Shown here piece by piece: positions 1-64,000 of a DNA stretch of 64,000 bases. The position numbers and the translations under genes are program-made. Below the pieces are notes generated by a model. It did no database searches and was not told where the DNA came from. It saw only the letters and a program-made list of their open reading frames with translations. Source of the DNA: a virus; IMG/VR virus record IMGVR_UViG_3300033148_004210, positions 37,596 to 101,595 of that record, one strand, 5' to 3'. Positions within the stretch are counted from its first letter, which is position 1. Each line of letters begins with the position of its first letter.

Positions 1-633
1 CCAATTAGGTAATACCTTTAAATGCTCGTTTTTCGGATTTCCGCATTTCAAATCAATAGAACGAGAAATAAGACTGTATATTTTATATTCGTTTTTTATC
101 TCCTCTAACCAATTCCAAATTCTTTTTGACCAAGCGTAATGTTTTATTTTCTCATTTTTCCAGGCATTTAAATATATATGGTCTAATAAAATAGATTTAG
201 ATTCTTTCGGAATATTAAAATAAAAATCAGAAATATAAGGAGCTGGAATTATTTCTGTTTTATTTTTATCCTGCTTAAAAGGAGCATTTTTAAACATAAA
301 AGAAAAATCTGATAGTTCTCCTATTTCTAAAAACGATATAACTTTTTTACATTTCTTTTTTAATAACGATATGTTTTCTTGGGTAAAGAAAGGATGATAA
401 TTTATTATTATAATAAAATCTACATTTGGTATTTTTGATAAGTCTAATTTTGGCATTGATAGTCCACTATAATTTTTATTGGTCTTTATAAAATAATCAC
501 TTTCGATTAAAGTAATATGTTCCATTTGTTTAAAGGACTGTTCTAGTCCATAAGTAAGCATTGAAAAACATAGATTTATATGTCTCTTGTTTTTTACTGG
601 ATAACCTAATATTAATAGTTTATATTTTTTCAT
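1..633 (-). CDS. Partial protein, possibly a glycosyltransferase
   Basis: The frame starts at ATG 633-631 and is still open at the left edge, so only the N-terminal 211 residues are visible. It begins MKKYKLLILGYPV, a Rossmann-like first strand, and has a second beta-rich stretch (DFIIIINYHPFF). This is compatible with a GT-B-type glycosyltransferase or other surface-sugar enzyme, but I see no diagnostic motif. It overlaps the following LicD-like gene by 14 nt and belongs to the same minus-strand surface-modification operon. Confidence 0.45.
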   Translation of the reverse strand, partial: MKKYKLLILGYPVKNKRHINLCFSMLTYGLEQSFKQMEHITLIESDYFIKTNKNYSGLSMPKLDLSKIPNVDFIIIINYHPFFTQENISLLKKKCKKVISFLEIGELSDFSFMFKNAPFKQDKNKTEIIPAPYISDFYFNIPKESKSILLDHIYLNAWKNEKIKHYAWSKRIWNWLEEIKNEYKIYSLISRSIDLKCGNPKNEHLKVLPNW

Positions 634-1201
634 TTTTTAATGTTATTATATGTTCAATTACAAATCTTTTATTTAAATTATATTTTCGAGTATTGTTATC
701 AGTATAAAAATTCTTTTTGGGTTTTTTCCAATCATTACCATATAAAATGTTTAAATAAGATTTATAATCTAAAATTATTTTAACTTCTTTACCTAGAAAC
801 AAGTATTCGTTTCTTTCTGATATTATTTTTCTTGGGAAATATCTGATATGTTGTTTACTTAAATCTATACAATAATAAATATCTTTTTTCTTACTTAAAA
901 AATATCTATCTATATCCACATGTAAAGAACTATCTTCTTCTATTTTAATCGACCAATTGCCTCTAATTAAAGGAATTTTTAATCCTCTTTTATATAAAGA
1001 ACTTAAAAAAGCATTGAGTTTATTATAATCATCAAAAAAATCATTAGTTGTTCCTATATCTATATCTTTATCATATTTAATAAAATCTTTATTTCTCATA
1101 GCTCCTAATAATGTTCCAGCTTCTAAAAAATAATCTATATTATTTTCTTCTAAAGCTTCTATTACTTTGAATAACAATTCTTTTGCTTTTGTTTTATTCA
1201 T
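620..1201 (-). CDS. LicD-family phosphotransferase/nucleotidyltransferase-like protein
   Basis: A 193-residue protein. Residues about 20-50 contain the LicD/fukutin signature: an EAGTLLGAMR loop followed by DKDIDIG, the Asp-x-Asp pair that binds metal and nucleotide in this nucleotidyltransferase fold. LicD moves phosphocholine from CDP-choline to glycans. In this operon the natural donor would be CMP-aminoethylphosphonate (inference). It is short for the family, so it may be a minimal catalytic unit. It overlaps the next LicD-like gene by 4 nt (ATGA). Confidence 0.75.
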   Translation of the reverse strand: MNKTKAKELLFKVIEALEENNIDYFLEAGTLLGAMRNKDFIKYDKDIDIGTTNDFFDDYNKLNAFLSSLYKRGLKIPLIRGNWSIKIEEDSSLHVDIDRYFLSKKKDIYYCIDLSKQHIRYFPRKIISERNEYLFLGKEVKIILDYKSYLNILYGNDWKKPKKNFYTDNNTRKYNLNKRFVIEHIITLKNEKI

Positions 1202-1773
1202 TTTACATCCTTATATAAAGGCATAATAGATTGGTAACTTATTAAAGTATAATGTTTATAAGGTATTTTATTTGTCCTACCTTTTTTTCCATGTTGAGGT
1301 ATTCTCCAATCATTGCCATATAAATAATTTAAATATTTTTCTGGATTATGAGGAACTTTAAATTTCCTTTCTAAGAAAATAAGAGTGTCTAATGAACTTA
1401 TAAATTCTTCTGGAAACTTACTTATCATATCTTTTAAATAAATGTTATAATATTTTCCTTCTTTTTTATAATGATAAACATCAAGAGGCACTTTATTAGC
1501 ATTTAAAAAACATGTCGAAGCAAAATCATTCCAATTTATATGTGGATAAATATTAACTTTCTTTAAATCTGCAAGTATATTATGCCACAATTTACCATCT
1601 TTAAAATACTTATATTTGACTCCTATATCAATATCAGCATCTCCTTTAATAAAATTATTATCTCGGATTGCTCCTAAAAGAGTCCCAGAAGATAAGAAAA
1701 ATTCTATATTATATTTTTCTAATACATCTGCCATTTTAAAAAGATAGTTTTTTAACCCTAAATTTTTACTCAT
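1198..1773 (-). CDS. Second LicD-family transferase-like protein
   Basis: A 191-residue paralogue of the preceding gene. The same signature is present: SSGTLLGAIRDNNFIKGDADIDIG, with the catalytic Asp pair near residue 47, and a similar C-terminal YLNYLYGNDWRIPQ segment. Two tandem LicD paralogues suggest two acceptor positions, or one donor with two glycans. It overlaps the upstream AepY/HNH gene by 8 nt, so it is translated in the same operon. Confidence 0.75.
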   Translation of the reverse strand: MSKNLGLKNYLFKMADVLEKYNIEFFLSSGTLLGAIRDNNFIKGDADIDIGVKYKYFKDGKLWHNILADLKKVNIYPHINWNDFASTCFLNANKVPLDVYHYKKEGKYYNIYLKDMISKFPEEFISSLDTLIFLERKFKVPHNPEKYLNYLYGNDWRIPQHGKKGRTNKIPYKHYTLISYQSIMPLYKDVK

Positions 1774-2986
1774 TTATAGCCCTCATAAATCTTTCTTTAA
1801 TTTGTTTTCCAGTTAAAGGAATTCTTGGAGCATTTCCTTTGCCTTTTTCTATTTTAATAACTATAGTATTAGGAGCTAACGATTTAAAATCACAATAATT
1901 AGAAGCTGTTTGTTGTCCTCCTGTTGAAGCATGGGTGTTGTTATCCAAAATATAATGATGTAAATTTTTAGGATTTAATTTTTTATGTGTTATTAAACTA
2001 TTTAATCCCATAAGGGTTTCTCCATCTCCTGTTATAACAACTATTTTCTTTTTGGTATTTTTTGCAATACCGATACCTATAGAAAGACAACTGCCCATTC
2101 CTCCTAAAAGATATAAATTTTTATCACTATCTAATATTTTATAAATCGTCCTTGAAGTCATGCCTAATGAAGATATTAACAAAGTATCTTTTTTTAATGT
2201 ATATAAAATTAATTTAATCGCTTCCTCTCTTGTGGGATTTTTATTGTTTACTAGATACTTAAAATATTTTTTCCAAAATTTTCTGTTTATATTTGTTTTG
2301 CCATGACATGATAAACAAAGACTTATAAGGTTATTAAAATTTAAATTATTTTTATTGTAATCTATATGATGGATACATAAAGATTTTTTTATTTCGGATT
2401 GTTTTATACTACATAATTGGCAACTATATTTATCTCTTTTTCTAATTTCTTTTTTTAATCTTTCTGTAAATTCTATAGGATAAGGTTCAAAAGAAGAACC
2501 ATTATTCCAATGAGGACTATTTTCTCCTTTCTTTGCACATGCCCCACATCTTCCTAAACCAAAACAAGCGGAATCATAACAAATTTTATTTCCACATTCT
2601 ATACAATAATAAATTTGTTTGGTTTTTCCATCTTTATAATTATGATTTAATTTATCTTTTTTAGATTCGCTCAAACTTCTAATAGGAATTTCATGTATTT
2701 TTAAATATTTAAAAACAGTAGTTATTGAACAATTCTTTTCCATTGCTATTTTAGAAGGAATTTTTGAATTTTTGATATATTGTTCATAAAGAAATTCTTT
2801 AGTTAAAATTTTATCCCACTTTTTTTGATGGAGGTTTCGTCTCGGAATATTATATTTTTTCATCCAATATAATATCACTTTATGAGAACAATCTAATTCA
2901 GATGCAATCCTATGTAATGATATTTTATTTTTTATATATTTCTTGATAAGCAATTTTCTTGTTATGTTGTATTTTTTCTTAGCCAT
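1766..2986 (-). CDS. HNH endonuclease fused in frame to the TPP-binding half of phosphonopyruvate decarboxylase
   Basis: 406 residues in two parts. Residues 1-about 245 look like a homing-endonuclease protein: two repeated helix-turn-helix segments (near ISLHRIASELDCSHK and KIPSKIAMEKNCSI), a CxxC zinc region, and an HNH core with paired cysteines (SCQLC), LCIHHIDYN, CLSCH. Residues about 250-406 are the C-terminal (PP) domain of phosphonopyruvate decarboxylase: TREEAIKLI, SSLGMTSRTIY, GSMG-like GGMGSC, and the thiamine motif GDG...DNN (ITGDGETLMG to LDNN). The start ATG overlaps the end of the PYR-domain gene (AATGGCTAA). HNH proteins elsewhere in the window end right after the matching YWTEYFKNLI stretch, so here the stop has been lost and the frame runs on into the enzyme. 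Confidence 0.8.
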   Translation of the reverse strand: MAKKKYNITRKLLIKKYIKNKISLHRIASELDCSHKVILYWMKKYNIPRRNLHQKKWDKILTKEFLYEQYIKNSKIPSKIAMEKNCSITTVFKYLKIHEIPIRSLSESKKDKLNHNYKDGKTKQIYYCIECGNKICYDSACFGLGRCGACAKKGENSPHWNNGSSFEPYPIEFTERLKKEIRKRDKYSCQLCSIKQSEIKKSLCIHHIDYNKNNLNFNNLISLCLSCHGKTNINRKFWKKYFKYLVNNKNPTREEAIKLILYTLKKDTLLISSLGMTSRTIYKILDSDKNLYLLGGMGSCLSIGIGIAKNTKKKIVVITGDGETLMGLNSLITHKKLNPKNLHHYILDNNTHASTGGQQTASNYCDFKSLAPNTIVIKIEKGKGNAPRIPLTGKQIKERFMRAINE

Positions 2987-3344
2987 TTTGTTTTACATAT
3001 TTTATGTTTTTATAATTAAGTAAATTTAATAATTTAGGAGTTATTTTACTCATATGTCTATGATATTCAGGTTTTTTTCTTAGACTTATTAATAAATCTA
3101 TTTCTATGTCATAATATTGCATAATAGAAGTTAATAAAGTTAAACAAGAACCCAATCCACTATCTTGCATAAAAACTAAAGGATTTTTATCCATTAATTT
3201 TGCTCCTATCGCCATAGCCAAAGCTTCATCCTCTTTTGTGGCAATAATAACCTTATCATAATTTATTATTCCTTTAAATTTAGAACAAGGAACTCCCGTA
3301 ATAAAATCATGAGAATCGACCCATCGTTTTAATTTTCTATTCAT
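2979..3344 (-). CDS. aepY: PYR-domain half of phosphonopyruvate decarboxylase (AepY-like)
   Basis: 121 residues matching the N-terminal part of phosphonopyruvate decarboxylase: FITGVPCSKFKG, then ATKEDEALAMAIGAKL (with the Glu that activates thiamine diphosphate in this family), FMQDSGLG and LRKKPEYHRHMSKITPKLL. Family members are normally single chains of about 370-400 residues; here the chain stops and the TPP-binding half is on the next gene. The related sulfopyruvate decarboxylase ComDE is naturally two subunits, so the halves may still assemble. The reaction would be 3-phosphonopyruvate to phosphonoacetaldehyde plus CO2, which makes PEP mutase product formation irreversible. Confidence 0.8.
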   Translation of the reverse strand: MNRKLKRWVDSHDFITGVPCSKFKGIINYDKVIIATKEDEALAMAIGAKLMDKNPLVFMQDSGLGSCLTLLTSIMQYYDIEIDLLISLRKKPEYHRHMSKITPKLLNLLNYKNIKYVKQNG

Positions 3345-4593
3345 ATTTTAATTTTCTTCTTTTTGTTTCTTCTATAGGAGTAAGACTACGAAATTCGTCC
3401 AAAGTAGATATATACTTTTCTAATGATTTTGCGTTTTGTTTAGTTTTCAATATCTGTAATATTTTTTTAACTCCAAATATTTTTGCTCTCTGAGTTTGGT
3501 TCGCAAATATCACTATCGAATATCCAGCATCAAATAATTCTTTATTAGTAATATGTGGGAATTTTGAAGGCACAATTATTAATGGTATTTCTCTTTTCCA
3601 ATATTTAGGAATCCCCAGGGCTTCTTTTCCAGTTTTGTCTTTTGAGTGCATTAAAATAAGGTCTGCACCACAATCAGCATAATAATTAGCTCTTATTAAT
3701 GCTTCTTTTTTCCCGTATCCTCTAATAAGAGCCTCTGTTCTTGCTATAATACAAAAATCTTTTGTTCTTTGTATTGCTTTTCCAGCTTTAATTTTAGCAC
3801 CATGTTTTTTCATATCTACTATAGGAATTTTTCCTCCCCAAAGAGAATTAGATTTTGGAAAAATATTATCTTCTATACAAATTGCAGATACTCCAATTTT
3901 TTCTAATTCCTTAACTGCTCTTATAAATTGTTCTATATTCCCATATCCAGTATCGGCATCTACTATAACAGGAATATTAACAGATTCTACAATTGGTCTT
4001 GCAATATTTATCATATCCGTTAAATTTATAGTTTCATTGTCTACTAATCCTAATCGGGCACTTGTTTCAAAAGAAGAAACCCAAATACCATCGAACCCAT
4101 ACTGTTCTACTAATTTCGCTGTAATGGCATCATTAGCAGATACTATTACTAATTTTTCTTTAAAAGCATTTTTTAAAGTGTTTTTACTCCTAATATTTTG
4201 TAATAATTTGGTAGTTGATAAATTAGGATAATAAGGAACTAAAACAGTTTTAATTCCCATTTCTTCAGCTTTTTTAGTATAAGGAGGTATAAAGTCATCG
4301 CCATGAACTATTATATTAACATCGTATTTTTTCAAGTTTTCATATGTTGTAGGGGATTCTTTATCTCTACAATCTTTGATTACCAAATCAATTTCTTTAA
4401 TAGATTTTAATATTTCCACTCTATCTTTATAAGGCATTATAGGTTTTCTTTTATAATCTTGAGTTATATTATCAGGATGCACTCCAATTATTAAATAATC
4501 TCCCAAAGCTTTAGCTTTACGGAAAAATTCTATATGTCCCCGATGCGGTATATCTGCCACTACATTAGCGTATACTATTACTTTATTTTTCAT
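3337..4593 (-). CDS. aepX: Cytidylyltransferase-phosphoenolpyruvate mutase fusion (AepX-like)
   Basis: 418 residues, two domains. Residues 1-135 are a TagD/PCYT2-type cytidylyltransferase with HRGH at 17-20 and the STTKLL signature at 126-131. Residues about 140-418 are PEP mutase: ASP in VDNE (185), the metal-binding DADTGYG (212-218), and the EDN-IFPKSNS loop (241-250). The family signature there is EDKxxxxxNS, so the first Lys is replaced by Asn, while the later Lys247 and Asn249 are kept. The mutase makes the C-P bond (PEP to phosphonopyruvate); the cytidylyltransferase would make CMP-AEP from the pathway end product. Overlaps aepY by 8 nt. Confidence 0.88.
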   Translation of the reverse strand: MKNKVIVYANVVADIPHRGHIEFFRKAKALGDYLIIGVHPDNITQDYKRKPIMPYKDRVEILKSIKEIDLVIKDCRDKESPTTYENLKKYDVNIIVHGDDFIPPYTKKAEEMGIKTVLVPYYPNLSTTKLLQNIRSKNTLKNAFKEKLVIVSANDAITAKLVEQYGFDGIWVSSFETSARLGLVDNETINLTDMINIARPIVESVNIPVIVDADTGYGNIEQFIRAVKELEKIGVSAICIEDNIFPKSNSLWGGKIPIVDMKKHGAKIKAGKAIQRTKDFCIIARTEALIRGYGKKEALIRANYYADCGADLILMHSKDKTGKEALGIPKYWKREIPLIIVPSKFPHITNKELFDAGYSIVIFANQTQRAKIFGVKKILQILKTKQNAKSLEKYISTLDEFRSLTPIEETKRRKLKYE

Positions 4594-5558
4594 AAATAAA
4601 AACTTCCTTTATAATCATTAAAAAATTGATTTCTAATTCCTTTTTTAACTGCCTTTTCATAAATTATTTTCGCTAAAGCAATATCGCAAATAGCTATCCC
4701 TATATTATAAGCTATAATTTTTTCTTTATTATTATCTCTTGCTCTTTTTCCTAAAATAATTTCCCCTAATTCTGCATAAATGTTTGGTAATCCTCCGCTA
4801 AATTCTCCTTTTGATTTATAATATAAAGTTTGTTCTTTGTCATCGGTAATAGTTTTATCAAATTTCATAGCACAATTTTCCCATCCTCTATGATGAATAG
4901 GTAAAACCAATACCCCTTCTTTTAACCAATTCGGATTAACAAAAGGTTTATTTACATAAGTAGTTGCTGTTAAAATAATATCCGAATCTTTTACTGTTTT
5001 TTCTATTGATGAACAAATTTCAAAAATTAACTTTGTTGGGCGAAATCTTTTAATAAACCTAACAGCAGTGTTTTTATATCTATAAATTTTTATTTTCTTA
5101 ATTTGTGGACATAATTTATATATAAATTGCAAGCAAGCTACTGATTGGACACCTGCACCTATAATTGCAAGGGTTTTTGCTTCTTGAGTAGCAAAATATT
5201 TCGCAGTCAACCCAGCCATTACTCCTGTTCTCATAGCAGTAAGCCAACTAGCTTCCATTACTGCTAAAGGATGTCCTGTAATCATGTCATTTAATAAATA
5301 AGTGCTAATTACTTTTGGAATATTTTTATTAGTATTTTTGGGAAAACGACTTACCCATTTAATTCCTGACATATTGTATTTCGGAACATAAGAAGGCATT
5401 GAGGTAAAAAATATACCATCTTCAGGAGCAATACTTACTTTGGCTGGCATAAAAACTCTTTCGTTTGCGTGTTCTTTTAAAACATCTACTATCGCATTTA
5501 AACATTCATTAAAAGTAATCTTTAATGATAATATTTGTTTATGAGATAAAACAATCAT
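4590..5558 (-). CDS. Ornithine cyclodeaminase / mu-crystallin family protein
   Basis: 322 residues with the family layout: an N-terminal alpha/beta part with MPAKVSI and a central SGIKWVSRFPKN segment, a MEASWLTAMRTGVMAGLTAKY stretch, and a Rossmann NAD(P) loop (AIIGAGVQS). Members are ornithine cyclodeaminases, alanine dehydrogenases or imine reductases. Its place between the PEP mutase and the AEP transaminase suggests it acts on an amino or imino form of the phosphonate, or supplies an amino acid; the substrate cannot be read from sequence. Overlaps both neighbours. Confidence 0.8.
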   Translation of the reverse strand: MIVLSHKQILSLKITFNECLNAIVDVLKEHANERVFMPAKVSIAPEDGIFFTSMPSYVPKYNMSGIKWVSRFPKNTNKNIPKVISTYLLNDMITGHPLAVMEASWLTAMRTGVMAGLTAKYFATQEAKTLAIIGAGVQSVACLQFIYKLCPQIKKIKIYRYKNTAVRFIKRFRPTKLIFEICSSIEKTVKDSDIILTATTYVNKPFVNPNWLKEGVLVLPIHHRGWENCAMKFDKTITDDKEQTLYYKSKGEFSGGLPNIYAELGEIILGKRARDNNKEKIIAYNIGIAICDIALAKIIYEKAVKKGIRNQFFNDYKGSFYL

Positions 5559-6645
5559 TTTTTACCTTCTTTACTGCTTTCAAAAACTTTCTAATATCTT
5601 TCTCTGTTATATTCCCTATATTTCCTAACCTAAAGGTTTTTTCATTGGTTAATTTTCCAGGATAAATAGTGAACCCTTTTTCTTTTAATTTATCATGAAA
5701 TTTATTAAAATCAAATTTTTTAGGTTCATAAAAAGTCGAAACTATCATACTTTTTTCCTCATCTATAAATAATAAAGGTCGAAATCCTAATTGTATCATA
5801 CCATATTCCAATTCCATAGAATTGCGACAATATCTTTTATATCGATTTATTCCCCCTTCTTTAAAATATTCTTTTAAAGCTTGTTTTAAAGAATATAAAC
5901 ATTGCACCGCAGGTGTAAAAGGAGTTTGATTATGTTTATCAAAATGCTTATAATTACGCCATAAATTTAGATAATAAGACCTTATAGGATAATTTCGAGT
6001 TTTCATAAGTGCCATTTTTTTTGCAATTACAAATGAAATTCCTGGCATCCCTTGTAAACATTTATTTGCTGAACCCATAATAAAATCGGCTTGAACTTTT
6101 TGAATATCAATAGGTATTCCCCCAAACGAAGATATAGTATCAACAATATAAATTTTTTTATGTTCTTTAACTATCTTTCCTATAGTTTCAATATCATTTA
6201 AAATTCCTGTAGTAGTTTCGTGATGAATTACTGCTACTGCGGTTATATCAGGATAATATCTAAAACAATATTCGATAGCATCTATTCTGATAGAAGTTCC
6301 CCATTCTGTTTTTATTGAAATAGTATTAATACCATAACTTTTTGCTATTTCTTCTATTCGTGTTCCATAAGCTCCATTTTCTAAAATCAATAATTTTCCA
6401 TTTTTCGGAATAACAGAATTAATAGTGGCATCCATAACAGAAGTTCCTGAACCAGTAAATAATATAGAAGTATATTTTTTATCCCCATGAACTACTTTAA
6501 GTAAATCTTTTCTAATACCTTCCATCACTGCCCCAAACTCCTTTTCTCTTGGACAAATATCAGGAACAACTTGAGCATATTTTACAGTGTCGGTAGTTGT
6601 TGCTGGTGCTGGAGTTAATATAATATTTCGTTTAATTTTTTTCAT
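5539..6645 (-). CDS. aepZ: 2-aminoethylphosphonate transaminase-like class V aminotransferase
   Basis: 368 residues, the usual length for PhnW/AepZ-type enzymes. Visible: LTPAPATTTDTVKYA at the N terminus (family LTPGPxxT), a GSGTSVMDA loop, VDTISSFGG with Asp169 that contacts the pyridine nitrogen, and the PLP lysine in SANKCLQG (Lys195). The expected reaction is phosphonoacetaldehyde plus an amino donor to 2-aminoethylphosphonate. It completes the PEP to AEP route with the two neighbouring activities. The start overlaps the stop of the sulfotransferase gene (TAATG). Confidence 0.87.
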   Translation of the reverse strand: MKKIKRNIILTPAPATTTDTVKYAQVVPDICPREKEFGAVMEGIRKDLLKVVHGDKKYTSILFTGSGTSVMDATINSVIPKNGKLLILENGAYGTRIEEIAKSYGINTISIKTEWGTSIRIDAIEYCFRYYPDITAVAVIHHETTTGILNDIETIGKIVKEHKKIYIVDTISSFGGIPIDIQKVQADFIMGSANKCLQGMPGISFVIAKKMALMKTRNYPIRSYYLNLWRNYKHFDKHNQTPFTPAVQCLYSLKQALKEYFKEGGINRYKRYCRNSMELEYGMIQLGFRPLLFIDEEKSMIVSTFYEPKKFDFNKFHDKLKEKGFTIYPGKLTNEKTFRLGNIGNITEKDIRKFLKAVKKVKNDCFIS

Positions 6646-7625
6646 TAATATTTCCTATAAGGTTTCCCAGAATGGAATCCATTGGCATTAAGCCATTTAT
6701 AATGTTCTCTAACTGCATCCACACATTCTTCTTTTTTATAATCAAGAGTATATCCAAAATACTCCATTATATCTCCAAAATAATATTCAATAACTTTTCT
6801 TTGATATTCTGTTAAAATTTCCTTATAAATACCAATTCTATTTTTATTAATTCCTTTATAAATTTTAGTAAAACTATTTCCTTTCCATTCTACTCCACAA
6901 CAAGTTGGATTAAGATTTAAAAGGGATTCTCTAATTCCTATCCATTGACATAATTCTGTCATTGATTTTTTTGGAGATTGCACTAACTTCTCATAACAAA
7001 TATTTTTATATTTTGTAATTCCGAATTTAAGCCAATTATCTTTCGCCATATTCATACATAAATAACCTCTATCAATAAAATCTCTTAATAATCTTTCTTT
7101 ACTGTCATATTGATTTTTGTAATGCTTATCCCATCCAGTTAAAATAGAAGCGAAATTATCTCTTGGGTCTCTAACTATATTTATAAATTTGGCATCTGGG
7201 TAGATTTTAAAAATTTCATTTACATATATTTCAGAATGGGTATCTTTAGTAATTACAATTTTATCTTTTATTCTTATTTCTTTATCTAAAACATTTCTTA
7301 CAGCATCTATCATAGAAACAAAAAACCCACATACATCTTTATTGTGAATCGATAAAAGTGCATCAAAATTATTTTCTAATTCTTTCTGAAAAATCTCCTT
7401 TTTACCCCATTTTAAAACTATTTGACACAAATCTTTTAATAAAAAATTCTTTATTCTATCTTTTTGTTGTTCTAAAGTATATTTAGATTTTAAATATTCA
7501 GGATAAAAAGAATACCAAAAATGAGTTTCATAAGGATAGACCCATAAATCAGGATGTCCATCTAAAAGACTAGCGAGTAAAGTAGTCCCTGATTTTCTAT
7601 GTCCTCCAACAAATAAATGTTTCAT
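6645..7625 (-). CDS. Sulfotransferase-family protein
   Basis: 326 residues. The N terminus GGHRKSGTTLLASLLDGHP is the PAPS 5'-phosphosulfate loop of the sulfotransferase fold, and FINIVRDPRDNFAS near residue 155 matches the 3'-phosphate site (RDPRxxxxS). It would sulfate a carbohydrate or small molecule using PAPS. The overlap with the AEP transaminase start places it in the surface-chemistry operon. Confidence 0.82.
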   Translation of the reverse strand: MKHLFVGGHRKSGTTLLASLLDGHPDLWVYPYETHFWYSFYPEYLKSKYTLEQQKDRIKNFLLKDLCQIVLKWGKKEIFQKELENNFDALLSIHNKDVCGFFVSMIDAVRNVLDKEIRIKDKIVITKDTHSEIYVNEIFKIYPDAKFINIVRDPRDNFASILTGWDKHYKNQYDSKERLLRDFIDRGYLCMNMAKDNWLKFGITKYKNICYEKLVQSPKKSMTELCQWIGIRESLLNLNPTCCGVEWKGNSFTKIYKGINKNRIGIYKEILTEYQRKVIEYYFGDIMEYFGYTLDYKKEECVDAVREHYKWLNANGFHSGKPYRKY

Positions 7626-7626
7626 T

Positions 7627-7803
7627 TTACCTCTTAAATATTTTATAAAAAACTATATCGTAAATAAAATAAACTATGGTAGCAACTATAGCAATCAATA
7701 ATGCGGTTTTAATCCCAAATAAACAGGCATAAATTATAGTTGCTAAAATACGATAAAAAAGAGCTTTTAAAAATAATATATTAGAAGTAATCTTCGATTT
7801 CAT
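7627..7803 (-). CDS. Small membrane protein, DUF2061-like
   Basis: 58 residues (start ATG 7803-7801): MKSKITSNILFLKALFYRILAT then two hydrophobic helices and a charged end. The pattern (KALxYRILAT, short loop, second helix, aromatic end) resembles DUF2061 membrane proteins. Start overlaps the preceding stop (ATGA), which supports translation. Function unknown. Confidence 0.6.
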   Translation of the reverse strand: MKSKITSNILFLKALFYRILATIIYACLFGIKTALLIAIVATIVYFIYDIVFYKIFKR

Positions 7804-7958
7804 TTCTCTAATTCCTTATGAATTAAATAATGTTCTTTTAAAGCTTCGTTTAACCAGTTTTTTAACTGTATTCCTTTAAATAACCTATCACTTCTTACTA
7901 TCCACTTATGACCACATAAATAACATTCGTAACTTGTGGTGTCATAGAATTTTTTCAT
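7800..7958 (-). CDS. Small protein with a CxxC knuckle
   Basis: 52 residues: MKKFYDTTSYECYLCGHKW, then a helical tail. A single CYLCGH knuckle suggests a zinc-binding or redox motif but no second pair is present. The ATG overlaps the stop of the sulfotransferase gene (TAATG), and its own stop overlaps the next start, so it sits in the operon. No function can be assigned. Confidence 0.6.
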   Translation of the reverse strand: MKKFYDTTSYECYLCGHKWIVRSDRLFKGIQLKNWLNEALKEHYLIHKELEK

Positions 7959-8542
7959 TATTTACTCCAATTTTTAGGGGGTTTTATATACTTTTGTAAT
8001 CCGTTTATAGACTTTAAATCCAATAATTTCCATACTTCTTTTAGTTCTTTATCAGGATTTTTTACTAAAAATTCATACGATACAATATTACTAATATTTA
8101 AGTTTTTTTCTTCAAAATGAAGAAAACTAGCTACCATATGGTGTCTAAATCCTATATATAAATTCTTACTACATAATCCTCTAACACTATGTTTATCTTG
8201 TCCTACCCAAGATTTATAAGTTTGTTCAGCATCTCTAACAATAAAAATAAACTTCGCTTCAGGAAATACTAAAGCCAATCTTCGCCAAGTCATAGCTTCT
8301 ATACCAGCATTTAAAGCAAATTTAGCTCCCTTATATTTCCCAGGTGCATAAGAAAATTCTTTAATAATCTTTTTAACATAAGGGTCGTTTTTATATCTTC
8401 CTAAATGAGAAACCCTAATACTGTGCCAAAGTTCATAAGGCTCAAATTTTATTTCTTGGACTTCAGGATGTTTTAATATTAAGTCTCTTAAAATGCTAGT
8501 GCCACTTCGTCTCATACCAATTATAAAAAATAGTTTATCCAC
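7958..8542 (-). CDS. Second sulfotransferase-family protein
   Basis: 194 residues, shorter than the other copy. IIGMRRSGTSILRDLILKHP is the phosphosulfate-binding loop; FIFIVRDAEQTYKSW is the second PAPS-contact segment. The C terminus is reduced. Together with the 326-residue copy it implies PAPS-dependent sulfation, or use of this P-loop-like fold for another transfer. Confidence 0.75.
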   Translation of the reverse strand: MDKLFFIIGMRRSGTSILRDLILKHPEVQEIKFEPYELWHSIRVSHLGRYKNDPYVKKIIKEFSYAPGKYKGAKFALNAGIEAMTWRRLALVFPEAKFIFIVRDAEQTYKSWVGQDKHSVRGLCSKNLYIGFRHHMVASFLHFEEKNLNISNIVSYEFLVKNPDKELKEVWKLLDLKSINGLQKYIKPPKNWSK

Positions 8543-8546
8543 TTTT

Positions 8547-9971
8547 TTATTCCTTATTTAAATTTATTATACCGATATTTTCTGGAATATCGTTAAAATG
8601 ATGCAAACACATAATTAATTGGAAAGGCAATCCTTCAAAAACTTGTAATATATGCTGTAAATTATTAGTATCAAGATTCGCAAACCCTTCATCTGCAATT
8701 ACGACACCAGTATCGTTATTTTGTAAAAGTAAAGCCAACTTAAATGCAATCTGAAGCATTAATTTTTGTCCACAAGAAAGTTCTTTATACTTGTAATCTA
8801 TATTATTTTTTCGTAATTTAATCCCAAATTTTCCTTTAGTATTTACATCAAAAGATACAGTGAAATTAATTTTTTGTAAAATAGAATTTATTATCGGTTC
8901 TAAAGTTTTAACCGTCTCTGTTAAATAATAAGAAGAAATATTATCCAATTCTTTAATAGCTTGTTTAACTATTTCTTCATCTTTATTAGTATATATAAAT
9001 TCTTTCATTTTTAATCGAGATTCTAATTTAATTTTTAAATTTAATAAGACTTGTAATTTATTACTAATGTTTTCTATAATAGTCCTATGAGAAGCGATAA
9101 GGTCTTTCATTTCCGCTATCTCTGAAGTCTTAGTTGCTAAAGAAGTATTAATCTCCTTAACTTCTTTTTCTATATCTACAGTTAATCTTTTTTGAGTAGT
9201 TTGAGGAATAACCTGTTTACATACAAAACAAGTTCTGTCTTTAGTAACTTTATTTTGATTATACTTTATAGTCTTTTTCCTTTGTTCTAATTGTCCCATT
9301 TCTCTTTCGGTTTTACGAAAATCGTTTTCAAATTCTCTAACAGTTTTAATTAGTTCTAAATTTTGTTCATCTAATTCTACATATTTACTATTTATAAGTT
9401 GTAATCGTTTTTCACTAGGATAATGAGTAGAAGCTTGAATCCTGTCTTTATTATAAAGTTCTCTATTTCGTTTTATCTCTAATAATTTAACCCTCATATT
9501 ATTAAAAATCTCATCTGAACCTGCAAATATAATTCTCTTTAAAGCAACATTGCCTTGTTCTAATAAATTGCTTTCTTTAGCAGAATCTATAACTCTAAAT
9601 TTTTGAAAATTCTCCCTAGACCCTATTAAATCAGTAATAAATCTATTGCCTTCTGCACCTGTATCAAATTTAACTGGTTTATTGTCTTTAATAATAGAAA
9701 GTTTAGTAGGAAAACTTCTTTTTACGATATAGTTAGAGTTATTATGTTTAAATTCGAGTTCTACAGAACAGGATTTGGATACTCCTTTTGTAGGTAAATC
9801 GCTTAATAAAGGATGTGTCGTGTAGCCAAACAGGGCATAAAGCAGTGATTCTAAGGCTACAGTGGTCTTTCCTGACCCGTTAGCTCCCTGCACCAATGTC
9901 ATAGGGTCAAATAGGAATTTAGCCCCTTTAAAACACTTAAAATTCGTTAAACGAACAGTCTTTATAATCAT
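8547..9971 (-). CDS. Rad50/SbcC-like recombination ATPase (T4 gp46-type)
   Basis: 474 residues. Walker A GANGSGKT at 29-36, a coiled-coil middle, a CxxC zinc hook (Cys248, Cys251: TCFVCKQ), the signature ELSCGQKLML and Walker B VVIADEGFANLD near the C terminus. It is short for Rad50, as phage gp46 proteins are. It should pair with the Mre11-like nuclease encoded at 11111-11980 to process DNA ends for recombination-dependent replication. Confidence 0.88.
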   Translation of the reverse strand: MIIKTVRLTNFKCFKGAKFLFDPMTLVQGANGSGKTTVALESLLYALFGYTTHPLLSDLPTKGVSKSCSVELEFKHNNSNYIVKRSFPTKLSIIKDNKPVKFDTGAEGNRFITDLIGSRENFQKFRVIDSAKESNLLEQGNVALKRIIFAGSDEIFNNMRVKLLEIKRNRELYNKDRIQASTHYPSEKRLQLINSKYVELDEQNLELIKTVREFENDFRKTEREMGQLEQRKKTIKYNQNKVTKDRTCFVCKQVIPQTTQKRLTVDIEKEVKEINTSLATKTSEIAEMKDLIASHRTIIENISNKLQVLLNLKIKLESRLKMKEFIYTNKDEEIVKQAIKELDNISSYYLTETVKTLEPIINSILQKINFTVSFDVNTKGKFGIKLRKNNIDYKYKELSCGQKLMLQIAFKLALLLQNNDTGVVIADEGFANLDTNNLQHILQVFEGLPFQLIMCLHHFNDIPENIGIINLNKE

Positions 9972-10876
9972 TTTAAACTCCTAATAAATTCCACTAATGT
10001 TTTAATAGGTTCACCAGTTGCTTTATTTTTCTTTTCATCGAAAGCAGATGAGGCAATATCGAGGTGAATCCAATTATTAGGGTATTTAATGAATTGTTTA
10101 AGAAACATCCCTGCCATAATTGTGCCACACTTTTTCTTTGAAGCATTTTGTATTCTTTTCTTGTTAAAATCTTTTTGTAGATAATCCCAAAGTGGTAAAC
10201 GCCATGCTAATTCTCCAGTTTTCATACTTGCTTTTTTATATGCGTGAGTAAATTCTTTAGTTGGTGTCATAAAAGCGGTTGCCTTTTTTCCTAACGCATA
10301 AGCACAAGCTCCAGTTAAAGTCGCTACTGTAATAATTATATCGTTTTTTGAAGCGTTTAAATTCGTAATCGCTTCAGCCAAAATTAATCGACCTTCGGCA
10401 TCTGTATTCGTTATTTCAACTTCTTTAGTTCCTATTTTAATATAATCGCCAGGAATAATTCCATTAGGAATAAAATTTGTAGCTACAGGACAATAAGCAA
10501 TTATATTATCATTATCAAAATAAGAAGAAACTCCAAAAGCTACTGCCATCCCAGCCATATCTGCTTTCATTCCTAACATTTTAGTTTTTAAATCATATCC
10601 TCCTGCATCGAAAAGAATTCCCTTACCTACAATATAAATATTTCTCTTCTTTTTATCAATAGTGTTCATTAAAACAGAAGAAATTATTTTGGCATTTTCA
10701 TGTTGATTAGACATTAATTTAATAGGAGATTTAGAAGAAGTTTCGTTAAGTCCTAAACAAAAAAGAGAATACGCTTTTAATAATTTATCTTGATAATTAT
10801 CAAGATTTAATTTATTATAAGGCATATCAATTAATTTTTTACAAGCATTAATATAATAATCGAGTTTATTCTTCAT
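9968..10876 (-). CDS. Leucyl aminopeptidase, M17 catalytic domain
   Basis: 302 residues, matching only the C-terminal catalytic domain of PepA-type enzymes. Metal and catalytic residues are all visible: GKGILFDAGG (Lys85, Asp90), KADMAG (Asp106), and NTDAEGRL (157-164: Asp159, Glu161, Arg163). It should be an active two-metal aminopeptidase in the cytoplasm. Unusual in a phage and placed between the Rad50-like and Mre11-like genes. Overlaps the Rad50-like gene by 4 nt; preceded by an AGGAG site. Confidence 0.85.
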   Translation of the reverse strand: MKNKLDYYINACKKLIDMPYNKLNLDNYQDKLLKAYSLFCLGLNETSSKSPIKLMSNQHENAKIISSVLMNTIDKKKRNIYIVGKGILFDAGGYDLKTKMLGMKADMAGMAVAFGVSSYFDNDNIIAYCPVATNFIPNGIIPGDYIKIGTKEVEITNTDAEGRLILAEAITNLNASKNDIIITVATLTGACAYALGKKATAFMTPTKEFTHAYKKASMKTGELAWRLPLWDYLQKDFNKKRIQNASKKKCGTIMAGMFLKQFIKYPNNWIHLDIASSAFDEKKNKATGEPIKTLVEFIRSLK

Positions 10877-11121
10877 TTTATATACTCCTGTATTAGTTTT
10901 TTATTTTTCTTCGCAAATTGAATATTCTTAAAATTGAGAGTTAATCTGCCATTATAAGCATGGCAATATAATTTTTGTTTTCTGCGAATTACTTTATAAA
11001 CTTCAAAAGTATATATTATTTCATTTGTTTTTTTGTTTTGCAGTTTAAGAATAGCCTCTGGAAGATGTGCTCCTATTTCTTCAATTTTATTTCTGTTTAA
11101 AGTTATGGTTTTATTTTTCAT
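10873..11121 (-). CDS. Hypothetical protein
   Basis: 82 residues, basic and beta-rich (KNEIIYTFEVYKVIRRKQKLYCHAYN). Overlaps the aminopeptidase start by 4 nt and the Mre11-like stop by 11 nt, so it is part of the recombination operon. I do not recognise a family. Confidence 0.6.
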   Translation of the reverse strand: MKNKTITLNRNKIEEIGAHLPEAILKLQNKKTNEIIYTFEVYKVIRRKQKLYCHAYNGRLTLNFKNIQFAKKNKKLIQEYIK

Positions 11122-11980
11122 CTAAAATCTCCCTTAAAAGAATTTGAACCTCTTTATCTTTAACTTTTTTTATCCCTTCTATAAGAATTTCTTTTAATTT
11201 TTTAGATTGTGTTATTGTTTTTTCTGGTTTAGCAATTGTATTGGTAAAATTAAGTTTAACTTTAAATACATTAAATTTATGTTTCCATTTATTTATTTCA
11301 TTTACTTCTTTCTTAAATTGGTCGAAAGAATTTATTACCAAACGAATTTGGATTTTGCCAGGGATAATGTTTGGTAACTCTTTTACACTATGAATGTCAA
11401 GCATTGGGTAAGGAGATTTTAAGGGAATAAATTTAATCTTTCCATCTTCTAATAAAATTACCCTTTTAAATTTATCGTCTACTTCATTAAAATGTTGCCA
11501 TCTAATACTTCCTGGATGATAAATTTTATCTTTTTTAAGTTCCTGAAATAAATGCTGATGCCCTAAAAACACAAAATCATATTTTGCCAAATCTTTTACT
11601 CCACACTTACCAGTTCCATATTCAAGTTTGGAGGAATGTAACATGTAATGTCCAAATCGAATATTATCTCTTACAAAATCTCCTTTAACAGAATTAATTC
11701 CCAACTCTTTTAAGAATTCGATAATACTTACATCATGTAAAAGGTCGTGATTCCCTGTGCCTGAAATTATAGTAACATCTTTAAATTTCTTTTTTAATTT
11801 TTTTACAATGGAAGTAGCAAATTTTAACTCCGCAGGAGTAGGTCTATTATGCTCAAAAAAATCACCCAATTGCACAAATCTATCTGCCTTGATTTTTAAT
11901 ATTTCTTTAAAAATTCCTGTCAATTCAGGGATTGCTTTTTCTTCTATATGAATATCTCCGATGATTAAGGATTTGTTCAT
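11111..11980 (-). CDS. Mre11/SbcD-like nuclease (T4 gp47-type)
   Basis: 289 residues from ATG 11980-11978, chosen because AAGGAA lies 8 nt upstream; an ATG 30 nt further up lacks a site. Metallophosphoesterase motifs in order: GDIHIEE (Asp9, His11), GDFFEHN, GTGNHD, and GHQH. The C-terminal part would contact the Rad50-like ATPase. Partner of the gene at 8547-9971. Confidence 0.87.
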   Translation of the reverse strand: MNKSLIIGDIHIEEKAIPELTGIFKEILKIKADRFVQLGDFFEHNRPTPAELKFATSIVKKLKKKFKDVTIISGTGNHDLLHDVSIIEFLKELGINSVKGDFVRDNIRFGHYMLHSSKLEYGTGKCGVKDLAKYDFVFLGHQHLFQELKKDKIYHPGSIRWQHFNEVDDKFKRVILLEDGKIKFIPLKSPYPMLDIHSVKELPNIIPGKIQIRLVINSFDQFKKEVNEINKWKHKFNVFKVKLNFTNTIAKPEKTITQSKKLKEILIEGIKKVKDKEVQILLREILDEK

Positions 11981-12045
11981 TATTGTTTCCTTAAATTTTC
12001 CTCCGCCCATAAGGGTTGGAGATTTTTATAATTAAAACATTTCTT

Positions 12046-12282
12046 TTATTTTTTGTCTGGAGTGGGAAGAGAAGCATAAGCACCTAAATCTTTAACTTCC
12101 TTTTTTTCTTTTTTAATTTTTAATTTAAGACGAATAACTTTTTCTTTGGGTAATCTAAAGACAGAATAATTTTTTTCTAACCATTGTAAGTTCCGTTGTA
12201 ATTTAGCAACACGTTCATAACGCTTGCGAACACTTCTTTCAGTAAGCCATATATTTCTTTTTAATGATGGATGTTGACTCAT
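12046..12282 (-). CDS. Hypothetical basic protein
   Basis: 78 residues, very rich in Lys/Arg with predicted helices (RSVRKRYERVAKLQRNLQWLEKNY). Possibly nucleic-acid binding by composition only. Lies 3 nt from the following gene, in the recombination operon. Confidence 0.6.
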   Translation of the reverse strand: MSQHPSLKRNIWLTERSVRKRYERVAKLQRNLQWLEKNYSVFRLPKEKVIRLKLKIKKEKKEVKDLGAYASLPTPDKK

Positions 12283-12285
12283 AAT

Positions 12286-12537
12286 TTATTCTCCTTTATT
12301 TTCAACGACAACAAACCTGCTATCCGCATCTATAAGATTGGGCTTCTTTTTTGAAAGTTTAAGTCCCGAAAGAATTACCCCTACATCGAGAACCTTCTTC
12401 CAACGTGCAAAATTACGAAATTTAGGAGCAATATAAGAGATATAACTTTTACCTGTTAAAGATTTGAAACAAACCAGGTATACATCGCCTCCGAATTTTG
12501 ACCTTTGCTTACTAATTTTAATTATCTCACAAGTCAT
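12286..12537 (-). CDS. Hypothetical protein
   Basis: 83 residues: MTCEIIKISKQRSKFGGDVYLVCFKS, then a TGKSYISYIAPKFRNFARWKKVLDVG segment. The beta-strand pattern could be an OB-like fold, which would fit its place among recombination genes, but no diagnostic motif is visible. Confidence 0.6.
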   Translation of the reverse strand: MTCEIIKISKQRSKFGGDVYLVCFKSLTGKSYISYIAPKFRNFARWKKVLDVGVILSGLKLSKKKPNLIDADSRFVVVENKGE

Positions 12538-12538
12538 T

Positions 12539-12760
12539 TTATTTTCCTTTTTCTGGGTTTTTATCTTTTTCTTTAGGAACTATCCCTAATTCTTTTGCTT
12601 TAGTAATAACTTCATTTACCCCTTTTAATCTTTTAGTTAATTCTTCTAGCTGTTTCTCCAAAGCTTCTTTACCTTTAATAAGCCCAGCTAAATCTATATT
12701 AACTTTTTTTTCAGTTATTACTTGAATTGTATTTGCATCTACTTTTTTGTATTTAGCCAT
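12539..12760 (-). CDS. Hypothetical coiled-coil protein
   Basis: 73 residues; residues about 20-60 form a charged heptad-like helix (KGKEALEKQLEELTKRLKGVNEVITKAKEL). Adjacent to the preceding gene by one base. Function unknown. Confidence 0.6.
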   Translation of the reverse strand: MAKYKKVDANTIQVITEKKVNIDLAGLIKGKEALEKQLEELTKRLKGVNEVITKAKELGIVPKEKDKNPEKGK

Positions 12761-12773
12761 TTTTTATTCCCCT

Positions 12774-12953
12774 TTAAGTTTTCTTTTTAGTTTTCTTTTG
12801 CAAACTTATTATCCCTTCTTCTATAACACAAATTGGACAAATGTTTAACTCGCAGTATAATATCGAAGCCTTCGTCCATCCCAATATGGTTTTCTCGACC
12901 TCACAATAATCAAAAGGACGTTTACAAATTTTACAATGTATATGTTCTTCCAT
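12774..12953 (-). CDS. Small zinc-ribbon protein
   Basis: 59 residues with two pairs of cysteines: CKIC near residue 7 and CPIC near residue 39. Start ATG 12953-12951 has AAAGGAGC upstream. A probable structural zinc ribbon; partner unknown. Confidence 0.6.
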   Translation of the reverse strand: MEEHIHCKICKRPFDYCEVEKTILGWTKASILYCELNICPICVIEEGIISLQKKTKKKT

Positions 12954-12979
12954 TTTTTTGCTCCTTTTTTATCTTTGTT

Positions 12980-14014
12980 TTAAATATTGCCATTATACAT
13001 TTTGCCATTGTAGATAAATTTTCCTTTAACAATTCTTATATTTTGAACAAAGAAATAACCATTTGGCATGTAATATACTATTGCAAATCCATGCGACCAT
13101 TTGTTCGGCTTATTTCTTAAATAGTCTGGATTTTTATCACATAAGCAACCCCCATTATAACCGATAATTGCTATTTCTTTCGCAGGAGAACTTGATGACC
13201 TTGAACCTATTCTATGTGTATGAAAAAACAATACATTGGTTTTAAACTCGTCAATATGCTTCTTAACTGCATGCACGTTTGCATATACCCCATGAGTTGT
13301 TGATAATCTTCCGACTTTTTCGATATAATTCAAATTCTCATAAACTTTATAACCACGCTTCTCCAAATGTAATTCTGTTGTAGGATTTAACATCCCTTCC
13401 AAAACAGGCATCTTTTCTATGAGTTGATTATACCAATCTTCATGATTACCCCAAAAATACGCTTTATCGCAATCTTTCGGCAATCTCTTATCGTATTCAT
13501 CTAAAAGAGTATTACCTATAATATAATCTTTTTTGATTCTTTGTGTTTCAAGTGTTTTTCTTTTATGTTCGTTCCAGTGACTTATAGGAGACATATCCAT
13601 ATAATCGCCTACAATCCTAAACCCATCAAATTTAATATCCTCCATAAGTTTATGAATAGCCCTATTTGCAGGAATATTATGGTCTGGAACATGTTGGTCT
13701 GCTACATATAGCCAAATTTTAAAGGTCTCATTATCTCCTTCTTTTTTAACACCTTTAGGCACTTTCCATTGACTTACAGCAAGTTTCTTCTGCTTATCTT
13801 CATCAAGAGTAGAAAGTTTATCCAATCCCAATTTATCTGTAGTTTGAATCACTTTTCTGGATTTAATTTTGTTTTTAGCTCTCAATCTTTGAGCAAATCT
13901 GGAAACTGTTCTTTCCCCTAAGCCCAATAATTGACTGATTTCAAAATCATTCTTACCTATTTTATACAATTCTATAAACAACTTTTCGTTTATTTTAACT
14001 TGTTTCTTTTTCAT
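12980..14014 (-). CDS. HTH domain plus calcineurin-like metallophosphoesterase
   Basis: 344 residues. The first about 50 residues form a helix-turn-helix (NDFEISQLLGLGERTVSRFAQRL). The rest is a metallophosphoesterase: VADQHVPDH, VGDYMDMSP, WGNHEDWYN, and TTHGVY plus FFHTHRIG. The combination is seen in phage phosphoesterases. Substrate unknown. It follows the PD-(D/E)XK nuclease gene and is read from the promoter upstream of that gene. Confidence 0.78.
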   Translation of the reverse strand: MKKKQVKINEKLFIELYKIGKNDFEISQLLGLGERTVSRFAQRLRAKNKIKSRKVIQTTDKLGLDKLSTLDEDKQKKLAVSQWKVPKGVKKEGDNETFKIWLYVADQHVPDHNIPANRAIHKLMEDIKFDGFRIVGDYMDMSPISHWNEHKRKTLETQRIKKDYIIGNTLLDEYDKRLPKDCDKAYFWGNHEDWYNQLIEKMPVLEGMLNPTTELHLEKRGYKVYENLNYIEKVGRLSTTHGVYANVHAVKKHIDEFKTNVLFFHTHRIGSRSSSSPAKEIAIIGYNGGCLCDKNPDYLRNKPNKWSHGFAIVYYMPNGYFFVQNIRIVKGKFIYNGKMYNGNI

Positions 14015-14015
14015 T

Positions 14016-14285
14016 TTATTTTCTCCTATTTAAAGTAATATCTAAAATCCAATCTTTTTCACCATCTTTAATTCCTACTATTAATTTCGGAAGTTTATTC
14101 GATTCCAATGCTTCGTCCCAAATTTTTTGTAATATTTTTTTTGTAATAGAAAATGATTTCTTTTCAGTATATTTACATTCAATAAGATAATCGTCTGTTT
14201 TTAAATCTCCTTTGTCAAAAAATAAAGCCCCACTATTTATTGTTTTTTGAACTTTTTCTTCGAACTTTCGCCCTATGTTTTTCAT
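14016..14285 (-). CDS. PD-(D/E)XK nuclease, Holliday-junction-resolvase-like
   Basis: 89 residues. GALFFDKGDLKTDDYLIECKYTEKKSFSI holds the D...ExK catalytic core (Asp in TDDY, Glu-Cys-Lys). Small phage resolvase-like proteins have this size and motif. First gene after the promoter at 14303-14332. Confidence 0.72.
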   Translation of the reverse strand: MKNIGRKFEEKVQKTINSGALFFDKGDLKTDDYLIECKYTEKKSFSITKKILQKIWDEALESNKLPKLIVGIKDGEKDWILDITLNRRK

Positions 14286-14302
14286 TATCTACCTCTACAT
14301 AT

Positions 14303-14363
14303 AGTATATCATATCAACCCTAACACTGTCAAGACTATAGGACTAACTTTTGGAACTCTTAAC
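14303..14363 (-). promoter_or_regulatory. Sigma-70-like promoter with upstream conserved element
   Basis: Minus strand: TTGACA (14332-14327), 18 nt spacer, TATACT (14308-14303), serving the resolvase gene at 14285. The conserved upstream element CTAACTTTTG...CTCTTAAC (plus-strand reading) occupies 14343-14363, 10 nt above the -35 box, as at five other promoters here. Confidence 0.75.
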
Positions 14364-14416
14364 TATAAGGTAAGCTGGGAGGAAAAAATATATATAAATC
14401 CCCCCAGCAAAATTCC

Positions 14417-14638
14417 TTATTTCTTTACACCTTCGCTAGGGCTTCTATCTGTTCTCTCGTTTCGTATCTTAACTCCACTTGCCTCAGCGATTTTAACTTG
14501 GTTAGTTCTAATATCAAGCAATAGCTTTAAAATTAGACTACCAATCTTTGCAACATCAGATACAGTAGCTTTTCCTTCCTTAATCCTAGCTTCAATATCA
14601 ACTAAATCTTCTCTTGCATGTTTAGCTCTTAATGGCAT
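14417..14638 (-). CDS. Hypothetical protein
   Basis: 73 residues starting MPLRAKHARED (ATG 14638-14636), chosen for the strong GGGAGG site just upstream rather than the ATG at 14674. Mostly helical with DVAKIGSLILKLLLDIRTNQVKI. Reminiscent of small phage proteins of unknown role; no assignment. Confidence 0.6.
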   Translation of the reverse strand: MPLRAKHAREDLVDIEARIKEGKATVSDVAKIGSLILKLLLDIRTNQVKIAEASGVKIRNERTDRSPSEGVKK

Positions 14639-14654
14639 ATCATTACCTCCCTTC

Positions 14655-14855
14655 TTAGTCGTTAAATTTCCCAAATTCCATTCCTGATGGCTTTTTGGGT
14701 TGTTCTTTTACTTTATAATATTTTTTTATACAATATTTAATATAAACTTCTTTTATTATTGCCAATAAAATTTGAAATAAACTCCACGCAATAATAGCAC
14801 CAGTAGCAAATAAAAACCCTATTGATACAAATGACAGTGCATTAAGTAGTCCCAT
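14655..14855 (-). CDS. Small membrane protein
   Basis: 66 residues with two hydrophobic stretches (FVSIGFLFATGAIIAWSLF and the following helix) and a basic C-terminal tail. Adjacent to the polymerase stop. Function unknown. Confidence 0.6.
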   Translation of the reverse strand: MGLLNALSFVSIGFLFATGAIIAWSLFQILLAIIKEVYIKYCIKKYYKVKEQPKKPSGMEFGKFND

Positions 14856-17800
14856 TTATTCCTCCTTTAAATCTTTTATTTTAGGGTAAGGTTGTTCAGG
14901 AAATTTTTTATACCAATCTCTTTTTTCTTTTTTATTACCTAGACACATTAAATAAACATGTTTTTTCAAAGCGGATTTTATCTCTAATCTATCTCCGTAA
15001 ATTTGTTCTAAATTTTTCTTAGATGTGCTTCCATGTTTAGCATTTAAATTTCTTGTATGCACTTCTTTCCCATCAATAAAAATTCTTCTTTCTGGTAATA
15101 ATCTCCTTTGAACACCAACATATCTCCAATTAGTTGCTTGATAAATATAACCAATATGTCCATGATTCGGGTCAGCATAAGAAATTAAATATTTAAATTC
15201 TGGTCTATTTTGTCTAATATATTTGAAAGATTGACCTATACAATAACTTTCTATATTTTTAGGTAATCCGTCTTTACTAAATAATCTGATTAATTCTACA
15301 CAATTTTCTCTATCTATCTGTAACCATTCAGTAACTCTTCTTCCTATAGGGCATCCATAGACAACAGCAGTAACTAATTCTTTATTATAATAGAATCCTA
15401 AAGCCAGTTTAACAGATGAAGCAATGGTGTGGGAATAATGATTTTTTATTATGTATTTTTTAGCTTCTCGAAAATCTATTTTTTTTATTTCTAAATCTTT
15501 TAATTCAAAATCCAATTCTTTTATTTGTTTTTTCTCTTTTTGAATTCTTTGATATTCTTGATTTACAATGTCTATATTTGGAGCGAGGTTAGAGACTTGC
15601 ACTCTACTCTCCGAACTGGAAGTTCGGCATGTCTTTTTCGACACTTCCCTCGCAAACTGTTTTTCGTTTTTAAGTTTATTAATATATTCTGCCACTTCGT
15701 CTTTAGTTTCTATTCCTATAATTTCCTTAATATTCCACCCCATTGCCTCAAATATAGTTTGGAGTTTCATTAAAATATTACGATTCTTCATAGTTTCCCA
15801 ATCTACTTTGTTTTTATCCACATGTCCGTATGTTTCTTCATCAAATGCCATCACATTTTTTAATTTGCCTTTAGTTGTAATAGAATGTGTAGTTACTTTC
15901 CCTTTGGTAATTAAATGTTCGATTAATTCTTCTTGTTTAATTTTATCCATATTTTTTACTAAAACTTTTTGTCCAAAATGTAATTCCCATTCTTTCTTTA
16001 ATTTAGAAGAAGTTAATTTACCTCCATCATACCAAAGAATATTCTTTTTATTCTGCTCATATTCATCTGAATTTACATAAATATAATAAAATAATTCTCC
16101 TACTTTTTTCTTAAAAGAAGGAACTAATTCTTGAGCATATTTTGAAGCCCGAACAAAGATTGGCATGTTTTTATATTCATCTATAGGTTTGCCAATTTTA
16201 CAGGGAAAAGCGATATTTTGCAGTGGTTGATTTCTTATTTCTTTAATTTGATTTTTAATCCATACAAAAATAGATTCTTTGGATTCTTTATCGAGTATTT
16301 TATCTATAAGAGTTCGTTGGAATTTTTTCATAAATACAGTGCTATCTTTTCTTTTTGCTTCTACTCCTTTAACTTCTTCTTCTAATCCTTTGTCTGTTCG
16401 AACATAACCAAGATACCTACACTTTGTTAATATCAAAATTTTCTCATAATATCCTTTATATTCGAATTCGTTGACAATATTTTCTTTACCATATTTATCC
16501 TTAGCCCATTTTTTTACTAAACTATTCAAAAGATTGGAAATATCATCAGTATTGTTGTTTATCATAACCCCATCGGTGTCCACATATATAACTTCGTAAC
16601 CCTTTGATTTTAAAGCAGTTATGACATAATGTAAAAGGTCTCGAACTAAAAAAGTAGTCGCAGATGCAACTTGTTTATTATAAAGTCTAAAAAATCTATT
16701 CCCAAATACTCCATATGCACTATTCACAACTGTTTTAACTGCATCATATCTTTTTTTTATATCTTTATAATGTCCACTATTTATTGGACATTTTGATAAA
16801 GCGGACTTAATTTGATTTTTCAAAGTTATCAACTTCTTGACAACTGTTGGAAGTAACGCATTTGAATTTTGTGCGAAATGGCTATTTTCTATAGGAAGTA
16901 TGTCAAAACCATCTGCTATCAATCCTTGTTTATCAGATTTTCTTATATTAGCAGGGTCTAAACAAAAATCTATAATCATTGAGGGGTAGCAAGAACTAAG
17001 GTCATAGATTCCAGTTCCTTCAGTAAACGCTCCAGTTTTAAACGCTTCTCTAAATGCTCCAGCAAAATCTTCTTTTTCTGATAATGTTCCTCTCATTTCG
17101 TCAGGTTTCATTGGTAAAGCTACTTTTTGATTTTTAGCTTCTTGTAATAAAAGCATATCCAATACTCTACTATTCCACAAAAGGTCTTCCCATTCTATTT
17201 TCGACATTCTTCTAATTTCATCAAAATAAGAAATAATTTTATGTTTCTTTTCTAACTCAACTAATATCTTAACATCGTCTATATTTCTTTCTTTTGTTTC
17301 AGGAGAAAGTTTAGAAAAATCTAACTTCATATGCTTCTTGCCACGACCTAAATGTTTTTTAGCAATATAATCTAGAGAATAGGCTTGCTCTCTATTTAAA
17401 GTTACCTTTTTAAACCAAGAAAGATAATCTATAATACTTATACCAGCAGGGTAATAAATTTCTCCGTCTCCATAACGAGTTTGTCCAATAGGACTAATTG
17501 ATTCGGCAAAATCTGGATAACGATTACATAAATACGGAAAATCGAATCTTGTAAAATTCCAACCCAATAATATATCAAATTTCTCTTGTTTAAGATACTC
17601 TATAAAAGAATCTATCATTTTGTATTCTGTTTCATAATCTTCGAGATAAAATGTTTTAATTTTCTCACTAAAAGAATTCGAAACACTAATACAACTAACA
17701 GGTTTATTTGCTTTTTTTACATCAGGCAATTCATCCGATAATATTTCTATATCTATAAAGGAATATTTAATAGGACATTTATCTAATTTATCAATAGCAT

Positions 17801-18056
17801 CAATCATATATCTTTGACAAAATCTTATATCTCCTTCATACGATTTATCACTTCTTTGTTTACGAATGTCGGAAGGCTTGCATATAAATATTTTTCTTAA
17901 AGGAGTTCCATCGAATCCTTTAAATTTACCGTTAATATCGTGTTCGTATAGATAATGAAAGAAATTATTAACTTTTTTAATTTCCTGTTGTCCTTCTTTA
18001 TTACGAAGGAAAAGATATATTTCACGATATTTATTATAAATATTAACTAACTTCAT
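14856..18056 (-). CDS. Family B DNA polymerase fused to a Mom-like DNA-modification domain
   Basis: 1066 residues. Residues 1-about 800 are a family B polymerase: Exo I IDIE (Asp102, Glu104), Exo II NFTRFDFPY (167-175), motif A YDLSSCYPS (351-359), motif B KTVVNSAYG (441-449), motif C YVDTDG (491-496). Residues about 845-1066 resemble phage Mom-type proteins (GNAT-like fold; adenine carbamoylmethylation in Mu): NHYSHT, ALGFYYNKELV, CVELIRLFSKDGLPKN, SYADPNHGHIGYIYQATNW. The link (about 802-826) is in frame with a tRNA-Gly-like sequence. No ATG opens the Mom part separately, so the reading frame as it stands is a fusion. It should replicate phage DNA and may modify it. Confidence 0.83.
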   Translation of the reverse strand: MKLVNIYNKYREIYLFLRNKEGQQEIKKVNNFFHYLYEHDINGKFKGFDGTPLRKIFICKPSDIRKQRSDKSYEGDIRFCQRYMIDAIDKLDKCPIKYSFIDIEILSDELPDVKKANKPVSCISVSNSFSEKIKTFYLEDYETEYKMIDSFIEYLKQEKFDILLGWNFTRFDFPYLCNRYPDFAESISPIGQTRYGDGEIYYPAGISIIDYLSWFKKVTLNREQAYSLDYIAKKHLGRGKKHMKLDFSKLSPETKERNIDDVKILVELEKKHKIISYFDEIRRMSKIEWEDLLWNSRVLDMLLLQEAKNQKVALPMKPDEMRGTLSEKEDFAGAFREAFKTGAFTEGTGIYDLSSCYPSMIIDFCLDPANIRKSDKQGLIADGFDILPIENSHFAQNSNALLPTVVKKLITLKNQIKSALSKCPINSGHYKDIKKRYDAVKTVVNSAYGVFGNRFFRLYNKQVASATTFLVRDLLHYVITALKSKGYEVIYVDTDGVMINNNTDDISNLLNSLVKKWAKDKYGKENIVNEFEYKGYYEKILILTKCRYLGYVRTDKGLEEEVKGVEAKRKDSTVFMKKFQRTLIDKILDKESKESIFVWIKNQIKEIRNQPLQNIAFPCKIGKPIDEYKNMPIFVRASKYAQELVPSFKKKVGELFYYIYVNSDEYEQNKKNILWYDGGKLTSSKLKKEWELHFGQKVLVKNMDKIKQEELIEHLITKGKVTTHSITTKGKLKNVMAFDEETYGHVDKNKVDWETMKNRNILMKLQTIFEAMGWNIKEIIGIETKDEVAEYINKLKNEKQFAREVSKKTCRTSSSESRVQVSNLAPNIDIVNQEYQRIQKEKKQIKELDFELKDLEIKKIDFREAKKYIIKNHYSHTIASSVKLALGFYYNKELVTAVVYGCPIGRRVTEWLQIDRENCVELIRLFSKDGLPKNIESYCIGQSFKYIRQNRPEFKYLISYADPNHGHIGYIYQATNWRYVGVQRRLLPERRIFIDGKEVHTRNLNAKHGSTSKKNLEQIYGDRLEIKSALKKHVYLMCLGNKKEKRDWYKKFPEQPYPKIKDLKEE
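15579..15653 (-). tRNA. tRNA-Gly(UCC)-like sequence inside the PolB-Mom frame
   Basis: 75 nt including an encoded CCA. Acceptor GCGAGG pairs with CCTCGC (the seventh pair is G-A); anticodon stem CCGAA/TTCGG with loop CTTCCAG, giving anticodon TCC (15620-15618) with U33 and A37; T arm TAGAG/CTCTA with loop TGCAAGT; discriminator U, as in bacterial tRNA-Gly. Unusual: the D arm (GTGTC, loop GAAAAA, GACAT) lacks the GG pair, position 8 is A, and T-loop position 55 is G. These departures recall non-translating glycyl-tRNAs, or decay. Expression is unproven. Confidence 0.55.
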
Positions 18057-18342
18057 TATGTAATTCCTTCCAAATTTTAACTATAACATCTCCATGACAA
18101 GCTTTCGGTTTACAATAGCATCCAAGTATTATATTTTTTGGCATATCGTCCAATAATTTTCTCCATACACTATAAGGTTCTAAAATGCCAGGTTCAGATA
18201 TTTTTTTCCTTAACCAATTCTCATATTTTGCAATTACTTCTTCTCTTGTTCCATCTTTTCCTATTACAAAAGGATTTCCAAAAGGACTACCTCTTCCTAT
18301 ATAAAAGTCATATTTTTCTTTTCTTAAATTAACGACTCTCAT
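18043..18342 (-). CDS. DUF4326-like protein
   Basis: 99 residues: MRVVNLRKEKYDFYIGRGSPFGNPF, then VIAKYENWL and LGCYCKPKACHGDVI. This matches the DUF4326 pattern (start RGSPFGNPF, end CxCxPxxCHGD). Function unknown in the family. Overlaps the polymerase start by 14 nt. Confidence 0.72.
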   Translation of the reverse strand: MRVVNLRKEKYDFYIGRGSPFGNPFVIGKDGTREEVIAKYENWLRKKISEPGILEPYSVWRKLLDDMPKNIILGCYCKPKACHGDVIVKIWKELHNEVS

Positions 18343-18572
18343 TTCTCTAACTCCTGACCAAAAATTAAACGCATAGTTCTATCAACATTACCGATACCAA
18401 CATATTCATTATCACCCATAAAAAACTCAATCCCTTTTATACCTATTTTTTTTGTTATCTTTTTTTCTAATCCATATACAGCAGTCCTATATAAATCGTC
18501 CATTGCTTTTAAACTTTCCCAATAAGGTTTTAATTTTTTTATTAATGCTTTTGTAACTTTTATATTTTTCAT
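18339..18572 (-). CDS. Hypothetical protein
   Basis: 77 residues, helical N-terminal half then GIKGIEFFMGDNEYVGIGNVDRTMRLIFG. Overlaps the DUF4326 gene by 4 nt. No family recognised. Confidence 0.6.
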   Translation of the reverse strand: MKNIKVTKALIKKLKPYWESLKAMDDLYRTAVYGLEKKITKKIGIKGIEFFMGDNEYVGIGNVDRTMRLIFGQELEK

Positions 18573-18582
18573 ATTATAACTC

Positions 18583-18774
18583 TCATTTTAATAAATATAT
18601 CTCTCTTTTATAGTTGTTTATTCTAAGCAAATAGGGTTTTTGGAATTCATCACTTTGCCATAAATGTAAATTTAATTCTTCATGCCAAATTTTATCTTTT
18701 AATTCTTCGATTTTAATCTTAATTTTTAATTTTTCTATTTTGTTTTTGAGTTTAGCTATTTTTAAATTTATCAT
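18583..18774 (-). CDS. Hypothetical coiled-coil protein
   Basis: 63 residues, the first 35 a Lys/Ile/Leu heptad pattern (KLKNKIEKLKIKIKIEELKDKI). Overlaps the cupin stop by 4 nt. Confidence 0.55.
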   Translation of the reverse strand: MINLKIAKLKNKIEKLKIKIKIEELKDKIWHEELNLHLWQSDEFQKPYLLRINNYKREIYLLK

Positions 18775-19166
18775 AAATCTAACAACCCTTTCTTCCTCAT
18801 TTTATCTTCTGTCATTTCTTTACCCTTAACTACACGACCACCTTGTTTCTTTCTTTTAATATCTTTAGGTTGAATAAAACCACTATCTACATATGCCAAT
18901 TCAATCATCACCGAATCTTCTACAGCAATAAATCTATGGCGTAAAGGAGGTTTTACTTCGAAGCTTTGATTTTTAGTCAATGTCTTCTGACCAAATTCAG
19001 TTTCAATTCTGACCTTGCCTTCAATGACAACGAACTTATTTATTTTAGTAAGATGAGAATGAGTTGAGCAAAAGGTGTCTTTTTTAACGTAAAGGAGGTC
19101 TATCTCAGTTTGGTCAGTTAATAATATTCGCCGACGTTCGCCCCAAATTTTAAAAATGGAACTCAT
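18771..19166 (-). CDS. Cupin-fold protein
   Basis: 131 residues. A cupin barrel with THSHLTKINKFVVIEGKVRIE (metal-binding His pair and Gly) and second motif PPLRHRFIAVEDSV. Resembles mannose-6-phosphate isomerase-type cupins. The C-terminal tail is basic. Enzyme or binding protein is undecided. Confidence 0.7.
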   Translation of the reverse strand: MSSIFKIWGERRRILLTDQTEIDLLYVKKDTFCSTHSHLTKINKFVVIEGKVRIETEFGQKTLTKNQSFEVKPPLRHRFIAVEDSVMIELAYVDSGFIQPKDIKRKKQGGRVVKGKEMTEDKMRKKGLLDL

Positions 19167-19576
19167 AATTTTACTCCTTTTTGTCTATTTTCTTTTGCCC
19201 ATAAGGGCTGTAAATTAGTATAATGAAAGCATTTCTTTTGTTCTTCAGGTTTACTTAAATCAAAACTACAACAAGGTTTTATATGGTCTACACACCATTT
19301 TCTTTTCCCTTTTCCATAATTTTTCCAAGTCATACCTTTTTTGAATTGATTTTGTAAATATTCTTTTCGTTGTTTTTTTATCTTCGCTTTATTTTTACAT
19401 TGGTATTTTTTGCTGTATTTTAAACTTTTTTCTTTGTTATCATTATACCATTTTGCATCATACTCTTTTCTACAATGTCTACAATAATTACTATATCCAT
19501 CCTTTCTTATTTTATTTTTGTAAAATTTATTTATACTTTTTATTCTATAACATCTACTACAAATCTTAGTTTTCAT
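19163..19576 (-). CDS. HNH endonuclease
   Basis: 137 residues. An N-terminal double CxxC zinc ribbon (CSRC, CRHC) and a C-terminal HNH core, WCVDHIKPCCSFDL, ending NLQPLWAKENRQK. It is a paralogue of the HNH protein at 57816-58514 (shared NQFKKGM-WKN, HIKPCC, NLQPLWA). Likely a free-standing mobile endonuclease. Overlaps the cupin start by 4 nt. Confidence 0.8.
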   Translation of the reverse strand: MKTKICSRCYRIKSINKFYKNKIRKDGYSNYCRHCRKEYDAKWYNDNKEKSLKYSKKYQCKNKAKIKKQRKEYLQNQFKKGMTWKNYGKGKRKWCVDHIKPCCSFDLSKPEEQKKCFHYTNLQPLWAKENRQKGVKL

Positions 19577-19580
19577 AGTT

Positions 19581-20024
19581 TTATTGATTTTGATTATATT
19601 CTACTGCCATATATCTTAAAATAGACTGTAAACTAGAAATCGCTTTTTCAGCAGATTCTTTATAACCTAAAATTAAATTTTTAATTCTTCTGTATGCACT
19701 AACTTCCCCACTTGCTTGTTTTTCTGAAGAGGCAGAAATAAACTTTTTACCAGCATTTTCGACATCAATTCTGATTTGATTATATGCTCGTATTTCACGA
19801 TTTTTCTTTTCTGTTTCTGCAATAGCTAATGCTGTGCGAAGATTGGAAAAAGTGCCTGTTAATTCTGTAAGGGCTGATTTTACTTCTTCTGGATTATTTA
19901 CAATATTAGTTTGCATAAGATTTGCATAATAATCCGTTTTATCAAAATCGGCTTTTAATTCTTCCAATACTTTATCAAGAGTTTCTTCTTTTTTAAATAA
20001 ATTTTCTAATTCTAATATTCTCAT
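19581..20024 (-). CDS. Hypothetical helical protein
   Basis: 147 residues, nearly all helical with coiled-coil potential (ETLDKVLEELKADFDK; EKAISSLQSILRYMA). Reads into the HNH gene by 4 nt. No family recognised. Confidence 0.6.
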   Translation of the reverse strand: MRILELENLFKKEETLDKVLEELKADFDKTDYYANLMQTNIVNNPEEVKSALTELTGTFSNLRTALAIAETEKKNREIRAYNQIRIDVENAGKKFISASSEKQASGEVSAYRRIKNLILGYKESAEKAISSLQSILRYMAVEYNQNQ

Positions 20025-20275
20025 GTTTTCTCCTTTTTTATTTTTTCGGTTAATTTTTCTCTTATAATTTCTCTAACTTTTTCTGGTTGTTTCTTTAGTA
20101 AAATCGAACTAAAATAATCTATTGATGTTGCTTTATGAGTTTTTTGGTTATAAGCGTAATATCCTAACATTAATGAACCTGCACTACTTTTAACTGAATT
20201 AGGGTCTATTATTATAATATATTTTTGTCCATTTACTTGAAATCGTTTCCCTTTAAAATGTTTATCTATTCTCAT
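20021..20275 (-). CDS. Hypothetical protein
   Basis: 84 residues, beta-rich first half (KRFQVNGQKYIIIIDPNSVKS) and a basic helical tail. Overlaps the next gene by 4 nt. Function unknown. Confidence 0.6.
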   Translation of the reverse strand: MRIDKHFKGKRFQVNGQKYIIIIDPNSVKSSAGSLMLGYYAYNQKTHKATSIDYFSSILLKKQPEKVREIIREKLTEKIKKEKT

Positions 20276-20400
20276 TATTTTTTCTCCTTTTTATTTATAC
20301 TTTTCTTTTTTTTAAAACTTAAACATCTATTACAACCATAATAATATTCATGTGCTCTTTTGTTATGACCACAAATACAAGTTTTTCTTTTATAACTCAT
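20275..20400 (-). CDS. Tiny zinc-finger protein
   Basis: 41 residues: CICGHNKRAHEYYYGCNRC gives a CxC-x2-H-x4-H...CxxC pattern common in very small phage proteins. Start ATG 20400-20398; the stop overlaps the next start (TAATG). Confidence 0.5.
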   Translation of the reverse strand: MSYKRKTCICGHNKRAHEYYYGCNRCLSFKKKKSINKKEKK

Positions 20401-20433
20401 AATATATCTCCCAATTTAGTTATACCTAAATTA

Positions 20434-20757
20434 CTATTCATAATTGATTTCAAGTATTTTACGTCCATGTTCAGTTGTTATCACGATAGATTTCTTTAAC
20501 TCAAGAATTACTAATGAATAAAGATTATAAAGGTCTTTTGTAAGGTCTAAGTCTCCATAAAAAATTTCATGGTCTTGTCCTTTAAAAAAATCTTTAATAT
20601 CTTCCAATCGGGCTTTGTAAGTCGTTTTAGTATAAATTCTGGCATTAAAGACTGTTAGATTATTAGGATTTCTGTCATGATAACCAGATTTACTTCCAAG
20701 TAATCTTCCAAAATTAAATCCGTATTTTTGAAAAACGTCTAAATATTCTTTATTCAT
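20434..20757 (-). CDS. Hypothetical protein
   Basis: 107 residues with mixed alpha/beta character (LTVFNARIYTKTTYKARLEDI; LYNLYSLVILELKKSIVITTEHG). Overlaps the upstream gene by 8 nt. I do not recognise it. Confidence 0.6.
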   Translation of the reverse strand: MNKEYLDVFQKYGFNFGRLLGSKSGYHDRNPNNLTVFNARIYTKTTYKARLEDIKDFFKGQDHEIFYGDLDLTKDLYNLYSLVILELKKSIVITTEHGRKILEINYE

Positions 20758-20932
20758 TATCTGCCTCCTGAATAGAATCTCCGTCTCCTAATTCAAATCT
20801 GATTTTTCCTTCATCTCCATAAACTTCATAGCCAACCAACACTAATGCTGATATTAAATCTTTCCAAGCTTCCCTAGAAACTTCTTCCGCACCTGACCAC
20901 CTATCAATATTTATCATTGTTTTTTTATTCAT
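20750..20932 (-). CDS. Small acidic hypothetical protein
   Basis: 60 residues, acidic at the C terminus (GDEGKIRFELGDGDSIQEADNE). The start overlaps the stop of the RNA ligase gene by one base. Function unknown. Confidence 0.6.
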   Translation of the reverse strand: MNKKTMINIDRWSGAEEVSREAWKDLISALVLVGYEVYGDEGKIRFELGDGDSIQEADNE

Positions 20933-21603
20933 TATTTTATTTCTCCTTTAAAGTCTTTTGTTTTTATTTTAGTTATTATTCTATATCCTCTTCTGTCTCT
21001 TAATTCGTATTTTAGTTTGCCTACTACTCCTTCGGCTATAAAGTCTCCAAATGTTGAATACACTCCTTTTTTAATACTGCTAATTGCACAATCAATGGTA
21101 GTTTCTCCTATAATAGGAACAATCCCTATTCCTAATTGGTCGGCTATTTTTTCCAGGTCTTCCCTTTTTAGCCAATAATTACCTATCTTAATATCGAATA
21201 AAATAAATTCTACTCGCTTTTCTCCATTAACATATTTGCCACCAGTTTGTATTTTATATCCGTATCCTTCTCCGTAGAGACAAACATCAGGCAGTTCATC
21301 TCCCATTCCAAATATTTCTTTCATTTTTTCTAAAGGAAATAATTGCTGTAATTTTTCTAATAAATGTTTAGGCACATCTGCTTTATCTGTCTTCCCTTTG
21401 AATTCTATTTCAGGATAACATAAAGGACAAGTATAATAACAAACTCTAATATTAGTTCCATCTATTTTTTCTGTCCAGACCCATTGTAAGTCTTTTAAGA
21501 ATTCAAATTCAGGTTTACTGTATTCTCCGATAATAAATTTACCTTTCTTCGCTCCTTCTAAATATCTTTTATACAATCCGTTGATTTTTGGGTATTGATT
21601 CAT
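20932..21603 (-). CDS. RNA ligase (Rnl2/RNA-ligase family)
   Basis: 223 residues from ATG 21603-21601, chosen because GGAAGG lies upstream and the ATG overlaps the RecA stop (TAATG). The nucleotidyl lysine lies in motif I EKIDGTNIR, with later motifs LYGEGYG, FILFDI, EGVVGKL and IITKIKTKDF. It would seal nicked RNA, for example host-cleaved tRNA. Short for Rnl2 but the adenylation domain is complete. Confidence 0.82.
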   Translation of the reverse strand: MNQYPKINGLYKRYLEGAKKGKFIIGEYSKPEFEFLKDLQWVWTEKIDGTNIRVCYYTCPLCYPEIEFKGKTDKADVPKHLLEKLQQLFPLEKMKEIFGMGDELPDVCLYGEGYGYKIQTGGKYVNGEKRVEFILFDIKIGNYWLKREDLEKIADQLGIGIVPIIGETTIDCAISSIKKGVYSTFGDFIAEGVVGKLKYELRDRRGYRIITKIKTKDFKGEIK

Positions 21604-22565
21604 TATTTCATTACCTTCCATATTTGTTTTTCTATATGTTCCCAATCTTTATCTGTTAGCAATTTTATGAAGTTATCTTTCCCTACCGCTTTCTTTTTAC
21701 CGTAAGTATATGTCTTTCCTGATAATTCAATTATTAAATATTTTAATGCACTAAAGAATACGCATTTTTTATTGTTAATTTTGCCAGTTATAAAAAAGTC
21801 AATAACGCCTCTACGATATGCTCTGCCTTTTTTATTCTTCTTTGCAAAAATATTAATCTCCATCCCTATTCTTTCCTTCTTATCTCCACTACCTACATCT
21901 ATAGGTTTACCAGCTCTGAATTGGATTCGTGAATCGTATAAATGTTTTAAAGCCCTACCCCCAGCAGTATGTTCTGGATTACCATACATAACCCCGACTT
22001 TTTCTCTTAGTTGATTAATAAAAATTACTGTAGTTTTATATTTATTTCTTATCCTATTAATTTTCCTACACATTGGAGAATTAACACTTGCTTGAGATGC
22101 CATTGTTTTTTCTGTTAAATCTCGTTCTATTTCAGCCTCTGGAACTAACGCTACAATACTATCAATAACTATTAAATCTACTTGGGGAATTAATTCTAAA
22201 AGACATTCCCCAGCTTCTTCTAAAGTATCAGGAGTAATAAGCAATATATTGTCATTATCTACTCCATTTATTTTAGCCCATTGAGGGTCATAAGAAGCTT
22301 CAGCATTAATGAAAGCACAAGTCTTACCTAATTTTTGATATTTAGCAATAATCTTTAAAGCAAAAGTAGTTTTACCAGAAGATTCTCCACCATAAAATTC
22401 TATCATATGTCCACCAGAATATTGGGAGATACCGCCATCAAGACAATAATCAAGAGGATAAACCCCTGTCCTAATCTTAGGCTCTACAATAATATCAGAA
22501 CCTTTTTGAACTTTGTAATTTTTTTCCAATGAGTTTAAAAGTTTATTTAGTTTTTCATTTTTCAT
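21603..22565 (-). CDS. recA: RecA/UvsX-type recombinase
   Basis: 320 residues. Walker A GGESSGKT (59-66), INAEASYDPQWA, VIDSIVALVPEAEIE, the loop MASQASVNSPMCRKIN, INQLREKVGVMYGNPEHTAGGRALK. These are RecA core motifs; the C-terminal domain is shortened. It would catalyse strand exchange in phage recombination and replication. Its ATG overlaps the stop of the small upstream gene. Confidence 0.88.
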   Translation of the reverse strand: MKNEKLNKLLNSLEKNYKVQKGSDIIVEPKIRTGVYPLDYCLDGGISQYSGGHMIEFYGGESSGKTTFALKIIAKYQKLGKTCAFINAEASYDPQWAKINGVDNDNILLITPDTLEEAGECLLELIPQVDLIVIDSIVALVPEAEIERDLTEKTMASQASVNSPMCRKINRIRNKYKTTVIFINQLREKVGVMYGNPEHTAGGRALKHLYDSRIQFRAGKPIDVGSGDKKERIGMEINIFAKKNKKGRAYRRGVIDFFITGKINNKKCVFFSALKYLIIELSGKTYTYGKKKAVGKDNFIKLLTDKDWEHIEKQIWKVMK

Positions 22566-22725
22566 TTTCTTCCCATCTTTCTTCAGGAATGTCTCCTCGT
22601 TTTAATCCTTCTTTAACTCTCTCTATATTTCCAGGTCTTCCCATAAGTTTGGCAATTCTTTCTAAAGTTTTGCCTTTTTGAAACTCGGCTATTATTTTTT
22701 TATCTGTTCCGTTTAAATGACCCAT
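22555..22725 (-). CDS. Small HTH-like protein
   Basis: 56 residues: KTLERIAKLMGRPGNIERVKEGLKRGDIP has a helix-turn-helix look. Start ATG 22725-22723, stop TGA inside the RecA start region, so the genes overlap by about 11 nt. Possible DNA-binding regulator; not proven. Confidence 0.55.
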   Translation of the reverse strand: MGHLNGTDKKIIAEFQKGKTLERIAKLMGRPGNIERVKEGLKRGDIPEERWEENEK

Positions 22726-23035
22726 TATTGTATTCCTTTGCTAAATCAGGATACCAAAAACTTGAAACAGTATTTGACCCTTCTATTTTATCGTCTATTT
22801 CATTTATTCTCAATTGGGTTCTTACCATTTCTATAGGAATTCGTTTAGTTGTTTCTATTATCGCAAACCCCCCATTATGTTCGAATCCTAAAGAATGTAA
22901 AATTTTTAAAACCTTATTAAAATGCTTGCTATCTTCTTTAGAATATATTCGAGTTTCAAGACAAGTATATAATCGAGGAACTACAGAATTATTATAAGAA
23001 CATCTGGTTATAATTTGACCATAATGCCATTTCAT
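22700..23035 (-). CDS. Hypothetical protein
   Basis: 111 residues with a CSYNNSVVPRLYTCLETR N-terminal strand and a HNGGFAIIETTKR segment. Overlaps the small HTH-like gene at its 3' end. No family recognised. Confidence 0.6.
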   Translation of the reverse strand: MKWHYGQIITRCSYNNSVVPRLYTCLETRIYSKEDSKHFNKVLKILHSLGFEHNGGFAIIETTKRIPIEMVRTQLRINEIDDKIEGSNTVSSFWYPDLAKEYNNGSFKRNR

Positions 23036-23036
23036 T

Positions 23037-23606
23037 TTATTCCTCCACCAATCCTGCTAAAGCTAATACACACGCATCTGCAATATCTTGGTCTTTTATT
23101 TTTAATTTCAAATCCAACGCATTATTGATATATTCTACGATTTCTTTTTTGAGTGCATGTCCCTTTATTTTTTTAGAAGATTTTTTAAAATTTACTTTAT
23201 TTCTTGCCGAAGTTGGTAATAGAAATTTCTGCTTACGAGCCAATCCTTTAAATTTATCATAAACAAGCACCGAATGACGAGCCAATGCTTTAAGCGTATT
23301 GACATTAGACCCAAAATAACAATCTTCAATAATATTAATATCTATTTTATAAGTTTTACTTATTTCCATAGCAAATTCATTTAATTGATTAATGAATAAA
23401 TCAAGAGCATCTATTTGAACTACATTTTTAGGAATAGTTATTTTTCGGGTTTTATCTATAATAAGATAACTATCAGTAGTTCTAATAACAGCTACCCCTG
23501 TGCTTCGAACACTAACATCCCAACCTATAGAAATCATATTAGGTTTCAAGTGGATTCCTAAAAAAGCTTCTACTCTGGATTTATTAATCTTTTTTATTGG
23601 TTTCAT
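23037..23606 (-). CDS. RuvC-like Holliday junction resolvase
   Basis: 189 residues. RNase H-fold acidic residues in RuvC order: ISIGWDVSVRSTGVAV (first Asp), INIIEDCYFG (Glu), and DQDIADACVLALAGL (last Asp). Resembles phage and poxvirus-type resolvases. Would resolve recombination intermediates ahead of packaging. Overlaps the prim-pol stop by 23 nt. Confidence 0.8.
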   Translation of the reverse strand: MKPIKKINKSRVEAFLGIHLKPNMISIGWDVSVRSTGVAVIRTTDSYLIIDKTRKITIPKNVVQIDALDLFINQLNEFAMEISKTYKIDINIIEDCYFGSNVNTLKALARHSVLVYDKFKGLARKQKFLLPTSARNKVNFKKSSKKIKGHALKKEIVEYINNALDLKLKIKDQDIADACVLALAGLVEE

Positions 23607-25491
23607 TTTGTTTTATTTTTTCCTGTTCAATTTCTTCTACTGTTTTTACTAAATGATTTTCCCAATCATATAAACAAGGTATAGGAAATCTTTTACGTCT
23701 TATTTTTGCATCTCTTACGTTTTCTACTAAAAATTGAGTATCCGTTCCTTCTTCGTTATTATAAACATATTTTGCTAATAAAGCAGGGAATTGTCCTATT
23801 TGGTCTTTTGCAAAAAAGTTATCGTCATTTCTTAATTGCACGAAACAAATTAAAAATCCATTTGTCTTTTTAACTTTTTCTATAAGTTCTGCAAATACAT
23901 TATCAGTTCTCGCAAAATCATCTGGTTTAACCCAATCGAATATAGTTACTTTTCCTTCTCTTAAAATTACTTTGGAAGGACTACTTACCCACGCACTAGA
24001 AAAATCGCCACCCTTCATACCTAATTTTAAAGCCACTTTAGCAAATCTTCCACCAGTTTCATTGTAAATATAATCTGGCTTTATTCCTTGATTAACTAAT
24101 TTTTTTACAAAGTTCATCGAAAGGGTCGTCTTCCCGTATTTATTTTGACTTCCTATTATTATTAAATCTTGTTGATTAAAATAAGCCCAATTATGAAAAT
24201 AAGGCACTTTAAATTTTATAGGAACTCCGATTTGAAGTAATTCTTCTGACCAATCTAATTGTTTAATTATTGAATACTTAGCACCTCGTTTACATAAATA
24301 TTCTTCTCTAACTAAATATTCCAATACTTTATCTACTCTCTTTTTTTCTTCCCCTCTATTAGTTCCTGCAATAGTCATTGCCATTTCTGTTCTACTCATT
24401 TCGCCAGTTTCTTTTAAATGTTCAAGCACTTTATGAGCTAATTCTTTTTCATCAAATACATTATATTTATCCAATTCTCTAATCATAGCTCTTATTGCTT
24501 GTTGTTGCATAGGTTTTTCTAACATGTGCTTATTTAAAACATTTAATACATATTTTGTTTGGTCAATATTTAATTGTTTTCTTAAAATACCCCCTAATTT
24601 TATAAATTCGGTATTACAACTTCCATCTAAATTATTATTTTTTAAAAGAAATTTTTTCGGGTCTATTTTAAAATCTTCAGTTATAATATCTTCTCTTAAT
24701 TTTTCGCTATTCGTTTTTCTTGGCACTGTTATTTTAGAAAGTAAAAGTTTTTTTAATTCCTTTGGCATTTCTATAATTGGGCGTATTTGTATTATTCGTG
24801 AAATATCTTTAACTTTAGAAGGATAAATAACAACTTGACCGCCCTCATTTTCAATATCTATTTTAAGAGAATCTATTCTTGTTTTTGGAAAGTTTTTATC
24901 ATATTTATAGAAAAGGTGAAACCCATTAGTAGATTCTTGTGTTAAAGTTTTACCCATTAACTTTTTTATTTCTTCAGGAATAGGTTTTTGGTCTATATCT
25001 ATAATAATAATATTACTTTTACTACCAGTTTTAACTCCTAAATTTAATCCATTAACTAACCACCCCTGCCATTCGTCTTTTTCCTTGTGGTTTTTATTTG
25101 TCCAATCTTTTTCGATAGGTTTTTTTTGGTTATTAGCAATAGGAACTAAATCGAATCCGTTTTCTACATAAAAATCTAAAACTTTTTCTATATTTATTTC
25201 GTCTGTTTTTGTCATTACTTTTACTTTTAATAATTCTTTAAGATAATGATATTGTTCTTCTTCATCGACAGGAAAATTTTTCTCTATTTTTTTAGCTATA
25301 TCTAAAACGGTATATTTCTTTTTACAAACAAAACAATTCACAATATTTGTATTGGGAATGATATTTGCTACCATCTTATCTTGATTACAAAAAGGACATT
25401 TTACCATTATCACCTTGCCAGATTTTTTATAAGGAATTTTTCTTAATTTTAAATATTGAAGTAAATAAGTCTCTATAATTTTTTTATACAT
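23584..25491 (-). CDS. Prim-pol/helicase replication protein
   Basis: 635 residues. N-terminal zinc ribbon (Cys32, 35, 53, 56), then an archaeo-eukaryotic-type prim-pol segment (FDLVPIANNQKKPIEKDW, LGVKTGSKSNIIIIDID, TNGFHLFY), a winged-helix-like part (LKETGEMSRTEMAMTIAG), and a RecA-like ATPase with IIIGSQNKYGKTTL and a hydrophobic Walker B (FLICFVQLRND). It should prime and unwind at the fork. Expected partner of the PolB. Confidence 0.82.
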   Translation of the reverse strand: MYKKIIETYLLQYLKLRKIPYKKSGKVIMVKCPFCNQDKMVANIIPNTNIVNCFVCKKKYTVLDIAKKIEKNFPVDEEEQYHYLKELLKVKVMTKTDEINIEKVLDFYVENGFDLVPIANNQKKPIEKDWTNKNHKEKDEWQGWLVNGLNLGVKTGSKSNIIIIDIDQKPIPEEIKKLMGKTLTQESTNGFHLFYKYDKNFPKTRIDSLKIDIENEGGQVVIYPSKVKDISRIIQIRPIIEMPKELKKLLLSKITVPRKTNSEKLREDIITEDFKIDPKKFLLKNNNLDGSCNTEFIKLGGILRKQLNIDQTKYVLNVLNKHMLEKPMQQQAIRAMIRELDKYNVFDEKELAHKVLEHLKETGEMSRTEMAMTIAGTNRGEEKKRVDKVLEYLVREEYLCKRGAKYSIIKQLDWSEELLQIGVPIKFKVPYFHNWAYFNQQDLIIIGSQNKYGKTTLSMNFVKKLVNQGIKPDYIYNETGGRFAKVALKLGMKGGDFSSAWVSSPSKVILREGKVTIFDWVKPDDFARTDNVFAELIEKVKKTNGFLICFVQLRNDDNFFAKDQIGQFPALLAKYVYNNEEGTDTQFLVENVRDAKIRRKRFPIPCLYDWENHLVKTVEEIEQEKIKQNETNKKD

Positions 25492-26002
25492 TTATCCAGT
25501 CCTCTCCATTCCATATTTTATTGAATTTTTCTTTCATCACGAACGCAAGCCAGAGCTGTTCCATAGAATTTATCTTTTCATTATCTTGGATAAAACTTGA
25601 AAAATCCCATATCAAGTCATGGGGGAATTTTTTCGACCAAGCATATTTGTCTTTCAACATCTCCTGCAACTGGTCTTGACGAGGACAAAATATTACATTA
25701 TTAATAAGAGTTACCACCCCTGCTCCATCTGTCATTCCTTGAGCTATCTTCACTAACTTTTCCTTTACTCCAATTTTACAACTACCACCGAAACCATTAA
25801 GACTCGAAATATATCCGTATCGTTCAAAAGGAAGACTATAATATGCCCATTTATTCTTGCCAAATAAATAAGTTTCCCAATTATAACTCCTGCCTTCAAC
25901 CATTCCTTTTGTGGAAACGAAATCTCCTATTAATGGTTTCCACTTTTTCTGTATCTCCTTTGCCTTCTCACACATTTTTATATATTCTTTTAAATTGTCC
26001 AT
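25484..26002 (-). CDS. Hypothetical protein
   Basis: 172 residues, rich in Trp and Phe (SRSYNWETYLFGKNKWAYYSLP; AYAWSKKFPHDLIWDFSSF). No known domain seen. Overlaps the prim-pol start by 8 nt, so co-expressed with replication genes. Confidence 0.62.
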   Translation of the reverse strand: MDNLKEYIKMCEKAKEIQKKWKPLIGDFVSTKGMVEGRSYNWETYLFGKNKWAYYSLPFERYGYISSLNGFGGSCKIGVKEKLVKIAQGMTDGAGVVTLINNVIFCPRQDQLQEMLKDKYAWSKKFPHDLIWDFSSFIQDNEKINSMEQLWLAFVMKEKFNKIWNGEDWINV

Positions 26003-26010
26003 ATTATTCC

Positions 26011-26187
26011 TTATTTGATACTATCTACGAACCAGCCCGTTTTACCATTAATTATCATATAATATCCATCACAATATTTGCCTGTATTATTACAATTTTT
26101 ACAAATACCTTTCTCATCAGGATGATGATAAGTGCATTTTTGATATAAAGGAATAAACTCTACCTTTGGTTTCTTTTCCTTCGACAT
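26011..26187 (-). CDS. Small zinc-binding protein
   Basis: 58 residues with ICKNCNNTGKYC and an upstream CTYHHP, giving a C-H-H-C-C-C cluster, a likely zinc site. Start ATG 26187-26185. Overlaps the MgtC-like gene end by 28 nt. Unknown role. Confidence 0.55.
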   Translation of the reverse strand: MSKEKKPKVEFIPLYQKCTYHHPDEKGICKNCNNTGKYCDGYYMIINGKTGWFVDSIK

Positions 26188-26621
26188 CGCTTTCTCCTTT
26201 TTGCTATTGTAATTTTAATGTATTTTAATTTAAGAATTGCATAAATAAAAAATGCCGAAATAATTGCTAATGTATATTGACCCATACCGCATAAAATTCC
26301 AACTCCTACAATAGACCAAATACAAGCAGAAGTAGTTATTCCCCGAACTTTACGCTTGTCTCCTACTATTACTATACCTGCTAAAAACCCGACCCCTGCG
26401 ACAACATATGCAATTATTCTCGAAAAGTCATAACTAAAGTCTAATTGTTTTGAAAGAGGGAGCAATAGGAAAGGAAGTAAAGTAAAAATTGTAGACCCTA
26501 AACTAATAAGCATTAAAGTTCTCAACCCTGCATTTTTATCTTGTTCTTCGCGTTCCCAACCAATAAAAAAACTTAATATTACTGAAAGCCCCAATCTTAC
26601 TAAATAAGTTAATTCTATCAT
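26160..26621 (-). CDS. MgtC/SapB-family membrane protein
   Basis: 153 residues, about four membrane helices. The family signature is visible: GWEREEQDKNAGLRTLMLISLGSTIF (GxxRE...GLRTxxLxxLG) and GIVIVGDKRKVRGITTSACIWSIVGVGILCG. MgtC proteins modulate F-type ATPase or Mg/acid stress in bacteria, where they are seldom phage-encoded. The C terminus is unusually basic. A role in keeping host energy balance is an inference. Confidence 0.8.
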   Translation of the reverse strand: MIELTYLVRLGLSVILSFFIGWEREEQDKNAGLRTLMLISLGSTIFTLLPFLLLPLSKQLDFSYDFSRIIAYVVAGVGFLAGIVIVGDKRKVRGITTSACIWSIVGVGILCGMGQYTLAIISAFFIYAILKLKYIKITIAKRRKRCRRKRNQR

Positions 26622-26626
26622 ATAAA

Positions 26627-26866
26627 CTATCCTATTGCAATATTAATAATATTTTGTAATTTAATTAAAATTTCAGTCCAATTTAAAAGTAAATCTTGAA
26701 GCCACCAAAGAACGAAAACAAATTCAAAAGTAATTAAAGTATATGTAGTCATCTTTGTCCAGTAATTTGTTGGGGCACAATTTAAATGCCTTGACAATAT
26801 ACTTCTCTTTTTTATCTTACTTTTTTTTATTTTTCGACGTTTTATTCGCCTTCTTTGCTTCCGCAT
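26627..26866 (-). CDS. Small membrane protein with basic N terminus
   Basis: 79 residues: a Lys/Arg-rich start, one hydrophobic helix (TLITFEFVFVLWWLQDLLL). The first ATG (26866) has AAAGGA upstream and is kept. Overlaps the next gene by 50 nt. Function unknown. Confidence 0.55.
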   Translation of the reverse strand: MRKQRRRIKRRKIKKSKIKKRSILSRHLNCAPTNYWTKMTTYTLITFEFVFVLWWLQDLLLNWTEILIKLQNIINIAIG

Positions 26867-27026
26867 ATAAAATTCCTTTTTTCTTTAAATAACGCATAAA
26901 ATCTTCTACAATGTAGCTTTCAATATCCAAAAGACAATCATGCACGATTTCTTTTATTTCGCTTTTAAATTTACGAATGGCTTTCACTCTGATTTTCTTT
27001 TTTATTTTTAAAGTAGGGGTTTTCAT
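26817..27026 (-). CDS. Basic hypothetical protein
   Basis: 69 residues, highly basic at both ends (TLKIKKKIRVKAIRKF; KKANKTSKNKKK) with a helical middle. First gene downstream of the promoter at 27047-27076. Confidence 0.55.
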   Translation of the reverse strand: MKTPTLKIKKKIRVKAIRKFKSEIKEIVHDCLLDIESYIVEDFMRYLKKKGILYAEAKKANKTSKNKKK

Positions 27027-27046
27027 GTATAGTTCCTCTTATTATA

Positions 27047-27106
27047 AGTATACCACACTTCTATATGGTCTGTCAAGGTTTTGAAACCAACTTTTGTTTT
27101 CTTAAC
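27047..27106 (-). promoter_or_regulatory. Sigma-70-like promoter with upstream conserved element
   Basis: Minus strand TTGACA (27076-27071), 18 nt spacer, TATACT preceded by TGG (27052-27047). Conserved element, plus-strand reading CCAACTTTTGTTTTCTTAAC, lies at 27087-27106, 10 nt above the -35 box. The -35 overlaps the stop of the small gene at 27073-27201. Drives the minus genes below 27026. Confidence 0.75.
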
Positions 27107-27201
27107 TTATTTATATGCCATTGGGTATCACACCAAATACATCCGTATTTTGTTTTATAATTTTTATTTGGTAATTTTCTTTTACAATATCTACACTTCA
27201 T
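27073..27201 (-). CDS. Small zinc-ribbon protein
   Basis: 42 residues starting MKCRYCKRK (ATG 27201-27199); two pairs of cysteines (CRYC, CIWC). Start chosen over the upstream ATG because the latter runs inside the neighbouring gene. Stop lies in the promoter above. Ribosome-binding site weak. Confidence 0.5.
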   Translation of the reverse strand: MKCRYCKRKLPNKNYKTKYGCIWCDTQWHINKLRKQKLVSKP

Positions 27202-27202
27202 A

Positions 27203-27817
27203 TTAATCCCATAAGCTGAAAAAGTATTCAGCAAATAATCGAAATCCTTCTTCATATTCAAAAACTTCTTTACGATTCAAAACTTTCATACGATGTTTAG
27301 AATTTTCTAATGCTTTGGCTAATCTTCTATATTCTTTTTCTGTGAAATCTTTAAGGGGCAAATAACAAACCTTGCCATCGCTAATTTCTTTTGCTAATCT
27401 GAAAGTATTGATAATGGCATTTAAAATACAATCCCATTCATTTGCACATTCCAAATCGGTTTTCCCAGGCTTCCAAGTAGGCATCCCATGTTGGATTTTT
27501 TCAAGATGTTCTACTCCTCCCAAAATAACTTTTGACAAATAATGACTGAATTCCCAGGTGTCGCTATTAGCCCATCCTCTTCTCCCTCTTTGAAAAAAAT
27601 CTCTGATATTTCTTCTAATATCTCCAGGTAAACGAACCAATTGCCAAAAAAGCCCATAAAAATAAAGATAAATTCTATAATATAAATATTTTTCTCTTTC
27701 GTCTTTTTTGAAAAGTTCTTCTATAGTTTTATCACTTGGAGTTGTATAGTCTTTTAATATTGTTACTCGTCCTTCTTTAGCATCTTCGATACCTTTTTTT
27801 AGATTTTTATTCTTCAT
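27203..27817 (-). CDS. Conserved phage hypothetical protein
   Basis: 204 residues, helical, with YLYFYGLFWQLVRLPGDIRRNIRDFFQRGRRGW and SHYLSKVILGGVEHLEKIQHGMP. I believe similar proteins occur in other large phages, without a known function. RBS GGAGG-like sequence precedes the start. Confidence 0.62.
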   Translation of the reverse strand: MKNKNLKKGIEDAKEGRVTILKDYTTPSDKTIEELFKKDEREKYLYYRIYLYFYGLFWQLVRLPGDIRRNIRDFFQRGRRGWANSDTWEFSHYLSKVILGGVEHLEKIQHGMPTWKPGKTDLECANEWDCILNAIINTFRLAKEISDGKVCYLPLKDFTEKEYRRLAKALENSKHRMKVLNRKEVFEYEEGFRLFAEYFFSLWD

Positions 27818-27826
27818 TTTTTCCTC

Positions 27827-27976
27827 CTATTTATTTCCTAAGTAAAAAAGAAATATATTCGCTGTTCCATAACAAAAAAATACACATCCTAACAAAAGAT
27901 TTTTACATAATATATAATTAAAAGCGGTTAAATATGACCAAAAAATTAGTCCTATCATCATAAAATTTGTTGACAT
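27827..27976 (-). CDS. Tiny membrane protein
   Basis: 49 residues with two hydrophobic helices (NFMMIGLIFWSYLTAF; LGCVFFCYGTANIFLFYL). ATG 27976-27974, stop TAG. Downstream of the phosphoesterase; no function seen. Confidence 0.5.
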   Translation of the reverse strand: MSTNFMMIGLIFWSYLTAFNYILCKNLLLGCVFFCYGTANIFLFYLGNK

Positions 27977-27977
27977 A

Positions 27978-28601
27978 TTATTTACCTCGTTTTAACCATT
28001 TAGAATATCTTCTGTTAATTTCTTCAAATGTTACTGGATAAAAATTCCACACATCTACACCCACATTTATACAATCGGTAAAATTTTCTCCTCTTCTAAT
28101 TCTTTTAATTTCCCATTTATTATGAACATGTCCTGTAAAATTAATCTCATAATTAACATCAGCAAAATCTGGAATATGAACTAAATTAATTCGTTTACCT
28201 CCATAACCTATTACCAATCTTTCTATTATAGTTTTAGTGCTATTATTTTTATCATGATTACCTTTTAAATGAATTATTTTTCCATTTAAGTTTTCTTCCC
28301 ATTTAGAACTATTGATTTTAATTCCTTCTCCTCTTTTACTTGAACTGTTTTTAAAACAAAAATCTCCAATATGGAAAACTACATCTTCTGATTTTACTTT
28401 TTCGTTCCAACGTCGAATTAATTCTCGATTCATATTATTCAAAGACTGTGAACTGATTTTCCATCTTGCCTGTTTATCTATTGCTAAATTATTATAAATT
28501 TCTTTATCTTGTTTAGTCATAAATAAAGTTCTTCCGCAATATTTTATTATATTTGCATGACCAAGTTAAAGGTGGTAATCAGAGGTAAAAAAATATTTCA
28601 T
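27978..28601 (-). pseudogene. Calcineurin-like phosphoesterase interrupted by an in-frame TAA
   Basis: The gene begins at ATG 28601-28599 with a GGAGGT site and reads MKYFFTSDYHL (the metal-binding Asp-x-His motif), then a TAA at 28568-28566, then, still in frame, LGHANIIKYCGRTLF and the remaining motifs HIGDF, KGNHDKNN, FTGHVHNKW. Phage relatives typically read straight through this place (SDTHxGHANII). The downstream part can also start at ATG 28520 as a 180-residue fragment lacking the Asp-x-His motif. Either a nonsense mutation or recoding; most genes here end in TAA, so general recoding is unlikely. Confidence 0.72.
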
Positions 28602-28864
28602 TTCTTACCTCCATTTACCACCTGTTTCCCCCTATAATTTTTTATTGTTTTAAGACATAATTTCTGTTCATACCAATTTAATTTAAACTTTTTTATTAAA
28701 TTAAATAATTGTTTTAAATTAATAGAATTACCATCACGATACCTATGTCCTTTTTTGGCTTTAATAAGATTTTCTCTATGAGTTATCAATTGACAATTAG
28801 CAGGATGTCTTAATAAAATAGTTTGAACATCTTCCATCGATATACCTACCATTTTTGTTTCCAA
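28598..28864 (-). CDS. Hypothetical protein, possible HNH-endonuclease remnant
   Basis: 88 residues. PANCQLITHRENLIKAKKGHRYRDG resembles the C-terminal part of HNH proteins (NLxLxTHxEN...K). The N-terminal part has an ATG at 28864, without a clear ribosome site, and overlaps another short frame (28797-28973) that looks like an HNH N terminus. The stop overlaps the phosphoesterase start (ATGA). Confidence 0.5.
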   Translation of the reverse strand: METKMVGISMEDVQTILLRHPANCQLITHRENLIKAKKGHRYRDGNSINLKQLFNLIKKFKLNWYEQKLCLKTIKNYRGKQVVNGGKK

Positions 28865-28973
28865 TTCTTTTAGTTCGTTCTTTTAAAGTAGAATCTTTTA
28901 TATAAACTTTTATCATAGTTACACTTCTTTTTTTCTTTTCTTTTTCTGACCATTTATATCCCTTTTTAGGCAT
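28797..28973 (-). pseudogene. NUMOD/HNH-like N-terminal fragment
   Basis: 58 codons (ATG 28973-28971): MPKKGYKWSEKEKKKRSVTM... KNGRYIDGRC, then TAA. It looks like the start of a NUMOD3/HNH-type endonuclease; the coding continues in another frame in the 28598-28864 gene, which suggests a frameshifted endonuclease. Confidence 0.4.
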
Positions 28974-29027
28974 TTTTATTTATTCCTTTTGTAAATCACT
29001 TGTAAAAAAATATTTCATTTTATCCTT

Positions 29028-29192
29028 TTATATAATAGTAAACATATATCCAAATAATGCCATTAAAAGACTGATTATAGTTAATAGAGCATATCTTTTT
29101 TTACCACTGTATAAAAAAATGATAGGATATATTAAAATTCCCAATGTTCCTATAAGTTCAATTATAAATCCTATTATAAAATTATTTGCCAT
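29028..29192 (-). CDS. Small two-helix membrane protein
   Basis: 54 residues, two membrane helices (NNFIIGFIIELIGTLGILIYPIIFLY and ALLTIISLLMALFGYMFTII). Start overlaps the metallopeptidase stop by 11 nt. Unknown role. Confidence 0.55.
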   Translation of the reverse strand: MANNFIIGFIIELIGTLGILIYPIIFLYSGKKRYALLTIISLLMALFGYMFTII

Positions 29193-29691
29193 TTAATTTC
29201 TCTAATACTTTTTTGAATGCTTTCGGATAAATTTTATCAGTAAACTTTATTACACTGACTAAATACTTAACTGCGTTTTTATAATATGGACGATAATGTT
29301 TTTTAATGGCTTTCATGGCAAACAATTCTGCTTTATATTCTGCATCAACTCTCTTTTTTGCTTCGGTTTTAATATGTCCCAATTCATGTAAAATAGTATG
29401 AATAATATCTTCTTTTGGAGTTGTCTTTAACATTTTCGCATTATATCTAATGATATATCGATACTTCTTAGTTTTTACATTTTGTGCTTCACAAACAGAA
29501 GCCATATAATATTTTCCTAATCTATTATCTTTCCTTAATAAAGGACGATTAATTTTTAAACGTCCACATATTTTGACTACAGAATCTTGAAAAAATTTTT
29601 CTTTGTTATCTTGATAATATTTTTTCCAATATTTTTGTAACTTCTTTTTATTTTTTCTTCTCCAAATTCGTCGATATTCTTTTTCATTCAT
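29182..29691 (-). CDS. SprT-like metallopeptidase
   Basis: 169 residues from ATG 29691-29689 (overlapping the deformylase stop, TAATG). The zinc motif HTILHELGHIKTEA gives HELGH, with a downstream acidic DAEYKAELFAMKA segment that could hold the third ligand. Basic N-terminal region suggests nucleic-acid contact. One of four small HExxH proteins in the window. Confidence 0.65.
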   Translation of the reverse strand: MNEKEYRRIWRRKNKKKLQKYWKKYYQDNKEKFFQDSVVKICGRLKINRPLLRKDNRLGKYYMASVCEAQNVKTKKYRYIIRYNAKMLKTTPKEDIIHTILHELGHIKTEAKKRVDAEYKAELFAMKAIKKHYRPYYKNAVKYLVSVIKFTDKIYPKAFKKVLEKLNGK

Positions 29692-30113
29692 TATTTTCGT
29701 TTTTTCCACTTCCTATTTGTGATAAGTATCCCCTTCATGTGGTCTACTTCATGTTGAACAGCAATTGCTTCTACTCCTTCATATGTTCTTGTTTTAAGAT
29801 TCTCAATAATTATTTTTTTAAATCGAATAGTATCTATCCTTAACCCAGGTAAACTTAAACACCTTTCTTGTTGATGTCTAAATTTAATTTCTTTCTCTAT
29901 AATCTTAGGATTAATTAAATTTATTTTTAACCCATGAATTCTAATTATTCCAACTTGTTTAGGAATCCCTATTTGAATAGCAGATAAACCAATGCCCTTA
30001 TCTAAATCAAGACTATCTTCTAAATCTTTAATAATCCCCTTTGCTTCCCCAAAAGTAGCTGGTTCGCTTATTTGTTTGAGAAATTTTATATCAGTAACGA
30101 TAGGTCTTTTCAT
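29691..30113 (-). CDS. def: Peptide deformylase
   Basis: 140 residues, the length of phage deformylases. Motif 1 GIGLSAIQIG, motif 2 ERCLSLPG (family EGCLS; Gly is Arg here), motif 3 VQHEVDHMKG (HExDH). Would remove formyl from nascent proteins; phages use it to help translation of structural or photosystem proteins. Overlaps the downstream protease by 4 nt. Confidence 0.87.
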   Translation of the reverse strand: MKRPIVTDIKFLKQISEPATFGEAKGIIKDLEDSLDLDKGIGLSAIQIGIPKQVGIIRIHGLKINLINPKIIEKEIKFRHQQERCLSLPGLRIDTIRFKKIIIENLKTRTYEGVEAIAVQHEVDHMKGILITNRKWKKRK

Positions 30114-30868
30114 TTTTCTTCAACCTTTTTTAAAAATCTTTTAATATCTTCTAGTTTGGTTGCAAAAGAATAATTAGGAAACAATGTTTTTTCTATATAC
30201 ATAATCCCTATAGATATCCCTACAACTGCTGTATCTCCATTCACAACTGCCCCACCTGAACTTCCATTCATTGCAGGAGCATTAGATTGGAGATATTCTT
30301 CTTTTCTTCCTGTGCAAGAAAATCTTTTAGTGTAATTAGTTACAATACCTTCGTTAATAGTATACGCAAAACAGAAAGGATGTCCTATTGTATATATTTT
30401 AGTTCCTACATTAGGAGTATTTTCCCCTAATTTAAGGTAAGGGATATTTTCAAAAGGTTTTAATACCTTAATTAAAGCTAAATCTACTTTGGCATCTTGA
30501 TAGATATTTTTTCTGTCCACATCCTTAACAATTACAAATTCTCCTACTTCAAGACCTTTTCTAATTTTGATAACTATTTTACCCCTTCTATCTACAATAT
30601 GTCTAGCAGTTAAAATATAAAGATAGTTTTTTGTTCCTTTTATTATAATTCCAGCACCGCCAGGTTTCCCTACTTTGATTTGAACTGTAGTAAGTTTCAT
30701 TTTATCAAAGTCGGGTTTGTGCTCAATATTTTGAATTAACTCCGCAACATTATTTTTGAGCATTATTAAACCATTACTTATCGACTGAATCGAGGTTCTG
30801 GTATAACAAAATTGAAAAATAACTGCTATAACCAGCAATAAAATTATAATTCGTCTTACCCATTTCAT
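30110..30868 (-). CDS. Membrane-anchored trypsin-like (HtrA-type) serine protease
   Basis: 252 residues from ATG 30868-30866 (GGGAG upstream) rather than ATG 30994. An N-terminal helix (RRIIILLLVIAVIFQF) is a signal anchor. Catalytic triad visible: TARHIV (His), DLALIK (Asp), MNGSSGGAVV (Ser). No PDZ domain. The protease domain faces outside the cytoplasm (inference). Confidence 0.82.
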   Translation of the reverse strand: MKWVRRIIILLLVIAVIFQFCYTRTSIQSISNGLIMLKNNVAELIQNIEHKPDFDKMKLTTVQIKVGKPGGAGIIIKGTKNYLYILTARHIVDRRGKIVIKIRKGLEVGEFVIVKDVDRKNIYQDAKVDLALIKVLKPFENIPYLKLGENTPNVGTKIYTIGHPFCFAYTINEGIVTNYTKRFSCTGRKEEYLQSNAPAMNGSSGGAVVNGDTAVVGISIGIMYIEKTLFPNYSFATKLEDIKRFLKKVEEK

Positions 30869-30884
30869 ATTAAACTCCCTGTTG

Positions 30885-31052
30885 TTAATCAAATTTTGGA
30901 TAGAAGAAGTCGCGTGGTTCAGTAACTGCTTTAACCTTTTTACAAACACCACATTTTCCTTTATGATATGTGGATATATCAAATGACTTCCCATTAGAAG
31001 CTTTTAATCCACACTCTCTACATACCCAATAAGGATATTTTTTCTTTGTCAT
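30885..31052 (-). CDS. Small zinc-ribbon protein
   Basis: 55 residues with CREC and CGVC pairs (WVCRECGLKAS, GKCGVCKKV). Start ATG 31052-31050 overlaps the second protease stop (TAATG). Located between the two protease genes. Confidence 0.6.
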   Translation of the reverse strand: MTKKKYPYWVCRECGLKASNGKSFDISTYHKGKCGVCKKVKAVTEPRDFFYPKFD

Positions 31053-31948
31053 TATTTAACTCCTTTCAAAAATTCTCTTATAGTTTCTACATTTACAGCA
31101 ATAGTATAAGCCACAAATGATGGAGCTATGTTTTTTGACTTTTTCCATTTAAAATCAGTATATAATTTACTTATTACTCCTACAATTTTTCCTTTATACA
31201 GAACTGCTCCACCGCTACTTCCAAAATAACTTAAATTAGTTAAACAATATTCGACTTTTTCTTTTTGTGCTATAATCCCATCTGTAACAACATCATTCCA
31301 ACAACTCGGATTACCTACTACTAATACTTCACTACCTATTTTTGGATTTTCTTTTGAAATTTCCAAGTAGGATAAATGATTTACATTTTTAATTTCGAAT
31401 AAAGCCAAATCTATTTTTTTATTACTTTTTATGTAAAACATGGGATATTCATCGCCTATATCGTTAATAGCCACAAATTTATCATTTTCTTTTACTATAA
31501 GATGCCAACATGTTAATATATAGCTTTTACTATTTATTTTAATATGTGTGCCTGACCCTTGATAACCTTTTGTTTTATTTCTAAGAAGTAAATTTGCTTC
31601 AAGAATATTTTCTATATTTTCTACATCCAGTTTTTTAGTCAATAAAAAATCTCTTTTTAATTGGTTTTGTTTATCTTTTACTTTATTAATATTATTATTT
31701 ATATTGTTTATTATTTGTAATATATTTTTATCATTATTTTTTGTTGTTTCAGAAAGTAAAGTTAAAAAATCTACTATATCAATTAACTTATTGCCATAAC
31801 CGAATTTAAATATTTCGATATTACGATTTAGTTTAGTAATTAATCTATCATTTTCGTAAGTTAAATAGCTATTCCAAGCAATTAAAATTACACAAAGAAA
31901 TAATAAAAGTTTAATAACTATAAGTTTTTTATCAAATAATTTAAACAT
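31052..31948 (-). CDS. Second membrane-anchored trypsin-like serine protease
   Basis: 298 residues from ATG 31948-31946, chosen for GGAGAT just upstream. Helix KKLIVIKLLLFLCVILIAWNSYL near the N terminus, a helical middle (residues 40-125), then a chymotrypsin-fold domain: ILTCWHLIV (His), DLALFEI (Asp), FGSSGGAVL (Ser). Distant paralogue of the 30110-30868 gene. Confidence 0.8.
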   Translation of the reverse strand: MFKLFDKKLIVIKLLLFLCVILIAWNSYLTYENDRLITKLNRNIEIFKFGYGNKLIDIVDFLTLLSETTKNNDKNILQIINNINNNINKVKDKQNQLKRDFLLTKKLDVENIENILEANLLLRNKTKGYQGSGTHIKINSKSYILTCWHLIVKENDKFVAINDIGDEYPMFYIKSNKKIDLALFEIKNVNHLSYLEISKENPKIGSEVLVVGNPSCWNDVVTDGIIAQKEKVEYCLTNLSYFGSSGGAVLYKGKIVGVISKLYTDFKWKKSKNIAPSFVAYTIAVNVETIREFLKGVK

Positions 31949-31961
31949 TTTTATCTCCATT

Positions 31962-32537
31962 TTATACTATTCTATCAACAATTCCTTTTTCTAAAGCTTC
32001 TTTAGCTGTAAGCCAAAGTTCACCATGTCTGGCGTGGTTTAATTCTTTTTCAGAAAGTTTGGTATGTTCTCTTAGAAATCCAAATATTTGGCTTTGGTAT
32101 CTTTTTAAGTGTTCAGTTCTATCTATTACTTTTGTAGTATAATCTCCCCAAACTCCACCAGCCATATCGTGAGACATCCATATAGCCGTTTTACTCATTA
32201 CTCTTCTATTGCCAGCTATAGAAATAAGTCCAGCCATTGAACAAGCCTCACCAGTAATAAAGGTTACAACTGGAGAACGAATTCCTCGCATAGCATCGAG
32301 AATAGCAAATCCATCGTTACAACTACCACCTGGAGAATTTATATAAAAAGCAATAGCAGTATGATTTATTTTATCTAAAGTTATTAATTGTGCAACTATT
32401 TTTTTTGCTGATTCGCTATTTATAGAATCAAACAAAAATATTTGTCTATTTCTTAAAAGAATTTGTTCAATATCGATTTTAGCTTTAATACGCTTTTTAA
32501 TAACCTTCTTCTTTTTTCTCTTTTTAGTTTTAGCCAT
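31962..32537 (-). CDS. clpP: ClpP-like protease
   Basis: 191 residues. FYINSPGGSCNDGFAILDAM, the nucleophile in GEACSMAG (Ser100), and His123 in MSHDMAGG; the Lys/Arg-rich N terminus is extra. Phage ClpP-like proteins are often prohead proteases, but this gene sits in the early minus-strand cluster, so regulated proteolysis is equally likely. Confidence 0.82.
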   Translation of the reverse strand: MAKTKKRKKKKVIKKRIKAKIDIEQILLRNRQIFLFDSINSESAKKIVAQLITLDKINHTAIAFYINSPGGSCNDGFAILDAMRGIRSPVVTFITGEACSMAGLISIAGNRRVMSKTAIWMSHDMAGGVWGDYTTKVIDRTEHLKRYQSQIFGFLREHTKLSEKELNHARHGELWLTAKEALEKGIVDRIV

Positions 32538-32554
32538 GATTATCCCCTTTATTA

Positions 32555-33064
32555 TTATCCTACCAATTTTACATATAATTTGTATAAACTTTCAGCTATT
32601 TCTTCAATATTATTAACATCCACTTGACCAGTTAGAGCAATTAAACTTCGTGAGGTCATGTGTCCAATAGCTTGTCTTTTAATACTTTGTTGCACTTCGG
32701 GAGATTTTGTATATGTTCCTGTTGACTTTTTTACAGGATTTTTCTTGTTACAATTGTAACACTTTTTATATTTATCATCTTTTAATTCTTTCCCACAATC
32801 TTCACAAGTGGGTTTAGAAATTTCTTTTGGAGTTTCTTCTTTTATTACAGTTCCACTACTTCCAGGTTTCATAATCTTGCTAACAAAATATTGACCATTC
32901 TTAACAGTATATTGAACATCAACTTCATCATCTTCTTTAAAATTCTTTTTAGCCCAATTATAAACTGCTTCTGAAGTTGTAGCCCATTTTTCTTTTTCAC
33001 CATTTTTAAATATTATCTTAGCTAAATATTTATCAGCTTTTTTGCAGACATGCTTAAATATCAT
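32555..33064 (-). CDS. Zinc-ribbon protein of unknown function
   Basis: 169 residues. First 70 residues beta-rich, then a CEDCGKELKDDKYKKCYNC ribbon and a helical end with GHMTSRSLIALTGQVDV. The last part recalls short helical tails of phage proteins of unknown role. No function assigned. Confidence 0.6.
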   Translation of the reverse strand: MIFKHVCKKADKYLAKIIFKNGEKEKWATTSEAVYNWAKKNFKEDDEVDVQYTVKNGQYFVSKIMKPGSSGTVIKEETPKEISKPTCEDCGKELKDDKYKKCYNCNKKNPVKKSTGTYTKSPEVQQSIKRQAIGHMTSRSLIALTGQVDVNNIEEIAESLYKLYVKLVG

Positions 33065-33077
33065 TTACTTTTCCTCC

Positions 33078-33446
33078 TTATTTCTTTTCTTCTTTCTTTT
33101 TAGGCTTCGGTGGATTATAAATCCCGATAAAATTTTCTTTGCCATCAAATCTAAATTGATATTCCGACTGCTTTCTTAACTTCATCTTTTTAAAACTATG
33201 CTCTATAGCAGAACCAATAACTTGTTCTTGATTTTTTATTTTTTCTAACATTTGAACTTGTTGAGCTTCGGCATTTGCTATCTGTAAAGATAGTCTTAAA
33301 AAACCTTGTAACAGAGTATTCTTTTTATCTCTCTTTGTTTTAAGGTCTTTAGCTAAATTTTCTGGAATTTTTTCTGTAATAACTCGCTTCTTACCATTTA
33401 CCATTTGATTCTTAACTTCTTCTGGCATTTCTTTTCTGGTTTCCAT
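33078..33446 (-). CDS. Hypothetical protein
   Basis: 122 residues, helical middle (LLQGFLRLSLQIANAEAQQVQMLEKIKNQEQVI), basic ends. RBS AAAGGAGG upstream. No family recognised. Confidence 0.6.
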   Translation of the reverse strand: METRKEMPEEVKNQMVNGKKRVITEKIPENLAKDLKTKRDKKNTLLQGFLRLSLQIANAEAQQVQMLEKIKNQEQVIGSAIEHSFKKMKLRKQSEYQFRFDGKENFIGIYNPPKPKKKEEKK

Positions 33447-33481
33447 TTACTTTGCCTCCTTTATTATTATTATTTTAATTA

Positions 33482-33670
33482 TTAAACTTTAATATGTCGT
33501 ATAGTTTTAATCGTAACTACATTTTCATCGCCTTTATCAACTTCTTGACGAAATTTTACACCATCTTTTTGAATAATATAATCTTTGTTATCTTGTAACA
33601 ATCCATTAAGATATACTTCAGAAACTTTAATAGTTTCATTTTTCCTTCTTTTAATTTTAAACTTTTTCAT
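33482..33670 (-). CDS. Small hypothetical protein
   Basis: 62 residues from ATG 33670-33668 (AGAGG upstream). KVSEVYLNGLLQDNKDYIIQKDGVKFRQEVDKGD is beta-rich. Overlaps the DUF5679-like gene by 4 nt. Confidence 0.55.
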   Translation of the reverse strand: MKKFKIKRRKNETIKVSEVYLNGLLQDNKDYIIQKDGVKFRQEVDKGDENVVTIKTIRHIKV

Positions 33671-33828
33671 TTTTTTACCTCTTTCTTCAATATCCGACAC
33701 ATTTTACAGCCACATTTAAAACATTTACCTTTAGCCATTCGTCTACCATTTTTTGCAACAACTACTCCTACTTCTAACATATCTCTTTTGTTTTTGCATC
33801 GAACGCAATATCCGATATACTTGTCCAT
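33667..33828 (-). CDS. DUF5679-like zinc ribbon
   Basis: 53 residues: YCVRCKNKRDMLEV..NGRRMAKGKCFKCGCKMCRI matches the short DUF5679 pattern (CxxCK..R.M...NGR...G.C..CG.KM.RI), related to topoisomerase-type ribbons. Confidence 0.6.
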   Translation of the reverse strand: MDKYIGYCVRCKNKRDMLEVGVVVAKNGRRMAKGKCFKCGCKMCRILKKEVKK

Positions 33829-33829
33829 T

Positions 33830-34672
33830 TTATTTCCTCCTCTTTACTTTCTTCCTTTTTTCTTTCTTTTCTTCATATTTTACAGCATCTTCGTATTTAA
33901 TAATTTTTCTGGTATCGTTATATAATCCTCCTAATTTCTCTCTTAAAGTTCGAAATGGCACTAAATCTAAATCCCCTTCTTTTTCTGTTAAATTCTTAAA
34001 GGCTTCTATAATTTGACTTTCGATAAATTCAGGTAATTCAAGTAAATTAACAATCACTTTTCTATTTTCATAATCTTTAGCATTTAAAATAGGACTAACT
34101 AAATTATCAGTAGTTTCTTTTTCTATTTTTTTAGAAAGAAGTTTATATGCGTTAAAATTTTCAGGTTTTACTTTATAATTTCCATTTACTCCTTTATACT
34201 TTTTTAAAATAGAAAATATTTTTACATTATCATAATTCCAAAGCATTTCCCAATCGCTATCATAAGATACCAATACTATTTCTTTATCAGGATAATATCT
34301 ACAACTTGCACTCGCTATATCATCAGCTTCAATTTTATCTATTTTAATAACTTGCCAATTTGTTCCTGCGTTTAAAACATTTAATAAAGTATCAAACTCA
34401 TCGAACATTTCTTTCCAATTTATATCTTCAAAACTTTCCCTAAATGCTTTCCGATTGGCTTTATATTGGGTTTCATAATCACTCCTCCAATTTCCTTTCC
34501 CGTCACAAGCCAAAATTATTTCATCAAAAGGGTCGACACCTATCTTACGGAGAGCCGATAAGAGCATATTTAAGCATGTATATGTTGCTGGAATTTGTTT
34601 AGTTTTTCTCCAAGCAAATATGCTTCTAAATACAAAAATCGACCAATCTAATATTATTAATTTATTCATCAA
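33830..34672 (-). CDS. 5'-3' exonuclease / flap endonuclease
   Basis: 280 residues (ATG 34672 or 34669). PIN/FEN acidic motifs: LIILDWS, LACDGKGNWRSDYETQYKANR, KIEADDIASA, SYDSDWEML. Would remove RNA primers or flaps (T4 RNase H or T5 D15-type). Basic tail VKYEEKKEKRKKVKRRK. Confidence 0.82.
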   Translation of the reverse strand: MMNKLIILDWSIFVFRSIFAWRKTKQIPATYTCLNMLLSALRKIGVDPFDEIILACDGKGNWRSDYETQYKANRKAFRESFEDINWKEMFDEFDTLLNVLNAGTNWQVIKIDKIEADDIASASCRYYPDKEIVLVSYDSDWEMLWNYDNVKIFSILKKYKGVNGNYKVKPENFNAYKLLSKKIEKETTDNLVSPILNAKDYENRKVIVNLLELPEFIESQIIEAFKNLTEKEGDLDLVPFRTLREKLGGLYNDTRKIIKYEDAVKYEEKKEKRKKVKRRK

Positions 34673-34823
34673 AAATACAATCCTTTATTTTCCTCTTAAT
34701 AACATCACCATTACCTAACTTCACCAATACTGTTTTATCATTCTTTTTTATAAGTTCTACTTTTTCTGTTATAGTTTTAGTTTTATCTGTTTCTTTATTA
34801 AATATTCGTCTTTTTATTTTCAT
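34662..34823 (-). CDS. Small hypothetical protein
   Basis: 53 residues, similar in style to the 33482-33670 product (KVELIKKNDKTVLVKLGNGDVIKRK). Overlaps the flap-endonuclease start by 11 nt. Function unknown. Confidence 0.5.
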   Translation of the reverse strand: MKIKRRIFNKETDKTKTITEKVELIKKNDKTVLVKLGNGDVIKRKIKDCIFDE

Positions 34824-34838
34824 ATAATTCCTTTCTTA

Positions 34839-34946
34839 TTAGTTAATTAAAATATGAAGAATAAGAGCAAAATATCCCAATACTGCAACAACAATACTAA
34901 CTTGAGTAATTGCCTTTGTTAAATTCTCGCCTATTTCTATTTTCAT
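34839..34946 (-). CDS. Tiny single-pass membrane protein
   Basis: 35 residues with one helix (ITQVSIVVAVLGYFALILHILI). ATG 34946-34944, overlapping the bS21-like stop by 4 nt, which supports translation. Confidence 0.45.
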   Translation of the reverse strand: MKIEIGENLTKAITQVSIVVAVLGYFALILHILIN

Positions 34947-35107
34947 TTTCTTCTCTTTCTTTTACTTGCATTATTTCTTTCACGTTTGATTTGTGAAGGC
35001 TTTTTATAATATCTTCTATCTCTATATTCTCTAAGCATAGATATAGTTTTCTTTTTTAAAATGCGTAAGGCTTTTTCTATATTATTTCCATTGACTATAA
35101 TTTTCAT
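34943..35107 (-). CDS. rpsU: Ribosomal protein bS21-like
   Basis: 54 residues: VNGNNIEKALRILKKKTISMLREYRDRRYYKKPSQIKRER then KRKRRK. This follows bS21: an N-terminal strand, an ALRxLKRK helix, and the YYxKPSxxRxRxR segment with a basic tail. Phage bS21 homologues could replace host S21 in 30S subunits and bias initiation towards phage mRNA (inference). Overlaps the downstream gene by 4 nt. Confidence 0.72.
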   Translation of the reverse strand: MKIIVNGNNIEKALRILKKKTISMLREYRDRRYYKKPSQIKRERNNASKRKRRK

Positions 35108-35454
35108 TGTTTATTTTCCTTTACTCTATCATTTAATATTTTATGATAATATGCCATAATATTAAATAAAATACCTCCAATAGCATCATCTATTCCTTCT
35201 CTACTTTTATATCCTCTATGTTCTTTCCATAAATCCAAAAAATGTCTCCATAAACTTTTCATACAAACAGAAAGATGATTATCTCCAAATCCTTTCTGCC
35301 AATTATCTGACGCTCTTAATTTCCCATCAGCTTGTATTCTATTTTTGTGCATATATTTAGAGTAGGCTTCTAAAACTATTGGACTAAGAAATCCCTCGAA
35401 ATCCAATTTGTTTTTATTATCATTTCGTGTCGCACCAGATTTGAATTCTCTCAT
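35104..35454 (-). CDS. DUF5664 / dATP-dGTP diphosphohydrolase-like protein
   Basis: 116 residues from ATG 35454-35452 (GGGGAA upstream, and overlapping the next gene's stop). SGATRNDNKNKLDFEGFLSPIVLEAYSKYM...HLSVCMKSLWRHFLDLWKE with GIDDAIGGILFNIMAYYH: the pattern of phage DUF5664 (all-alpha NTP pyrophosphatase-like). Would act in nucleotide-pool control. Confidence 0.68.
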   Translation of the reverse strand: MREFKSGATRNDNKNKLDFEGFLSPIVLEAYSKYMHKNRIQADGKLRASDNWQKGFGDNHLSVCMKSLWRHFLDLWKEHRGYKSREGIDDAIGGILFNIMAYYHKILNDRVKENKQ

Positions 35455-35771
35455 TACTTTCCCCATCCTTTTTTCTTAGGTTCTTGATTATATAAATTTT
35501 CTAAACTTTTTAAAATTTTAGCTCTTTCTATTTTTTTCATATTAAATAAATGATATAATATTTTTTTACAAGTTGCACAAATTTCAAAAACAAGAATTCC
35601 ACTGCGTTCTTCTTCCATCCATTTTACCAAATAGTCTTGCATTTCTTGTTTTCTTCTTTTAGATGTAAGACGACTGGAAGTTCCAGTAACTTCAGAAATC
35701 CCTAATAAAAATTCCGTATCGGTTTTTTTAATAATAGATTTACAAATATCGCATAAGGTTAAATTCGCCAT
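35454..35771 (-). CDS. Hypothetical zinc-binding protein
   Basis: 105 residues with CDICKSI near the N terminus and CATCKKIL near residue 68, a four-cysteine metal site. Start ATG overlaps the neighbour by one base. Unknown role. Confidence 0.58.
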   Translation of the reverse strand: MANLTLCDICKSIIKKTDTEFLLGISEVTGTSSRLTSKRRKQEMQDYLVKWMEEERSGILVFEICATCKKILYHLFNMKKIERAKILKSLENLYNQEPKKKGWGK

Positions 35772-36427
35772 TATTTTTCTTTCTTTTTTTCTGGTTCTAT
35801 AATTTTAACATTATGTTTTTCAATTATATATTTAACACAATCATTAATATTGTAAAAAGTTATTAATTCTCCATTGTTAGAAATTTGGTCTCCAAATAAT
35901 AAAGTGGTGTTAGCTTCTGTTTTTGGCGAATCTGGAAGAATCAAATAAATAGGAATTCTAAATAACATCGCAAAAACTTGTTCCCAAATTGTTCCTACAG
36001 TTTTAGTATCTTTTGGCATATAAATAATAATAAAATCACTTCTAACCACTGCTTCTGCATCTCCCCAATACGATAAATCTTCTGGTCTATTACCGTCTAT
36101 ATGTTTTCTCATTCTAAGATTTTCTAATAAAGGCATTATATCTGTATTTTCTGATATTTGTCCAAACCAAATTTTCCACATCTCTCTATAAACCAAATCA
36201 AATCTCCCTGCTTTTTTTAATCCTTTTATATATTCTACTTGTTCGCCAGAAGGTTTTCCAACTTTAGAACTTTCTTGTTTTATAGGGTCGTAAATTAACA
36301 AGTCAGAACTTTTGAGTTTTGTTGTAATTTCTTCTCTCCAAGAAGTCATTTCCTTCTTTGAAGCGTGTTCTATCGCCCCCGCTAAATAACTTGTCAATCT
36401 AATACGTTCATTAGGTTTGTATATCAT
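35771..36427 (-). CDS. Nucleoside 2-deoxyribosyltransferase-like protein
   Basis: 218 residues. SYLAGAIEHASKKEMTSWREEI (N-terminal YLAG), RSDFIIIYMPKDTKTVGTIWEQVFAMLFRIPIYLI (D...GTxxE..A) matches the nucleoside 2-deoxyribosyltransferase pattern. Could salvage or remodel nucleosides for phage DNA. Confidence 0.65.
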   Translation of the reverse strand: MIYKPNERIRLTSYLAGAIEHASKKEMTSWREEITTKLKSSDLLIYDPIKQESSKVGKPSGEQVEYIKGLKKAGRFDLVYREMWKIWFGQISENTDIMPLLENLRMRKHIDGNRPEDLSYWGDAEAVVRSDFIIIYMPKDTKTVGTIWEQVFAMLFRIPIYLILPDSPKTEANTTLLFGDQISNNGELITFYNINDCVKYIIEKHNVKIIEPEKKKEK

Positions 36428-36430
36428 AAC

Positions 36431-36709
36431 TTACTCCACATCCGAATTTTGGATGATTTTAGTATCCTCATATTTTGCAATTTCATCATCATAAGTATTC
36501 ATAATTTTTACTAAAATTTTACCACTATATTCTAATCTACGTTCTATTTCTTTTTTACATCTAATTAATGCTCCTGTCATATCATTATATTTTTGATAAT
36601 TAGGTTTCCATCCTAAAAATTTATCAACATATTTTTTAATTTGATTATAATAATCTTTATGGTTGAAATTAATATTTAGGATATATGGTTTAAAATAATT
36701 ATGTTTCAC
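36431..36709 (-). CDS. C-terminal part of a hypothetical gene, start uncertain
   Basis: 92 residues from GTG 36709-36707, without a ribosome site there. The same frame stays open upstream to about 36860 (reading RAVVIPYIKANDGRRKALRKGEPALNAG), but no usual start codon exists, so the true N terminus is lost or frameshifted. Neighbouring fragment MIKKYAQLEHTLYPYNPYRRKR at 36812-36883 ends one frame off. Function unknown. Confidence 0.5.
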   Translation of the reverse strand: MKHNYFKPYILNINFNHKDYYNQIKKYVDKFLGWKPNYQKYNDMTGALIRCKKEIERRLEYSGKILVKIMNTYDDEIAKYEDTKIIQNSDVE

Positions 36710-37010
36710 AAAATGAAATATTTGATAATTTAATTCCCCTGCATTTAAAGCTGGTTCACCTTTTCTTAATGCTTTTCTTCTTCCGTCATTTGCTTTTATA
36801 TATGGAATGACTACTGCCCTCTCTTTCTTCTGTATGGATTGTAAGGATATAGAGTATGTTCTAACTGTGCATATTTTTTAATCATTTTATGCAAGGCTTG
36901 AGTTAATTCCTTTTTTTTAGTAACTAAAAATGGAACAAATTAGCATGATATTTGCGTTGTTTCATGAAATATTTAAAAGCCTTTAATTTTTTCTTTGTTA
37001 ATGACATAAA
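36710..37010 (-). other. Region with fragments of disrupted small genes
   Basis: No intact gene. Minus strand holds the coding extension above 36709 plus two short frames: 36812-36883 (24 codons) and 36924-37007 (MSLTKKKLKAFKYFMKQRKYHANLFHF). They may be one or two small genes broken by indels. I see no promoter or RNA. Confidence 0.45.
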
Positions 37011-37193
37011 TTATTTTTCTTCCTTTTCAGATAATTCATCTAAATCACTATGTAATCTATCAAGTTCATCTGTAATAAGTGAAATTAGTAAGTTTCTTTT
37101 TTCTGTGGATTTTTCTGTTGCAACTAAACTCAATACCTTACTCGCTCGTTTTAAATCATGTTGAAGTTTATCTAATTCGAGTTTATTTAACAT
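37011..37193 (-). CDS. Small coiled-coil protein
   Basis: 60 residues, helical with heptads (LDKLQHDLKRASKVLSLVA; DELDRLHSDLDELSEKEEK), acidic end. AAGGAG upstream. Function unknown. Confidence 0.55.
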   Translation of the reverse strand: MLNKLELDKLQHDLKRASKVLSLVATEKSTEKRNLLISLITDELDRLHSDLDELSEKEEK

Positions 37194-37287
37194 TGCAAAG
37201 TTTCTCCTTTATAAAATTAATAAAGGTATATATTTTAAAACTTACAACAATTATTCCCGTTATTATATAGCAAATTATATTATTCAT
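37183..37287 (-). CDS. Tiny membrane protein
   Basis: 34 residues with a hydrophobic helix (NNIICYIITGIIVVSFKIYTF); ends on the ribosome site of the next gene, overlapping it by 11 nt. Low evidence. Confidence 0.4.
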   Translation of the reverse strand: MNNIICYIITGIIVVSFKIYTFINFIKEKLCNVK

Positions 37288-37523
37288 TTTTTTCCTATTA
37301 CTTTTTTTAATAAATTATTTATTCCCATAACTACAAACATCACCAATACCATTAAAAGAAAAAGAATAGTAGCTGGAATATATATTAACCCTCGTAATAT
37401 TCTTTCTAATTTGGTTTTACCTTTTCTTTCTAAAATATGTTCCTGTTTTTTATAAACTACTTTGTTAATTACATATATTATTCCGTCAAAAACTTTCATA
37501 AAGATATTTTCTAAAATGTTCAT
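37284..37523 (-). CDS. Membrane protein
   Basis: 79 residues: an amphipathic start, basic middle (YKKQEHILERKGKTKLERIL) and a C-terminal membrane helix (IYIPATILFLLMVLVMFVVMGI). Overlaps the tiny gene by 4 nt. Confidence 0.55.
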   Translation of the reverse strand: MNILENIFMKVFDGIIYVINKVVYKKQEHILERKGKTKLERILRGLIYIPATILFLLMVLVMFVVMGINNLLKKVIGKK

Positions 37524-37527
37524 TGTA

Positions 37528-37614
37528 TTATACCATATTTTTGTAAAGTGGATGAATTCTTTTATCGCAATCCATACAATAATATTTTAAACTCATTTTA
37601 TTTTTATGTTTCAT
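37528..37614 (-). CDS. Tiny CxxC protein
   Basis: 28 residues: KYYCMDCDKRIHPLYKN, one CxxC knuckle and a His. ATG 37614-37612. Weak support. Confidence 0.35.
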   Translation of the reverse strand: MKHKNKMSLKYYCMDCDKRIHPLYKNMV

Positions 37615-37615
37615 A

Positions 37616-38263
37616 TTAAAATTTTATTCTCCCATAAAGAAGAATTCTGGTATCAAAATCTTTATATCCCTTACCAAGTGCTATCCCTGCCGAAGTATTA
37701 TCGGTTATTCTATAACTTGTGCCGACATATGCTCCTACTTGTGTTAAAAATGCTTCCAATGACATTTTCCAATATTCTAAAAACGATACTCCTATTCCTA
37801 CTTCTGCCTGTGAAGTGCCTTTATCACTTACTCCATATCCAGCAACTATAATGGGACTTAGTTTTAATTTAATTGGGGCAAGTTTTGATTTAAGTAAAGG
37901 AATATCTTTTACAAGTATTTGTTTTATTTTCTCCTTTGTTTTAAAATCTTCTATCCAAACCTCGCCATTTTTATATATATGTAATTGTTCGCCATTTAAT
38001 TTTATCACAGCTTCTTCATATCTTCCAATATCGAATTCGACAGGTCTACCCGATTGTCCTTTTACATATCCATAAACAAAAAACCCTGCTACGATTAGCA
38101 AGGCTATTATTATTTTTCTGATATTAAAAAGTGAAGAAAGGTCTTTTAACCATAATACAGGATTAAGAAAATTAAACATACCTGATACAAATTTCTTACC
38201 AGATACTTTTTCCTGATATGGATATTGCTTACCAACTGAACAGTTCAAATCTTTATTCTTCAT
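37616..38263 (-). CDS. Hypothetical membrane-anchored protein
   Basis: 215 residues with one membrane helix (IRKIIIALLIVAGFFVYGYVKG, residues about 48-70), then a beta-rich domain ending SAGIALGKGYKDFDTRILLYGRIKF, which looks like outer-surface or phage-structural-type beta strands. Overlap with the tiny gene is minimal. Function unknown. Confidence 0.6.
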   Translation of the reverse strand: MKNKDLNCSVGKQYPYQEKVSGKKFVSGMFNFLNPVLWLKDLSSLFNIRKIIIALLIVAGFFVYGYVKGQSGRPVEFDIGRYEEAVIKLNGEQLHIYKNGEVWIEDFKTKEKIKQILVKDIPLLKSKLAPIKLKLSPIIVAGYGVSDKGTSQAEVGIGVSFLEYWKMSLEAFLTQVGAYVGTSYRITDNTSAGIALGKGYKDFDTRILLYGRIKF

Positions 38264-38296
38264 ATGCTCCTCGTTTTTTTAAAAACGGTTCAACGC

Positions 38297-38524
38297 TTAT
38301 TTACTCGGTGCTTTAATTTTGAATTTTGATATAAAACTTTTTTCGTTTGAATAATTATCGCAAAAATATTTCTTTTTAGGTCTTCGTTCTTCTGGTAAAG
38401 ACATATCGTATTTCTTTTGTGCTACTGAATTTTTAAAAAGTTTTCGATAAGTGTTTTTAATTTTTTTTGCTTTATTATGATAAGTATCTGATGAACGTCC
38501 TTTTGGTAAACTATTTCTATTCAT
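38297..38524 (-). CDS. Hypothetical basic protein
   Basis: 75 residues, basic (KAKKIKNTYRKLFKNSVAQKKYD) ending FKIKAPSK. First gene after the promoter at 38548-38577. Confidence 0.55.
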   Translation of the reverse strand: MNRNSLPKGRSSDTYHNKAKKIKNTYRKLFKNSVAQKKYDMSLPEERRPKKKYFCDNYSNEKSFISKFKIKAPSK

Positions 38525-38547
38525 ATTACACCCCTTGTCCTATTACA

Positions 38548-38607
38548 ATTATACCATATCATATAGCAGTCTGTCAAGGTTATAGAGCTAACTTTTGTTT
38601 TCTTAAC
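38548..38607 (-). promoter_or_regulatory. Sigma-70-like promoter with upstream conserved element
   Basis: Minus strand TTGACA (38577-38572), 18 nt, TATAAT with extended TGG (38553-38548). Conserved element CTAACTTTTGTTTTCTTAAC (plus-strand reading) at 38588-38607, 10 nt above the -35. Serves the gene at 38524. Confidence 0.77.
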
Positions 38608-38610
38608 ACC

Positions 38611-38943
38611 CTATCTACAATCCCCATTTCCTCTAATCTTATTTTGTTTCTTTCTGGAAGCAAGTTTAGTAATATTTTCTTTTACAATATCATCTAAATC
38701 GAATTCAAGTTGAGAAGCCAATACTGCAACATACCAAAGCACATCACCAAGCTCACCTTTAATCCTCATTCTCAAAGCGGTAATGTAAGAATAGTCTCCG
38801 CGTAAATATTTTTTGACTTTTTCAGCAATTTCTCCTGCTTCGCCAGATAAACCCAATGCCAATCGAGCAATAAGTAATTCTTTTGTATTGTGATTATTTA
38901 CCAGAGTTGTTTTTGCTTTCTTTTGATATTCGTTAAAATCCAT
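38611..38943 (-). CDS. MazG-type NTP pyrophosphohydrolase
   Basis: 110 residues. LALGLSGEAGEIAEKVKKYL (ExxE) and IKGELGDVLWYVAVLA (ExxD) are the MazG metal motifs. Would hydrolyse dNTPs or (p)ppGpp, helping nucleotide pools or stress control. A 5' untranslated region with two hairpins precedes it. Confidence 0.82.
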   Translation of the reverse strand: MDFNEYQKKAKTTLVNNHNTKELLIARLALGLSGEAGEIAEKVKKYLRGDYSYITALRMRIKGELGDVLWYVAVLASQLEFDLDDIVKENITKLASRKKQNKIRGNGDCR

Positions 38944-38991
38944 ATCAACCCCCTTTTTGGTTACTTTCTTATCATTCCTTTCATATTTTAC

Positions 38992-39032
38992 AGCAAGAGT
39001 GTCTTGCTCTATGACTATAGCTTTAGCTATAG
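38992..39032. promoter_or_regulatory. Two adjacent perfect hairpins upstream of the MazG gene
   Basis: AGCAAGA-GTG-TCTTGCT (38992-39008) and CTATAGC-TTTA-GCTATAG (39015-39032), stems of 7 bp, in the 170-nt gap before the MazG start. Neither has a T-run on the minus side, so they look like mRNA structures or protein sites rather than terminators. Confidence 0.5.
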
Positions 39033-39114
39033 GAATAAAAGAAGAAGGTATTCTAATTATTCAAATATGATTATGATATATATACTATATATTGTATCTT
39101 ATTATATAGAGTAT

Positions 39115-39411
39115 TCAATTTTTTCGGGTTTTATCTCTTAACAACTGCCATAAATCAATCCACAAATCAATTTTATCTTCTTCTTTTGCTTTAGGAACAA
39201 TTCCCAAATCTTTAAATTTATCTCTTTCTATCTTGAAATTTGGAAAATTATCTCCATGATAAAATGTTTTATTACCACAATCTTTAACTTCTCTTTCTTC
39301 AAAATCCCTGCCACAATTAAAACACGTTCGCGATTTTTTTAATTGTCCATTATAATTTTGTGTATAATTATTTTCGTGTGTTGCTTTACTCCCACAATAA
39401 GGACATTTCAT
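39115..39411 (-). CDS. NrdR-like zinc-ribbon protein
   Basis: 98 residues. MKCPYCGSKATHENNYTQNY...RTCFNCGRDFEE is the zinc ribbon seen in NrdR N-terminal parts, but no ATP-cone follows. The rest is helical. Function unknown. Confidence 0.6.
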   Translation of the reverse strand: MKCPYCGSKATHENNYTQNYNGQLKKSRTCFNCGRDFEEREVKDCGNKTFYHGDNFPNFKIERDKFKDLGIVPKAKEEDKIDLWIDLWQLLRDKTRKN

Positions 39412-39412
39412 T

Positions 39413-39520
39413 TTATAGTTCCTCTCTTATTTTTATAATTACAAAATTATCATCTTCATCAATTTTTTCTACACAAAATCTATTACATATAAGAAATACC
39501 CTATCAGTAGATTTATTCAT
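39413..39520 (-). CDS. Tiny hypothetical protein
   Basis: 35 residues (RVFLICNRFCVEKIDEDDNFVIIK). Overlaps the integrase-fragment stop by 8 nt. Weak support. Confidence 0.35.
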   Translation of the reverse strand: MNKSTDRVFLICNRFCVEKIDEDDNFVIIKIREEL

Positions 39521-39644
39521 AGAAATAAGGAAATAACTTTTCTTTAATTTTTTTTAGAATTTTTTTGATTTTATTAGTATGATTAAGTATTGTTAAAGTC
39601 GAGCTTCCATTAACTAATAAATATTCTCTATATTTTTTTATCAT
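39513..39644 (-). pseudogene. N-terminal fragment of a tyrosine recombinase (partial duplicate)
   Basis: 43 residues: MIKKYREYLLVNGSSTLTILNHTNKIKKILKKIK, nearly the same as the start of the recombinase at 40065-40874 (KNYLLVNGSSALTILNHTNKIEKVLKKIK), then a short divergent end. A local duplication of the N-terminal coding segment. It carries its own ribosome site. Confidence 0.65.
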
Positions 39645-40068
39645 TATTATTTTTCCTTTTCTTATAGCATAACCAACAAATTTTTCTTTTATCTTTATAT
39701 TCAAAATGTCCTTTATCTGTTAAAACATAAGGAATATGTCCATATTCTTTTATTGTAACTTCGCAATTAACAAATCTTCCAAAATACCATTTATGGCACA
39801 TATTACAAAATATCTTGTTTTCAAAAAACAATGTAGCTTGCCCTGCCATACAACTATGATAATGAATAAAATCAAATATAACAAATCCTATTAAGATAAA
39901 AGGAATAGTTATTATCCAATACCATAATTGTTTTTCATATAAATATAAACACAAACCAAGTGGTATTAGCCAACTTCCAAATCCAATTGTTATATCAGTT
40001 ATAAATAAAATAATTTGACCGATTTTCGTTCCAGATAAAAAATTCAAAACTTTTTCTAACTTTTTCAT
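39628..40068 (-). CDS. Membrane protein with a cysteine-rich C terminus
   Basis: 146 residues, two or three membrane helices (IGQIILFITDITIGFGSWLIPLGLCLYLY; WYWIITIPFILIGFVIFDF), then FCNMCHKWYFG and CWLCYKKRK, possible zinc pairs. Lies between the recombinase and its duplicated fragment. Function unknown. Confidence 0.6.
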   Translation of the reverse strand: MKKLEKVLNFLSGTKIGQIILFITDITIGFGSWLIPLGLCLYLYEKQLWYWIITIPFILIGFVIFDFIHYHSCMAGQATLFFENKIFCNMCHKWYFGRFVNCEVTIKEYGHIPYVLTDKGHFEYKDKRKICWLCYKKRKNNNDKKI

Positions 40069-40874
40069 TTTTTCCTCCCAATATTTTTATCATAAATTTC
40101 CTTCATCTTCGTAGTTTCTACCCCAATATATCTCATAGTGGTCGTTACTGAATTATGCCCTAACAACCTGCTTAAAGTGGCAATATCACCGCCATTATTT
40201 ATAAACATGGTAGCAAAGGCATGACGAAACAAATGACATCTAAATTTTATTTTTTTAAAATAAGGTCTGGCTTTTTCAAAAATTCCTCCTAATCCACCAC
40301 TTCTAATATTGAAAGCATTTGTTTCTTCACTTTCCCCTGCAAAATATCTTTGTAAAATTTCGCTAACTTCTTTTGTAAAAAATACTATTCTTTCTTTTTT
40401 CCCCTTCCCATAAATCTTTGCTGTTCTTAATTTTAAATCAATATGTTCTCGTCTTAAATTATTAAATTCGGCTCGTCTTATACCCGTATAAAACATAAAA
40501 TATAATATTGCTTTTATTTTTAATGGGTTTTCAAAAATACATTCTACAACAGGTATAACTTCTTTTTTAAAAAATTCTTCGTTAATACTATCGGGTAAAA
40601 TTTTATCTAATTTTAATAATTTAGGAATAACAATATCTTTCTTCAAAAATTTAAGGAAAGAAGCTATAACTGCCCTATAATTATTGATTGTGGAGGGTTT
40701 ATTATCTGTTCTCATATCTAAAAGAAATTGGGCTATATTTTCTGCGTTAAAATCGCCAACTTTAATTTTTTTTAGGACTTTTTCAATTTTATTAGTATGA
40801 TTTAATATAGTTAAAGCAGATGAACCATTTACTAATAAATAATTTTTATATTTTTCCATTATTTTAGATTGCAT
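40065..40874 (-). CDS. Tyrosine recombinase / integrase (XerC/D-type)
   Basis: 269 residues. An N-terminal core-binding domain and a catalytic domain with Arg (TGIRRAEF), Lys (GKGKKERIV), HLFRHAFAT (His-x-x-Arg), LGH and the nucleophile Tyr in TTTMRYI. GGGGAG lies 8 nt before ATG 40874. Could act in dimer resolution, integration or a temperate life style; no attachment site was identified. Confidence 0.85.
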   Translation of the reverse strand: MQSKIMEKYKNYLLVNGSSALTILNHTNKIEKVLKKIKVGDFNAENIAQFLLDMRTDNKPSTINNYRAVIASFLKFLKKDIVIPKLLKLDKILPDSINEEFFKKEVIPVVECIFENPLKIKAILYFMFYTGIRRAEFNNLRREHIDLKLRTAKIYGKGKKERIVFFTKEVSEILQRYFAGESEETNAFNIRSGGLGGIFEKARPYFKKIKFRCHLFRHAFATMFINNGGDIATLSRLLGHNSVTTTMRYIGVETTKMKEIYDKNIGRKK

Positions 40875-41226
40875 TTAATATCTCCCCTACTCCTTTATCA
40901 TTTCCTTTATTTGTTATTTCTATCATCATTAAAAACAATTCTGCCACAGATTTAAGCCCAGAATTTCTATCTATTTTATTATCATTAGTAAGCACCATTT
41001 TTGCTTTTTTATCCCTAACTAATTCTATAAACCCCAAATTTAATTGAGAGGAATTTACATACCCCCATGCTTCTTTTTCTATATTTTTTTCCTTTTTATC
41101 TATGAGAGATTTAATATATGTTCTATATTTTTTACTAAAAGGTTTTGTTCTTTTTTTAGTTAAATGATTTTGTAAATAATAAACACTTTCTGTTTTCATT
41201 TTTTTAGATATTTTAATTATTTTCAT
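40864..41226 (-). CDS. Hypothetical protein
   Basis: 120 residues from ATG 41226-41224 (AAGGAG upstream). A basic N-terminal half and AKMVLTNDNKIDRNSGLKSVAELFLMMIEITNKGNDKG. Overlaps the recombinase start by 11 nt. No family recognised. Confidence 0.58.
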   Translation of the reverse strand: MKIIKISKKMKTESVYYLQNHLTKKRTKPFSKKYRTYIKSLIDKKEKNIEKEAWGYVNSSQLNLGFIELVRDKKAKMVLTNDNKIDRNSGLKSVAELFLMMIEITNKGNDKGVGEILNAI

Positions 41227-41413
41227 TTTGTAACTCCTTTTTATATTTTTGGTTTTGAATTCTATGTTTATGTGCATATCCATTACATTTTATACACAAT
41301 TTAGCATTATAATTACCTAATTTTTTACCGCAATTTTTACATACAGGAAATTGACAACATTTTCCATGTATAAAAGCGTTTGATAACTTACCTTTCCTTC
41401 CTGTTAATGAAGT
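41213..41413 (-). pseudogene. In-frame zinc-finger extension after the RuvB-like TAG stop (HNH relic)
   Basis: The frame continues directly beyond the RuvB-like gene's TAG (41416-41414): SLTGRKGKLSNAFIHG... QFPVCKNCGKKLG...LCIKCNGYAHKHRIQ, ending TAA at 41213. No start codon of its own. The sequence resembles NUMOD3/HNH zinc regions (KCCQFPVCKxCG). It is either a 5'-truncated endonuclease relic or an amber-readthrough extension. Confidence 0.45.
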
Positions 41414-42568
41414 CTATTCACTTTTTAATTCCTCTATTAAATTTCTTCCTTGAGAAGTTATTATTCTCCCTCTCGGAGTTCTTGCTATAAATTCTTTCCT
41501 TACTAAAAAAGGTTCTACAAAATATTGGTAAGTTAAATTATCCGTATTTAATATTTGGGTTAAAGTGCTTGACCCAACAGGGTTACTTTGTTTTGATAGA
41601 TAGGTCAATAGAGTTATATCTTTTTCTGTTATACCTCCTTTGCGGATTTTGAGGTTTTCCATTTTTTGAATAGCGACTTCTCTATTTATCTTGTTGATAT
41701 TTTTGAATTTAGCATAATAATATATATTATCCAGCAACCCTAATGCCAATCTCGGAGTTTGTCGGCTTCTTGAAGCAATTTCTATCAAGGCATCAGGCGT
41801 AAATTCTAACTCTCTTTTTTTAGCTTGATTATTTATGATTGTTGCCAATTCTTCGTTAGAATAAGGTCTTAAAATAAATTGTTGTTTACATCTATCTACT
41901 AACGGACTTAATTTTTTAGTTAATAATCCCAAATCTGTCGTAGCCCCTGCTAAAGTAAAATAGGGAATAGGTTTATTTGAGACTTTAAATAATTGAACAG
42001 CAGGTAGTAATAATTCTCCTACTTCTTTTTTTAATCCATGGATTTCGTCAATAAAAATTATGGAGTAAGGGGGTTCTTTTCTTAATTGAGAGAATAATTT
42101 ATAAATATCGTCAGGTTTTTCTAAATTTCCTGCGATTGTTTCAATTAAATGCAAATTACTTTGTTCTGCAAGTAAATGTATGAGAGCCGATTTTCCGTAA
42201 CCTGCATTACCGCTTATCAAAATATGGGGATAAGGAATAGTATTGTCATTTTTAATTGCTTGTAATGTTTCTTTTATAGTGTCCTTCGTTGTTTCCTGAC
42301 CAATATATTTTTCCCAAACTTTTGGTTCAGTATCTAATTTATTTTCTTTTCTTTCTACGAAAAATCCATATTTTTCTAAGTTTTCGTGAGGACTTGTGAG
42401 TTCAACTTTAATCGGTTTTTCCTTTGTTTCTTCTTCCATAACTTCGTTCCCCGTATTATCTTCTAATATAGAATTAAAAGAAGTTATTGTTAAATTTTTC
42501 TTAAATTCAGAAAAAAACTTAACTGTTGCGTATGCTATTATACCAAGAATTATTAAAAGAATTATCAT
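41414..42568 (-). CDS. Membrane-anchored RuvB-like AAA+ ATPase
   Basis: 384 residues. An N-terminal helix (MIILLIILGIIAYATVKFF) absent from host RuvB, then a linker, the RuvB-type IGQE start, Walker A GNAGYGKSA, Walker B IFIDEIHG, sensor GATTDLGLLTKKLSPLVDR and a winged-helix end PVGSSTLTQIL...EPFLVRKEFIARTPRGR. It should be a Holliday-junction branch-migration or clamp-loader-like motor held at the membrane (inference). Ends in TAG. Confidence 0.8.
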   Translation of the reverse strand: MIILLIILGIIAYATVKFFSEFKKNLTITSFNSILEDNTGNEVMEEETKEKPIKVELTSPHENLEKYGFFVERKENKLDTEPKVWEKYIGQETTKDTIKETLQAIKNDNTIPYPHILISGNAGYGKSALIHLLAEQSNLHLIETIAGNLEKPDDIYKLFSQLRKEPPYSIIFIDEIHGLKKEVGELLLPAVQLFKVSNKPIPYFTLAGATTDLGLLTKKLSPLVDRCKQQFILRPYSNEELATIINNQAKKRELEFTPDALIEIASRSRQTPRLALGLLDNIYYYAKFKNINKINREVAIQKMENLKIRKGGITEKDITLLTYLSKQSNPVGSSTLTQILNTDNLTYQYFVEPFLVRKEFIARTPRGRIITSQGRNLIEELKSE

Positions 42569-42586
42569 TTTAATTATTTTCCTTTT

Positions 42587-42670
42587 TTAGTTTTTAACTT
42601 CTCTTGCCTTAATTAAAGTTTTTTCGCCTTGTGTAAATAAGGGGTCTATATTTAAGGGTATATTTATCAT
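42587..42670 (-). CDS. Tiny hypothetical protein
   Basis: 27 residues (MINIPLNIDPLFTQGEKTLIKAREVKN). ATG 42670-42668 with GGAG upstream. Low support. Confidence 0.35.
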   Translation of the reverse strand: MINIPLNIDPLFTQGEKTLIKAREVKN

Positions 42671-42671
42671 T

Positions 42672-42878
42672 TTATCTTCTCCTTCTTCGGTTTTTTTCTT
42701 CTTTTCTGATAGCAACCAATGTTACTTTTTTATCTTCCAATAATTTTTTAAATTCTTTATAGACTATACGAAAGTCGGTTACTATAAGCTGTTTTAATTC
42801 GAGGTCTTTTTTATAATTAATAAAAAATGTAATATTTTTAAGGGTTTCATTATTGGATATTTTCCCTTTTGTTTTCAT
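42672..42878 (-). CDS. Hypothetical protein
   Basis: 68 residues, mixed strands and helices (ITFFINYKKDLELKQLIVTDFRIVYKEFKKLL), a basic end EEKNRRRRR. No family recognised. Confidence 0.55.
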   Translation of the reverse strand: MKTKGKISNNETLKNITFFINYKKDLELKQLIVTDFRIVYKEFKKLLEDKKVTLVAIRKEEKNRRRRR

Positions 42879-42890
42879 GTTTTTTCCTTT

Positions 42891-43049
42891 CTAATTTATA
42901 TATATTCCTGTAAGTATCCCTGTGATAAAAAATAATAAACTTCCTATCACTAAATATACAAATCTTACTCTCCTTAAACTTTCTATTTCAGTTAAGGACA
43001 TCAATATTCCACCCATTATAAAAAGTAAAAGAGAAATTATTAGTTGCAT
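42891..43049 (-). CDS. Small two-helix membrane protein
   Basis: 52 residues with two membrane helices separated by a charged loop (LTEIESLRRVR). ATG 43049-43047, stop TAG. Unknown function. Confidence 0.5.
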   Translation of the reverse strand: MQLIISLLLFIMGGILMSLTEIESLRRVRFVYLVIGSLLFFITGILTGIYIN

Positions 43050-43050
43050 A

Positions 43051-43191
43051 TTATGTTTTTAATTCTCCATTTTCATCATCAAATTCTTCGCAATATTTAC
43101 ATAGTTTTTCATCAATTCGTGAGGCGTAACGATTTTTAAATTCTTCACCACATCTAAAACACTTGAAAGTTTTAATATTCTTTTCCCCCAT
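43051..43191 (-). CDS. Small zinc-ribbon protein
   Basis: 46 residues, CFRCGEEFKNRYASRIDEKLCKYCEEF, a rubredoxin-like ribbon. Frame ATG 43191-43189 to TAA at 43051. Confidence 0.55.
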   Translation of the reverse strand: MGEKNIKTFKCFRCGEEFKNRYASRIDEKLCKYCEEFDDENGELKT

Positions 43192-43209
43192 TTGGTTTAC
43201 CTTCTTTTT

Positions 43210-43386
43210 TTATATTTTATCTACTGTCCATGTATCAATTTCTAAAGTATGAGAATAGTCCAGATGATTATTTAAGTATTCTCCTTCTCCATTTTCTACT
43301 TTTGTGATAGCTTCTTTTTTGTTTTTCGCTTTTATTTCCACTCCTTGCACATGGACTTCTCTTACATTAACGATAAAATTAGTCAT
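43210..43386 (-). CDS. Conserved small phage protein
   Basis: 58 residues: FIVNVREVHVQGVEIKAKNKKEAITKVENGEGEYLNNHLDYSHTLEIDTWTV. The pattern VxVREVHVxxVEIxAxxxxEA...DTWTV is common to small phage proteins of unknown role. Confidence 0.6.
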   Translation of the reverse strand: MTNFIVNVREVHVQGVEIKAKNKKEAITKVENGEGEYLNNHLDYSHTLEIDTWTVDKI

Positions 43387-43389
43387 TAT

Positions 43390-43528
43390 TTACTCCTTTC
43401 CATTTATTATCGCGGTTAATTCATCTATGCAAACACACTCAACCCACCCGTCATTTTCATTAGGGTCAGTAAGTATTTTCCCAATTATAAGGATTATGAT
43501 ATTCATACCAAAATATTTTACATTTCAT
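43390..43528 (-). pseudogene. Frameshifted small gene
   Basis: ATG 43528-43526 reads MKCKIFWYEYHNPYNW... and stops early; shifting one base around 43475 gives DPNENDGWVECVCIDELTAIINGKE up to TAA 43392-43390, which abuts the next start. One short gene broken by a single-base indel, or a sequencing error at the GGGAAAA run. Confidence 0.5.
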
Positions 43529-43544
43529 ATTATGCACCTCTCTT

Positions 43545-43584
43545 TTGTCACAAAAAATATATACTTTTTGTGACAAGATGTCAA
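43545..43584 (-). promoter_or_regulatory. Promoter overlapping a perfect 32-bp palindromic operator
   Basis: 43545-43576 is a perfect inverted repeat: TTGTCACAAAAA, an 8-nt centre, TTTTTGTGACAA. On the minus strand TTGACA (43584-43579), 17 nt, TATATT (43561-43556) places the -10 inside the palindrome, between -35 and start. A repressor or activator dimer is the natural reader. Serves the genes below 43528. Confidence 0.7.
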
Positions 43585-43832
43585 GCCTTTTCTTTGACTT
43601 CTTCTATCGTCCACTCACCATATTCCAAAAGCCAATTCAACCTTGCCTCATCATCTTTTAATGTAGCAAGAAATTCAAATATGTCTTTATAAGGAGTATC
43701 TTTTCCGTCGTCTTTTACTCCAGAATAATCGTTGTCATGATAAACTGCCAATTCATCTAAAATTTCTTTTTTAGAATTAAACACTTGTCCACTAATAAAT
43801 TCTGCAATATTATCTCTTATTTTATATTTCAT
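43581..43832 (-). CDS. Hypothetical acidic protein
   Basis: 83 residues: AEFISGQVFNSKKEILDELAVYHDNDYSGVKDD... LNWLLEYGEWTIEEV, a helical acidic protein of the kind found in phage early regions. Overlaps the promoter -35 box at its 3' end. Confidence 0.6.
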   Translation of the reverse strand: MKYKIRDNIAEFISGQVFNSKKEILDELAVYHDNDYSGVKDDGKDTPYKDIFEFLATLKDDEARLNWLLEYGEWTIEEVKEKA

Positions 43833-43833
43833 T

Positions 43834-44004
43834 TCATATCTCCTTTACTATTTCTCTTTCCCCTGTGTTTTTGTTTAAAATATATGCTTTCTTAATTCCT
43901 TCTTTCTCGGCTATATCAAGCACATAATCCTGTGCTTCTGGTCTTTTGGTAAAATTCTTACTTACCACTTTACCGTCTTTTTTTAATATAGCTACTCTAA
44001 ACAT
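43834..44004 (-). CDS. Small conserved protein
   Basis: 56 residues: MFRVAILKKDGKVVSKNFTKRPEAQDYVLDIAEKEGIKKAYILNKNTGERE, an alpha/beta small fold of a kind often seen in phage. Start overlaps the next stop. Confidence 0.5.
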   Translation of the reverse strand: MFRVAILKKDGKVVSKNFTKRPEAQDYVLDIAEKEGIKKAYILNKNTGEREIVKEI

Positions 44005-44150
44005 TATTCCTCTACTTCGACCTCTTGTTGATTGATATTTTGCCAGGCTAAATGTCCTTTTCTTTTACAATTCGGACAAATTTCTTCTCCCAATTCAACA
44101 GTTCCTTCCCACTCACACCAACAACATTTCACTAAATTTTTTGTTTCCAT
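44004..44150 (-). CDS. Small zinc-ribbon protein
   Basis: 48 residues from ATG 44150-44148 (AAGGAT upstream): CCWCEWEGTVELGEEICPNCKRKG. The longer upstream extension has no ribosome site. Function unknown. Confidence 0.52.
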   Translation of the reverse strand: METKNLVKCCWCEWEGTVELGEEICPNCKRKGHLAWQNINQQEVEVEE

Positions 44151-44181
44151 AGTTATCCTTTTTATAATTGGTAAGTAGCCC

Positions 44182-44493
44182 TTATGTTCTAATTTCAAAA
44201 TTTCTCGGCACAACCCCACCTGCTTTAATAAATATAACCCGTTTTTCGGCTCTCGCAAAAGGATTTTTTATTGCTTCAATTAAATTCCAAACATTATTGC
44301 TTCCGTCAGTTCTTATTCTCCATTTCATCTGTTCAATTTCATCTTCCTGTATCAGCTTCAATATTTTTTCATCTTGTTCTTCCGTATCAAACTCTACTTG
44401 TAAACCTTCTTGACAAAGAGGACACTCCAAATCTAAATCTTCCGTTGTCCTTTTAAACCACCCACATTTTAAACATCTATATTCTTTATTCAT
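44182..44493 (-). CDS. Zinc-ribbon protein
   Basis: 103 residues, CLKCGWFKRTTEDLDLECPLC at the N terminus, then acidic helices. First gene after the promoter at 44515-44544. Confidence 0.6.
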   Translation of the reverse strand: MNKEYRCLKCGWFKRTTEDLDLECPLCQEGLQVEFDTEEQDEKILKLIQEDEIEQMKWRIRTDGSNNVWNLIEAIKNPFARAEKRVIFIKAGGVVPRNFEIRT

Positions 44494-44514
44494 TTTTATT
44501 GTCCTCTACTATAT

Positions 44515-44544
44515 AGTATACCATAAAACTACCCACCAGAGCAA
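44515..44544 (-). promoter_or_regulatory. Sigma-70-like promoter, TTGCTC class
   Basis: Minus strand TTGCTC (44544-44539), 18 nt, TATACT with TGG before it (44520-44515). The -35 flank AAATTTGCTCTGGTG is shared with the promoter at 46186-46215; this pair lacks the CTAAC element found at other promoters. Confidence 0.65.
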
Positions 44545-44554
44545 ATTTATTTTT

Positions 44555-44815
44555 TTATTTCAAGTGCATTAAACCTTTTGTCAAACCTTTTGAATGGTTA
44601 TCATCAAACCAATGCCATATTTTAAATTTATCTGTCCCTTTTTTCCAAATATGAAAATCGGTATCAATTTTATCGTTATCGTCTAAACATATATTGCCAA
44701 ATTCTTTCCATAATTTTTCTATTTGTTTATCAGAAAATTTTTCTTTTCTAACTCTTTTCGGAGGATATTCTCCCCAAATTCCACCGCCAAATGTTTCCGC
44801 TTTATTTGCTGTCAT
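44555..44815 (-). CDS. Conserved phage hypothetical protein
   Basis: 86 residues: GGGIWGEYPPKRVRKEKFSDKQIEKLWKEFGNICLDDNDKID...WHWFDDNHSKGL. No domain recognised; overlaps the upstream HNH gene by 4 nt. Confidence 0.58.
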   Translation of the reverse strand: MTANKAETFGGGIWGEYPPKRVRKEKFSDKQIEKLWKEFGNICLDDNDKIDTDFHIWKKGTDKFKIWHWFDDNHSKGLTKGLMHLK

Positions 44816-45288
44816 TTTACACCTTTTAATTTGTAGAAATTATCAAACCATTTTATATATTTATCAATACCTTTTTCTCCATAAACCTTATAAATATATT
44901 CATATGCTTTATTATGTAATTGAGTATGTTTACTTCTTGTTAATTTCAAAGTTTTACCGCCATTTTGTCTTAAATATATATGATGTTTTATAACATTGAA
45001 TTTATCAGTTTTATACATAGGATTATTCTTGCTTTTCTTCGCACAACTTTTACATCTTTTAGCCCTATTATCAAGAGTTTTATTACAATTTATACAATAT
45101 CGTTTAATATATCTACACCTTTTGCCATGTTTATAATTATGATGTCTTTTTCCCCTTCGGCAACAAGATTTACATAATCCTGATTTTACTTTCCCACCTA
45201 TAAGTTTATTGCAGGATTTACATTTTTTCTTATGTTCTTTATAATATTTTTTTAAATATCGTCGTTCTTTTTGTTTATTTTTGAACAT
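44812..45288 (-). CDS. HNH endonuclease
   Basis: 158 residues. Several CxxC knuckles (CKSC, CKSCC, CINC, CKSC) and a C-terminal KHHIYLRQNGGKTLKLTRSKHTQLH that resembles an HNH core. Basic N-terminal half. Probably a mobile endonuclease in the early region. Confidence 0.68.
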   Translation of the reverse strand: MFKNKQKERRYLKKYYKEHKKKCKSCNKLIGGKVKSGLCKSCCRRGKRHHNYKHGKRCRYIKRYCINCNKTLDNRAKRCKSCAKKSKNNPMYKTDKFNVIKHHIYLRQNGGKTLKLTRSKHTQLHNKAYEYIYKVYGEKGIDKYIKWFDNFYKLKGVK

Positions 45289-45291
45289 AAT

Positions 45292-45504
45292 TTATTCTCC
45301 AAATTGCTTTAAGATTTTTCCTTCTTTAGATATATACCCCTGTTTTATCAGTTCTTTTGCAGGTCTACCGTATATACTTCCTTGTAACTCCCACGCTTGC
45401 CCTGTCCTTATAAGCTCTGCAAATAAGGTCAAAGTATCTTCAACAGGTAATTCTCCGCTTTCGTATGACAAGAGTAAGTTTATAATATTAGTTTTTTTAT
45501 TCAT
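45292..45504 (-). CDS. DUF7417-like small protein
   Basis: 70 residues: IINLLLSYESGELPVEDTLTLFAELIRTGQAWELQGSIYGRPAKELIKQGYIS. The ExG-L....L.LFxxLIxTGxAWxLQGxYGR pattern is seen in many small phage proteins (I recall DUF7417). Role unknown. Confidence 0.6.
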   Translation of the reverse strand: MNKKTNIINLLLSYESGELPVEDTLTLFAELIRTGQAWELQGSIYGRPAKELIKQGYISKEGKILKQFGE

Positions 45505-45538
45505 TTTAATTATTTTCCCTTCTACTATTTATTATACC

Positions 45539-45748
45539 CTATTTTTTAACAATATTATATCCGCTTTCGCTCTGTTGTTTTTCGCCTTTTCTAAAGGAAT
45601 ATTTTATACCTTCTTTTGCCTCTTGCTTTAACATATCCTCCAATACCGCTAATTTTGCCTCGTATCGGGCTTTCTTATCGGGAGTAACCCCTTTCTTATT
45701 GATAACATTTTTAGTTAGTCTAATCCTGTTTTTAATGCTCTTTTTCAT
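45539..45748 (-). CDS. Hypothetical basic helical protein
   Basis: 69 residues, Lys-rich helical (TPDKKARYEAKLAVLEDMLKQEAKEG). Overlaps the next gene by 4 nt. No function seen. Confidence 0.52.
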   Translation of the reverse strand: MKKSIKNRIRLTKNVINKKGVTPDKKARYEAKLAVLEDMLKQEAKEGIKYSFRKGEKQQSESGYNIVKK

Positions 45749-45888
45749 TTCGTCCCCACTTTTTTAATAAGGTATTCGCCTAATTCTTTTACCCACCCAA
45801 TACTTTTACCCAAACATATAACTTCTCCGTTAGGCATAACTACAACTTCCAAATTACATAATGTTATTTCTTTAGGTGCTTTTTTCAT
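45745..45888 (-). CDS. Small hypothetical protein
   Basis: 47 residues, KEITLCNLEVVVMPNGEVICLGKSIGWVKELGEYL. ATG 45888-45886. Function unknown. Confidence 0.48.
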   Translation of the reverse strand: MKKAPKEITLCNLEVVVMPNGEVICLGKSIGWVKELGEYLIKKVGTK

Positions 45889-45904
45889 TTTATTTTCTCC
45901 TTTT

Positions 45905-46069
45905 TTAATATCCGTAAATTTCTCCCATTTCTTTAACTTTTGATTTTAAAATTCTATAATAATCTTCTTCGTTAAATTCTTCCCAAGATTTTTGATTAAA
46001 AGGTTCATATCCTAATAATCTAACTATCGTCTTTAAATCTTTTAATGGTATTTTATTTATTCTTTCCAT
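45905..46069 (-). CDS. Small hypothetical protein
   Basis: 54 residues from ATG 46069-46067 (AAGGAA upstream), MERINKIPLKDLKTIVRLLGY... EEDYYRILKSKVKEMG. First gene below the promoter at 46186-46215. Confidence 0.52.
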   Translation of the reverse strand: MERINKIPLKDLKTIVRLLGYEPFNQKSWEEFNEEDYYRILKSKVKEMGEIYGY

Positions 46070-46185
46070 TTTATTTCCTTCTTCCTTATTGTATAAGTAA
46101 GTCAAGGGGGTTGTTTTTAAATCCGCTTTATCCTTGTTTTGCGATAGCTGATTAAACTATCCTTCACCTTCTTACCTACATATAT

Positions 46186-46215
46186 AGTATACCACAAATC
46201 ACTTCACCAGAGCAA
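46186..46215 (-). promoter_or_regulatory. Sigma-70-like promoter, TTGCTC class
   Basis: Minus strand TTGCTC (46215-46210), 18 nt, TATACT (46191-46186). Same -35 flank AAATTTGCTCTGGTG as the promoter at 44515-44544. Serves the gene at 46069. Confidence 0.65.
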
Positions 46216-46232
46216 ATTTATTTGTTAATTTT

Positions 46233-46469
46233 CTATTCATTTGAAATCCCCAATGTCGTTAATTCATCACCAAGTTTTGCTTGTTTATGTCCGAACATAT
46301 CACACTTCCTAATTTCCTTTAAGTTATATTCTCGTTTTAAATCCGCAATTGTTCCTCTAACTAAAATGTTATTCTGAAAAAATTTCATATCTCCTATATA
46401 AATACATCCCCCATATATAGGATAATCGTCTGGTAATAATGTTTCACAAGATAACAATAAGTGTTTCAT
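46233..46469 (-). CDS. Small hypothetical protein
   Basis: 78 residues from ATG 46469-46467, overlapping the metallopeptidase stop by 4 nt: MKHLLLSCETLLPDDYPIYGGCIYIGDMKFFQNNILVRGTIADLKREYN. No family recognised. Confidence 0.55.
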   Translation of the reverse strand: MKHLLLSCETLLPDDYPIYGGCIYIGDMKFFQNNILVRGTIADLKREYNLKEIRKCDMFGHKQAKLGDELTTLGISNE

Positions 46470-46882
46470 TTTATACTTTCTTTCCATGTTTTAATAACAG
46501 TTTTTCGCCCTTTGATTTTGTCTTTTTCCCCATATAAGCCACACAATTTTTCGCCCTTTAAATTATATAATGCTCGCGGATATGCTTTATTATATACAGG
46601 TATTATATTATGTTCTTTTAATATCTCCGTTTCTAAAGTTTTGAATTTTTCACCATGTCCCATATAATTATGTTTATCAACCATTACAAAGTGGCAAATT
46701 TCATGTATAAAATAATAATACCCGTATTCCTTTACACCTTCCAAAGCCCAAAATGGTATAGTGATTTTCCGCGTTCTGTGCCTCGCCCTGCCTCGTTCTA
46801 CTTGTCGGACTTGTATATCAATGGGTTTAAGGCAAAACCGTCTTATTAAGTAATTAGCTAACTCTCTTAATTCTTTTATCAT
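46466..46882 (-). CDS. SprT-like metallopeptidase
   Basis: 138 residues. YYFIHEICHFVMVDKHNYMGHGEKFKTLETEIL: zinc motif HEICH with a later GHGEKF, as in SprT/M48-like folds. N-terminal part RQVERGRARHRTRKITIPFWAL. Another small phage HExxH protein. Confidence 0.68.
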   Translation of the reverse strand: MIKELRELANYLIRRFCLKPIDIQVRQVERGRARHRTRKITIPFWALEGVKEYGYYYFIHEICHFVMVDKHNYMGHGEKFKTLETEILKEHNIIPVYNKAYPRALYNLKGEKLCGLYGEKDKIKGRKTVIKTWKESIK

Positions 46883-46893
46883 GGCATTTTCCT

Positions 46894-47118
46894 TTATTTA
46901 CACAACGGACATATCCAATTTGCTTTAATTTCTTTGGTATACAATTCGGGATTATCCGTTCTTATCCCATACTTGCCTGTATAATGCTTTTTGCATATCC
47001 TACATTTCAAGTTTATTCTTATTATAGGGGTAACAGTCGTCAATTTGTTTTTCGAGCCAACAGGACGTCCTCTACGCTTTTTATTCGTGCTTCCAAAAGG
47101 TCTACCTCTTTTTGCCAT
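46894..47118 (-). CDS. AT-hook plus zinc-ribbon protein
   Basis: 74 residues: KRGRPFGSTNKKRRGRPVGSKNK contains two AT-hook cores (GRP flanked by basic residues), then CRICKKHY...CPLC. A probable minor-groove DNA binder in a very AT-rich genome. Confidence 0.65.
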   Translation of the reverse strand: MAKRGRPFGSTNKKRRGRPVGSKNKLTTVTPIIRINLKCRICKKHYTGKYGIRTDNPELYTKEIKANWICPLCK

Positions 47119-47239
47119 TTTTCACCTTTCCTATCCAGTTATTCTTTTCTTTACCTTTATACTCCGTCGGCATAAGGCATTTTATACAAACCCCTTTTTT
47201 AATTTCTCCGTTGCAGTATTTACAAGTTTTCTTTTCCAT
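47102..47239 (-). CDS. Small zinc-ribbon protein
   Basis: 45 residues from ATG 47239-47237: CKYCNGEIKKGVCIKC, a compact CxxC pair. The start is preferred because it overlaps the next stop region closely. Confidence 0.48.
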   Translation of the reverse strand: MEKKTCKYCNGEIKKGVCIKCLMPTEYKGKEKNNWIGKVKNGKKR

Positions 47240-47240
47240 T

Positions 47241-47405
47241 TTATTTATTTCCATTTCTATTTCCTGTAACCTGTCTATTCCTTTCGGCAATATCCAAGTA
47301 TTTTCTTATTTTATATGCTCTCTCGATAATCAACCCCATAGCATTTTTATTATTCAGTTTACCTTCTCTTTTAACTTCGAGTATACCTAATTCAAAAATT
47401 GTCAT
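47241..47405 (-). CDS. Small hypothetical protein
   Basis: 54 residues, MTIFELGILEVKREGKLNNKNAMGLIIERAYKIRKYLDIAERN, alpha/beta. ATG 47405-47403. Confidence 0.48.
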   Translation of the reverse strand: MTIFELGILEVKREGKLNNKNAMGLIIERAYKIRKYLDIAERNRQVTGNRNGNK

Positions 47406-47442
47406 TTTATCTTCTCCTTACTTTTGGTAATTCTAACAAATT

Positions 47443-47859
47443 TTAATACGCGGATATAATACCGCCCTCTCTTGACCTTTTCGTGCCTAATGCTTCCCAA
47501 TTAGTATCTCCGTCGGGATATATTTCGTCGTTTAAATCATTATCGTTTTCTATGTTTTTATATACTCTTACACAAGCTGAACCTAATTCATGCAATTTTT
47601 TCGCCTTATTACCCGTAATTTCACTCGAAAAGTCGGAAGCAAAAATACTACCGCGTAAACCTCCACCCAAGTAATTACACCCTGCCCCGAATTTGCTCGG
47701 TAAAAAGCCCTCATTGACTTCAAAAACTCTTGCCACATCATTACCCCAAAATCCAATTCCACCGCCTCTACCGCCAATGTCGCAATAAATTTTCCCGATA
47801 CCTAAATTTTTTAAGTCCTCATAAGTTTTTACTTTTTTTAATTCTTTAATTTTTATCAT
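47443..47859 (-). CDS. Hypothetical glycine-rich protein
   Basis: 138 residues, with CDIGGRGGGIGFWGNDVARVF and GAGCNYLGGGLRGSIFASDF. No nucleotide-binding motif certain. Function unknown. Confidence 0.6.
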   Translation of the reverse strand: MIKIKELKKVKTYEDLKNLGIGKIYCDIGGRGGGIGFWGNDVARVFEVNEGFLPSKFGAGCNYLGGGLRGSIFASDFSSEITGNKAKKLHELGSACVRVYKNIENDNDLNDEIYPDGDTNWEALGTKRSREGGIISAY

Positions 47860-47860
47860 T

Positions 47861-48016
47861 TTATTTGCCTTCCTTTTCTAATACATCTGCCCATTGTAAT
47901 AACTCTAAATCATTTTTATCAATATATTGTGATAAACTCCACAATTCTGTAATTTCGCTATAACTTATATTTTCATTTTTAATTTGTTCTCTTAAATATT
48001 CTAATCTTTTTGCCAT
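47861..48016 (-). CDS. Small helical protein
   Basis: 51 residues, LEYLREQIKNENISYSEITELWSLSQYIDKNDLELLQWADV. ATG 48016-48014. Confidence 0.5.
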   Translation of the reverse strand: MAKRLEYLREQIKNENISYSEITELWSLSQYIDKNDLELLQWADVLEKEGK

Positions 48017-48019
48017 TTT

Positions 48020-48334
48020 TCACCTTTCCTTCTTTTTTAAATATCCTCTATACTCCCCCCAATAATAATCATTTATTGTTTCCAATGTTCCAAACTTATG
48101 TCCTCTATGAATAACCCCGTATCCTTTAATTCCGAAAATATTACCTTCCCTATCAACCATATATTTTCCTGAATTAGCAGTATCTATTCTAAAATATTTT
48201 TTTCCTTCCTTTATAGATACTCGGCTCGCGTTTATATTCGCCTCGCAAGATAACTTATCCCGATATAATCTCTCTATCTGTTCCTTCTCCAATAATTCCC
48301 CGAATTTTTGTAATTTTTCTTTTAAGTTATCCAT
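48020..48334 (-). CDS. Hypothetical protein
   Basis: 104 residues from ATG 48334-48332 (AGGAAGG upstream). C-terminal RIDTANSGKYMVDREGNIFGIKGYGVIHRGHKFGTL suggests a beta-rich fold. Overlaps the next gene by 8 nt. Confidence 0.58.
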   Translation of the reverse strand: MDNLKEKLQKFGELLEKEQIERLYRDKLSCEANINASRVSIKEGKKYFRIDTANSGKYMVDREGNIFGIKGYGVIHRGHKFGTLETINDYYWGEYRGYLKKKER

Positions 48335-48485
48335 TATATTTGCCTTCCTCATTATCTATTTTATCCAAAAAATCGTTTATCTCCATAGCCAAACCGTCAT
48401 TATAATCTCCGTCTACTTCTGCCCGATAATCTTGCAATTTTTCCGACGCTTCCCGTAATAATTTTATAGCTTTTTTTATGTTCAT
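48327..48485 (-). CDS. Small acidic protein
   Basis: 52 residues from ATG 48485-48483 (GGAGGT upstream). Helical, acidic. First gene of the operon under the promoter at 48504-48532. Confidence 0.52.
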   Translation of the reverse strand: MNIKKAIKLLREASEKLQDYRAEVDGDYNDGLAMEINDFLDKIDNEEGKYNG

Positions 48486-48503
48486 TATCTTACCTCCATA
48501 TAT

Positions 48504-48564
48504 AGTATACCATATCGAAATCGTTTTGTCAAGACCTATATAATCAGCTTTTGGTATTCTTAAC
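48504..48564 (-). promoter_or_regulatory. Sigma-70-like promoter with upstream conserved element
   Basis: Minus strand TTGACA (48532-48527), 17 nt, TATACT with TGG (48509-48504). Element CAGCTTTTGGTATTCTTAAC (plus-strand reading) at 48545-48564, 12 nt above the -35. Drives the gene at 48485. Confidence 0.77.
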
Positions 48565-48924
48565 ATATAAGTGTTTATCAAGTGTATCGTGATTATCTTT
48601 TTTAGTATTGATATATATAGTAACAAGGTTTTTTTCTTTACTAATTACAAGGCATAAGTCAAAAAACCCCTCAAAATCAATCCTGTAAACCGCTTTCAAA
48701 ATTTCGCCTTTGTCGTCTGCGTAATACTCGAAAACGTCGCTTGCGGATAGTGTCAAGCCCTTTATATGCAAAAGTATAGCCCTATTATCAACCGCCCTGT
48801 GTTTTATGTTATCCAAAGCATGAGCCGAATACTTCCACGCAATATCGTTTAATTTATCGGTAAAGTTTTGAATTTTTGCCTTACTATCTATTGGCATATA
48901 TACTTTTTTGTGAAAGCGTTTCAT
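48544..48924 (-). CDS. Hypothetical protein
   Basis: 126 residues from ATG 48924-48922 (GGGAG upstream). Alternating strands and helices; AVYRIDFEGFFDLCLVISKEKNLVTIYINTKKDN near the end. No family recognised. Its 3' end overlaps the conserved element of the next promoter. Confidence 0.57.
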   Translation of the reverse strand: MKRFHKKVYMPIDSKAKIQNFTDKLNDIAWKYSAHALDNIKHRAVDNRAILLHIKGLTLSASDVFEYYADDKGEILKAVYRIDFEGFFDLCLVISKEKNLVTIYINTKKDNHDTLDKHLYVKNTKS

Positions 48925-49085
48925 TTTTGTAACTCCCATATATATTGATATTCCGCACTTTTTAAAATTTCCGTCATCATATAATTGATAGTCCTATTCA
49001 CAACCCATATATTATAAAAATACAATGCTATGATAATCGTTATGCTTATTGTAAAAAGTATTTTATATCGTTTCAATATAGTCAT
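48921..49085 (-). CDS. Small membrane protein
   Basis: 54 residues with one hydrophobic segment (KILFTISITIIIALYFYNIWVV). Start ATG 49085-49083, stop overlapping the neighbour by 4 nt. Preceded by a TATAAT-like box at 49103-49108 and the repeats at 49155-49202. Confidence 0.5.
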   Translation of the reverse strand: MTILKRYKILFTISITIIIALYFYNIWVVNRTINYMMTEILKSAEYQYIWELQK

Positions 49086-49154
49086 TTTATATTTTTTCCT
49101 ATATTATATAATCCATTTTGTAATTTTTCATATTGTCATATAGCAACCCGAAAT

Positions 49155-49202
49155 CTAACTTTTTAAATTCCTAAAAATAACTAACTTTCGCAAATTCCTA
49201 AC
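49155..49202. repeat. Two tandem copies of the conserved 20-22 nt element
   Basis: 49155-49175 (CTAACTTTTTAAATTCCTAA) and 49181-49202 (CTAACTTTCGCAAATTCCTA, then AC). Same motif as upstream of six promoters. Confidence 0.65.
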
Positions 49203-49368
49203 ACTTTGTTATACTTGAAACCCACCCATAATAATACTTATCTGTATTTTTTTCTAAAATTTCAGTATATCCAAAACATACATGGAAATATTGTTTTCCG
49301 TTTCGTGGCAACCTTCGCCACCCCCATTTTTTACTGATTTTTTTCGCTTCGTTTTTTGTTATTTCCAT
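49198..49368 (-). CDS. Small hypothetical protein
   Basis: 56 residues, KNEAKKISKKWGWRRLPRNGKQYFHVCFGYTEILEKNTDKYYYGWV. Stop TAG. No family recognised. Confidence 0.5.
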   Translation of the reverse strand: MEITKNEAKKISKKWGWRRLPRNGKQYFHVCFGYTEILEKNTDKYYYGWVSSITKC

Positions 49369-49401
49369 TTTTTCGCCTTCCTTTCGAGTTTCCTTACCCT
49401 T

Positions 49402-49460
49402 CGTCCTTCCTTCCGCTTTTCGCCCGTTTTTACCCTATAAAATCACAAAATCCACCCTAT
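49402..49460. repeat. Direct repeat, copy 1 (59 nt)
   Basis: Similar to 51233-51291, sharing CGTCCTTCCTTCCG and CCGTTTTTACCCTATAAAAT. It covers the 3' end of the 49457-49633 gene and the space below. Confidence 0.55.
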
Positions 49461-49633
49461 TTTTTAACTTGTCTGATGTCCTGTCCTTTTAACTTTTTAC
49501 CATTACAACTGCATAAAAATTCAGTTTTATGTCCGCAGTTTTGAATTATAAAATTTTCAACCCAAACTTGCAAACTATAATCAAACCCATTTTTGACAAA
49601 ACCGTCTATTTCCATGTTGTTAGAGTATCTCAT
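49457..49633 (-). CDS. Small hypothetical protein
   Basis: 58 residues, QNCGHKTEFLCSCNG suggests a small metal or disulphide cluster; GGAGGT upstream of ATG 49633. Stop TAG. Confidence 0.5.
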   Translation of the reverse strand: MRYSNNMEIDGFVKNGFDYSLQVWVENFIIQNCGHKTEFLCSCNGKKLKGQDIRQVKK

Positions 49634-49732
49634 AATTTTTTACCTCCAAAAAAGTCGCGTTTATAGCCTTCTCTTGCCACGTTTTCGGGCAAGGCATACT
49701 AAACCTTACCCTTTTCGTATTCAAACCGAATT

Positions 49733-50047
49733 TTATATCTTTTGATATTCGTTAATGTAAAGCTGAAATTGCCCCACTTTACCAATGGCATATCCCAACC
49801 CTTTTCTAACTTTTGTTAGTAATTGCCTGAAAGTTAAAGCTCCCTCGCCTTCGCTTCCAAACCCACTACTGTCTACAAAATAAGTATTGACTTTTTGCCA
49901 ACCCTTCGGGATATAATCCCCTAACCGCTTACAACCTCTCACGCCTTCATCACAATTCTTTTTTGCAACATAAAGCTCAAGCCCTTCGTTTTCCGCTTCC
50001 TTCGTTGCCTTCTTATTCATGGCGATAATTTGTTTTATACTATACAT
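49733..50047 (-). CDS. Hypothetical protein
   Basis: 104 residues: KNCDEGVRGCKRLGDYIPKGWQKVNTYFVDSSGFGSEGEGALTFRQLLTKVRKGLGYAIGKVGQFQLYI. Alpha/beta; no family recognised. Confidence 0.58.
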   Translation of the reverse strand: MYSIKQIIAMNKKATKEAENEGLELYVAKKNCDEGVRGCKRLGDYIPKGWQKVNTYFVDSSGFGSEGEGALTFRQLLTKVRKGLGYAIGKVGQFQLYINEYQKI

Positions 50048-50064
50048 TTTTTTTACCCCCTTTT

Positions 50065-50145
50065 TTACTTTTCATCTTTATCTTTACTTCCTGATATACT
50101 TTTCAATTCCTTTTCAAACTTTTCGAGCTTTTCTTTTCGGCTCAT
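50065..50145 (-). CDS. Tiny helical protein
   Basis: 26 residues, MSRKEKLEKFEKELKSISGSKDKDEK. ATG 50145-50143. Weak support. Confidence 0.35.
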   Translation of the reverse strand: MSRKEKLEKFEKELKSISGSKDKDEK

Positions 50146-50165
50146 TGTAAGTCCTTCTTTTTTTT

Positions 50166-50312
50166 TTATTCTGCTGTGTATCCGTCAAACCAATTTTTAC
50201 CTTGCGTATCCTCCCGTTGACAATGTTTTTGAGCTTCTTTTAAAGTAAGCCCTATTTTTATAACTTTATTACCGCCTTCAAAAATAAATCGGATTATTTT
50301 GTATTTTTTCAT
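50166..50312 (-). CDS. Conserved small phage protein
   Basis: 48 residues: MKKYKIIRFIFEGGNKVIKIGLTLKEAQKHCQREDTQGKNWFDGYTAE. The pattern (IKxGLTLxEAQxHCxxxxTxGxxWFDGY) is seen in many phages, function unknown. Confidence 0.6.
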   Translation of the reverse strand: MKKYKIIRFIFEGGNKVIKIGLTLKEAQKHCQREDTQGKNWFDGYTAE

Positions 50313-50313
50313 T

Positions 50314-50688
50314 TTACCCCCTCCAATTTTTTAACTCTTGCCTTGCAAAATTATCTGCCCGTATTTCAAAAGCACAACTATCGTGATATTGGCTACTTTG
50401 ATAATATCGAATTGTATCAAAAGACTTCAATTCGTCTTTTAGTATATCCTTATCAATAGCATGTTTTATTTCGTGCAACAATGCCAGTATATATAGGTAT
50501 TGTTTACTTTGTATATTCAACCGTTTTTGTAACGTCCCCGTGCCTATTGCTTTATATCCGAAATGTATAAAATCAATATCAACCCTATAATTACATAGCT
50601 GTCCGTCAATATCAAACTCAATTCGAGTATTAAGATTATACTTTTTTTTATAATGTGTAAAAATTTTTTCAAGTTTTTTTGCGTTCAT
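50314..50688 (-). CDS. HExxH putative metallopeptidase
   Basis: 124 residues. LLHEIKHAIDKDILKDEL (HEIKH) and EIRADNFARQEL, a possible third ligand, as in small phage metallopeptidases. Function unknown. Confidence 0.6.
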   Translation of the reverse strand: MNAKKLEKIFTHYKKKYNLNTRIEFDIDGQLCNYRVDIDFIHFGYKAIGTGTLQKRLNIQSKQYLYILALLHEIKHAIDKDILKDELKSFDTIRYYQSSQYHDSCAFEIRADNFARQELKNWRG

Positions 50689-50720
50689 TTTACTTCCCTG
50701 TATTTTTCAACCCTTTTACC

Positions 50721-50984
50721 TCATACCAATTTTTTATCTTCTATATTTTGTAACCATTTTTCGTAATTTTTTAAATACTTCTGTCTGATAGATATGGGTA
50801 TATCTTTTATCAAAGAATTATCTACATCTATAATTGATATAATATCTTTTATAGCTTGACTTGTTTTAAAAGTATATTCACTTGTTGCAAATAATTTTTC
50901 AAAATCGTTGCGATATTCTAATTTTTCTCCCGATTTTTCTAAATACTTTACATCTTGTAATAATTCTTTTTTTAAATTTTCCAT
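50721..50984 (-). CDS. Hypothetical protein
   Basis: 87 residues, helical (KDIISIIDVDNSLIKDIPISIRQKYLKNYEKWLQN). First gene under the promoter at 51004-51032. Confidence 0.55.
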   Translation of the reverse strand: MENLKKELLQDVKYLEKSGEKLEYRNDFEKLFATSEYTFKTSQAIKDIISIIDVDNSLIKDIPISIRQKYLKNYEKWLQNIEDKKLV

Positions 50985-51003
50985 TTTTTATCCCTCCATA
51001 TAT

Positions 51004-51063
51004 AGTATACCATATTCAGAAGTTTTTTACAAGGTCTATATAGTAACTTTTTTATATCTTAAC
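51004..51063 (-). promoter_or_regulatory. Sigma-70-like promoter with upstream conserved element
   Basis: Minus strand TTGTAA (51032-51027), 17 nt, TATACT (51009-51004). Element GTAACTTTTTTATATCTTAA (then C) at 51043-51063, 10 nt above -35. Drives the gene at 50984. Confidence 0.7.
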
Positions 51064-51086
51064 TTTATCATATAGTAACTCAAAAT

Positions 51087-51134
51087 CTAACTTTTAAAAT
51101 TCTTAAAAATAACTAACTTTCTTGTATTCCTAAC
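51087..51134. repeat. Two more copies of the conserved element
   Basis: 51087-51107 (CTAACTTTTAAAATTCTTAA) and 51113-51134 (CTAACTTTCTTGTATTCCTA, then AC), just upstream of the promoter above, giving three copies within about 90 nt. Confidence 0.63.
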
Positions 51135-51232
51135 GCCACTTATTTTTCCGACCTTAACCTTGACCGCTTGTTTTACCTTGAAAACCGCCAATTTAGGCTC
51201 GCCTTGACTTCTTTTCTGCCTTCCTAACCTTC

Positions 51233-51291
51233 CGTCCTTCCTTCCGTTTTCCGTCCGTTTTTACCCTATAAAATCGCAAAATTTGCCCTAT
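51233..51291. repeat. Direct repeat, copy 2 (59 nt)
   Basis: Counterpart of 49402-49460. Lies directly after the stop of the 51293-51652 gene (minus strand), so it would be a shared 3' region. Confidence 0.55.
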
Positions 51292-51292
51292 C

Positions 51293-51652
51293 TTATGCGG
51301 AGTATACTTCCAACCAATACAAGCCCAAACTTTTAAAAATCGTTAAACCGCCAAAATCCTCCAAAAATCTCTTGACTTCTTTTATGCTTAATCTTAACCG
51401 CTTGACTATAAGCCGATTATTGTATACCGTTTTTTGCCCGTTTTGCCCTATGCAAACGCCACGCCTTACGCCTTCCGTATAAAATACCGCCTTTTCACCT
51501 TCCGCAAATAATCGCCTTATGCCTTCCGTCAATTTTGCCCTTGTTTTATACTTAATGAGTATTATGTTATCCGCATATACCTTGCCCGAATTATCAAGCC
51601 AAAAACCTTTTGCCCTTGTTTTTCTTTTTGCTATTTTGTAAAGTGTATACAT
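51293..51652 (-). CDS. Hypothetical basic protein
   Basis: 119 residues, basic, beta/alpha (YKIAKRKTRAKGFWLDNSGKVYADNIILIKYKTRAKLTEGIRRLF; LIVKRLRLSIKEVKRFLEDFGGL). The coding looks richer in G on the minus strand than its neighbours. No family recognised. Confidence 0.55.
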   Translation of the reverse strand: MYTLYKIAKRKTRAKGFWLDNSGKVYADNIILIKYKTRAKLTEGIRRLFAEGEKAVFYTEGVRRGVCIGQNGQKTVYNNRLIVKRLRLSIKEVKRFLEDFGGLTIFKSLGLYWLEVYSA

Positions 51653-51665
51653 GATAATCCTTTTG

Positions 51666-51836
51666 TTATAACTTCGGATAATTTTTTGATAACCCTTTTA
51701 AACATAAAATCCCGTTAAAAATCTCCAACCCTTGTTTTTTTAATGTCCTCAATTCTTTAATCCGTAAAGCTATCCGTTGACGTTGCCTTGCCCGTTTAAT
51801 TTGCCTTGCCCATTTTTTATCCCTTGTATACTTCAT
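51666..51836 (-). CDS. Small basic protein
   Basis: 56 residues, Arg/Lys-rich helix (KKWARQIKRARQRQRIALRIKELR). ATG 51836-51834, overlapping the next stop. Confidence 0.48.
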   Translation of the reverse strand: MKYTRDKKWARQIKRARQRQRIALRIKELRTLKKQGLEIFNGILCLKGLSKNYPKL

Positions 51837-51979
51837 TTTGTTTTTCCTTCTTTGTATAACTTTAATTCTTTTTTAACTTCATCAAAATCCGCTAATAAGT
51901 GATAATATTTTATAATAGTTTTAGCATTTTTTAAAGCCCAAAAACAAGCCTCGTATTTGTTTAATAGTTTATTATACAT
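51833..51979 (-). CDS. Small helical protein
   Basis: 48 residues, YEACFWALKNAKTIIKYYHLLADFDEVKKELKLY. ATG 51979-51977 within the end of the metallopeptidase gene. Confidence 0.48.
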   Translation of the reverse strand: MYNKLLNKYEACFWALKNAKTIIKYYHLLADFDEVKKELKLYKEGKTK

Positions 51980-52385
51980 TGTAAGCCTTTTTTTGTAAGG
52001 TGTTTATTGCAAAATCGTCTGCTTCTCTCTCTCGGATAGCCCTCGGATAATCGCTACCTTTTTTTTGGAAGTGTCTTTGTTTATGATGATACAATTCATG
52101 TAGTAAGATGAAACGTAAACACTTTTTTTTATTGTTATGGATAATGTTGTTTATTTTTTGCCTTCTGCCTTCATAATAATCATCGCTATACCCTTTTTTT
52201 ATTCTTAACTTTATGGTATAATAATTAAATTCTATTAGTTTGTCTTTAGGATAATAACAGTTACCCATTATACATTTATCGTATAAAATGTTAAGTCTTA
52301 CCTGTCCGTAATTTACGCCTAAAGTTAGAATAGCCAGCTTTTGGAATAAACTTTTTAATAGTGAGTTATGCTTATTATAATACAT
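51972..52385 (-). CDS. HExxH putative metallopeptidase
   Basis: 137 residues from ATG 52385-52383, which overlaps the upstream stop (TAATG). FILLHELYHHKQRHFQKKGSDYPRAIREREADDFAINTL: HELYH zinc motif with EREADDFA as third ligand region, M78-like. Function unknown. Confidence 0.63.
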   Translation of the reverse strand: MYYNKHNSLLKSLFQKLAILTLGVNYGQVRLNILYDKCIMGNCYYPKDKLIEFNYYTIKLRIKKGYSDDYYEGRRQKINNIIHNNKKKCLRFILLHELYHHKQRHFQKKGSDYPRAIREREADDFAINTLQKKAYNV

Positions 52386-52516
52386 TATACACCGCTTGTT
52401 TTTATTATAAGATAAACCAACCATGTTATTATAGCCAATAAATACCCTATGCCTATCTCTTGTGAATACCTATCATGTAAGGGAATTTTTATTTTATACG
52501 TTGATAATTTTTTCAT
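52385..52516 (-). CDS. Small membrane protein
   Basis: 43 residues with a hydrophobic segment (GIGYLLAIITWLVYLII). Couples to the next gene by TAATG. Confidence 0.48.
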   Translation of the reverse strand: MKKLSTYKIKIPLHDRYSQEIGIGYLLAIITWLVYLIIKTSGV

Positions 52517-52548
52517 TATATACCCTTTTCTTTTGCTTCCCAAAATTT

Positions 52549-52674
52549 TTATCCTAAATCCCTGTCATTATTAGTAAAGCACGTTAAAGTATAATCTTTT
52601 AACAAATAATCAAAAAAATCAGGAAAATATCTATCGAGGCAATTTTCAAAAAATCTATACAATAACTTTTTCAT
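52549..52674 (-). CDS. Small hypothetical protein
   Basis: 41 residues, aromatic rich (YRFFENCLDRYFPDFFDYLLKDY). ATG 52674-52672. Weak ribosome site. Confidence 0.42.
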   Translation of the reverse strand: MKKLLYRFFENCLDRYFPDFFDYLLKDYTLTCFTNNDRDLG

Positions 52675-52690
52675 GGTAATACCTATCCTC

Positions 52691-52882
52691 CTATACACCT
52701 AATAAACACAACACAACCGCAACCACCCAAAATCCAAAGAAAATCACATTGAAAATAATTTTACCTTGTATATGCTCTTGTCGAGCTTTTTCTTTACTTT
52801 GTCCATAATTCACATCACCACTTACACTATCCACTATCCCCGTTATTAACTTTTGGTATGTGTAACTTCTTTTAGTGTTCAT
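52691..52882 (-). CDS. Small membrane protein
   Basis: 63 residues from ATG 52882-52880 (GGAGGC upstream): a soluble start then GKIIFNVIFFGFWVVAVVLCLLGV at the C terminus, a tail-anchor-like helix. First gene of the minus-strand block after the divergence region. Confidence 0.55.
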   Translation of the reverse strand: MNTKRSYTYQKLITGIVDSVSGDVNYGQSKEKARQEHIQGKIIFNVIFFGFWVVAVVLCLLGV

Positions 52883-52902
52883 TGTCCTTGCCTCCATTAT
52901 CC

Positions 52903-52960
52903 AGTATACACTATCTACACCAGAAGACAAGAGGGAAAAACTTCCTTTTTTATCCTTAAC
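52903..52960 (-). promoter_or_regulatory. Promoter of the leftward block with degenerate upstream element
   Basis: Minus strand TTGTCT (52930-52925), 16 nt, TATACT (52908-52903). At 52941-52960 a diverged element (CTTCCTTTTTTATCCTTAAC) sits 10 nt above the -35 box, the same place as in the better copies. Confidence 0.58.
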
Positions 52961-53005
52961 ACCCTACGCTTACATCATACCTGTATACATACACACCGCG
53001 ATAAG

Positions 53006-53086
53006 CTAACTATTGCATACTCTTAACATCTACTCTATAACTAACTTTCGCGTATTCCTAACCACTTAACTATTGATAATCCTAAC
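53006..53086. repeat. Iteron-like array of the conserved element
   Basis: Three close copies: 53006-53027 (CTAACTATTGCATACTCTTA, then AC), 53041-53062 (CTAACTTTCGCGTATTCCTA, then AC), 53066-53086 (TTAACTATTGATAATCCTAA, then C). More diverged TAAC steps continue to about 53300. Spacing within a copy is TAAC-N13-TAAC. Confidence 0.65.
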
Positions 53087-53759
53087 TATACAGCCCAACA
53101 TCTTAACCACTTTATAAAACCCTTAACCAAGTGGCTACCAACCGCCAACGAATAAAACCGCTAACGCCTATTCTCCAATACCTTATAATGTAACCAACCA
53201 ATAAGCTATCGCGTAACGCCTTCATTATCTAACTAATGCTATACCAATAAACAACCTATGCTTTAACTATCACTATACAATAAGACGTATACCAATAACT
53301 AACGTGTAAGACAGAGGACAAAAGGATTATACTGATGATAAGGACGATAAATTTTTGCTAAACTCATCAGATGAGAATATCTACGCCACGCACAACCCTC
53401 CATTATAATCATACATTATAACACCGCCTAATCGTTACTATGTAAGGACTTACATCAAAAAAGGGGTGGGGTTAAGATTAGCAAAAGGTAGTTTTTGACC
53501 TATTTTAAACCCTATTGTAGCCTTAAAACGAGCACTTTACCCCCTAAATAGCCCATAATAAGCCCTATATCGGGCATTATAAAAAAGTTCGCCTCACTCT
53601 ATCTTTAATGCTTTTAGTGTCTTCGTAGGGGGTCGTATTTAGCATTATATGGGGGTTTGAATTAATCACTTAGAAGTAAATATAGGGGTTGATTTTAGTA
53701 ATATTAATGGGGTTATGGAATAGACTAAAGGGGACATTATTGGAACATTTTACATAATT

Positions 53760-53815
53760 TATCAGAACTGATACGATAGTGTGGAATTTATAAAACTAAG
53801 TATCAGAATTGATAC
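53760..53815. promoter_or_regulatory. Paired palindromic sites TATCAGAA-TGATAC
   Basis: TATCAGAACTGATAC (53760-53774) and GTATCAGAATTGATAC (53800-53815), about 41 nt (four helical turns) apart. TATCA and TGATA form the inverted arms. A typical arrangement for cooperative repressor or initiator binding. Further CTGATAGGG half-sites occur near 54015 and 54055. Confidence 0.5.
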
Positions 53816-54091
53816 AGTATTATGTTGTGTTGATTTTGATACGTATTTAGGGCTGGGGCTAAATTTAGCTTTAGGGTTAATAGGAGCTAATTCTGAAACG
53901 GGAGTGCATATTTTTGGATGATTTTGTCATATTTGGTGTATAAGTGGTCTGATTTTTTGATAGATAGTGCATATTTTCTATACCTGAAGAAGTATGATAT
54001 TTTAGAATTTATCCTGATAGGGTATAGTATTTTTGTTAAATTGGTAAAATTATACCTGATAGGGGCTGAATTTTTATTTTATATTAAGTAA

Positions 54092-54121
54092 GGGAGGTGG
54101 CATTTTGCCACCCCCCTTTTT
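54092..54121 (+). terminator. Rho-independent terminator
   Basis: GGTGGCA-TTT-TGCCACC stem-loop flanked by G/C and followed by TTTTT on the plus strand. No plus-strand gene lies upstream within the gene-free region, so it would end an untranslated transcript or protect the region from read-through. Confidence 0.65.
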
Positions 54122-54384
54122 CCGAATCATATCGCGTGGTTCGCAAAGTTCGATTTTTATATGACGAATATATGAGATTATGTATGGATACCTACAAAGA
54201 TTTGTATGGATGGATACAATTACAATAAAGGATTGGCACAGGGCGAAGCCCTTAGAAGTTTACTTATAGATAAGGGTTATTTTTGGTGAATTGGGTAGCC
54301 ATCGGTGATTGGTATCCAAATTAAGAATGAAAAAGTGATAATCTTATCATCTGTAATGATAATGAAAATAAATGCCTCAAAACC

Positions 54385-54414
54385 TTGACAGATAGGGGGG
54401 TTATGTGGTATAAT
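54385..54414 (+). promoter_or_regulatory. Rightward sigma-70-like promoter
   Basis: TTGACA (54385-54390), 18 nt ending GTGG, TATAAT (54409-54414). Serves the small plus-strand genes from 54487. No CTAAC element in the same position. Confidence 0.75.
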
Positions 54415-54486
54415 AGAGGTAGAATAAGGTTAAAATGACATGTTAATGTCTACTAGCCCGATTTTTAATATTTAAAGGAGAAGAAA

Positions 54487-54696
54487 ATGTTAGGATTCGT
54501 ATGGTATAAAAGAGGAAATAGAGTAATAGGCAATAGTCGTTACGGGTATGGAAGAAAAGGAACAATAATAAAAATAGACTTTTTGGGAAATATCTTTGAT
54601 AGACGTTCATTTTTAGTTAAATATGATAATGGATTAAAAGCAGGTGGTTATCACGAATTTCGTGAAAATTTAAAGCGAATTAAGGAGAATAAATAA
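54487..54696 (+). CDS. Small hypothetical protein
   Basis: 69 residues, YGYGRKGTIIKIDFLGNIFDRRSFLVKYDNG, an SH3-like small beta protein by pattern. AAAGGAG upstream. First plus-strand gene. Confidence 0.6.
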   Translation: MLGFVWYKRGNRVIGNSRYGYGRKGTIIKIDFLGNIFDRRSFLVKYDNGLKAGGYHEFRENLKRIKENK

Positions 54697-54971
54697 TGAC
54701 TGACTCTAAAAAGAGACTTGAAGAAATATTAAAAGAATTTTATACTCATATCGCAGGGGTCGATGATTACGGATGTAAAGACTGTAGGAAAATAGCAGAA
54801 AAAATCCTAAAAGAATTCGTGTATAAGGATAATTTGCCGAGTGAAGATGAATATGCAAAAAGTTTATATAATTATTTGAAACACACAAAAATTAAATACC
54901 TGTTGAATGGATGGGTGGATTGTATTCCTTTAGCTGAAATTATCCGAAAATTAATAGAAGGAAAGAAATGA
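54696..54971 (+). CDS. Hypothetical protein
   Basis: 91 residues, helical, with CKDCRKIAEKI. ATG overlaps the previous stop by one base (TAATG). Function unknown. Confidence 0.57.
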   Translation: MTDSKKRLEEILKEFYTHIAGVDDYGCKDCRKIAEKILKEFVYKDNLPSEDEYAKSLYNYLKHTKIKYLLNGWVDCIPLAEIIRKLIEGKK

Positions 54972-55135
54972 AAGAAATACTTATAACAGTAAGTGACATA
55001 GAAAAGTATATGGGAATAGATAATTATAGAAAATTTGTAGATGAAATTAACAAAAGATTTAAAAAACAATTTAAAAGAAGCCTCACAGGATTTTGGATAA
55101 TTGCACAACAATTAGAAGAAAAAGATAAATTTTAA
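54968..55135 (+). CDS. Small hypothetical protein
   Basis: 55 residues, MKEILITVSDIEKYMGIDNYRKFVDEINKRFKKQFK. ATG 54968 overlaps the preceding stop by 4 nt. Unknown function. Confidence 0.55.
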   Translation: MKEILITVSDIEKYMGIDNYRKFVDEINKRFKKQFKRSLTGFWIIAQQLEEKDKF

Positions 55136-55151
55136 TAAAGGAGTAACAGTA

Positions 55152-55841
55152 ATGGGATATAATAAAGGCAAAAATAATCCCAATTTTAAATACAATATTA
55201 CAAAACAATTTCTTGTTAAAGAATATATTGTAAATAAAAAATCAATGCCACAAATTGCTAAATTAATTGGTTGTTCTTGGATGAATATTAAAAGATATTT
55301 ATTAAAATATAATATCAGGATTAGAACTTATAAAGAAATAAATTTAGGAAAAAATAATGGAATATGGCAAGGAGATAATGTTTCCTATAATGCTTTACAT
55401 GGTTGGGTAAGAAGGCATTTACCTAAACCCAAAAATTGCCCAAAATGTAATAAAAGACTTGTATATGATTTATCAAATAAAAGTGGAAAATATCTTAGAG
55501 ATTTATCAGATTTTGAATGGTTATGTAGAAAATGCCACATGTTATCAGATAAGCGGTTGGAAAAATTAAAACAATGTAGGATACTAGATATAGGAATCAA
55601 TAAAAGAATATTAAAACAAGAATATATCGATAATCATAAATCAACTACAGAATTAGCTAATGAGTTTAAATGTTCTAGAAGTTGTATAAGAAACAGATTA
55701 ATTAAATATAATATTCCAAGAAGAACTATAAGCGAATCTTTAGCAGGAAAAAATCACCCTATGTATAATAAACATCTTTCAATAACAACAAGACGAAAAA
55801 TAAGCAACTCATTAAAATCAAAAGAAAGGAAAACTGTATGA
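55152..55841 (+). CDS. HNH endonuclease with HTH repeats
   Basis: 229 residues. Two HTH-like repeats (KSMPQIAKLIGCSWMNIKRYLL and KSTTELANEFKCSRSCIRNRLI) flank a zinc region NCPKCNKRLVYD...WLCRKCHMLSD, and a NUMOD-like end (GKNHPMYNKHLSITTRRKIS). HTH repeats are similar to the endonuclease part of the 1766-2986 gene. Likely a free-standing homing endonuclease. Confidence 0.75.
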   Translation: MGYNKGKNNPNFKYNITKQFLVKEYIVNKKSMPQIAKLIGCSWMNIKRYLLKYNIRIRTYKEINLGKNNGIWQGDNVSYNALHGWVRRHLPKPKNCPKCNKRLVYDLSNKSGKYLRDLSDFEWLCRKCHMLSDKRLEKLKQCRILDIGINKRILKQEYIDNHKSTTELANEFKCSRSCIRNRLIKYNIPRRTISESLAGKNHPMYNKHLSITTRRKISNSLKSKERKTV

Positions 55842-56134
55842 GCTTTTTATGTGATAATTGCAAGCAGACTAGCCCCCCGAGAACTAGAATGAATAAAATA
55901 ATAATAAAAAAAAGAGAAAGGGCGTATTATAATATTATAATTAGACATAAATTAATTAAAAAAGAAAGATATATGCAATTCGAAAGAAAAGACCAACAAA
56001 TTTTAGAAAATCTTGAAAGACAAGGTTGGAAAGTGGTAAACGAATCATTCTCAAAAGGAATTGAGATTGTGAAAGAAAAAAGTATATGTGAGGATTGTAA
56101 TAAGAAATTGGAGAAAAATAGTGAGACATTCTAA
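55838..56134 (+). CDS. Zinc-binding hypothetical protein
   Basis: 98 residues, CDNCKQTSPP at the start and CEDCNKKLEKN at the end, with RQGWKVVNESFSKGIEIVKEKS between. Overlaps the HNH stop by 4 nt. No function. Confidence 0.55.
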   Translation: MSFLCDNCKQTSPPRTRMNKIIIKKRERAYYNIIIRHKLIKKERYMQFERKDQQILENLERQGWKVVNESFSKGIEIVKEKSICEDCNKKLEKNSETF

Positions 56135-56267
56135 GAATTCGTTTTATAGAAAATTAAGACTGCCTCCAGAAATCAGAGGAGCAATACGGTTTTTTAATGA
56201 TATAAAAAAGAAAATGTTGACAGAAGATTTAGACAGTCAAGGTTATTCAAGAAAAAAGAGAAAATAA
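56121..56267 (+). CDS. Small basic protein (GTG start)
   Basis: 48 residues, GTG 56121-56123 with GGAG upstream: RHSKNSFYRKLRLPPEIRGAIRFFNDIKKKM. Overlaps the preceding gene end by 14 nt. Confidence 0.45.
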   Translation: MRHSKNSFYRKLRLPPEIRGAIRFFNDIKKKMLTEDLDSQGYSRKKRK

Positions 56268-56268
56268 T

Positions 56269-56352
56269 ATGGATACTTTTATCAGTGTAATAATGTTAAT
56301 AGGTCTTTATTGGTGGTTAACTCATAAACAAAAGAAGAATGAAAGGTTTTAA
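56269..56352 (+). CDS. Tiny membrane protein
   Basis: 27 residues, FISVIMLIGLYWWLTHKQKKNERF, one helix with a positive tail. ATG 56269. Confidence 0.42.
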   Translation: MDTFISVIMLIGLYWWLTHKQKKNERF

Positions 56353-56354
56353 TT

Positions 56355-56564
56355 ATGGAAGATAAGTGGCGAAAAGAATATGATAAATATATGAATAGGC
56401 ATTTAGCGGATACTATTCAAGGATTAGACGAACCTAATAATATACATCATTGTCCAAATTGCGGTGAGTATCTATGGGCTGATAAACATCACATGTCTTA
56501 TGACTTTTGTGTATATTGCGGTGTAAATCTCAAAGGTAAGAAACTTCCTTTTGAGAGGATATAG
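56355..56564 (+). CDS. Zinc-ribbon protein
   Basis: 69 residues, HHCPNCGEYLWADKHHMSYDFCVYCGVNLKG, a classic double CxxCG ribbon. Starts just after the previous stop. Confidence 0.58.
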   Translation: MEDKWRKEYDKYMNRHLADTIQGLDEPNNIHHCPNCGEYLWADKHHMSYDFCVYCGVNLKGKKLPFERI

Positions 56565-56578
56565 ACCAATTTTAGGAT

Positions 56579-56599
56579 TTAACTATTGTAATTCTTAAC
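56579..56599. repeat. Isolated copy of the conserved element
   Basis: TTAACTATTGTAATTCTTAA (then C), about 70 nt before the rightward promoter at 56670, in the same orientation as the others relative to the plus strand. Confidence 0.5.
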
Positions 56600-56669
56600 C
56601 TTTTTTCTTTTATTTCTTTAACCTCTTATAAATAAAGGACTTATGTAAAAAAATAATTCCCCTATAACC

Positions 56670-56699
56670 TTGACAGACTGCCTTCTTATAGTGTATACT
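56670..56699 (+). promoter_or_regulatory. Rightward sigma-70-like promoter
   Basis: TTGACA (56670-56675), 18 nt, TATACT (56694-56699), followed by TATATAGGAG. Its transcript would meet a strong terminator at 56785-56812. Confidence 0.75.
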
Positions 56700-56705
56700 A
56701 TATAT

Positions 56706-56812
56706 AGGAGCACACAAAAGAGGCATGTCTAATAATTTTTCTATATATAACTATATTTTAACAGAACAGAATCCAATGTAACATAACCGCCAATAAAGGC
56801 GGTTTTTTTTTT
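56706..56812 (+). ncRNA. Candidate about 105-nt small RNA or leader/attenuator
   Basis: Bounded by the promoter at 56670-56699 and the AACCGCC/GGCGGTT terminator with a long T-run ending at 56812. No gene is inside apart from a possible 18-codon frame from ATG 56725 (MSNNFSIYNYILTEQNPM) that stops just before the hairpin, which could be a leader peptide. Either a free sRNA or an attenuator in front of the late genes that start at 56869. Confidence 0.5.
56785..56812 (+). terminator. Rho-independent terminator
   Basis: AACCGCC-AATAAA-GGCGGTT stem followed by a run of ten T. It precedes the late genes by about 60 nt. Confidence 0.78.
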
Positions 56813-56868
56813 ATTATAAATAACATTTGGGGAGAAAGATAGAGAGAAAGAAGTAGGAGGAAGAAAGT

Positions 56869-57168
56869 ATGATATTAAAACTAAGAACAATGGACAGTGG
56901 TTGGGTATTTTTTCCGTTTGATGGAAGAATAAAAGAAAGAGAATTATCAGAAATTCAATACAAAAACGGTTGTGATTCGAATGTTCCTGATAGAAGAGAA
57001 GTTAGTATAGAAAATTTGAATGGACAATCTTATAGTGTATATGACGGAAAATTAAAAGTCATAAGGTTTGAGAACCCAAAAAAAGTTAATGCAGATTTCG
57101 TTATTTATACCAATTTATCAGTTTATTTACTTAATGATGAAGGTAAGACAATAGAAAAAATAAATTAA
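56869..57168 (+). CDS. Hypothetical protein at the head of the late operon
   Basis: 99 residues, beta-rich: LRTMDSGWVFFPFDGRIKERELSEIQYKNGCDSNVPDRREVSIENLNGQSYSVYDGKLKVIRFENPK. RBS GTAGGAGGAA. No family recognised. Confidence 0.57.
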   Translation: MILKLRTMDSGWVFFPFDGRIKERELSEIQYKNGCDSNVPDRREVSIENLNGQSYSVYDGKLKVIRFENPKKVNADFVIYTNLSVYLLNDEGKTIEKIN

Positions 57169-57211
57169 TAAAGATTCTTTCTCCCTAATAATTTTATTGT
57201 AAGGACAAAAA

Positions 57212-57832
57212 ATGGCAAATTTAAAATATCGTTTTTCTGGAACGGGATTAAATAAAGACGAAAAGAAATTAGCTAAGAAACTTTTCGATGGATACAAAAA
57301 AAATTATTCGATTGATACCCTTAGCGACCTTCAACTTTTAGAATCTTTGGTATATAGAGAAACAATTCAAATTCGTTATAAAAAGAAAATAGAAGACTTA
57401 TCAAAAAGCAAAACTGTAAAAGCTACTGATATAATTCCTAGAAATGTTTTAAGCAGTCTTGATGATAATGAGACACATATACTTACTCTTAAAGAAAAAT
57501 TGGGATTATTTTCTGATAAAAAAGAAGATAGTGATGCTTTTAAGTATCTTGAAATTTTAAAGAAGAAATTTAAAATTTGGTTAAAAGAAAATCAAGCAAG
57601 TCGCACTCTTATATGTCCCCATTGTTCCAAAATGATAATGTTAAAGATTAGAACTGAAGCTTGGGAAGCTCAAAAACATAGTATGTTTCGTGATAGAATA
57701 CTTTGTAATGACCATTTAGTTAAATTATTTATGGATAAAAAAATAACAGCCGACGATTGTGCTAAGGTGCTTGGAACTAGTAAAGATTATATACAATGGT
57801 TAATTTCGAAATGGTATGATAATGAAAAGTAA
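57212..57832 (+). CDS. Probable small terminase subunit / packaging regulator
   Basis: 206 residues. FSGTGLNKDEKKLAKKLFDGYKKNYSIDTLSDLQLLESL, a helical N-terminal half; CPHCSKMIML zinc-like motif; an HTH-like end ITADDCAKVLGTSKDYIQWLI. Position right before TerL (with an HNH gene between) is the main basis for the call; there is no definitive motif. Confidence 0.5.
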   Translation: MANLKYRFSGTGLNKDEKKLAKKLFDGYKKNYSIDTLSDLQLLESLVYRETIQIRYKKKIEDLSKSKTVKATDIIPRNVLSSLDDNETHILTLKEKLGLFSDKKEDSDAFKYLEILKKKFKIWLKENQASRTLICPHCSKMIMLKIRTEAWEAQKHSMFRDRILCNDHLVKLFMDKKITADDCAKVLGTSKDYIQWLISKWYDNEK

Positions 57833-58514
57833 AATCTGTAGTAAATGTAAAATAAAAAGACCTATAATAGAATTTTCTAAAGACAAAACCAGAAAAGATG
57901 GTTATTATCCTATTTGCAAAACATGTATAAGAAAATATAAATTAAAGAATAGAAAAAAGATTTTAAAACAGAAGTTGGAACATTATCGAAAAAACATAAA
58001 AACTTATAAGGCTAATAGTAAGAAATGGAAAGATAATCATCGTTTACAAATAAAAGAATACAATAAAATTTATAGATTAAATAATAAAGATAAAATTAAA
58101 TTATCAATAAAAAATTGGAAGATAAAAAACAAAGAACATAGTCGAATTTATTATAAAAATCGAAGAAAAGAAGATATAAATTATAGAATTCTTACATATT
58201 TAAGAACTAGGATACGTGTCGTTTTAAAGAAAAATAAAAAATCCGCAAAAACAAAAAAATTAGTAGGATGCTCGTTAGAGAAATTAAAACGGCATTTAGA
58301 AAACCAATTCAAAAAAGGAATGGCTTGGAAAAATCATGGTAGAGGATGGAACGGTAAAGGTAAAATAGAATGGCATATCGACCATATTAAACCTTGCTGT
58401 AAATTCAATTTAAGTAAAGTAAGTGAACAACAGAAATGCTTTTATTATAAAAACTTACAACCCTTATGGGCTGAAGAGAATCAGAAAAAACATGCCAAAT
58501 ATCCTTTCGTTTAA
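57816..58514 (+). CDS. HNH endonuclease between terminase genes
   Basis: 232 residues: CSKCKIKRPI zinc ribbon, a Lys-rich linker, then the HNH core IEWHIDHIKPCCKFNLSKVSEQQKC and NLQPLWAEENQKKH. Paralogue of 19163-19576. It overlaps the preceding gene end by 17 nt and lies between the small and large terminase genes, the usual location of packaging-gene homing endonucleases. Confidence 0.78.
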   Translation: MIMKSKICSKCKIKRPIIEFSKDKTRKDGYYPICKTCIRKYKLKNRKKILKQKLEHYRKNIKTYKANSKKWKDNHRLQIKEYNKIYRLNNKDKIKLSIKNWKIKNKEHSRIYYKNRRKEDINYRILTYLRTRIRVVLKKNKKSAKTKKLVGCSLEKLKRHLENQFKKGMAWKNHGRGWNGKGKIEWHIDHIKPCCKFNLSKVSEQQKCFYYKNLQPLWAEENQKKHAKYPFV

Positions 58515-58564
58515 GCTCACCGATAAAAGATAATTCTCCTTAAATACGTTATAGGAATCTTTTA

Positions 58565-58714
58565 GTGGACAAACTTAGAAAATATAGACGTAGACATTTT
58601 ATTATTTTAAGATTAAAAGAATTAGCAAAACTTTTAGAAAAAAATTTGCCAGACAAGGATTGGTATTATCTTTTAGAATCAAAATACAGAGAAATACTAA
58701 AAAAACAATGCTAA
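58565..58714 (+). CDS. Small basic protein (GTG start)
   Basis: 49 residues, VDKLRKYRRRHFIILRLKELAKLLEKNLPDKDWYYLLESKYREIL. GTG with an AGGA site. Ends over the TerL start (ATGC TAA). Confidence 0.48.
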   Translation: MDKLRKYRRRHFIILRLKELAKLLEKNLPDKDWYYLLESKYREILKKQC

Positions 58715-60327
58715 CACAGAAACTTACTAAAGAAGAATTGGAATTTATGGAGACTTGGAATGACCCAATAGCTCTTAGTGAGAATTTATTTAATGATTTC
58801 GATAATTTGGGAGATTTTCATCCTGAAAAATTTGGAAGAATTCGATTATACCAACTCCCTTTTATGTCTTTCGAATCTCTTATAGACGAAAATAAAGAAG
58901 GATTAAGTGAAAAAGAACGATTTCAACTTAAAAAGAATGTCGGAGATTGTTACAATCTTGGTGCAAGAAAATATGGTAAATCTCTTATTACGATAAAATT
59001 GGATATGGTTCTTTCTGCTTTAAATGATTATGGTTTATTAGCAGGTTTTTATTCGATAGATGAAAAACGTCTTCGAGGAATATTAGACCCTGTAAAACTC
59101 GCTATGGAATATCATCCTTTGTGTAAAATATGGAATATGAAGTGCACTTATAAACCAGCAATTATATTTTATGGAAGAAAGAATAAGTGGCTTCTTCAAG
59201 GAATCAATTTAACTTTAAAGGGTAAGACTCCTGGAGAACAATTTTATCAACTCCATGTAAAAAAGTTATGGGGTGACGAAGTTAGTTTCGAAACTCAAGA
59301 AGTTTTTGAAAAAAGAAAAGAATCTCTTTCAGAAGTAGGGGCAGTGATTCGTCTTTCGGGCATGACAAACTTTTTACGTCATAGTCCTATAGGTAAAACT
59401 TTTTATGCTCCAGAAAATAAAGAAAAAGTTATAAATCTTCCTCAATTTGTTAATCCTTTTTGGGATGAAGCTGAAAAATTAGATAGAATTAAAGTTTATG
59501 GTGGTGAAGATTCTATTAATTATAGAGTTTTCGTAAAAGGAGAAATTGTTGAAGACGGTGTTTCTGAATTAGATATGGAACGAATTCAGAAATGTTATCA
59601 AAGAAAAAAGACAATTAAATCTTTTGAAATTCCTAAAAAACGCTTTGCCAGATTTAAAGATTATATAGTAGTAGAAAGACCAAAAAATGCCGATAGGATT
59701 TTTATTTCGTCTGATGTTGGAGATACTCATAGTGAAATAATTATACATTCAGAAGTTGGAAATAAATATAATTATTTATATAATATAACTCTTTATAATT
59801 TAAAAAACGATGAACAAGAACAAATTTTTAAATATTTGATAGATAAACTTTCAGCTAATGTAGTTGCTATTGATTGCGGAGATGCTTTTGGAAGAATTCT
59901 TTGCGACCATTTAGAGAAATCTTATTCCAAAGAAAATATAGTAAGATATGCTGGAGCTTCTAAAATAACAGTCGGATTTGAACAAGACGAAAAAGGCAAT
60001 ATACTTATAAAACATGGTAAACCTATTGAAAAGCAAGAATACATGTCAGAATGGTCAGTAGCAAGATTAAAAGTTTTATTATACGAGATAAGAGTAAATA
60101 TCCCAATGTGTCATAAGCTTGATATGCAGTTTTCTCAAGTGGTAGGTATTCGTTCTGGAACAAGAATTAGATACAAATCTTTAAATGAAAATGACCATTT
60201 ATTTAATGCTTGGAGACCCTTTTGTATTGCCCAATGGCTTAAAAAAGATTTTAATCAAACCCCTAAAATGTCTCAAAGTTGGGGTAGTGGAGCAAATAGT
60301 TGGGTAAAAGAGAAAGAAAAGAAATAA
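58708..60327 (+). CDS. terL: Large terminase subunit
   Basis: 539 residues from ATG 58708 (overlaps the previous stop), not the upstream ATG at 58660. ATPase: Walker A GARKYGKS, Walker B LWGDEVSF. Nuclease: SSDVGDTHSE (Asp), DCGDAFGR (Asp), and later acidic residues. Packages DNA with the small subunit and portal. Confidence 0.86.
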   Translation: MLTQKLTKEELEFMETWNDPIALSENLFNDFDNLGDFHPEKFGRIRLYQLPFMSFESLIDENKEGLSEKERFQLKKNVGDCYNLGARKYGKSLITIKLDMVLSALNDYGLLAGFYSIDEKRLRGILDPVKLAMEYHPLCKIWNMKCTYKPAIIFYGRKNKWLLQGINLTLKGKTPGEQFYQLHVKKLWGDEVSFETQEVFEKRKESLSEVGAVIRLSGMTNFLRHSPIGKTFYAPENKEKVINLPQFVNPFWDEAEKLDRIKVYGGEDSINYRVFVKGEIVEDGVSELDMERIQKCYQRKKTIKSFEIPKKRFARFKDYIVVERPKNADRIFISSDVGDTHSEIIIHSEVGNKYNYLYNITLYNLKNDEQEQIFKYLIDKLSANVVAIDCGDAFGRILCDHLEKSYSKENIVRYAGASKITVGFEQDEKGNILIKHGKPIEKQEYMSEWSVARLKVLLYEIRVNIPMCHKLDMQFSQVVGIRSGTRIRYKSLNENDHLFNAWRPFCIAQWLKKDFNQTPKMSQSWGSGANSWVKEKEKK

Positions 60328-61019
60328 TGAATAAAGAAAAAATCCAATATTACTGTAAATGTGGAAAACAAATTTGTTGGAGAACAGCTTTATATGGAAG
60401 TGGTAATTGTCATAGATGTATACAATTTGGGAGAAAAAATCCTAAACATAGTTTACGAATGATAGGAAAAAATAATCCCATGTTTGGTAAACATCATACT
60501 TTTACGACAAAAGAAAAAATTAGTAAAATTAATAAAGGACTCAAACGCACAGAAGAAGTTAAATTAAAAATTTCTACAATTACAAAAGGAAAAAATAATC
60601 CTTTTTTTGGTAAACACCATAATAAAGAGACAAAATTAAAAATAAGTAAATTTCATACAGGATTGAAAGCATCGAAAGAAACGAAACAAAAATTAAGTGA
60701 TATGAGAAAAGGCAATAAAAATCCAAATTGGAAAAATGGAATTTCTAAACTGCCTTATTCTTTTGAATTTAATGAAAAACTTAAATTAAAAATTCGAAAA
60801 AGAGACGATTATATATGCCAAAAATGTGGTATGACTGAAGAAGAACATTTAATAGTTTATGGTAAGGTTTTAACAATTCATCATATCGATTATAATAAAG
60901 AGAATTGCGAAGAAGATAATTTAATTACAACATGTAGTGAATGTAATAGTAGAGTAAATTTTAATAGAAATTATTGGACAGAATATTTTAAAAATTTAAT
61001 AATTAAAAAGGAGAAATAA
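60327..61019 (+). CDS. HNH endonuclease between TerL and portal
   Basis: 230 residues from ATG 60327, overlapping the TerL stop (TAATG). CKCGKQICWRTALYGSGNCHRC zinc region, three tandem NUMOD3-type segments (KGKNNPMFGKHH...), then an HNH core: ICQKCGMTEEEH, LTIHHIDYNKENCEEDNL, CSECNSRVN. Free-standing homing endonuclease. Confidence 0.82.
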   Translation: MNKEKIQYYCKCGKQICWRTALYGSGNCHRCIQFGRKNPKHSLRMIGKNNPMFGKHHTFTTKEKISKINKGLKRTEEVKLKISTITKGKNNPFFGKHHNKETKLKISKFHTGLKASKETKQKLSDMRKGNKNPNWKNGISKLPYSFEFNEKLKLKIRKRDDYICQKCGMTEEEHLIVYGKVLTIHHIDYNKENCEEDNLITTCSECNSRVNFNRNYWTEYFKNLIIKKEK

Positions 61020-61020
61020 T

Positions 61021-62844
61021 ATGGCAAGTTTGGACGCGGGTCTTTTTGTAAATTTTGCATTGTCGCTTCTTTTGAAAAAGATTGTAGTGCCTAGTGATTA
61101 TGAAAATCAATGTAAGGCAGTGAAGGAGCTTCAGATGGATGATGTCAGCGGTTTAGTAGATTCTTTAACAGATTTTGCAGTGCAATCTGCAAATGTGGAT
61201 TTTTCTATTGAAACTGATAATGTCCAATTTACTAAAATTCTTAAAAAATGGTTAGACAGAGTTAATTTAGATTATCCTCAAATACCGTCTGGTATACAAG
61301 CATTGGCTAAAGAATATTTTCAGGTAAGATGGAAGTATTCTTCTTTTCCTGTTTTAAAAATAGCCGAATGGGATGAGATGGATGGAATTACAGTTCCGAC
61401 TAAAATGTTTTTTGTAGATGGTCAAAGTATTATTGCCAGAGATATAGATGAAGGAGATGAAAATTTAAAAGTAACTAATTACGATTATTATATAGGTTCT
61501 AAAAAAGAAGATAAATTTAAGTTAGAAAAAAATTGTATTTTTGCTAGACCTTATGGTAGATGGTTTGATAAATATCCTGTTCCTTATTTAATTAAAAGGG
61601 GAGTTTATCATAATTTTAAAATTATACAATCTTTAAAGAATATGCAATCTAAAATTCTTGACCAAATTATACCTTATTTATTATTAATTAAAAAAGGGAC
61701 AGAAGGATTAGCAAAAGAAAATATTAAAACTTATAGTCAGCCAGAGTTACAAGAAATTGTTGCACAATTTCAATCTTTAATGGATGAAGTTAAATCGACA
61801 AAAGTAGGAGAAAAAAATGTTAGGTCTCCTATTAGGGCAACTAATTTCGATGAAGATATAAAACATTTGATTCCAGATTTGGGCACGATTATGAAACCAG
61901 AGTTATTTGCTCAAGCCGAAAGAAATATTCTTTCTGGATTAGGTTTTATCGATGTAATTCAAGGAATATCTGATACAAGAAAAGAAAGTGTTCTTAATCC
62001 TAAAGCATTTGTTACTGAAGTTAAAAGTGGTGTTGAAGGATTTAGAGGAATATTAAAAGAATTGGTATTTTTAATTCAACAAAAAAATGCAAAACATACT
62101 AAATATATAAATTCAGAATTTTATATAGAGGCTTCTCCAGTTAGAGCTTTCCAAACAGATGAATTTAAAAATCAAATGCGACTGCTTTGGGAAAGAGGTC
62201 AAGTATCTGACCAAACTTATTGTGAAATGGTTGGAGAAGTTACTTTCAAAACAGAAGTGCATCGCAGAGAGAAAGAAGCAAAAGAAGGCACAGATTATAC
62301 TATGTATCCTCATGTTCGAGAAAATAAAGAAGGAGTCGGGATTGATATTCCTGGGGTAGAAACTACAGACAAGGATACCGATAAGGATGGTAATCCTATA
62401 GATAATGATAAAATTGATGATAAAGAGAAATATAATATTGGGGCTAAATTTACTTGTAGTTGTCCGAAGTGTGGAACTAAGAAAACAGCTCCAGAAGGAA
62501 AACATTGTAATAAAATAAAGTGTCCGAAGTGTGGCAGTTCTATGAGGAGAGCTAATAGACCTGGAACTGGAAGACCAGACAAATCACCTAATGCTAAGAA
62601 AACAAAAGCGGAATTAGTAACTGCTCCTTATACTAAAATAACTTCTTTACCTTCCGAAGTTAAAAAGAAATTAACACCGACTAAACAAAGAGCTTGGATG
62701 AAAATATTTAATAACGCTTATAAATTGTATATGAAAAAATATGGAGATAGTAAGAAAGCAGAAACTTTAGCTTTCCGCACCGCTTGGTCTCAAATAAAAA
62801 TGGTGAAATCTAAACAAGCAGAAATAGAAAAAGGAAAAAAATAA
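61021..62844 (+). CDS. Portal protein with C-terminal ChaB-like domain
   Basis: 607 residues. Portal-like core: FAVQSANVDFSIETD, FFVDGQSIIARDID, RPYGRWFDKYPVPYLIKRGVY, GTIMKPELFAQAERNILSGLGFID, all in the order of known portal proteins. After it a zinc ribbon (CSCPKCGTKK, CPKCGSS) and a ChaB-like tail SLPSEVKKKLTPTKQRAWMKIFNNAYKLYMKKYGDSKKAETLAFRTAWSQIK. Portal rings form the DNA entry pore at a capsid vertex. Confidence 0.82.
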   Translation: MASLDAGLFVNFALSLLLKKIVVPSDYENQCKAVKELQMDDVSGLVDSLTDFAVQSANVDFSIETDNVQFTKILKKWLDRVNLDYPQIPSGIQALAKEYFQVRWKYSSFPVLKIAEWDEMDGITVPTKMFFVDGQSIIARDIDEGDENLKVTNYDYYIGSKKEDKFKLEKNCIFARPYGRWFDKYPVPYLIKRGVYHNFKIIQSLKNMQSKILDQIIPYLLLIKKGTEGLAKENIKTYSQPELQEIVAQFQSLMDEVKSTKVGEKNVRSPIRATNFDEDIKHLIPDLGTIMKPELFAQAERNILSGLGFIDVIQGISDTRKESVLNPKAFVTEVKSGVEGFRGILKELVFLIQQKNAKHTKYINSEFYIEASPVRAFQTDEFKNQMRLLWERGQVSDQTYCEMVGEVTFKTEVHRREKEAKEGTDYTMYPHVRENKEGVGIDIPGVETTDKDTDKDGNPIDNDKIDDKEKYNIGAKFTCSCPKCGTKKTAPEGKHCNKIKCPKCGSSMRRANRPGTGRPDKSPNAKKTKAELVTAPYTKITSLPSEVKKKLTPTKQRAWMKIFNNAYKLYMKKYGDSKKAETLAFRTAWSQIKMVKSKQAEIEKGKK

Positions 62845-63092
62845 TGGGAACAAAATGGAGAGATGCTCCTTTAGATGATTTTGTAATTCATAAGATGGCT
62901 GAAGGAGAATCGGGAGAAGAAACAGGTGAAACTTATAATTATTACCTATATATACATCCAACAGGACAGTCTTTAATTATGAGAGAAAAATCAGATTATA
63001 CAGAATATAAATATGCTAACAGTGGTTCTGGAGAAAGTCAATGGATTAATAGAACCAATTTAACATATGCAAATTACGACCAATTAGCATAA
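62844..63092 (+). CDS. Hypothetical structural-module protein
   Basis: 82 residues: ETYNYYLYIHPTGQSLIMREKSDYTEYKYANSGSGESQWINRTNLTYANYDQLA. Beta-rich. ATG overlaps the portal stop (TAATG). Confidence 0.6.
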   Translation: MGTKWRDAPLDDFVIHKMAEGESGEETGETYNYYLYIHPTGQSLIMREKSDYTEYKYANSGSGESQWINRTNLTYANYDQLA

Positions 63093-63104
63093 AGGAAAAG
63101 TATT

Positions 63105-63581
63105 ATGGCAGATTATAAAAATATAATTAATCCTTTTACAGGAAATTTACAAAGAATTAGTAATTCTAAAGGACATATAACTATCATTCCATTGTCTTAC
63201 GATAGTATAGGTCAAGGAGCATGGAATTGGTATAAAGAAAGTAATTATTTACTTAATGGATTATTTGTAAATGGTTCTAATGCTGATAATGATAGTATTA
63301 ATTATAAACTTTATTTAGAAAAAGGAACTTATACTTTACTATATATATCTAATACTAATAATAATTACGGAATTGCTGGTATTTATATTGATGGAGTTCA
63401 TATAGTAGATTTTGATTGTTATAGTGTTGCTCTCGCAATTACTGTTAATAATAAACAAACAGGTATAAAAATTACTAATTCTGGTATAAAAACATTACAA
63501 ATAAAAATTAATGGAAAAAATCCAGCAAGTTCTGATTATTTTGCAGGAATAGAATATATAGCTTTATGGAGAACTTCTTAA
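63105..63581 (+). CDS. Hypothetical beta-rich structural-like protein
   Basis: 158 residues: MADYKNIINPFTGNLQRI start, then jelly-roll-like strands (YKLYLEKGTYTLLYISNTNNNYGIAGIYIDG). Possibly a carbohydrate-binding decoration or receptor protein, by pattern only. Confidence 0.58.
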   Translation: MADYKNIINPFTGNLQRISNSKGHITIIPLSYDSIGQGAWNWYKESNYLLNGLFVNGSNADNDSINYKLYLEKGTYTLLYISNTNNNYGIAGIYIDGVHIVDFDCYSVALAITVNNKQTGIKITNSGIKTLQIKINGKNPASSDYFAGIEYIALWRTS

Positions 63582-63582
63582 A

Positions 63583-63855
63583 ATGATTATTCAAATACAT
63601 ACTCCAGAAGGTATTATAAATTTAGATACAGATATAAATTCTGATGAAGAATTTGCTACTTATGGATTAACTAAATTAGAATGTTGTAATAGGGGAATGA
63701 TAGATGGATGCAAAATAAGAGTATATGAACAAGATACTGAACCTGATATAGGAGACCAAAAAATAGCTATATGGATAGATACTTCAACAGGAGGAGTAAC
63801 TTCTTTAATATTTAGAGAAGGAACTGGAGATATAAAAAAAGTAGAATTAATATAA
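63583..63855 (+). CDS. Hypothetical structural-module protein
   Basis: 90 residues: IQIHTPEGIINLDTD... YEQDTEPDIGDQKIAIWIDTSTGGVTSLIFREGTGD. The last half resembles the DTEPxxxxGxxAIWxDT segment of phage fibre or neck proteins. Function not assigned. Confidence 0.55.
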   Translation: MIIQIHTPEGIINLDTDINSDEEFATYGLTKLECCNRGMIDGCKIRVYEQDTEPDIGDQKIAIWIDTSTGGVTSLIFREGTGDIKKVELI

Positions 63856-63868
63856 AGAGGAATAAATA

Positions 63869-64000
63869 ATGCACAAACGACAAGGGCATAAACAAGGAGA
63901 AAGTTCTCCTATAGGAATAATAACTCCTGAATATATAACTCAATTGTATATGGATATAATAAATAAAAAAATATATGTTTCTACTGGATTAACATCTTCA
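63869..64000 (+). CDS. Partial gene at the right edge
   Basis: Starts ATG 63869 with AGAGG upstream and runs open to the window end (44 codons): MHKRQGHKQGESSPIGIITP... A structural-module gene by position; the domain is not visible. Confidence 0.55.
   Translation, partial: MHKRQGHKQGESSPIGIITPEYITQLYMDIINKKIYVSTGLTSS

Follow-up and report, generated by a model that had tools for sequence, protein, structure and literature searches.

The PrimPol of phage NrS-1 recognizes a rare 8-nt template sequence, 5′-TTTGGTTA-3′, which has been proposed as its origin (PMC7102993, PMC8718748). The T7 gene 4 primase uses sites of the form 5′-(G/T)2GTC-3′, to which the 3′ flank contributes (PMC12839067). 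We analysed a 64,000-nt stretch of DNA (the window; all positions refer to it unless stated otherwise) that covers bases 37596–101595 of a 101,595-bp virus record. The source is an uncultured tailed phage of ∼ 101 kb that maps as a circle, with an identical 99 bp at both ends of the record, and encodes tape-measure and baseplate-like proteins. Its gene-free gap at 52931–54486 is a real, conserved region, and the gap and the phage's replication genes share features with both described systems. Like iteron-type plasmid and phage origins, the region is gene-free and has same-strand repeats of a motif next to an AT-rich flank of biased composition; unlike theirs, its repeats are not arranged in a regular tandem array, and a Rep-type initiator gene was not recognized.

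One link to NrS-1 and T7 is a protein of 635 aa (23584–25491, − strand) with a CHC2-like zinc finger, a Prim-Pol domain and a DnaB-like C-terminal domain. It matches PF09250 (E 7.5e-17) and, by sequence, pRN1 ORF904 (E 9e-6). The C-terminal assignment comes from a fold match of an AlphaFold model, which is moderate (pLDDT 71, pTM 0.39), so its fold matches back domain identity only. As in T7 gp4, zinc finger, primase and DnaB-like helicase lie in one chain and in the same order (the C-terminal fold being that of the moderate model), whereas the catalytic domain is of the DnaG type in T7 and of the Prim-Pol type here. The Prim-Pol protein of phage NrS-1 likewise includes a helicase part, but sequence and domain order differ, the zinc finger is absent from NrS-1, and our phage has a separate family B DNA polymerase (PolB). 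The remaining replication genes encode a RecA/UvsX-like recombinase, RuvB, a 5′–3′ exonuclease and a tyrosine recombinase. PolB (14856–18056, − strand; PF00136) carries a C-terminal Mom-like DNA modification domain (PF25680, E 8.6e-45, residues 854–1059). Matches of the relatives' polymerases to this PolB end before most of that domain, and the fusion may therefore be special to this phage. Elsewhere in the window (1766–6645, − strand), adjacent genes match a TPP enzyme C-terminal domain (with an HNH part), a PEP mutase plus cytidylyltransferase and a class V aminotransferase; judged by these matches, they look like a phage-carried phosphonate pathway. A sulfotransferase gene lies next to them (6645–7625).

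A sequence-only reading had described the gap as a gene-free divergence region and taken it for a replication origin and master control region. Indeed, 52931–54486 holds no ORF of at least 60 aa, and the genes point away on both sides, the leftward ones starting at ∼ 52881–52930 and the rightward ones at 54487. A sigma70-like promoter (TTGTCT-16-TATACT; 52903–52930, − strand) reads leftward from the left border, and a sigma70 promoter with 12/12 matches (TTGACA-18-TATAAT; 54385–54414, + strand) reads rightward from the right border. The same arrangement, in which the promoters at either border read out of the gap, is seen in most of the relatives' gaps.

Within the gap, cumulative GC skew reaches its minimum at 53603, which is also the minimum of the whole record (the maximum lies at genome position 28321). 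The sequence-only reading had named a skew minimum located elsewhere as the outcome that would speak against an origin here; the genome-wide minimum falls inside the gap. The switch in composition that it had described is real, but its placement near 53450 was ∼ 150 nt off: bases 53301–53500 are about neutral in skew and 53501–53600 are C-rich. Non-coding skew is −0.36 to the left of 53603 and +0.40 to the right, as strong as in the coding arms, and the switch sits well inside the gap; the skew depth statistic is 203, whereas 1000 base permutations reached at most 87. Because gene direction switches together with skew here, skew alone is no proof of replication. Left of the switch lies an A+C-rich flank (52931–53439, + strand) with TAAC steps. 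These are enriched in 52931–53320, as had been claimed for the left part (17 copies, compared with 6.6 ± 2.4 and a maximum of 15 in a first-order Markov control). In 13/13 phages the + strand of the left flank is rich in A, in contrast to the T-rich coding DNA further left.

No DNA similar to the gap region was found among 50,697 phage records (INPHARED), nor was a TerL relative by protein search of the same records, and no relatives were recovered with the first rightward gene (69 aa) as query. The relatives' loci came from TerL-based scans; in them, too, a divergent gap with a skew switch lies upstream of TerL, the skew minimum is in the gap and the layout is the same. Pairwise comparison of the gaps gave a common short segment that resolved into box A, GGGTYNNNNTTAGCAAA. 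The base before GGGT varies, and a pattern that demanded A at this place missed several contigs. Box A together with box B (53469–53518) and a second box A at 53630 is the strongest feature of the gap, and it had been missed by the sequence-only reading. The first box A, GGGTTAAGATTAGCAAA, lies at 53469–53485 (+ strand). Box B, CCCTATTGT (consensus CYCYAYTRT), lies at 53510–53518 (+ strand), its start 41 nt from that of box A. A dyad, ATGTAAGGACTTACAT (53440–53455), lies upstream of box A. Dyad, box A and box B form a three-part signature at fixed spacing that is common to the gaps of 15 phages. In a fixed-spacing alignment of the 15, box B reaches 11.3 bits over 11 columns, compared with a shuffle maximum of 5.0. 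The dyad, ∼ 13–48 nt upstream of box A, keeps its place in the relatives and is variable in sequence; summed dyad scores are 104.4, compared with 74.6 ± 5.0 in shuffles. The second box A, GGGTCGTATTTAGCA (53630–53644, + strand), lies immediately to the right of the skew minimum, and in the window and several relatives such a box A-like copy, often GGGTCGTATTTAGC, is found 4–139 nt right of the minimum. A degenerate copy with one mismatch, GGGTTGATTTTAGTA, follows at 53686–53700 (+ strand).

Box A resembles the T7 sites in its GGGTC core and in a putative contribution of its 3′ flank, and the NrS-1 template motif in containing GG(G)T. It differs from the T7 sites in also permitting GGGTT and in being almost unique per genome, where T7 has many sites for Okazaki fragments. 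NrS-1 has one copy of its sequence per strand, whereas the copies here lie on one strand and are accompanied by a second box and a dyad. NrS-1 and our phage both encode a Prim-Pol protein, and both have a rare short sequence where the origin is proposed to lie. Ten long contigs (892 kb) contain the exact sequence GGGTYNNNNTTAGCA 12 times, against 0.3 expected from second-order Markov sequences; 11 of the copies lie in gaps, all on the + strand, and one lies elsewhere. Scanning with a leave-one-out matrix built from both boxes gave one outstanding match per long Prim-Pol contig, in the gap and at 21–45 bits. The next-best matches scored at most 14.3 bits, apart from an antisense match overlapping the site in one contig (G020).

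The signature was put to a prediction test on further contigs gathered through the Prim-Pol protein alone. All four new contigs that span a skew minimum (G018, G020, G022 and G023) have an exact box A on the + strand, ∼ 308–443 nt left of the minimum; one of them, G022, is close to G016, which was already in use. Five more contigs collected in the same way (G019, G024, G025, G026 and G028) do not contain the skew switch. The Prim-Pol gene is also present in seven contigs of the first, TerL-based set. Altogether, the box A/box B element is found in 11 of the 12 contigs that have this Prim-Pol gene and span a skew minimum, and the twelfth has a degenerate copy. The matrix scan found no strong box A/box B element in G014 (90 kb, not closed), which shares TerL, the recombinase and the exonuclease and is without Prim-Pol, PolB and RecA. 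No other long contig is without both Prim-Pol and the element, and G014 belongs to a more distant phage, so the association of the two could stem from common descent.

There are exceptions among the relatives. G038 has the Prim-Pol gene with a recognizable box B and only a degenerate box A, and the matrix scan found no strong element in G013, G037 or G039. Exact copies of box A lie outside the gap in G011, G023 and G039, and in G011 the matrix scores the out-of-gap site higher. At one locus (L021, in G007) box A lies right of the skew minimum. The contig L039 (JAEOSD010000030.1), which has a TerL relative (61% identity) and box A/box B, is binned in a Lokiarchaeota MAG; its promoters look bacterial, and it is therefore likely to be mis-binned. 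Another locus (L020) has a tRNA-like sequence, read by eye, in the right half of the gap at about 3617 (+ strand).

Further repeats and palindromes account for part of what the sequence-only reading had listed. Its repeats of a conserved element, taken for iterons, did not hold up: the 26-bp repeat ATAACTAACTTTCGCGTATTCCTAAC has a single copy in the gap (53037–53062, + strand), and the other two, at 49177 and 51109, lie in intergenic spacers of the left arm. Those spacers (49105–49463 and 51037–51294) have in common imperfect repeats of 98 nt and 87 nt (79–82%), ∼ 1.9 kb apart. The box A copies are irregularly spaced, so neither motif forms an iteron-type array, and no neighbouring gene matched a Rep-type initiator family; the small proteins encoded there have no family assigned. 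The palindromes of the gap are the dyad ATGTAAGGACTTACAT and two copies of TATCAGAAYTGATA; the latter pair, TATCAGAACTGATA (53760–53773) and TATCAGAATTGATA (53801–53814, 41 bp from the first), lies right of the centre. Two CCTGATAGGG repeats (54013–54022 and 54055–54064, + strand) follow, and CGATAGGG, which bears on them, is among the most over-represented 8-mers in the relatives' gaps.

We conclude that the gap is probably the main replication origin of the phage, placed between two divergent early promoters; this assignment is read from sequence. The earlier conclusion is thus partly supported, on better grounds than those it cited. The word origin is warranted because a conserved cis element goes with replication genes, to which the skew minimum adds, and control region is warranted because of the divergent promoters; the iterons and the place of the switch do not stand.

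The gap might instead be a hub of transcription control only, made of divergent early promoters and operators, with the element a binding site for a phage regulator and skew simply following gene direction. The sigma70-type promoters that flank the gap in this phage and its relatives, the palindromes on the right side and the joint switch of skew and gene direction fit such a hub. We nevertheless consider it unlikely, given that the border promoters are ∼ 0.5 kb and 0.9 kb away from the core element and that this element goes with the Prim-Pol, PolB and RecA genes. In L039, moreover, the element (at 8513) is away from the gene-direction switch and skew minimum by 2.3 kb. Skew between element and switch is +0.07 ± 0.04 there, though the genes point right, and +0.23 to +0.26 beyond the TerL start. 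This is as expected for opposing replication and transcription and is suggestive, being one case.

It is much less probable that the element serves recombination or packaging, as a resolution or attachment site for the conserved tyrosine recombinase or as a terminase pac site. The recombinase is indeed conserved in nearly all relatives, and the gap lies 3–7 kb upstream of TerL in most of them, but the distance to TerL is widely different in L039 and G012, G014 keeps TerL and the recombinase without the element, and box A and box B do not form an inverted repeat about a core of 6–8 bp. Contig ends that fall in the relatives' gaps were considered as physical genome ends and rejected, as G000, G007, G010 and G012 have their end overlaps at other places and the break in G002 is at a tandem repeat. 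This 24-bp tandem repeat lies beside the gap of G002 (89.8 kb), whose two contig ends overlap there (L007 1–110, L011 1–60); G002 is therefore close to a closed circle.

A structured non-coding RNA or leader encoded in the gap is very improbable: a terminator-like hairpin without an upstream gene (GGTGGCATTTTGCCACC, then C6T5; 54096–54112, + strand) and a best-scoring short helix between RGGG of box A and CYCY of box B speak for it, but RNAalifold gave no consensus fold of the core on either strand, there was no Rfam match at the gathering score, and covariation is weak because box A and box B hardly vary. The hairpin, which lies within the gap and is not preceded by an annotated gene, hints at a possible short + strand transcript.

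For the origin, we tentatively propose a way of working by analogy with the described systems. The origin core would be 53440–53518 (dyad, box A and box B), flanked by the A+C-rich DNA on the left and G-rich DNA with the second box A on the right. The zinc-finger/Prim-Pol/helicase protein would recognize box A on single-stranded DNA and synthesize a primer in the leftward direction, opening would be aided by the dyad and the A+C-rich flank, and the second box A would prime a further strand; all of these steps together make a possible rather than a probable scheme. Priming at box A on the + strand may occur as it does at the T7 and NrS-1 sites, and what backs it is the co-occurrence of Prim-Pol and the element. 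A somewhat more doubtful suggestion is that this one protein would start in a sequence-specific manner at box A/box B, without prior opening by a separate initiator, and that such a start site would be common to a clade of uncultured tailed phages.

Origins of large uncultured phages are mostly guessed from skew alone, whereas here a short signature predicted the site in contigs that had not been used for its discovery. Since the signature directs attention to one particular protein, a test of whether a Prim-Pol primase-helicase recognizes the origin needs just one protein and one oligonucleotide.
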